From positions 1 to 21,466 of the IMG/VR virus record IMGVR_UViG_3300027759_000493: a stretch of DNA of 21,466 bases. One strand, given 5' to 3'. The first letter of the stretch is position 1. Each line of letters begins with the position of its first letter. Positions 1 to 21,466 of the stretch are shown piece after piece. A program made the translations under genes and the position numbers. The notes under the pieces were generated by a model. That model ran no database searches. It was given only the letters and a program-made list of their open reading frames with translations, and had not been told where the DNA came from. The stretch is from a virus.

Positions 1-431
1 TCAAACACCCGGAAATTACTGAAAACACCGCCGTAGCCAACGCCAAATTCCACCGCTATCGCAGTTGGGAAGGCATCGGCAATAGGCTTGTGTGCGCCAC
101 CGCCGATAAGGCAAATGAAATCTTGCTCTTCAAATCGCTCTGCTATCTCTCGGATAGCGTTGCCATTGAAGGTTTGCCAGTGTGGCAGGGATGTATCAAA
201 TGAAACGCTTGTGTAGTGATTAGATCCTTGGGCTTGCGCTCGCATCTCTTCAGATATGCAGGTGATTAGCTCATCCTCGACACCTTCAGATTGCTCACCG
301 GCATACAAATAAACAGTATGGCCTTGAGCCTTCATCATTATTACAAAACGGCGTACCTTTTCAGTAAAGGCACATCCTGCATACTCTTTTGTTACTTGAG
401 TATGAGGCAAAGCTACAATGTGAAACCGCAT
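1..431 (-). CDS. Glycosyltransferase-like protein, 3' part cut by window edge
   Basis: The frame is open from ATG at 431 to the window edge, so about 143 residues of the N-terminus are visible and the stop lies outside. The start is well supported: GGGGGAAT lies directly upstream of the ATG, the same leader as at 8299. The protein opens MRFHIVALPHTQVTKEY, followed by a helix and GHTVYLYAGE, and later has CLIGGGAHKPIADAFP and VEFGVGYGGVF. This beta-alpha-beta start resembles GT-B-fold glycosyltransferases that I recall from phages and giant viruses. No catalytic residue can be assigned from the visible part. It is the last gene of the fibre cassette, so a role in glycosylating virion fibres or host surface is plausible but inferred. 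The family call is from memory of similar sequences and is moderate. Confidence 0.6.
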   Translation of the reverse strand, partial: MRFHIVALPHTQVTKEYAGCAFTEKVRRFVIMMKAQGHTVYLYAGEQSEGVEDELITCISEEMRAQAQGSNHYTSVSFDTSLPHWQTFNGNAIREIAERFEEQDFICLIGGGAHKPIADAFPTAIAVEFGVGYGGVFSNFRVF

Positions 432-451
432 TATTCCCCCTGGTTAGTGCG

Positions 452-793
452 TTATTCGGTAGGTAACTCTACCCAAGCAAGTGTTGCTTCATCCCAAGTA
501 TAAAATTTGCCATCTTCAGGCTTTGGTGTAGGTGCTTCCCAAAGGTATGAATCAGCGTTTAATGTCCAAGATTCAAAAGGCTTTGGTGCTGCAAATCCTA
601 CGCCATCAAATGTGTAGCCAATTCCTGCATAATTCTTATGGATAGGCATTTTACCGCCTGAGTGGACTCCACCAAAAGTGTTGTATGAAGTTTGAATCCA
701 CTCGCCACCTAGGTTTTGCTCACACCAATCCGGCCCATCGGCAACAATAACCTGAGTTACCACGCCATTTTCAACTTTTGCATAATGAGCCAT
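452..793 (-). CDS. Conserved phage protein of the 'MAHYAKV' family, fibre cassette
   Basis: This 113-residue protein opens MAHYAKVENGVVTQVIVAD and contains GGEWIQTSYN, YAGIGYTFD, FESWTLN and YLWEAPTP. This set of motifs occurs in small proteins encoded beside structural genes in many cyanophages and freshwater phages. Their function is not established to my knowledge, but location suggests a tail fibre accessory or minor virion role. The aromatic-rich repeated segments (W-x-L/Q followed by a short beta strand) suggest a compact beta-rich fold. The start codon abuts the upstream stop (TAAATG), and AAGGAAC just upstream is a usable ribosome site lying inside the end of the preceding gene, so the two are probably coupled. 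Coding status is confident; function is open. Confidence 0.8.
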   Translation of the reverse strand: MAHYAKVENGVVTQVIVADGPDWCEQNLGGEWIQTSYNTFGGVHSGGKMPIHKNYAGIGYTFDGVGFAAPKPFESWTLNADSYLWEAPTPKPEDGKFYTWDEATLAWVELPTE

Positions 794-994
794 TTACTGT
801 TCCTTTTCTCCATAAAGTGTTATTGCGTTCAATAGTTCAACCTCACGCTTTGTAACTATTCCGCCTTTTTCATCAAGCTGAGTTTTAGCAGTTGCTTCAT
901 CATCTGCAATGATATGAACCAACATTTTTACTTCAAAAGAAAAGCATTGTGTTGCTTTTTCCTCTTTGATTTTTGTTACATTTTCTTTAGTCAT
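794..994 (-). CDS. Hypothetical small protein, 66 aa
   Basis: I do not recognise this protein. It is 66 residues, Lys- and Glu-rich at both ends (start MTKENVTKIKEEKATQ), with a central FEVKMLVHIIADDEATAK strand-helix pattern and a helical C-terminal half. There is no signal peptide and no clear membrane segment. A strong ribosome site (GGGGGAAAA before the ATG) marks the start, and the stop abuts the next start (TAAATG). The strand-turn-helix pattern is like that of small phage proteins of the form 'V.v.aeDeeeAk.ql', but this is only a resemblance. Position between the glycine-rich fibre and the MAHYAKV protein suggests a fibre accessory or an unrelated small host-directed protein. Confidence 0.7.
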   Translation of the reverse strand: MTKENVTKIKEEKATQCFSFEVKMLVHIIADDEATAKTQLDEKGGIVTKREVELLNAITLYGEKEQ

Positions 995-1006
995 TTTTCC
1001 CCCTAG

Positions 1007-2764
1007 TTAGACTGCATATCGAATGATAACAATTCCTGATCCACCTGCACCGCCGTTACCGCCAGCAGGACCACCGCCACCGCCACCGGAACCAGTATTT
1101 GCAACCGCATCAGTGCCATTAAGATTAACGCCATTTTTTCCACCAGTACCACCACCGCCAACACCACCGATTGCTTGCGCTGCATCGTACGCACCGCCCG
1201 CACCGCCACCAGCGTAATAACCATTCACGCCTGTACCTGTAGCAAGTGAAAATGTAGTTAATAACAATCCTGCTCCACCAGCACCAGCACCAGATGTTGA
1301 TCCATTAACTCCAACTGCGCCTGCACCACCACCGCCACCGGCTGAAGCAAATGTTCCGCTTGAACCTGAACCACCACCACCATTATATCCTTGAACTGGG
1401 GATGCAGTTCGAGAACCACCGCCACCTGAAGGTGTGCGACCAGCGCCACCACCAGAACCACCTGAACCACCGCTTACATCATAATAACCACCATAACCGC
1501 CACCAGTGCTAGTTATGGTTGTGATGCCAGCGCCTGCAATTGAAGAGTTTATTCCAGGATTTCCATTTGAAGAATCATTTGGTTGAGCTGCGCCACCTGC
1601 ACCAACTGTAATTGTGTATGTAGTTCCTGAATTAAGTGAAATTGCAGATTCAAGTGTTCCATTTCCACCTGTTGCAGTTACAGTTGATCGCAAACCACCG
1701 GCACCGCCACCGCCTGCCATATCTCCACCACCGCCACCGCCACCTGCAATGAGAAGATAATCACAAGTAATTGATTGTGTTGGAATGAAATCTCCAGATG
1801 CAAGAAATGTGTGATACCAATAAGTTCCATCAGTTGTGAGTGTTCCACCAGTTGCCTTGGCTGCTGCTACTGCCCCTGTGTAAAAAATTCTTGAAGATGT
1901 GAAAGTGTGATAAGTATATCCACCTGATTCTACAATAGTGCCACCTTGTGCTTTTTGTGAGCCTAAGTATCGAGCTATAACAATACCTGATCCACCACTG
2001 CCACCACCACCATCTGCATTACCGCCACCGCCGCCTGAACCAGTATTTGTTACACCGGCAACACCAGCACTTGGACCACCACCAGCAACACTGCCGCCAT
2101 TTCCACCACCACCTGAACCACCAGTTCCTGGTTGAGAACTACCATTTCTATCAGTACCACCGCCACCACCACCAGCATAAAAACTAGAAACACCGGTTGA
2201 AGTTGCACTTGCAAAAGTTGAATATGCGTTTGTTCCAGCACCGCCATTGCCTGATTTCAAAGATGATGCGTTTGTTCCAGCAGAACCGGCACCGCCACCG
2301 CCACCAGATGGGCGGTTTGTATTGCCTACATCAAGATTGTAACCAAAACCACCTGCATTACCTTGCCCCGATGTAGGTGAGCCACCTGTGTTGGTTTTAG
2401 AGTTAGAACCACCACCACCACCACCTGAACCGCCATTCGCGCCATTGGCATCACCAAAACCAGTACCATAACCACCACCAACGGCTGCAGTTAATGAAAT
2501 TCCAGTTCCTGTAATACTTGAATTGCTGCCTTGTTGAGCTGAAGTTGATGAGCCACCATCTCGACCAGGCCCACCAGCACCAATAGTTACAGTAAAGGCA
2601 GTCGCTGCTGGCATTACAACTGATGCAGTGTAAACAAGACCACCAGCACCACCGCCACCGCCAACTGAAGCACCACCAGCGCCACCGCCGGCAATTACAA
2701 GTGTATCAACAAGAATATTTAAGTTGCCCGATATTCCTGATGCAATAACTCCAAGAATAGGCAT
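1007..2764 (-). CDS. Glycine-rich tail fibre / adhesin, two tandem modules
   Basis: This 585-residue protein begins MPILGVIASGISG, a start I associate with phage and environmental tail-fibre proteins. Two homologous modules follow, roughly residues 18-266 and 333-585. Each opens with a (D/C)xLxIAGGGxGG strand, passes through tracts of up to five consecutive glycines, a TVTIGAGG or TITVGAGG strand, and ends GSGGSGIVIxRY. Between them is a 65-residue linker that itself repeats a GGT...YxYHTF...F unit twice. Long glycine runs separated by short beta segments recall the polyglycine-II bundles of the T-even gp38-type adhesins, which bind receptors; that parallel is structural inference. It starts 1 nt after the preceding fibre gene, with GGGGGATG about 10 nt upstream of the ATG. 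It is likely the receptor-binding end of the fibre cassette. Confidence 0.85.
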   Translation of the reverse strand: MPILGVIASGISGNLNILVDTLVIAGGGAGGASVGGGGGAGGLVYTASVVMPAATAFTVTIGAGGPGRDGGSSTSAQQGSNSSITGTGISLTAAVGGGYGTGFGDANGANGGSGGGGGGSNSKTNTGGSPTSGQGNAGGFGYNLDVGNTNRPSGGGGGAGSAGTNASSLKSGNGGAGTNAYSTFASATSTGVSSFYAGGGGGGTDRNGSSQPGTGGSGGGGNGGSVAGGGPSAGVAGVTNTGSGGGGGNADGGGGSGGSGIVIARYLGSQKAQGGTIVESGGYTYHTFTSSRIFYTGAVAAAKATGGTLTTDGTYWYHTFLASGDFIPTQSITCDYLLIAGGGGGGGDMAGGGGAGGLRSTVTATGGNGTLESAISLNSGTTYTITVGAGGAAQPNDSSNGNPGINSSIAGAGITTITSTGGGYGGYYDVSGGSGGSGGGAGRTPSGGGGSRTASPVQGYNGGGGSGSSGTFASAGGGGGAGAVGVNGSTSGAGAGGAGLLLTTFSLATGTGVNGYYAGGGAGGAYDAAQAIGGVGGGGTGGKNGVNLNGTDAVANTGSGGGGGGPAGGNGGAGGSGIVIIRYAV

Positions 2765-2765
2765 A

Positions 2766-3329
2766 TTAGGCTACATCCCCCGTTGCATACCAGGTATCTG
2801 TTCCGGCTTTAATCAAAGTCATTACCGAGTAACGCGCTCTAGTTTTTGGTGTAGCAGCAGTAGCACCTGTTGATAATACAGTTACACCGCCTGCGCCCTG
2901 AACTGTTACTTGGCCAACACCAATTTGGATAAGGTTTACAAGTGAACCTGTTGGAAATGCCACGCTTGAATTAAGTGGAATTGTATAAGTTTGAGCTGAA
3001 GCATTAGATGCAGTAACTAAATCATCTCGATCTGTTAAAACAAAAGTATATGTTGTGCCTGTTTGGGCATTTACGGCTTCAACGCCACCTGCACCTGAAG
3101 GACCAGTTGGGCCTGAAGGACCAGTTGCACCAATAGGACCTGTAGGACCAGTTGCACCAGGTGAACCTGCAGTGTAGGCATAAGCCAAAGAGTTCCAGGC
3201 AGTAGCACCATCGCCAATTTTATACTTACTGGTGTTTGTTTCAAGCCCAATTTCACCAGCCGCAAGTGTTGGGTTGTTGCTTGTCCAGTTTGCTGCAGTA
3301 TCGCGGCGGTTTTGTAGTCTTGAAGTCAT
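2766..3329 (-). CDS. Short tail fibre protein with Mtd-N-like head and collagen-like stretch
   Basis: This 187-residue protein has three parts. Residues 1-52 (RRDTAANWTSNNPTLAAGE, then a KIGDGATAWNSL motif) match the N-terminal attachment domain seen in many phage fibres and in the Bordetella phage Mtd N-terminus, where it contacts the virion or trimerises. Residues 55-80 are Gly-x-y triplets ([18 protein letters not shown]). The rest is beta-rich (TYTIPLNSSVAFPTG, a VNLIQIGVGQVTVQ strand, a final TWYATGD) and fits a common fibre C-terminal domain used for trimerisation or binding. AAGG about 5 nt before the ATG supports the start. It lies between the large collagen-like fibre and the glycine-rich fibre, so the three probably act together or as alternatives at the tail tip. 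Confidence 0.85.
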   Translation of the reverse strand: MTSRLQNRRDTAANWTSNNPTLAAGEIGLETNTSKYKIGDGATAWNSLAYAYTAGSPGATGPTGPIGATGPSGPTGPSGAGGVEAVNAQTGTTYTFVLTDRDDLVTASNASAQTYTIPLNSSVAFPTGSLVNLIQIGVGQVTVQGAGGVTVLSTGATAATPKTRARYSVMTLIKAGTDTWYATGDVA

Positions 3330-3348
3330 TTTTTACCTTTTCTGATCA

Positions 3349-5274
3349 CTAGAAAGAAACTGATGCTCCACCGGCATCAATAGTATAAGTCCAACTTGAA
3401 GTTGATGAAGTTCCTGAATCGTAAATTACATCGGGGTTAATCGTTGCAGGGCCACCATCAAGATAATCAACAATGTACGCTGCTGCATCTTGGCCGGCAG
3501 GGCCTGTTGCACCTGTTGGACCAGTTGAACCTACAGGGCCAGTTGATCCTGTTGCTCCAACGGGTCCAGTTGAACCAGTTGCACCGATAGGACCAGTAAC
3601 ACCTGCAGGGCCTGAAGCACCGGTTGGGCCAACAATATTTTCACCGGCAGGCCATACACCTGCAGCTTTTGGACCAAATATTTTATCTGAAGTGGTGTTG
3701 ATGTAAAAATCACCATCAACACCTTCAGTTGTTGGATCAACTGTTCCATTAAGAATAGTTTTTCCAGCAATACCGCTAGGGCCAGTGGCACCTGTAGCAC
3801 CAATTGGACCAGTTGCACCGGCAGGGCCAGTAGCACCGATAGGACCAGTTGTACCTATTGCACCGGTTGCACCAACTGCACCAGTTGCACCAACAGGGCC
3901 AGTAACACCAACATCACCCTGGATGCCTTGGATTCCTTGCGGGCCAGTGGCACCGATAGGGCCAGTTGCACCTGATGCACCAACGGGGCCAGTTGCACCC
4001 GCAACGCCTGCAGGACCTGTAGCACCGCTTGCGCCAACAGATCCGGTTGCACCAACTGCACCGGTAGCACCGGCAGGACCTGTTGCACCAACAGGACCAG
4101 TAGCACCAACAGGACCAGTAGCACCTGCAGGACCCGGAACAATTGAATTAGCGCCTGAAGCACCGGTTGCACCAATTGGACCAGTTGGACCAGTAACACC
4201 TGTAGGACCTACAGGGCCAGTAGCACCTGTAGCGCCACTTGGGCCAACTGCTCCACTTGAAACAATTGCAAGGAATACTTCGTGATTGTTTGCAAAACCT
4301 GTTGTTCCTGTTCCACTTGATGTTAAAAGTGTTACTGGAAGTTGATCATATCCAGTTTGCTCAATTAATGAACTTGCAATTGTCCATTTTTGATAATTAG
4401 CAGAAACATTTGCATCTTGAATAATAATAACATCATCAGGTTGAAGCAAATGAAGAAAAATATTAATATCATTGCCATTAAAATCAAGATGGCTAACATT
4501 AAGTTGGGTAGCACTTGTTTGCGTAGCATTGTTGTAAATAATAAAGCCATTGCCAGGGTTGCCAGTTGTGGCAGATGTTTTGATTTTGTAATTGTAAAAG
4601 CTAGTTGATTGGCCTTGTGGACCTGTAGCACCTGTAGCACCGATAGGACCAGTTGAACCTGTAGCACCAATTGGACCTGTAGGGCCAGTAACACCGATTG
4701 GGCCAGTTACACCTGTTGGGCCAGGAACAAATGAATCTGCACCTGTTGGGCCAGTGGCTCCAACGGGGCCTGTTGCACCAACAACGCCTTGAATTCCTTG
4801 TGGACCTGTAGCACCAACTGGGCCTGTTGCTCCAACTGGGCCTGTAATGCCGATAGGACCAGTAACGCCGATAGGACCAGTTACCCCTACTGCGCCGGTT
4901 GCACCAACAGGGCCAGTGGCACCGATTGGACCAGTTACGCCAACTTCACCCTGGATGCCCTGAATTCCTTGAATTCCTTGCGGTCCAGTTGATCCTGTAG
5001 GACCAGTTAGGCCGATTGGACCAGTAACACCGATAGGGCCAGTTACGCCTGTTGCTCCAATTGGGCCTGTTGCACCTACGGGGCCAGTAACGCCAATAGG
5101 GCCAGTTACGCCTGTTTGTCCAATTGGACCTGTAGCACCAACCGGACCTGTAGGGCCAGTAGCGCCAATAGCACCTTGAGGGCCTTGAAGATTGGAAATA
5201 ATTACCTCGGCAGTTGAGGCAATTTCTGCAATTACATCAGTTGTGCTTGAGGATACATAGACTATTGAACTCAT
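3349..5274 (-). CDS. Large collagen-like tail fibre protein
   Basis: This 641-residue protein has a short non-collagen N-terminus (about 30 residues, start [15 protein letters not shown]), then three Gly-x-y blocks: roughly residues 31-220, 340-500 and 545-595. They are separated by a globular insert of about 120 residues (221-338, with the strands [19 protein letters not shown] and LPVTLLTSS) and a smaller one ([20 protein letters not shown]). The C-terminus (about 596-641) is a small beta domain. Triplets are dominated by [12 protein letters not shown] and GVT, so Thr is very frequent; a [13 protein letters not shown] element recurs. Collagen-like blocks in phage fibres form triple-helical stalks. 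Its start overlaps the upstream stop (ATGA) and AGAGG lies 7-8 nt before. Assembly as a homotrimeric fibre is inferred from the family. Confidence 0.92.
4613..5187 (-). repeat. Collagen triplet block 1 (Gly-x-y coding repeat)
   Basis: This is the longest of the collagen-like blocks, an array of 9-nt units that code for Gly-x-y with strong preference for Thr at the third position. The units are near-identical at DNA level (complements of GGACCAGT and GGGCCAGT recur throughout), so slippage or recombination between copies could change stalk length. Boundaries are approximate, set where the triplet pattern stops. Confidence 0.75.
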
Positions 5275-5618
5275 CGAGTTACCTCTGGGCTAATAAGTAG
5301 CTCACCCTGCACTAAACGGGTTACTGTTGCATTTGAGGCAATCAGTTCAAGATCATATACATAGGTTCCGGCAGGCAAAATTGTTGTTTGTGCTGCAGTC
5401 TGATTAAGGCTAATTGTGCCTGCAGCACCGCCAAGAGTAATTCCACCATTGCTTGTTGTAAGCGAAAGGATTACTTCAGTATCTTCAACATCAACGCGAG
5501 CCGAAAGGCGAGCAGTATAACCAGTTAAGTTAACTAGGGTGTTATTGATTTTCCAAGTTAAGAGAAGATTGAAGGTTGCCCCTTGTTCAATCGTAAAATC
5601 TAAAGTACCTGCCGCCAT
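5271..5618 (-). CDS. Small beta-rich adaptor-like protein upstream of fibres
   Basis: This 115-residue protein reads [18 protein letters not shown], then [11 protein letters not shown], a Thr-rich middle, and a terminal [27 protein letters not shown] recognise the pattern IEQGATF...LTGYTA...GTYVYDLEL...G...VSPEVT from small phage proteins coded directly before tail fibre genes. It resembles the N-terminal Ig-like region of BppU-type baseplate adaptor proteins, so attachment of fibres to the tail tip is likely but not proven. A good ribosome site (GGGAG about 7 nt before the ATG) supports the start. Its last codons overlap the collagen-like fibre start as ATGA, a coupling that fits an adaptor made together with the fibre it holds. 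Confidence 0.8.
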
Positions 5619-5646
5619 TATGTTGCTCCCAAAGGGTTAGATGGAT

Positions 5647-6159
5647 TTAATCTTTGAACTTGGGCTTGCCAAATCCTACTATATAAACTGGAATTGATTT
5701 TTTAAGTTTGCCGCCGTTTTTGGCCTTATAGGCTCTTTGCTTTTGGCAGACTTGGCCACCATTGCGCTGATCACCCTTTTTATCAGGGCTTGTATTGCCT
5801 TCAATAACCCAAACAATTCCCTTATCGTAATCAACGCGGGCAACAATCCCGATATGGCTGATCCGGTCTAATGAATCTGCCGGGAAATCAAAAAAGGCTA
5901 AATCCCCAACTTCAGGAACGGCTACTTCAGCTTTTTGAAAACGGCCTTGTTTTTCAAACGCCTTTGCCCCATTGAATGTTGAAACGCAGTTAGGTATTTT
6001 TAGCCCTACTTGATCTGCACACCAATTAACAAAAGAGCCACACCAGGGTAAGAAATTGGCATTTGTAAACTTGCCATATTTTGTTTCATTATCCTTGGGG
6101 CCTTCAATAGTACCGATTTCAGCCCTAGCGGTAATTACAAACTGATTGCGTTGGCTCAT
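5647..6159 (-). CDS. Endolysin with CHAP domain
   Basis: This 170-residue protein is a stand-alone CHAP (cysteine/histidine amidohydrolase/peptidase) lysin, which cuts peptidoglycan at amide or peptide bonds. The catalytic Cys is C40 in LPWCGSFVNWC, the His is H102 in RISHIGIV, and the third polar residue is E120 or N122 in WVIEGNTS. VGDLAFFDF before the His motif is also typical. The whole length is filled by the catalytic domain, so I see no cell-wall-binding domain and no signal peptide; export would depend on a holin. The start abuts the upstream membrane protein stop (TAAATG). The bond cut cannot be told from sequence. Lack of any spanin-like gene nearby fits a host without an outer membrane. 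Confidence 0.92.
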   Translation of the reverse strand: MSQRNQFVITARAEIGTIEGPKDNETKYGKFTNANFLPWCGSFVNWCADQVGLKIPNCVSTFNGAKAFEKQGRFQKAEVAVPEVGDLAFFDFPADSLDRISHIGIVARVDYDKGIVWVIEGNTSPDKKGDQRNGGQVCQKQRAYKAKNGGKLKKSIPVYIVGFGKPKFKD

Positions 6160-6393
6160 TTACTTTTTCTTTGTTTCCTGAAATGCGCCTTCAATTTCCT
6201 CTTTGCTCAACTTGCCATCTGCAATGTAAGCCTTGGCAAGAGATTCGCCAACCTTAGCCACGGCCAAAAGCCCTGCCATACCTGCAGCAGTTGCTGCGCC
6301 TACGCCAAAGAGTGAACCAGCGCCAATAGTTGCAAGAGCAGATACATAAAATACTGCTGCAAGGCGAATAATGAGTTTTTTAGTTTCTTTCAT
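6160..6393 (-). CDS. Holin-like membrane protein, 77 aa
   Basis: This 77-residue protein has a charged start (MKETKK), a hydrophobic stretch at about residues 8-28 (LIIRLAAVFYVSALATIGAG), a second Ala/Gly-rich stretch at about 31-48 (VGAATAAGMAGLLAVAKVG), and a charged tail ending KKK. Two membrane segments and a charged C-terminus suit a class II-like holin that would release the CHAP lysin coded immediately downstream. The first codons overlap the preceding membrane protein gene by 4 nt (ATGA). Holins lack sequence motifs, so the call rests on topology, size and place. An antiholin partner role is equally possible because a second small membrane protein precedes it. Confidence 0.7.
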   Translation of the reverse strand: MKETKKLIIRLAAVFYVSALATIGAGSLFGVGAATAAGMAGLLAVAKVGESLAKAYIADGKLSKEEIEGAFQETKKK

Positions 6394-6590
6394 TTGTTTC
6401 CCTTTTCTATTAACTTGAGGATTGTTTCAACTTGGGCTTCAAGTCTATTAATGGAATCGCGCATTGAACTGCCTGAATTCGGCTTGAGTTCATAAAGGTA
6501 ATGCTTAACTAGCCATCTTACTGCACCTGCAAATCCAGTTATGATTGCAATGATAGATACTATTAAGCCTGCCCAGTTTGCTGGATTCAT
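6390..6590 (-). CDS. Holin- or antiholin-like membrane protein, 66 aa
   Basis: This 66-residue protein starts MNPANWAGLIVSIIAIITGF; residues 6-25 form one membrane helix. A basic and aromatic segment follows (RWLVKHYLYELK), then a C-terminal helix with heptad spacing (SINRLEAQVETILKLIEK) that is likely a coiled coil. Single-helix proteins with a coiled-coil tail are common in phage lysis cassettes as holins or regulators. It overlaps the second membrane protein by 4 nt, which is followed directly by the lysin, so the three form one unit. A GGGAAACC sequence lies upstream of the ATG, at longer spacing than usual in this window. Which of the two membrane proteins makes the hole cannot be told from sequence. 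Confidence 0.7.
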   Translation of the reverse strand: MNPANWAGLIVSIIAIITGFAGAVRWLVKHYLYELKPNSGSSMRDSINRLEAQVETILKLIEKGNK

Positions 6591-6608
6591 TTGCGCGGTT
6601 TCCCGTTC

Positions 6609-6746
6609 TTAGTTAGTGGTTGATTCTTTATTTTCTAGCTCTTGAAGGCGTGCGGTAAGCATTGCCTTATCAAGTGCTAGTAGGCCAATTTGTTCACGCA
6701 AGGATGCGATTACAAGATTGATATTGAGTTCTGTGTTTTCGTTCAT
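6609..6746 (-). CDS. Coiled-coil miniprotein, 45 aa
   Basis: This gene lies in the gap between the spike and the first membrane protein. It codes for 45 residues, starting MNENTELNINLVIASLREQ and continuing as one amphipathic helix (IGLLALDKAMLTARLQELE) with leucines at heptad spacing, so a short coiled coil is likely. The start is firm: GGGGGGA lies about 5 nt before the ATG, and the ATG overlaps the spike stop as ATGA. Small helical proteins at this place, after the fibre or spike and before the holins, are frequent in phages, but I know no assigned function. It could be a lysis regulator or a spike assembly factor. Confidence 0.75.
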   Translation of the reverse strand: MNENTELNINLVIASLREQIGLLALDKAMLTARLQELENKESTTN

Positions 6747-8299
6747 TGTGTCCCCCCTTCAAGCGTTGTTACGCGTGCGTGTAAATCTTGAACAAGTGCA
6801 AGTATTCCTGGAACAACAAAACGATCATTCCAAGATTCAATTACGCCATCATTCTTATCTGCTGCAATTTCATAGGCTTGAGCAACCTCTTCAGCAATAA
6901 AGCCTGGCAATGGGGTGCCAGCACGATCATCTGCTGAATCTAGGTAATCTGCCTTGTAAGTAAATGCTCGAACAGGCAATGATAGCAATTTGTTTGGGTT
7001 AAGTTCAGGCACTGTACGAATATCAACAATATTTTCCTTATAGCGTTGGCTTGAGGCGGTGCTTCGGCGAGTAAGGCCGTTTGTTCCACTCATCCAGGTA
7101 TTTGCAGTATTTGTAGTAGTTGTTGAATCCTGATTGTAAAAAGCATCGAGAGAATAAAAAGCACCCTTTGCCTGAACACCAGTAGAGTTGCAAATTAAAT
7201 AAGTTGTTGAGTTATAGGCAATTTGAGCTGAACCTGATGTTACAAAAGCATTTGGGTAAGTTGTTGCCGCAGCATTAAAAGTAGCGCCGTAGTGCATAAC
7301 AATACCTGAAGTTGAGGTTGGACCAATCCAACCAACAGTGCTACTTGATTCAGTAAATGAAATAGCATTGCTTGAAGCTGAAATTGTAACTCTGCGAGCG
7401 CCTGAAGATGTACGCAATGTGAAGGCAGTAAGTGTGCCTGCCGTCAAGCGGTCAACTGTAATTGAATCTGCTGCAATTTCAGCAGCAGTAATAGTTTCTG
7501 AAGCAATTTCAGCAGCAGTAATTGTTGCACCGGCTATTTGATCTGCAGTAATTGTGGCTGCTGCAATATTGCCGGCGGTAATAGTTTCTGAAGCAATTTT
7601 AGCTCCTGTAATAGTTGCTGCTGCAATATTTACTGCCTCAATAGTTCCTGCTGCAATCTTTGTTCCTGCGATACTTGCAGCCTCAATACGATCAGCAGCA
7701 AGATAACCAGTTGTAATTTTTGCTGCATCTAAGGTAGCAATTACGGCATTTGTAAGCGCGTTTTTGTTCCATTGTGTTCCGTCAAATGTCCACTGATCAA
7801 GCACATTTGAGGCTGCACTTGTGCTTGCCATTTTCCACCAAAGATCACCGGCGGTATAACCAGTTGTGCCTGAAGCATCAGATGTTGAGCGTACAATCTT
7901 ATTCTTACCATTAGCAGTAGTTTGTGCTGCAGTTGCTGCAGTTGTTGCCTCTGCTGCTGCAGTTGTTGCTGCTGCTGCTGCAGTTGTTGCTGCTGCAATC
8001 GCGGTATCTTGAACAGACACCCAAGCGGTTCCAGTCCAATAATACTGCTTATTGCCATCATCAGTATCAAACCAAACATCACCTTCAACTAAAGCATAAA
8101 CAGAGCCATCAGGCGCACTTGCTTGGCGGTAGATGTGGTTTTTGCCATTAACGGCAGCCTCAATTGTATTGATTTCTGTTTGAAGTTCGCTTGCCTGCTC
8201 TGTAGTTACAGGATCATTTGCAGCAATAACTGAGGTAGTAGTCATTCCTGAAGTGGTTACAGTAATTGGTGTAATTGTTACTTGTGGGCAAAGTGGCAT
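6743..8299 (-). CDS. Tail spike/fibre with decapeptide repeats and C-terminal S74 chaperone
   Basis: This 518-residue protein has a short N-terminal part, then two related units (about residues 51-96 and 130-180), each opening NGKN and closing with an aromatic strand (WTGTAWVSV, FDGTQWNKN). An Ala/Thr-rich linker joins them (about 99-129). Residues 191-290 are ten exact 10-residue repeats of the form xxxxIxxxxI. The C-terminal 103 residues are an intramolecular chaperone auto-processing domain (peptidase S74). It begins SSQRYKENI, where S416 and K421 match the Ser-Lys dyad used for self-cleavage, and ends GFIAEEVA, WNDRFVVPGILALV and a heptad helix. The domain drives trimerisation and is then released. 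GGGGGAAT precedes the ATG. The previous gene's stop (TAG) runs into this ribosome site. Confidence 0.9.
   Translation of the reverse strand: MPLCPQVTITPITVTTSGMTTTSVIAANDPVTTEQASELQTEINTIEAAVNGKNHIYRQASAPDGSVYALVEGDVWFDTDDGNKQYYWTGTAWVSVQDTAIAAATTAAAAATTAAAEATTAATAAQTTANGKNKIVRSTSDASGTTGYTAGDLWWKMASTSAASNVLDQWTFDGTQWNKNALTNAVIATLDAAKITTGYLAADRIEAASIAGTKIAAGTIEAVNIAAATITGAKIASETITAGNIAAATITADQIAGATITAAEIASETITAAEIAADSITVDRLTAGTLTAFTLRTSSGARRVTISASSNAISFTESSSTVGWIGPTSTSGIVMHYGATFNAAATTYPNAFVTSGSAQIAYNSTTYLICNSTGVQAKGAFYSLDAFYNQDSTTTTNTANTWMSGTNGLTRRSTASSQRYKENIVDIRTVPELNPNKLLSLPVRAFTYKADYLDSADDRAGTPLPGFIAEEVAQAYEIAADKNDGVIESWNDRFVVPGILALVQDLHARVTTLEGGTQ
7430..7729 (-). repeat. Ten 30-nt coding repeats (decapeptide repeats of the spike)
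   Basis: Ten consecutive 10-residue units run without a gap, for example EAVNIAAATI, TGAKIASETI, TAGNIAAATI, TADQIAGATI and TAAEIASETI. Ile or Leu sits at positions 5 and 10 of each unit, so each holds two pentads with a hydrophobic fifth residue. The pattern resembles pentapeptide-repeat proteins, which fold as a four-sided beta-helix, so a slender rod segment is likely. The fold is inferred; the period is read directly. Confidence 0.8.
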
Positions 8300-8307
8300 T
8301 ATTCCCC

Positions 8308-9399
8308 CTAGAGTGAAATCGTGTAAGGATCAATAAGTGAGGTAAAGTAACTAACCCGCCAATTATCTGAAGTAATTGAGTGAGCCATACCTTCAACCAC
8401 GCAGTTAATTGAGATGCTACGGCCATCATAGGTAATACGCTTAACTGTAACTAAATCATTAAGTTCAGTTTCCAAGAAATCTGTAGCCAAAGCGCCAATA
8501 CCAATAGGGGTAAAATCAAGTTGCTCAACTAAAACTGCAGCATCTGCATCTTTTCGAGCTGCATAAAGTGAAAGATTTGTTGCAGCAGTAGATGTATTTG
8601 AAGGTGCATCCAACTTTTTAGACTTTAGGCCATAAGTTGTAACGCTTGCGCCATAGGTAGATGTGTATTGCAAAACACCTGGCCCACGATCAACAATCGC
8701 CTGGTTATACACATAATCAGTACCTGGATTTGTGATAATGCCATCATAACCAACGCTATAGGCATCACCTTGATCGCTAAAAAGCAATTGGGTAGGGCGT
8801 GAAAACTTATCTGCAAGGGGAACTAGGGTTGCAACGCCTGTACGGCTTACATAGAAACGGCCACCAACAACATTGGCGCACTGCTCAAGCATATCTAGGC
8901 AACTAATTCCTTGGCCTGTTTTCTTCATTACAGTAGTTCCCGTAAGGCTTCGAGCGCCGGCAGGCCACTGGGCAATGTCCAAAACTCTTGCTGCTCTTGA
9001 TGCTGCAGTTTCAGAATAAGCTGAAGTTGCTAAGGCAGGTGCAATTGTCTTTCCAAAAGTAGCAAGGCCATCCACAAAGGTAAGGGAAACAGTTGGGTAG
9101 ATTCCCTGGTTAACCATATTATCTTCAAGGTAGCCTGTGTAGATAACAGTGGAATTGCCACTGATTCTTACCTGCATACCGGCAATCAGAGTGTTATACC
9201 AGGGGCTACTTGTATTACTAGGATCAAAAGCGCCTGATTGGTTGTTAAGCACAACAGTGGCAGTGCCTGCATCAATGAACACATCCTGATACATACGGCC
9301 ACGGCGAATATCTACGCTAAGAATTAAATCTGCGCTTACATTTGTATAACTGCCATTAAGGCCAAAGGCAACTGTAAGGGTAGGTGCATTAGCAGGCAT
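8308..9399 (-). CDS. Minor tail protein of the tail tip
   Basis: This 363-residue protein has an N-terminal part (about 1-120) with VDIRRGRMYQDVFIDAGTA, LNNQSGAFDPSN, SPWYNTLIAGMQVRI and YTGYLED. That order of motifs (RGR, aGTa, N..G.fDP.N, sPw...l..G..v.i, ytGy) is typical of siphovirus tail-tip proteins coded directly after the tape measure. The middle carries VLDIAQWPAG and LDMLEQCANVVGGRFY, a helical insert seen in the same group, and the C-terminus is beta-rich. It likely combines the distal tail and tail-lysin-hub roles, since no separate distal tail gene is visible. The start overlaps the tape measure stop as TAATG. I see no peptidase or glycosidase motif. Confidence 0.8.
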   Translation of the reverse strand: MPANAPTLTVAFGLNGSYTNVSADLILSVDIRRGRMYQDVFIDAGTATVVLNNQSGAFDPSNTSSPWYNTLIAGMQVRISGNSTVIYTGYLEDNMVNQGIYPTVSLTFVDGLATFGKTIAPALATSAYSETAASRAARVLDIAQWPAGARSLTGTTVMKKTGQGISCLDMLEQCANVVGGRFYVSRTGVATLVPLADKFSRPTQLLFSDQGDAYSVGYDGIITNPGTDYVYNQAIVDRGPGVLQYTSTYGASVTTYGLKSKKLDAPSNTSTAATNLSLYAARKDADAAVLVEQLDFTPIGIGALATDFLETELNDLVTVKRITYDGRSISINCVVEGMAHSITSDNWRVSYFTSLIDPYTISL

Positions 9400-10964
9400 T
9401 ACAACACCGCGTAACCACTACCGCCACGCCGGCGATAGATAACCTCAAGACCATTCTTAATTCCTGCCACTAAATCACCCTGGGAAACAACTGATCCTGC
9501 AACATTCACTGTTATGTTCCCCCCATTCATTGTGGTGTTTCCTGCAATATTTCCGTGGCCTGCAGATGCAGCAAGGGAAATTGTAGGGCTTGAAATGCCA
9601 AGTTTCTGTTGCTTCAACTGATTCTTGCGAATAGCCTCAAGAGTAATGGGATCTGTTTCCTTCAATCCCTTTAGGCCGAACTTATTTTGAAGTTTAAGCA
9701 ATAGAGCAGTAGCTTTTGCTGCATTATCTGTTGCCCCAGTAAGTCCATTAGTGGCACCAGTCATTCCCTCAATGCCCTTAGTGTAATCATCTGCCGTTGC
9801 AGAAAATCCCTTGGCGTTAAAGTCAAACTTGCCTAACGAATCTGCAGCCTTATCTGAATCTTTATTGAACTTATTAGCCGCAACACCGATTCCAACCAAA
9901 GCAACGGCAAATGCAGCAGCGCCTGTAGCAGCAGAAATACCACCAGTTGCAAGAGCAGTTGCAGCAGCAGATGCAAGAGATACTGTACGCAAAGCCTTCA
10001 TCACCTTGATAATCGCCATAACGCCAGTGATTAATGCTTGAGTAGCAGCAGCAACCTTGGCACCAAAAAATGCAGCAACAATGATTGCACCAAGTGTTGC
10101 AAAAACTTTAATATTTTTAGCAACAAAACTAAACATATCGTACATTAATTTTGCAAAGGCAATACCATATTGAATTGAAACTTTAAATCCTGCAGCAATT
10201 TTATCGCCATTCTCATCTACGAATTTCTGAATTGCAGGAATTGCCTTAGTAATGATGAGATCAGCAAAAGCCTTAACCTGAGGCAGTAACTTGTAGCCAA
10301 GAGATTCTGAAGCCTCACCAAAAGCTAGTTTAATTCTTTCCATTTGGCCGGCAAAAGTGTTGGCTGCTGCTGCTGCCGCACCCTTAGTTTCGCCTGAGAT
10401 TTCCTTTAACGCCTTAGCAAAATCCTTAGATTTAACTGTTGCTGCTGAAATTTGTGGGAACAACTTTTTGAGCGCACCGATATTGCCACCATAGGCTTTT
10501 GCAACTAGAGCAGATGCCTGCTCCACATCAATATTTCGTGCTGCTGCAATATCTAAAGAAACGCCCATTAAAGTTTGAGCCTTAGTAACGCTTCCAGTTA
10601 CTGCTGCAAGTCGAGCCAAGGCCGGCCTCAATTGATCATCGGCAACGCCAAATTCTGACTGCATTTGAGTTATGTAGGTTTCAGTGGCTGCAATTGCGGC
10701 ATCTGTTGCACCAACAGTATTACGCAAAGAATTTGCAAGTAATGCCTGAGATTTTTGATCCTCTGTTGCTGCCTTTACTGCATCAAATCCAACCTTTACC
10801 GCAAAGGCACCTGCTGCAAGTGCTGCTATTCCAAAACTCTTGGCTGCCTTATTTGCAAAATCGCCAAACTTTTTTTCCATTTTGGAAATGTCTTTGGTTG
10901 CTTGCTTTGTGCCTTTGTCTGAATACTCGGTGAGAATTCGAGCGACAATTGAGCCAACTGCCAT
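9399..10964 (-). CDS. Tape measure protein
   Basis: This 521-residue, Ala- and Lys-rich protein is mostly helical. It opens with a charged helix (KGTKQATKDISKMEKKFGDF) and an Ala-rich hydrophobic helix. The region around residues 80-240 (NTVGATDAAI, MGVSLDIAAARNID, YGGNIGALKKLFP, FAGQMERIKLAFGEASE) matches the conserved N-terminal part of siphovirus tape measure proteins. Hydrophobic segments follow at about 275-300 (IKVFATLGAIIVAAFFGAK) and 345-365 (TGAAAFAVALVGIGVAANKF), as expected for a protein that enters the host membrane during DNA delivery. Length sets tail length; by the usual rule of about 0.15 nm per residue this is a short tail of under 100 nm. TAA and ATG are separated from the upstream gene by 2 nt. 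No peptidase or transglycosylase domain is visible. Confidence 0.9.
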   Translation of the reverse strand: MAVGSIVARILTEYSDKGTKQATKDISKMEKKFGDFANKAAKSFGIAALAAGAFAVKVGFDAVKAATEDQKSQALLANSLRNTVGATDAAIAATETYITQMQSEFGVADDQLRPALARLAAVTGSVTKAQTLMGVSLDIAAARNIDVEQASALVAKAYGGNIGALKKLFPQISAATVKSKDFAKALKEISGETKGAAAAAANTFAGQMERIKLAFGEASESLGYKLLPQVKAFADLIITKAIPAIQKFVDENGDKIAAGFKVSIQYGIAFAKLMYDMFSFVAKNIKVFATLGAIIVAAFFGAKVAAATQALITGVMAIIKVMKALRTVSLASAAATALATGGISAATGAAAFAVALVGIGVAANKFNKDSDKAADSLGKFDFNAKGFSATADDYTKGIEGMTGATNGLTGATDNAAKATALLLKLQNKFGLKGLKETDPITLEAIRKNQLKQQKLGISSPTISLAASAGHGNIAGNTTMNGGNITVNVAGSVVSQGDLVAGIKNGLEVIYRRRGGSGYAVL

Positions 10965-10966
10965 TT

Positions 10967-11521
10967 TTAAACTCGCTCTCTATTCAAGTGTTTTTGTAAT
11001 TCAGCTTTGGCCTCTTCAAGCGCCTTTGCCACATTTTGTTGAATTCTTGCTTTATCTTTATCAACTACACGCCAAACTACACGCGATGCAGCACCAAATC
11101 TGTTTCCTAAAGTACGCAGAAATTGTGCGCTACTGCCACCACCGGTTCCACTTTTGGTTTTACGGCCTGCTACTTCAAAGATAGATCCTGCTGCAGACTT
11201 ATTAAGCAACGCACCGGCGCTTGTTGTGTAATCGCCTCGAACCTTCCCCTTAGCCTTAGTTTTTGTAATCTTTGATTGAATCTCTGCAGCGTTCCAGCCT
11301 GGCCAACCTGCGCCACCGCGAGTACGCCCCTTAGTAGCATCTGCCTTGCGCCATCCACTCATAGGTGGATCCTCGCTAATCAAACCTTTGGCATCACGCT
11401 CTGCGCCTGAAAGTTCGCTATTAATAACTTTGTTGAAACGCTTAACTGCATCTTTATCAAAATCTTTTAATGCAGTAAGCGTTTCTTTAACGCCGTTAAG
11501 AATAACTACTTCATCAGCCAT
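10967..11521 (-). CDS. HK97-gp10-like tail component (tentative)
   Basis: This 184-residue basic protein begins MADEVVILNGVKETLTALKDF, continues with a helical region (KDAVKRFNKVINSEL..AERDAKGLI), a Gly/Lys-rich middle (KGRTRGGAGWPGWN), then FEVAGRKTK, FLRTLGNRFGAASRVVWR and a long C-terminal charged helix. Helical N-terminus, basic loop and C-terminal helix resemble HK97 gp10-like neck or tail components, but their usual place is before the tail tube genes, not between the tail assembly chaperone and the tape measure as here. It may instead be a tail initiation or chaperone factor. The start overlaps the end of the frameshifted chaperone extension by 8 nt (ATGGCTGA). The family call is weak; coding status is firm. 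Confidence 0.5.
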   Translation of the reverse strand: MADEVVILNGVKETLTALKDFDKDAVKRFNKVINSELSGAERDAKGLISEDPPMSGWRKADATKGRTRGGAGWPGWNAAEIQSKITKTKAKGKVRGDYTTSAGALLNKSAAGSIFEVAGRKTKSGTGGGSSAQFLRTLGNRFGAASRVVWRVVDKDKARIQQNVAKALEEAKAELQKHLNRERV

Positions 11522-11666
11522 TTGATTTAGCTCGCTCTTTCATATAAATCGTGATTGCTTCAAGAATCCCTGGTGGGGCATCAAGCAAATCTATGGGAGA
11601 GATTCCGGTTTCCACCGAAATAGCCGCTACTGTGTAAGTTAGGCTATTTCGGTGGATCCGAAAGAA
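11514..11666 (-). CDS. Tail assembly chaperone, -1 frame extension (T-like part)
   Basis: This open frame of 50 codons has no ATG and no ribosome site; it is reached from the upstream chaperone gene by a -1 shift. It reads RIHRNSLTYTVAAISVE, then TGISPIDLLDAPPGILEA and ITIYMKERAKSNG. The TGISPxxLLxxPPGxLEA followed by an amphipathic helix is the pattern of the T or GT half of siphovirus tail assembly chaperones. Two in-frame TGA codons (11667-11672) close the frame on the 5' side, so the shift must occur between about 11640 and 11666. The fused product would end at 11514 and bind tape measure and tail tube subunits, as lambda gpGT does. Confidence 0.8.
   Translation of the reverse strand, partial: FFRIHRNSLTYTVAAISVETGISPIDLLDAPPGILEAITIYMKERAKSNG
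11611..11656 (-). promoter_or_regulatory. Stem-loop downstream of the frameshift site
   Basis: Arms 11642-11656 and 11611-11625 are perfectly complementary over 15 bp (minus strand TCCACCGAAATAGCC and GGCTATTTCGGTGGA) with a 16-nt loop. The zero-frame stop TAA sits at the start of the loop. The stem starts 3 nt after the candidate slip codons TCT-TTC (11660-11665). A strong stem here is expected to slow the ribosome and promote the -1 shift. The 3-nt spacer is shorter than the usual 5-9 nt and the heptamer T-TCT-TTC is not canonical, so the exact slip site is uncertain; re-pairing of the Phe tRNA from TTC to TTT is the best option. Confidence 0.75.
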
Positions 11667-11917
11667 TCATCAGCATCCAATTCGGCGCTAACAATCGTAT
11701 CTAAAAACTCTGGCCCCCACGGCTTAACAATAATGCCGGCGGTTTGCATAGATTTCCAAGCAAGCCAATAGATATGTTCAATCTTTTGCTCTTCTCCAAG
11801 CAACTTAGGCATACCTTTGCCGTACTGTTGCTCAAATCCAACAATAACGCGTGGGGTTAACTTGTAAGTTGCCTCAACGCCATCTGTTGTTTTTACCTTG
11901 ATTGCTAATCCATCCAT
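11639..11917 (-). CDS. Tail assembly chaperone, zero-frame product (G-like)
   Basis: This 92-residue protein (start MDGLAIKVKTTDGVEATYK) continues LTPRVIVGFEQQYGKGMPKL, with IYWLAWKSM and then an acidic tail ending before TAA. The order of a small beta domain, FEQxYG and a WLAW helix is that of the G half of siphovirus tail assembly chaperones, which coat the tape measure protein before tail tube assembly. Position between the tail tube and tape measure genes is diagnostic. GGGGGAAAAG before the ATG marks a strong ribosome site. The -1 frame downstream is an open extension of 50 codons that completes the typical T half, so most ribosomes should make this short form and some a longer fusion. 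Confidence 0.88.
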   Translation of the reverse strand: MDGLAIKVKTTDGVEATYKLTPRVIVGFEQQYGKGMPKLLGEEQKIEHIYWLAWKSMQTAGIIVKPWGPEFLDTIVSAELDADDSFGSTEIA

Positions 11918-11935
11918 CTTTTCCCCCTTGTTGTA

Positions 11936-12325
11936 TTAGGATTTTGTGATTGTACCACTTATAGGCCAAGTAACAGATGCAGTTGCAAGTTCGCCAACTG
12001 CTCCATTAAGAGGTGTCCACTCTGAAACCAACGCTGAAAAACTGTATGCAGGTGTTTGGCCTGCTACTGGGCGAACTGTAATTGAAACTGCAGTTCCTAG
12101 TGTTGGGTAAATTGTTGCTTCAAGTGCGCTTGCTGCGTAATCCTGGTTAAATTCAAATGAAACAGAATTATCTGCTAGGCCAGCAACTCTTGTACGGGCA
12201 GTGTTGCCAAACGCAGTGGTTTCAACAACATCATAAGTAGATCCCAAAGTTACGCTTGTTACATAACTTGAAATATCTGTTGTACCAAATGTAACTGCAA
12301 CATTTGTTAATACAATACGGGCCAT
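11936..12325 (-). CDS. Major tail tube protein, paralog 2
   Basis: This 129-residue protein opens MARIVLTNVAVTFGTTDIS and contains VETTAFGNTARTRVAGLADN and SFEFNQDYAAS, ending in SALVSEWTPLNG...VTWPISG. These are the features of a short siphovirus tail tube subunit with the lambda gpV-like N-terminal fold and no Ig-like C-terminal domain. It lies directly after a paralog of 139 residues with no gap (TAAATG), and the two share a TTAFGxxARTRVxGLADNSV core and the same C-terminal region. One copy may form the tube and the other a tube end or initiator, or they may mix. AAGGCGG in the end of the preceding gene can serve as ribosome site. Confidence 0.85.
   Translation of the reverse strand: MARIVLTNVAVTFGTTDISSYVTSVTLGSTYDVVETTAFGNTARTRVAGLADNSVSFEFNQDYAASALEATIYPTLGTAVSITVRPVAGQTPAYSFSALVSEWTPLNGAVGELATASVTWPISGTITKS
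11964..12028 (-). repeat. Direct repeat copy A in tail tube paralog 2 (65 nt)
   Basis: This 65-nt block matches 12360-12424 with one difference (A here, G there on the plus strand, at the 18th base). The difference is synonymous (Thr ACT against ACC). It codes for the C-terminal VSEWTPLNGAVGELATASVT segment of the tail tube protein. Confidence 0.9.
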
Positions 12326-12745
12326 TTATGAAACCGCCTTTGTGATATTGCCTGAGATTGGCCAAGTAACAGATGCGGTTGCAAGTTCGCCAACTGCTCC
12401 ATTAAGAGGTGTCCACTCTGAAACTAATGCTGAAAATGTGTATGAAGGGTTATCTGCAGCAGTTGTAGCGCCATTTGGCTTTACAACAACAGTTGTTACT
12501 GTTCCAACAAGTGATGAGCCTGCTGCGTTGATAGTTGCTTCAACTGAACTTGCTGCATAATCCTGATGAAATTCAAGAGCAACTGAATTATCTGCAAGGC
12601 CACCAACGCGTGTGCGAGCTGATGAACCAAATGCAGTTGTTTCAATAACATCATCAGTTGTTGTTAGGGTAACACTGCCAATGTGATCAGAAAGGTTAAC
12701 CCCATTAATTGTGATATACGCGTTTGTTAGGACTAAGCGGGCCAT
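12326..12745 (-). CDS. Major tail tube protein, paralog 1
   Basis: This 139-residue protein (start MARLVLTNAYITINGVNLSD) has TTAFGSSARTRVGGLADN, LEFHQDYAASSVEATI and the shared C-terminal VSEWTPLNG...TWPISG. It is the transcriptionally first of two tandem tail tube paralogs; it differs by a longer loop in the second half (about residues 78-100, GSSLVGTVTTVVVKPNGATT). The start overlaps the upstream stop as TAATG. Such short tail proteins polymerise as hexameric rings around the tape measure. Tandem duplication of the tube gene is not the usual state for siphoviruses. The copies differ at many synonymous sites except in one block near the C-terminus. Both copies have intact frames and intact key motifs. 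Confidence 0.87.
   Translation of the reverse strand: MARLVLTNAYITINGVNLSDHIGSVTLTTTDDVIETTAFGSSARTRVGGLADNSVALEFHQDYAASSVEATINAAGSSLVGTVTTVVVKPNGATTAADNPSYTFSALVSEWTPLNGAVGELATASVTWPISGNITKAVS
12360..12424 (-). repeat. Direct repeat copy B in tail tube paralog 1 (65 nt)
   Basis: Partner of the block at 11964-12028, 64 of 65 positions identical. On both sides of the block the two genes diverge, including at synonymous third positions. Confidence 0.9.
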
Positions 12746-12915
12746 TATTTAGTTTCCTCTACTGTTGCTAGTTTGATTGATGCTTTTGCATCCTTGAGAT
12801 GCTCGCCTGCAATCAGGGCTTCAATGTTCAAGCCTGATTCAAGCAATTCTTTTTCGGTGATTGAATCACCCTTTGCTTTGCCTTCAAAGTTATCTGAAGT
12901 AATTGTGTAGCTCAT
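12745..12915 (-). CDS. Small protein before the tail tube genes, 56 aa
   Basis: I start this at ATG 12915, because GGGAG lies about 5 nt upstream in the short gap after the tail terminator; an alternative upstream in-frame start would run into that gene and lacks such a site. The 56 residues read MSYTITSDNFEGKAKGDSIT, then EKELLESGLNIEALIAGEHL and a Lys-rich tail. The KGDxITEKELLxxGLNIEALIxxGHL-like pattern occurs in small phage proteins coded near neck and tube genes, and looks like a small helical domain. I know no assigned function. Its stop overlaps the tail tube start as TAATG, implying coupled production, which hints at a tube assembly or neck role. Confidence 0.7.
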   Translation of the reverse strand: MSYTITSDNFEGKAKGDSITEKELLESGLNIEALIAGEHLKDAKASIKLATVEETK

Positions 12916-12923
12916 TTTTCTCC

Positions 12924-13322
12924 CTATCCCCAAATTGTAATGCGGTAACGATATGAAAGGAATTCAATATCACCTGATGCGTAACTACCTGCCTCGGCTG
13001 AAGTAACCCGCAAGGTATTGCAGGCACCGCCAAGTGTTCGATCCGATTCAATCGCTTGCTTGATTGAGTAATCCCCTGAACCTGCCAGGTACTTATCAAG
13101 TTCATTTTGGCCAGTGCGCTCGCTGAGTCGCTGAACCAAAACTATTACATCCAGGTTTGCCTGATCCAAGCCACGGGCGTTGTTCAGGTCAAAAGTAAAA
13201 TCCAACTGGCCAACAATGGCTGCAGGGGCAACTGCCGGTGAAGGTATGAGTTCATACACTCTAAGCCCCTTAATAGCCTCTAGATTGGCTTTTAAGCCGT
13301 TTCTAACCTCGCTAGGTATCAT
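12924..13322 (-). CDS. Tail terminator / tail completion protein
   Basis: This 132-residue protein opens MIPSEVRNGLKANLEAIKGL, followed by RVYELIPSPAVAPAAIVG, a FTFDLNNARGLDQANLDVIVLV strand pair, DKYLAGSGDYSIKQAIE and FLSYRYRITIWG. The helix then 'vYe.iP....P.aiVg' start and the L-D-Y-L-x-G-S-I-K-x-A-I-E middle are characteristic of lambda gpU-like tail terminator proteins, which cap the tube and join it to the head. It lies between the connector and the tail tube genes, where terminators usually sit. The start overlaps the connector stop as TAATG. Family assignment is from motif pattern, fairly sure. Confidence 0.78.
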   Translation of the reverse strand: MIPSEVRNGLKANLEAIKGLRVYELIPSPAVAPAAIVGQLDFTFDLNNARGLDQANLDVIVLVQRLSERTGQNELDKYLAGSGDYSIKQAIESDRTLGGACNTLRVTSAEAGSYASGDIEFLSYRYRITIWG

Positions 13323-13930
13323 TACTTAGCCAAGCCATTGTTACGGCGCATAGGGCGCAGCAAAGCCTCAACATCGGCATCTAGCTTTGCAGCCAAGCGC
13401 ACTGTTCCAATATCAGTTGAACCGGCAATCCCAAATGGTGATTGGTTACGCAGGAACAGGCGGGAAGCCTGAATTTTAGCGGCAGTTTTTACCTCAAAAG
13501 GAACACTAGACCATCCAAAAATACCCTTAACGCGTACAGATTGTGGCAAGTAGGCAGGGAAAACATAGGAACCTACGGCAAGGATGCGGGTTAATGGCCA
13601 ACCGCGTGAAGGATTATTGACCGGTTCAACCATTCGATCTGATGCAGTCCATACAGTTGAGTAAGTCAAATCAAAATTATCATCTGTTGCAATCTCGCTG
13701 ATGCTCACAAAATCATCTGTAGGCAATACATAAAAGTTTTGAGGTGAGTAATATCGTGTTGCAGGGGCTTCAACTGTTCCATCTGTATAAAAGAAACGGC
13801 CACAATAATCATCAATTTGGCGGCTTGCGGTGGCAATAGCCATTTCAATACTAGCGTTTTCCATTGAATCTTCAATGTTCAAAGCTGATTTCACATCATT
13901 AAGCGTTGTGTAGCCGTTAGTGATTGCCAC
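13322..13930 (-). CDS. Head-tail connector protein (HK97 gp6-like)
   Basis: This 202-residue protein begins MAITNGYTTLNDVKSALNI, then MEMAIATASRQIDDYCGRFFY-type text (here SIEMAIATASRQIDDYCGR), beta-rich middle (YYSPQNFYVLPTDDFVSISE) and a C-terminal helix (PFEVKTAAKIQASRLFLRNQ). The start T-L-x-D-V-K-x-A-L, the helix ending IDDYCGRxF and the C-terminal AxxIQASRLFLR helix are typical for adaptor proteins that attach under the portal ring. I start at GTG 13930, as no ATG lies nearby in frame; GAGAATAAAGC before it is a weak ribosome site. It overlaps the preceding 41-codon gene by 14 nt, which may supply coupling. C-terminal RRNNGLAK is basic. Confidence 0.82.
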   Translation of the reverse strand: MAITNGYTTLNDVKSALNIEDSMENASIEMAIATASRQIDDYCGRFFYTDGTVEAPATRYYSPQNFYVLPTDDFVSISEIATDDNFDLTYSTVWTASDRMVEPVNNPSRGWPLTRILAVGSYVFPAYLPQSVRVKGIFGWSSVPFEVKTAAKIQASRLFLRNQSPFGIAGSTDIGTVRLAAKLDADVEALLRPMRRNNGLAK

Positions 13931-14042
13931 GCTTTATTCTCGTTTCTACTTTGGGAATCATTGCGCGTTCCAGTTCAGGAACGGCGGTAGTAGTTTCCTT
14001 TGATTTTACCTTAATTCTTAAAATTCTTTTTATGCGTTCCAT
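13917..14042 (-). CDS. Basic miniprotein, 41 aa
   Basis: The gap between the glycosyltransferase and the connector is covered by this frame of 41 codons, which overlaps both neighbours (13 nt and 14 nt). It reads MERIKRILRIKVKSKETTTA, VPELERAMIPKVETRIKRG and NH. It is strongly basic at both ends and probably helical. No Shine-Dalgarno of note is seen (AGGCAG lies too far upstream), so translation would depend on coupling to the glycosyltransferase. Basic miniproteins may bind nucleic acid, but there is no evidence beyond charge. The only reasons to trust it are the lack of other use for the gap and the overlaps, a layout common in this operon. Confidence 0.5.
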   Translation of the reverse strand: MERIKRILRIKVKSKETTTAVPELERAMIPKVETRIKRGNH

Positions 14043-14707
14043 ATATCGTGCTGCCTATCATCTAGCCAATAATTCTTGGAATGAGGCAATATTGCGCCGG
14101 TATGAGCATAGATAGGAAAGCCTAGTGATTTAACTCGCCGGCAAAATTGAAGATCCTCGCCAATCCAGTTGCCGTGGATAGGTCCATCCCAAAACCAACA
14201 CCAATCTTGCCCCTGGTGTTCATCAGCTTCATCACGCATTTTTTCTAACACGCTGCGGTGAATCAAAAGGCAACCAGTTCCTGCTGCATCTACTTCAAAC
14301 AATGAATCTTTATCATAATTATTGAGTGGCAAGAATCCTTCAGGTGCATCTTGAAAGATTGTTGGAACTGGTTTTGGATATGGGAATCCTGTTTCAAAAC
14401 TTGCAAATACTAATCCCGCCACAACCGGGCGTTCCTTTTCGTGAGCCGCTTCAACCAATTTATCAAAACTTGAAACTGGCAATTGCTCATCTGAATCCAT
14501 CATTAAAAGCCAATCAGATTTGGTTTCCAAGAATTGCTTAACCAACCGATTGCGTTGCTTTGATAAAAGCCCTGAACCCTTGATTCGCACAAAGGGTCCT
14601 AATCGAGATGCCCTAGATTGCGTAAGTTGAATCAAGCTAAATGCAAACCCGCCATCAACTGTACCTGGATCACAACTACCAACTGAAACTTTATGTGCGC
14701 TTTTCAT
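14030..14707 (-). CDS. GT-A glycosyltransferase encoded next to the capsid gene
   Basis: This 225-residue protein fits a metal-dependent GT-A (family-2-like) glycosyltransferase that moves sugar from a nucleotide donor. The DxD motif is D71-S72-D73 in WLLMMDSDEQ. GEDLQFCRRVKSLGF (E183, D184) is the usual acidic catalytic or acceptor-side motif, and H202 and H209 (AHTGAILPHS) can complete metal binding. QRNRLVKQFL before the DxD is also typical. The length is full for a small single-domain enzyme, with no membrane helix, so it acts in the cytoplasm. It starts after a stem-loop that follows the capsid gene; GGGGGA lies just 2 nt from ATG. Its place inside the head genes suggests that a virion protein is the acceptor, which is inference. 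Confidence 0.8.
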   Translation of the reverse strand: MKSAHKVSVGSCDPGTVDGGFAFSLIQLTQSRASRLGPFVRIKGSGLLSKQRNRLVKQFLETKSDWLLMMDSDEQLPVSSFDKLVEAAHEKERPVVAGLVFASFETGFPYPKPVPTIFQDAPEGFLPLNNYDKDSLFEVDAAGTGCLLIHRSVLEKMRDEADEHQGQDWCWFWDGPIHGNWIGEDLQFCRRVKSLGFPIYAHTGAILPHSKNYWLDDRQHDIWNA

Positions 14708-14715
14708 AATCCCCC
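14708..14715 (-). promoter_or_regulatory. Shine-Dalgarno of the glycosyltransferase, complementary to upstream hairpin loop
   Basis: GGGGGA (14710-14715, minus strand) is spaced only 2 nt from the ATG at 14707. The loop of the preceding stem-loop (14747-14752) reads TCCCCC on the minus strand, an exact complement. Pairing would hide this ribosome site. The complement is seen directly; regulation is inferred. Confidence 0.5.
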
Positions 14716-14728
14716 GATTAATTGAGAA

Positions 14729-14770
14729 GTGAAGGTTGGGCTAGTTGGGGGAAACTAACCCAACCTTCAC
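14729..14770 (-). terminator. Stem-loop after the capsid gene (attenuating terminator or mRNA-end hairpin)
   Basis: Minus-strand arms GTGAAGGTTGGGTTAGTT (14753-14770) and AACTAGCCCAACCTTCAC (14729-14746) pair over 18 bp with one G-U wobble and a six-base loop TCCCCC. It begins 18 nt after the capsid stop. The wobble pairs only in the minus-strand RNA, in agreement with the direction of transcription. No U-run follows (TTCTCAATTAA), so full intrinsic termination is doubtful. It more likely attenuates transcription or protects the abundant capsid mRNA end. Confidence 0.65.
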
Positions 14771-14788
14771 AATTTTTAACTCTCTAGA

Positions 14789-16141
14789 TTAGAAAGTTGG
14801 TGCTACCAAACCGGTGCCTGAAATGATTGAGGCAGCGAGTGGGTAACGCTCTGCTGAGAAGGCACCAAAGCCGTAAACAACAGATTTAACAGTGAGTGAA
14901 CCAGCGCCTGTTGCATCAAATGAGAGTGCAAAAGGTGATCCTGGTTGTTCCCAAAGGTGCATTTCTGGTGCTGCAACGCAGTAGATTTCATCCTGGTTTG
15001 TTGCTGCGCCAAGGTTTGTAAGCACATTTGCATCAGTTACAACTGGAAGGCCAAGGATTGTGTAACCTGAGTTTCCGTATCCTGGAAGTCCAGCGCCTGC
15101 TGCTGCTGCGTTCATTGGTCCGTTTGAATTCGGAACTGCCAATGGGCGGCCTGTTGTGTCGCTTGAAGCAAGAATTGCTGCAAGGCGGCGTGGATGCATA
15201 ATCCAGTGTGTTGGAGCGATGAAAACATTGCTCTCAACTTTCTGGTAAGCATCTGCCAACTTTGAGTAAAGAAGTGCAGTTGTAGGTGTTGTTGCAGTGT
15301 AAGTAACTGTGTTTCCACCTGATGCGCGGATTCCCTTGAACTGGCCGTTGTTGCCTGTTCCGTTTAGAACCTGGTAATCCACTGTTGTGTGCCAAGAGCG
15401 AATAAGGTCTGCTACAACGAATGTATCAATACCTGTTCCGCGCTCAATAGCCTGCTTTGATAGATCCTGCTGGCCGGCAATTGTGCGTACCGGAATTGTG
15501 AGCAGAGTATCATCTGAATCAGTGTTAGAAACATCAGTGTTTTGTGTTTCCTGAACTGCAGTAGATGTTCCAGTAGTCATACGGGAAATGTTTAGAGTCA
15601 TTCCCGCTGCTGGAAGTGCGTGCTTTGATGTTGCGTAATCTGCAGTTGGGCGGCCTGCGCGTGCATAAGGTGCAGCGAGATCAACCAAATACTGAGGGAT
15701 TACAAGGCCAGCAAAGTTATCAGTTGCAACCGAACGGCGCTCAACTGATTCTTCCTTTGTGTGGCGTGCTAGGCGCTCTTGCGCTGAGTAATCGCCACGA
15801 ATCTGCGCTGCGTAAACATCCTTAACGAATGAAACTTCAGCTTCAGGTGTGTATGTGCGTGCTTCGCGTGTAACTGTTGCTCCACCAACGCGAGGTGCTA
15901 CAACTGCTGCGACTGAAGCGCGAACTTCAGCAGCCTTTGCATCTGCAGTAGCCTGTGTTGAGAACTTTTCAATCTTTGCATCAAGTGCGCGTGCCTCTTC
16001 AACAAGAGCATCAACCTTTTCGGTTTCCTCTGCAGTAAGATCGGTGCGCTCTTCGGCAGCAACTGCCTCTAGAACTGCATCCATTTCAACCTTAACTGCA
16101 TCACGGCGCTCAAGAGCAATATCAAGATATGACTTAGACAT
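14789..16141 (-). CDS. Major capsid protein, HK97 fold with N-terminal delta domain
   Basis: This 450-residue protein starts at ATG 16141, where GGAG lies 5 nt upstream; the frame runs open for 29 further codons with no site. Residues 1-70 (LDIALERRDAVK, LTAEETEKVDALVEEARALD) form the acidic coiled-coil delta domain that acts as internal scaffold and is cut off by the protease, probably near residues 90-105 (GATVTREARTYTPEAEV). The rest carries HK97-fold landmarks: FVKDVYAAQIRG, LVIPQYLVDL, IPVRTIAGQQDLSKQAIERG, WIMHPRRLAAIL and a C-terminal AFSAERYPLA. It forms the icosahedral shell. It sits between two stem-loops, which sets it apart from the otherwise packed operon and suits a product needed in hundreds of copies. 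Confidence 0.93.
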   Translation of the reverse strand: MSKSYLDIALERRDAVKVEMDAVLEAVAAEERTDLTAEETEKVDALVEEARALDAKIEKFSTQATADAKAAEVRASVAAVVAPRVGGATVTREARTYTPEAEVSFVKDVYAAQIRGDYSAQERLARHTKEESVERRSVATDNFAGLVIPQYLVDLAAPYARAGRPTADYATSKHALPAAGMTLNISRMTTGTSTAVQETQNTDVSNTDSDDTLLTIPVRTIAGQQDLSKQAIERGTGIDTFVVADLIRSWHTTVDYQVLNGTGNNGQFKGIRASGGNTVTYTATTPTTALLYSKLADAYQKVESNVFIAPTHWIMHPRRLAAILASSDTTGRPLAVPNSNGPMNAAAAGAGLPGYGNSGYTILGLPVVTDANVLTNLGAATNQDEIYCVAAPEMHLWEQPGSPFALSFDATGAGSLTVKSVVYGFGAFSAERYPLAASIISGTGLVAPTF

Positions 16142-16229
16142 TTTTCTCCAATGAGTGTTTGATTTTTGTGAGGTGGTGGCGATGCTCTCCACGGCGCTTT
16201 TAGGGTGTGGGATTCGCTCCGGCTTCAAT

Positions 16230-16250
16230 CTGCTAACAATTTGCCAGCAG
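16230..16250 (-). promoter_or_regulatory. Small stem-loop upstream of the capsid gene
   Basis: The minus-strand RNA can form a 9-bp hairpin (arms CTGCTGGCA and TGTTAGCAG in outline, with two G-U pairs and a 3-nt loop), beginning 4 nt after the protease stop at 16255. On the plus strand the two wobble positions are A-C mismatches, so the structure fits minus-strand RNA. It lies in the 113-nt gap before the capsid ATG; I see no convincing -10/-35 promoter in that gap. An RNA-processing or stabilising role is possible. The hairpin is short, so chance cannot be excluded. Confidence 0.4.
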
Positions 16251-16254
16251 AATA

Positions 16255-17022
16255 TTATTTTGTGTTATTGATAATTGCTTTTGCTAGGCGTAGGGAAATT
16301 GAACGCCCTGCAGTTGCAGGCATACCTGTTGGCTCTAACTCAACTTCAGGATCCTCAACCTCAATAGTTGGGGTTAGAGTATCTAGCCCAAGCAAAACCT
16401 CAAGCATACTTTTGCCTTCCTCAAGGCTATCGTAAGATTCAGAAACTTTTTCAAGAATTGAATTAATAACAAGTGTTGATTCGCCATCTAGGGCGCGGCC
16501 CTCTTTGATTGCATCCATTGCGTTTTGTAGTGCCTCTCTTGCTTCAACAGTTGTTGTTGGATATGCAGGATAGGTAACAACTGAAACATCCCCATCTGCT
16601 AGTGAAACTTCAGTAAGTGTGCGAACTGAACGATCCTCATTCCACTTTTGGCGAATGACTCGGAACGCGAAACTCATCTGATCTACATCACCGCGCTCAA
16701 CTAACTTATACAAATCACGGCCTTCAGTTGTATCTGCAATCTCTGCATCCATAAATAGGCCACGCTCATCTTCACTGAGTGTAAGAGTTCCATTCTTAGT
16801 GCGAGCCAATGGCAAGCCTTCGTGGTTAATGAGCAGGCGTACATCAGGTGTTTCGCTCAAAGTCTTGCGAAATGCGCCGGGCGCAATTGTTTCTTTAAAA
16901 GGTAGGGGAACGCTTGCATCATTGAATACTGCAGCATAACCGCGTAAGCGCATAGTTCCATCTTCAGCTTGGCGTGCCTCAACATCTTGAACTGTAAATG
17001 TACGGCGTTCGATTTCTTTCAT
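16255..17022 (-). CDS. Possible separate prohead protease from an internal start (255 aa)
   Basis: Inside the fusion gene, codon 186 is an ATG at 17022 preceded by AAGGAG with a 4-nt spacer. This is the most canonical ribosome site in the window, and it falls exactly at the junction between the HAD domain and the protease. Translation from it would give a 255-residue protease starting MKEIERRTFTVQDVE, the usual start and size of HK97-type proteases. Both forms would share the C-terminus, the Ser S302 and the His H252 (full-length numbering). This is an inference from the site; the longer product is equally open. Nested starts in phage head protease genes are known, for example lambda C and Nu3, though there the short form is the scaffold. 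Confidence 0.6.
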   Translation of the reverse strand: MKEIERRTFTVQDVEARQAEDGTMRLRGYAAVFNDASVPLPFKETIAPGAFRKTLSETPDVRLLINHEGLPLARTKNGTLTLSEDERGLFMDAEIADTTEGRDLYKLVERGDVDQMSFAFRVIRQKWNEDRSVRTLTEVSLADGDVSVVTYPAYPTTTVEAREALQNAMDAIKEGRALDGESTLVINSILEKVSESYDSLEEGKSMLEVLLGLDTLTPTIEVEDPEVELEPTGMPATAGRSISLRLAKAIINNTK

Positions 17023-17577
17023 CTTGCTCCTTGAGTTTGCACCAGTAATACTGGATGGATTCATTGTTTCAATTCCAAGAGATTGATAAGCCTCTCTTGC
17101 GCTATCCCCATTATCAATTGCAAGTTTTACTGTTTTTGTTTCCATAATTTTTTCAGCCGTTGCTTTTTTATATTCAGGGCTAGCCATATCTGTATTATTT
17201 AAAGTTAAAGCATTATATTCAACACCTGCTGCACGCAAATCTGTTGCAGTTTTATTGCGCTCATCTGCCATTCGGCCAGTTACAATGTGAATATAATATT
17301 CTTTTCCTAATTCATTAACATAATCAATATTTTTTTGTATGCCTTCACTGCCATTAAGAACAGTTCCATCAACATCAACAATAACAACTGTATTTGATGA
17401 ACTGTTGCGTTCTCCCATTGGGTCAATACCCTCGGCTAATGAAACTGCAACCATCTGATCAACTGCATCTTGTTTTGATGTATGGCATCCAATTGTGGTA
17501 AATGAGCCATCAGATTCCTCTTTTACTGTTGCCCATCCTGCACAATCTGATTCTTTATTACTGATGTAATAAGGCAT
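16255..17577 (-). CDS. HAD phosphatase domain fused to HK97-type prohead maturation protease
   Basis: This 440-residue protein has three parts. Residues 1-50 (CAGWATVKEESDG, IGCHTSKQDAVDQM) match a small domain often found before phage head proteases. Residues 62-175 are a HAD-type hydrolase: motif I VIVDVDGTVLNG (D68, D70), motif II HIVTGR (T100), a Lys near 139-143, and motif IV LAIDNGD (D155). It resembles the phosphatase part of polynucleotide kinase. Residues 186-345 are an HK97 prohead protease: RRTFTVQDVEAR, LRGYAAVFN, ETIAPGAF, catalytic His H252 in INHEG, and Ser S302 in VDQMSFAFRV. The C-terminal 90 residues are acidic and helical. The start overlaps the portal stop (TAATG). The protease cuts the capsid delta domain. 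The HAD substrate is unknown. Confidence 0.88.
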   Translation of the reverse strand: MPYYISNKESDCAGWATVKEESDGSFTTIGCHTSKQDAVDQMVAVSLAEGIDPMGERNSSSNTVVIVDVDGTVLNGSEGIQKNIDYVNELGKEYYIHIVTGRMADERNKTATDLRAAGVEYNALTLNNTDMASPEYKKATAEKIMETKTVKLAIDNGDSAREAYQSLGIETMNPSSITGANSRSKMKEIERRTFTVQDVEARQAEDGTMRLRGYAAVFNDASVPLPFKETIAPGAFRKTLSETPDVRLLINHEGLPLARTKNGTLTLSEDERGLFMDAEIADTTEGRDLYKLVERGDVDQMSFAFRVIRQKWNEDRSVRTLTEVSLADGDVSVVTYPAYPTTTVEAREALQNAMDAIKEGRALDGESTLVINSILEKVSESYDSLEEGKSMLEVLLGLDTLTPTIEVEDPEVELEPTGMPATAGRSISLRLAKAIINNTK

Positions 17578-18974
17578 TACTTAACCTCATAGGCTGCTGC
17601 AGGATCTGCAGGATCAATTGTTGCAATTTGCTGCAATTGACTTGAAGGCAATCCAGTGTGCTTCATATCAGGCAAGCCAACTGCCTTAGTTACTGCTGCA
17701 GGATCAAAGCCAACCTGAATCAAACTTGCTGCAATCTCGGTGCGTAGCTTTAGTCCAACATCCTTGGCATCTGTTGCATCAATATTTTGTAGTGGAACGC
17801 GATACTCATCGCCACTTTCAATTGGTGCCATATCTTCATAAGAGTGAACATCATTGATTGAAAGGAAACCTTCACGCAAGCCCTTTGTATAGGCATCATA
17901 ACGCTCAATTGTTGTGCCACGCAGTAGGGCATCTAGGTTGAAGCGGATGAATCCATCAGGTTCAGGTAGCAATGTTGATAGTGATTGCTCAATTCGCTCC
18001 AAGATAGGGCGCAATGAGTGCTGCACAAATGAAAGGTTTTGTGCTTCAACTGATGCAAAAGACATTGCACCGGCTACAGGGTGGCCTAGCAATGAGAGTG
18101 GAACGCGGAAAATACGAGCAATTTCTTCAACTGAGAAACGGCGTGTATCCAAAAGTTGAGCATCATTCGCATTAATTGTTAGTGGGGAGAATGAAGCGCC
18201 ACCTGAAAGGATGCCAATTTTACCTGCGCGGTATGGGCCAGTGTGGCTAATGTTCCAATCACGGCCAATATCTGCTGCCTGCTCTTCAGTAAGTTCACCT
18301 GGAACTGTGATAACGCCACCTGGATTAGCAGCATTACCAAAGTATGAAGCGGCATAAGTATCTGCAGCCATCGCTGAACCAATTGTTGTACGGCAAGCCG
18401 CAATTGGGCTTAGGCCATAACGCTGCCCTGGCAAACGGAAATCAGGAATGTGCATAATCTCGCGGCCATCAAGAATTTGCTCATAGGTTCCCCCGCCTTC
18501 GAGGCGAACCTTTACATAGTAAACCAAAGGTTCACCTGGGGCAGTACGCTCAATGCGAACATAACGCGGATCAATAACATATAACTCTTTTACATCGCCC
18601 ATATCATCGCGCACTGTGAGGATGTAAGCGTTGCCTTCAAGTTTGAATGAAGTAACAATCTGCTCATAAAACTCAAGGCGTGTTGTTTCAGGATTAGGGC
18701 GTGAAACCCAATCAGGTTGGCTGCCATAAACAGTTGCATAAGGCAAGCGGTTACGGCCACGGCGTACATACGCTGCAACCGGTAATGAGCTAACTGTATC
18801 TGCAAGCAAGCGAACGCAGGCATAAACAGTGGACATACGAATGGCAGTTTCAGAATCAACTACAACGCCTGCCATTGTTTCAAACGCAGGGCGGCCTGGA
18901 ATCAATGGTTCGATGTATTGATTGTTAGCACGCTTTTCGCCTGATGCGTTGTTAAGGCGCTTAGATAAACTCAT
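17577..18974 (-). CDS. Portal protein (HK97 type)
   Basis: This 465-residue protein has the marks of HK97-family portals: AIRMSTVYACVRLLADTVSS near residue 45-65, WVSRPNPETTRLEFYEQIV, a GNAYILTVRDDMG strand, IMHIPDFRLPGQRYGLSPIA, then SYFGNAANPGGVITVPGELT, FSVEEIARIFRVPLSLLG and an LRPILERIEQSL helix. The dodecameric ring sits at one vertex and is the channel for DNA entry and exit and the dock for the terminase. The C-terminal QLQQIATIDPADPAAAYEV tail is flexible. Its start overlaps the preceding miniprotein stop (TAATG) and its stop overlaps the protease fusion start in the same way, so the three genes are translated as one unit. Confidence 0.93.
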   Translation of the reverse strand: MSLSKRLNNASGEKRANNQYIEPLIPGRPAFETMAGVVVDSETAIRMSTVYACVRLLADTVSSLPVAAYVRRGRNRLPYATVYGSQPDWVSRPNPETTRLEFYEQIVTSFKLEGNAYILTVRDDMGDVKELYVIDPRYVRIERTAPGEPLVYYVKVRLEGGGTYEQILDGREIMHIPDFRLPGQRYGLSPIAACRTTIGSAMAADTYAASYFGNAANPGGVITVPGELTEEQAADIGRDWNISHTGPYRAGKIGILSGGASFSPLTINANDAQLLDTRRFSVEEIARIFRVPLSLLGHPVAGAMSFASVEAQNLSFVQHSLRPILERIEQSLSTLLPEPDGFIRFNLDALLRGTTIERYDAYTKGLREGFLSINDVHSYEDMAPIESGDEYRVPLQNIDATDAKDVGLKLRTEIAASLIQVGFDPAAVTKAVGLPDMKHTGLPSSQLQQIATIDPADPAAAYEVK

Positions 18975-19114
18975 TAGTTAGCCTTTTCTGTTAACCATAC
19001 TAGAAAACTACCGCAAACAATTAAAGCAATAGGAACTGAAATCATTGCAAGCCCAGTTGTAACCAGTGTTACCCCAACAATTTCTACTGTTACTGCTAGA
19101 TCAATCTTTTTCAT
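18974..19114 (-). CDS. Membrane miniprotein between terminase and portal, 46 aa
   Basis: This gene fills the gap between the large terminase and the portal. It codes for MKKIDLAVTVEIVGVTLVTT, GLAMISVPIALIVCGSFLVW and LTEKAN. Residues 6-40 are almost wholly hydrophobic, enough for one long or two short membrane helices, with Lys-Lys at the N-terminus and a charged C-terminus. The start is firm: AGGGAG about 4 nt before the ATG, and its stop overlaps the portal start by 1 nt (TAATG). I know no named family. Small membrane proteins at this position are seen in some phages, but the role (superinfection control, lysis or membrane docking of assembly) is unknown. Confidence 0.72.
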   Translation of the reverse strand: MKKIDLAVTVEIVGVTLVTTGLAMISVPIALIVCGSFLVWLTEKAN

Positions 19115-19122
19115 TTTGCTCC

Positions 19123-20652
19123 CTATACCTGAATTGAAAAGAATCTTGCCACCGGTGCAGGTGGTTCAGCCGGTTGTGTGGCTCGGTCATATCCAAAGAT
19201 TGATGCAACTGCAGCATCTACCTTGCGCCTACTACTAGCTTTGGCAACCATAACACCCCTACTTGATTGTTTTGTTACGCAGTTGGCTATGTGTCGGGCA
19301 AGCCTTTCATCTCCATCGTGTGTGAAAGATTCGTTAACCACTGCCTCATAAAACTTTTGTGTTGCCGGCACCATATTTTGCGCTGAGTTGGGATAGGAAA
19401 CTACAGGCAAACCCTCTTCATCCAAAACCATAAAAGTACGCTGCCAACGCGCAGGATCAAAAACAATTTCCCTTACATTGAAGCGTTCATCTCTGAAAGT
19501 ATCAACAATGGTTTGTTCAACCTCGGCAACGGGGATATGCCAACCCTGTTCAGCATCATCTGGGCGTTCCCATAAGCCAACAACCATCAAGTGTGGCTTT
19601 TCTCCACCCAATAACCAGGCAACTAGCGCGGTTGAGTCATTAGAAAATGCACCATCAAAGGCAAGAATTACATCCTCGCCGGGTTCAGGGAATCTATCTT
19701 TATCAACTAACGCTTCCCAAGCGCCGGTTGGTAGCCAAGCAACTGAAGTATTTACGAAACAGTTAAGGCGCTTTGTGCGAAATTCAGCTTCAGGTGTACG
19801 CAAAACTGCGCTTTGCATTTCCTCCGCATCAAGCAAATCGTTGTATCCGGGATTTGCCTCAAGCCAAAGTGATTGATCTCGGTGATCGCCTTCAGGCGTT
19901 GTTGGCTCCCACCACGAAAAGAAAAATGAAGGATCCTTTGTTTCACCCTTAACAACCTTTTGGCCGTATTGGTAAAGCGAGTAGCAAAGAGAATCTTGAC
20001 CATTGCTTTGAGTCTTTACACCTGCAGTTGTGATGCCCAGGAGAAGCGAATCGGCACGCGCACCACCTGCAAGTGAAAGCACATTCCAAAGTTCCCAAGA
20101 TGGTTGGGCGTGAACCTCATCAAAGATTACTAGCGGTGAAGGGTTCAAACCCTCTTTTGAGTAAGCCTCTGCAGATAGTACGCGGTAAACGCTGCCCTTA
20201 TCTTTGAACTCAATGGCATCGCGGTACAAAGTGAACATTGAAGATAACTCTTCATCTAGCTCAATCATTCGCTTGGCAGTGCCAAAAACAATTCTTGCCT
20301 GATCTCTATCAGCAGCACAAGAATAAATTTCAGATCCGTTGCCGCCCATTGTTAAACCGGCCAAGCCCATTGAAGCGGCTAGTGCGCTCTTTCCATTCTT
20401 GCGGCTCATCCCGATTAGGGCGGTGCGGTGTCGAAACCTGCCATCTTCACGGCGAGCTAAGGTATGGCGCAGTAACTCTTTTTGCCAGGGGCGCAGTTGC
20501 AATAACTTGCCGGCAGGTGAAGCCACTGAATCTTTAGTTACTCTACAAACTGCCTCTGCAAACTCGGCGTACAAATCGCCATCACCGCGTTCAATATCCT
20601 CAATGGGAACTTCAGTTAACCAGCGCGGTGGCCATCCTGCAATATCAGCCAT
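19123..20652 (-). CDS. Terminase large subunit
   Basis: This 509-residue packaging motor has the Walker A-like GMSRKNGKS (about residues 81-89), preceded by LRPWQKELLRH, Walker B PLVIFDE (D178, E179), and coupling motif GITTAG. The C-terminal nuclease domain has its first acidic residue in ILAFDGAF (D333), a middle FDPARWQ segment and a last conserved KVDAAVA aspartate (D479). It hydrolyses ATP to drive DNA into the prohead and cuts the concatemer. I choose ATG 20652, which overlaps the small subunit stop by 8 nt (ATGGCTGA), rather than the in-frame TTG five codons upstream. It is of the HK97/P27-partner type that goes with a small subunit of the P27 family. Confidence 0.93.
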   Translation of the reverse strand: MADIAGWPPRWLTEVPIEDIERGDGDLYAEFAEAVCRVTKDSVASPAGKLLQLRPWQKELLRHTLARREDGRFRHRTALIGMSRKNGKSALAASMGLAGLTMGGNGSEIYSCAADRDQARIVFGTAKRMIELDEELSSMFTLYRDAIEFKDKGSVYRVLSAEAYSKEGLNPSPLVIFDEVHAQPSWELWNVLSLAGGARADSLLLGITTAGVKTQSNGQDSLCYSLYQYGQKVVKGETKDPSFFFSWWEPTTPEGDHRDQSLWLEANPGYNDLLDAEEMQSAVLRTPEAEFRTKRLNCFVNTSVAWLPTGAWEALVDKDRFPEPGEDVILAFDGAFSNDSTALVAWLLGGEKPHLMVVGLWERPDDAEQGWHIPVAEVEQTIVDTFRDERFNVREIVFDPARWQRTFMVLDEEGLPVVSYPNSAQNMVPATQKFYEAVVNESFTHDGDERLARHIANCVTKQSSRGVMVAKASSRRKVDAAVASIFGYDRATQPAEPPAPVARFFSIQV

Positions 20653-21112
20653 TTCTCTTTTGCTCAAGCAAAGCCTCTAACTTACCTTTGGCCTTAACTT
20701 CAGCAACCCCCAACTTACTGCGATCCGTTGGCGTGAGACCAAGCAAGGAAAGCAATTTAACAATATCGTTTTCTACAGTGTTGAGCATCCCAAACAAAGG
20801 GTTGGCGTAGGCGTAACCCTTATCTGTATAAAGCACATAATCAGATAAGGCTAACTTTTCCTTTAGCTCATATTTCTTATCCATCTTTTCGCAGAGTTCA
20901 ACTAGCAACCTGGCATCAGTGTTTGCTATCCAGGGTGCCATTGCTCGAACATCTAGCCACATCTTTTGGCCTGCATCGCTAAGGTGCAAAGGCGCATCGC
21001 TCTTGATTTGAGGCAAGGCAATTACATTTTTGGAATCAGGCAATGGGCGTTGCCCAGGGTTTCCATTCTTTCGCTTTTGCTCAATTGGCTTGCGCGGTCT
21101 GCCTGCAGTCAT
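20645..21112 (-). CDS. Terminase small subunit (P27 family-like)
   Basis: This 155-residue protein starts MTAGRPRKPIEQKRKNGNPG and continues QRPLPD, a basic linker typical of P27-family small terminases. PLHLSDAGQKMWLDVRAMAP, TDARLLVELCEKMDKKYELK and the C-terminal KLLSLLGLTPTDRSKLGV helix match the family's helical core and end motif (LGLTPxxRxxLG). It recognises the packaging site on phage DNA and loads the large subunit. The gene overlaps the upstream nuclease by 32 nt and the large subunit by 8 nt. The ribosome site before its ATG is weak, so coupling to the nuclease gene is likely. Confidence 0.9.
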   Translation of the reverse strand: MTAGRPRKPIEQKRKNGNPGQRPLPDSKNVIALPQIKSDAPLHLSDAGQKMWLDVRAMAPWIANTDARLLVELCEKMDKKYELKEKLALSDYVLYTDKGYAYANPLFGMLNTVENDIVKLLSLLGLTPTDRSKLGVAEVKAKGKLEALLEQKRNG

Positions 21113-21466
21113 TGGTATCCATTTCGCTTAGTAACCTACCGCCCCCGGCCAGGTTGATTGCTTTGCTTATTGGTAGGTATCCAACAACTTTATCTATCGT
21201 GTTGGCATTTGAAAAATCAGTGGTTGATGGCATCGGTTCACTTTGCCAAACAATTTCTTGGCTTGAAAGATTCCAGGCATAAATCCCTAGCGGGGTTGAG
21301 TTGATATACACCGCCTGGTAGTTCAAGTTTTCAGCTTTAGAAACCAAAGCATCAAACTTATGTTTCTCAATCAACAGTTCGTTGTAATGCGTGCGCCTGC
21401 ATTTGAGTTCAATAATCAAACCGCGCTCATCGCTTACGCAGTCTGCACGATCAAATTGGCCTAAGA
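21081..21466 (-). CDS. PD-(D/E)XK-type nuclease, 5' end cut by window edge
   Basis: The frame is open to the window edge, so the real start is outside. Visible residues include GQFDRADCVSDERG, then LIIELKCRRTHYNELLIEKH, and end SEMDTNDCRQTAQAN. Asp in FDRADCV and the IELK (E-x-K) strand form the PD-(D/E)XK core, with the following RRTHYNELLIEKHKF helix completing the fold. The rest (YQAVYINSTPLGIYAWNLSS) gives the second beta layer. It may be a restriction-like, resolvase-like or VRR-NUC-like nuclease, I cannot tell. It overlaps the small terminase by 32 nt. In many HK97-like phages this place is held by an HNH endonuclease required for packaging, so a packaging role for this nuclease is a reasonable inference. 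Confidence 0.72.
   Translation of the reverse strand, partial: LGQFDRADCVSDERGLIIELKCRRTHYNELLIEKHKFDALVSKAENLNYQAVYINSTPLGIYAWNLSSQEIVWQSEPMPSTTDFSNANTIDKVVGYLPISKAINLAGGGRLLSEMDTNDCRQTAQAN

What the first reader, a model, noticed from the sequence alone, without database searches (positions are those of the whole stretch)
16255..17577. HAD phosphatase domain joined in frame to the prohead protease
The head maturation protease gene carries an N-terminal HAD hydrolase with intact motifs (DVDGT, VTGR and AIDNGD) between a short leader domain and the protease. HAD enzymes are not part of known HK97 maturation. A phosphatase carried into the prohead could act on DNA ends during packaging (it looks like polynucleotide kinase 3'-phosphatase), or on nucleotides, or be a passenger delivered with the virion. 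This is the strongest candidate for an undescribed system here.
Basis: partly seen in the sequence, partly recalled or inferred. Interest (0 to 1): 0.72.

Follow-up and report, generated by a model that had tools for sequence, protein, structure and literature searches.

The report
Phosphatase module on phage capsid protease
A phage gene for the protease that matures the virus shell carries an extra phosphatase domain in a slot where close relatives swap different domains in and out, and a conserved ribosome-binding site inside the gene suggests that the protease is made both with and without this attachment.

Summary
The 440-aa ORF is a 56-aa leader, a capless HAD domain (aa 60-178) and an S78 prohead protease. 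AlphaFold2 plus structural alignment puts the HAD closest to the T4 Pnkp 3'-phosphatase (Z 17.7, 2.0 A over 117 residues). It is no assembly artefact: dozens of independent viral contigs have the same in-frame fusion.

(1) The HAD is one interchangeable module. The stretch between leader and protease holds HAD, A, Z, B and Tudor modules in at least 14 arrangements. Phages with 98-100% identical proteases differ in modules, so HAD is accessory to maturation. (2) A Shine-Dalgarno and start (AAGGAG-N4-ATG/GTG) lies inside the fused gene at the protease boundary. It is kept in 57 of 63 relatives although neighbouring amino acids change. Its AGG codon is the only invariant one among 80 conserved columns, while AGG is 2% of Arg codons elsewhere.

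Best explanation: a dual-start, polyvalent-type protease. The short form does the maturation; a fraction with modules carries an enzyme into the prohead. Substrate and delivery are unshown. Motif IV is Asp-Asn, not Asp-Asp, and T4 residues Arg176 and Asp254 are missing, so 3'-DNA phosphatase is unproven. New variant of a known kind.

The parts
16255..17577 (-). fused ORF, 440 aa: leader - HAD - S78 prohead protease
17410..17577 (-). leader module N (aa 1-56), beta-beta-beta-alpha, shared by nearly all relatives; weak DUF2188 likeness in 2 of 46 members
17044..17400 (-). capless HAD phosphatase module (aa 60-178): D68/D70/T72, T100-G101-R102, K137, D155-N156; closest solved fold T4 Pnkp 3'-phosphatase
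17027..17032 (-). internal Shine-Dalgarno AAGGAG, 4 nt before the internal start; conserved in 57 of 63 relatives of the ERRT clade
17020..17022 (-). internal in-frame start ATG (Met186), predicted start of the short protease-only product (255 aa)
16531..16986 (-). Peptidase_S78 / HK97 prohead protease domain (aa 198-349)
17577..18974 (-). portal protein, directly upstream (overlaps the start of the fused ORF by one base)
14789..16141 (-). HK97-type major capsid protein, directly downstream; ATG 16141 with GGAG upstream

Best explanation
The gene is a dual-start, modular ('polyvalent') prohead protease. Initiation at the first ATG gives a long form (leader-HAD-protease). Initiation at the internal AAGGAG-ATG gives the protease alone, enough for capsid maturation. 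Because the essential enzyme is independently translated, the upstream half is free to gain, lose and reorder modules. The long form is carried into the prohead by the protease, and its N-terminal module, here a Pnkp-type capless HAD phosphatase, is loaded as cargo that either works inside the head or is ejected with the DNA to act on phosphorylated nucleic-acid ends or nucleotides early in infection. Shown by sequence: the fusion, the fold (predicted) and core residues, the module swapping, and the conserved internal start signal. Inferred: two products, prohead loading, delivery and substrate.
For: Fusion in many independent contigs. Module order varies: N-HAD-PRO, N-A-HAD-PRO, N-HAD-A-PRO, N-HAD-B-Z-A-PRO, N-Z-A-B-HAD-PRO, N-T-HAD-A-PRO, N-PRO and others. 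Window and L002 have identical protease domains (portal 98%, TerL 99%), but L002 also has module A; L029 (PRO 99%, portal 96%, TerL 97%) has A and no HAD. At least 8 HAD gains/losses on the protease tree, 5 forced by starred branches. Internal SD: AAGGAG-N4-ATG/GTG in 57/63 relatives against 7 other AAGGAG in 79.5 kb of the same ORFs; AGG 60/60 where Arg is kept, yet 2.2% of Arg codons elsewhere; the two SD codons have the lowest entropy of 80 conserved degenerate columns. It is a better SD match than any of the 23 gene starts scored in the window. L074 has a free-standing protease gene starting at the homologous Met with its own AGGAG; L112 and L149 have modules and protease as separate adjacent ORFs. 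HAD under purifying selection, dN/dS 0.03-0.28. Fold: T4 Pnkp phosphatase Z 17.7. Published precedent: an assemblin-like peptidase always at the C terminus of polyvalent proteins (PMC5512222); P1 DarA, an internal head protein, is cleaved by the prohead protease (PMC12810830).
Against: No expression, proteomic or biochemical data. The more distant ETRR clade keeps the Met but has no SD, so internal initiation may be clade-specific. After self-cleavage, fragments of a prohead protease may simply leave the head. Motif IV is D-N, and T4 substrate residues R176 and D254 are absent, so activity or substrate may differ or be weak. No RNA/DNA ligase or kinase partner was recognised in the 21-kb window.
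Confidence: 0.5

Rival explanations
1. Assembly-only role: the modules are structural adaptors or scaffold-like tethers for the protease and the HAD acts inside the prohead on phosphorylated ends or proteins; nothing is delivered to the host.
For: The leader is nearly universal in the family; prohead proteases act in the prohead; HAD sits in a head gene between portal and capsid genes.
Against: N-PRO, N-A-PRO and PRO-alone relatives with 90-99% identical proteases do without the HAD, so assembly does not need it.
Confidence: 0.25
2. Delivered counter-defence effector (the specific form of the cargo reading): the HAD is a Pnkp-like end-healing phosphatase injected early to undo 3'-phosphate or cyclic-phosphate breaks made by host nucleases or anticodon nucleases.
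For: Nearest fold is T4 Pnkp phosphatase, part of T4's tRNA repair in prr hosts (annotation of T4 pseT and rnlA); rapid module turnover is typical of conflict genes; the HAD is AT-rich (GC3 0.16 vs 0.32 in the protease), as of separate origin.
Against: Asp278, Arg176 and Asp254 of T4 Pnkp not conserved; no ligase or kinase recognised in the window; delivery not shown.
Confidence: 0.3
3. Non-catalytic binding domain: a HAD fold with a weakened motif IV used only to bind a phosphate-bearing ligand.
For: Motif IV is D-N in the fused modules, whereas free-standing L157 and MAG locus L164 have D-D; L156 has E-N.
Against: D68, D70, T100 and K137 are invariant across 46 sequences down to about 41% identity, which points to catalysis.
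Confidence: 0.15
4. The SD-like AAGGAG is only part of a conserved linker/recombination joint, not a ribosome-binding site.
For: It lies exactly at the joint between modules and protease.
Against: Amino acids change (SRSK, PRSK, ARSR, SRRE, SRRK) while AAGGAG and its 4-nt spacing stay; the following codon is ATG or GTG only; a free-standing protease gene begins at this Met. In the ETRR clade the Met is kept in 51 of 52 though neighbours vary.
Confidence: 0.15

Closest known systems
Polyvalent proteins of phages and conjugative elements (Iyer et al. 2017, PMC5512222)
   Same: Several domains in one polypeptide, enzymatic passenger domain(s), encoded among late packaging genes, assemblin-like peptidase at the C terminus.
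   Different: No phosphatase is mentioned in that paper's text; here the carrier is the essential prohead protease itself, with a conserved internal start; virion delivery not shown.
HK97-family prohead protease (Peptidase_S78, TIGR01543, phrog_80)
   Same: Protease domain, gene order portal-protease-capsid; phrog_80 already contains the leader and the Cys-rich module Z.
   Different: Known HK97-type proteases lack the HAD; internal start signal within a module fusion.
T4 Pnkp 3'-phosphatase (PDB 5UJ0, 1LTQ; phrog_415, phrog_505)
   Same: Fold (Z 17.7, rmsd 2.0 A, 117 residues, 25% identity); DxDGT, (S/T)GR, Lys and AID of motif IV.
   Different: No kinase domain; Asp278 to Asn156; Arg176 and Asp254 not conserved; fused to a protease.
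Uncultured Caudovirales 'Prohead protease' / 'HAD-like domain containing protein' records (A0A6J5MQJ8, A0A6J5PW45 in BFVD)
   Same: Same fold and up to 79% identity over the aligned part; deposited before.
   Different: Only automatic names; no description of the module system found in the library searched.
Prohead protease of Pontimonas phage phiPsal1 (MG835450, AUV61415)
   Same: Same family with leader, Z and A modules before the protease; host isolated.
   Different: No HAD and no AAGGAG seen at the joint inspected.

Membership tests
HK97-family prohead protease (S78) | S78 domain above the curated threshold | tested here: met
   155 bits vs cut-off 21; TIGR01543 116.5 vs 59
HK97-family prohead protease (S78) | gene between portal and major capsid genes | tested here: met
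HAD superfamily | Rossmann-like core with DxD(G)T, S/T, K and an acidic motif IV on the expected strands | tested here: met
   model; motif residues; motif IV is D-N
T4 Pnkp 3'-phosphatase family | same fold, better match than other HAD groups | tested here: met
   Z 17.7 to 5uj0 vs 15.2 for Nir2 and 13 or less below; Pfam HAD_PNKP itself is weak (E 0.038 for the window's domain)
T4 Pnkp 3'-phosphatase family | T4 residues R176, D254, D278 (essential by published mutagenesis; from my own knowledge, not read here) | tested here: not met
   aligned positions are not conserved
T4 Pnkp 3'-phosphatase family | 3'-phosphatase activity | not testable with these tools
   needs an assay
Polyvalent proteins | 2-15 domains in one chain with shuffled order | tested here: met
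Polyvalent proteins | assemblin-like peptidase at the C terminus where present | tested here: met
   (S78 after the modules); definition in PMC5512222; that S78 counts as assemblin-like is from my own knowledge
Polyvalent proteins | packaged in the capsid and transferred to the host | not testable with these tools
   needs virion proteomics
Dual-start (nested) gene | conserved SD and start inside the ORF, kept at the nucleotide level | tested here: met
Dual-start (nested) gene | two protein products | not testable with these tools
   needs western blot or ribosome profiling

The most novel reading that the evidence does not exclude
A capsid-protease gene built as an open loading port: a conserved internal ribosome-binding site uncouples the essential protease from an upstream slot into which phages plug interchangeable enzymes, so that a set fraction of protease molecules carries cargo (here a Pnkp-like phosphatase) into the head for delivery to the host.
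Probability: 0.35. Interest if true: 0.8.

Novelty: new variant of a known kind. Interest (0 to 1): 0.6.

Why it matters
If the two-product reading is right, it shows how a phage can attach fast-changing cargo to an essential assembly enzyme without endangering assembly, and gives a natural, swappable tag for loading proteins into HK97-type capsids. It also makes a testable set of near-isogenic phages (same protease, different modules) for asking what virion-borne domains do, and adds a phosphatase to the predicted repertoire of polyvalent proteins.

Tried and rejected
Assembly error or frameshift as the source of the fusion: rejected, same fusion in many independent contigs. Tight requirement of the HAD in maturation: rejected, absent in close relatives. 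Single-sequence AF2 of the whole 440 aa: useless (pLDDT 35); replaced by aa 1-182 with an alignment. Sequence search of the HAD in annotated phages: no match at E 0.01. HAD profile in bacterial genomes: no match; a profile of the whole protein found a pond MAG (L164, N-HAD-A-PRO) and a Microbacteriaceae MAG (L165). HAD profile against PDB sequences: only weak general HAD hits. Papers on T4 Pnkp mutagenesis were not held. No paper describing HAD-prohead protease fusions turned up, but most subscription papers are not in the library. SD in the ETRR clade: looked for by eye, not found. RNA folding around the starts showed no strong structure over the internal SD (-8.4 kcal/mol in 70 nt); not decisive.

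Full report
OBSERVATION. The ORF at 17577-16255 (-) is 440 codons with no interruption. It begins on the last base of the portal gene and is followed by the major capsid gene. Pfam finds Peptidase_S78 at aa 198-349 (E 2.6e-45) and Acid_phosphat_B (HAD IIIB) at aa 82-159 (E 1.1e-8, above its cut-off). PHROGs gives phrog_80 'head maturation protease' (E 2.6e-64) and phrog_415 'polynucleotide kinase' (E 7e-12). NCBIfam gives TIGR01543, HK97 prohead protease. The window is the whole of a virus record of 21,466 bases, likely a fragment of a genome.

THE HAD DOMAIN. AF2 with 46 aligned sequences gave a confident model of aa 1-182 (pLDDT 89.1, pTM 0.75). VIA-align 2 ranks T4 Pnkp 3'-phosphatase first (5uj0_B, Z 17.7, rmsd 2.0 A, 117 residues aligned, model 60-176, 25% identity), above Nir2 (15.2), plant VSP (13.0) and lipin (12.9). 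There is no cap domain. Profile comparison with T4 PseT and a joint alignment map D165, D167, T169, S211-G212-R213, K258 and D277 of T4 onto D68, D70, T72, T100-G101-R102, K137 and D155 (the place of K258 is shifted by a residue or two between the two alignments). D278 is Asn156 here; T4 R176 and D254 have no conserved counterpart. Free-standing L157 (large phage contigs) and the pond MAG locus L164 have canonical D-D. That R176, D254 and D278 matter in T4 is from my own knowledge; the paper is not held. The domain evolves under purifying selection (dN/dS 0.03-0.28 against seven relatives). I therefore call it a Pnkp-like HAD phosphatase of unknown substrate.

A MODULAR SLOT. The whole protein found 262 relatives in viral contigs (80 kept). 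Of those 80, 3 carry HAD. A search with the HAD alone gave 27 loci, every one inside a leader-module-protease ORF or a contig-end fragment of one, and a profile search 80 loci, of which only L156-L162 lie outside such genes. HMMs for leader (N), HAD, A, Z (Cys-rich), B, Tudor (T, PF11160) and protease (PRO) show 14 arrangements that begin with N and include PRO, with HAD before or after A, B or Z. The exchange is recent: the window and L002 share identical protease domains, 98% portal and 99% TerL, but L002 has module A between leader and HAD; L029 (PRO 99%, portal 96%, TerL 97%) has A and no HAD. On the protease tree the HAD label needs at least 8 changes, 5 forced by well-supported branches, and the architecture (Tudor ignored) 40. 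The set is enriched for HAD in one clade because some loci were fetched with the HAD. In the window the HAD is AT-rich (GC3 0.16; protease 0.32, portal 0.35, TerL 0.39), which fits a separate origin.

AN INTERNAL START. At the joint before the protease the window reads AACTCAAGGAGCAAGATG: AAGGAG, four bases, then in-frame ATG (Met186, 17022-17020). This is a better SD match than at any of the 23 gene starts scored in the window; among 217 internal in-frame ATG/GTG/TTG it is one of three with a six-base match, and the only ATG. In 63 relatives of the ERRT clade, AAGGAG stands at that exact place in 57 and AGGAG in 61; the start is ATG (48) or GTG (15). Elsewhere in the same ORFs AAGGAG occurs 7 times in 79.5 kb, and AGG makes up 39 of 1,807 Arg codons. 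Amino acids before the start vary (NSRSK, KTRSK, TPRSK, KARSK, NARSR, ESRRE, ESRRK), but the nucleotides and spacing stay. Among 80 conserved, at least four-fold degenerate columns, the two SD codons have the lowest codon entropy (AGG 60/60; AGC/AGT 59/59). Loci are related, so counts are not independent, but synonymous distances between the window and most of the HAD-bearing relatives are near or above 1. In L074 a free-standing protease gene starts at the homologous Met with its own AGGAG. In L112 and L149 the module string is its own ORF ending just before the protease start. In the ETRR clade the Met is kept in 51 of 52, but no SD precedes it. So Met186 is very likely the old start of the protease gene, still usable in the window's clade.

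HOW IT MOST LIKELY WORKS. Long form from the first ATG; short form (255 aa, protease only) from Met186. The short form suffices for capsid maturation, which explains why the upstream half can change so fast. The long form takes its modules into the prohead with the protease. The modules then either act there or stay and are ejected with DNA. Polyvalent proteins carry an assemblin-like peptidase always at the C terminus, proposed to act in virion assembly as elsewhere (PMC5512222), and P1's internal protein DarA is cleaved by the prohead protease (PMC12810830). Shown: fusion, predicted fold, residue conservation, module exchange, conserved start signal. Inferred: two products, loading, delivery, substrate.

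COMPARISON AND NOVELTY. The protease is a member of S78; the HAD is a member of the HAD superfamily and Pnkp-like by fold, but fails the T4 residue test. The whole fits polyvalent proteins by architecture; delivery is untested. Deposited sequences with the same fusion exist under automatic names (BFVD A0A6J5MQJ8, A0A6J5PW45), and I found no paper on them. Hence 'new variant of a known kind'.

Noticed in passing
window 3349-5274 (-) and 2766-3329 (-): Collagen-like [10 protein letters not shown] repeats in tail-region proteins; 1007-2764 (-) is a 585-aa glycine-rich protein.
   Followed up: no
window 6743-8299 (-): C terminus (SQRYKENIVDIRTVPELNPNKLLSLPVRAFTYK) looks like an S74 self-cleaving chaperone of tail spikes; read by eye, not searched.
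   Followed up: no
window 14030-14707 (-): Probable family-2 glycosyltransferase between the capsid gene and the connector genes; phiPsal1 also has glycosyltransferases next to its capsid gene. Not searched.
   Followed up: no
L019, L044, L087 and others; L121, L165: A Tudor-like module (PF11160 Hva1_TUDOR) inserted near the C terminus of the protease in many relatives and N-terminal in L121 and L165.
   Followed up: partly
L163 3677-4720 (Actinomycetia phage DSL-LC01): Module B (KVTDHN..AYSTSHRPG..DNDLLP) occurs in a separate late gene near the portal gene of a 129-kb lake phage, so modules also live outside proteases.
   Followed up: partly
L156 2-931: An A-like module, a HAD with E-N motif IV and a C-terminal 'GESEQEFVSRC..CYTKW' piece in one chain: the same module pair in another protein context.
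   Followed up: no
L111, L112, L114, L115, L129, L149: Split arrangement: leader-HAD(-A)-Cys-rich protein ends just before a separate protease ORF; L149 has TAAGGATG at the joint.
   Followed up: partly
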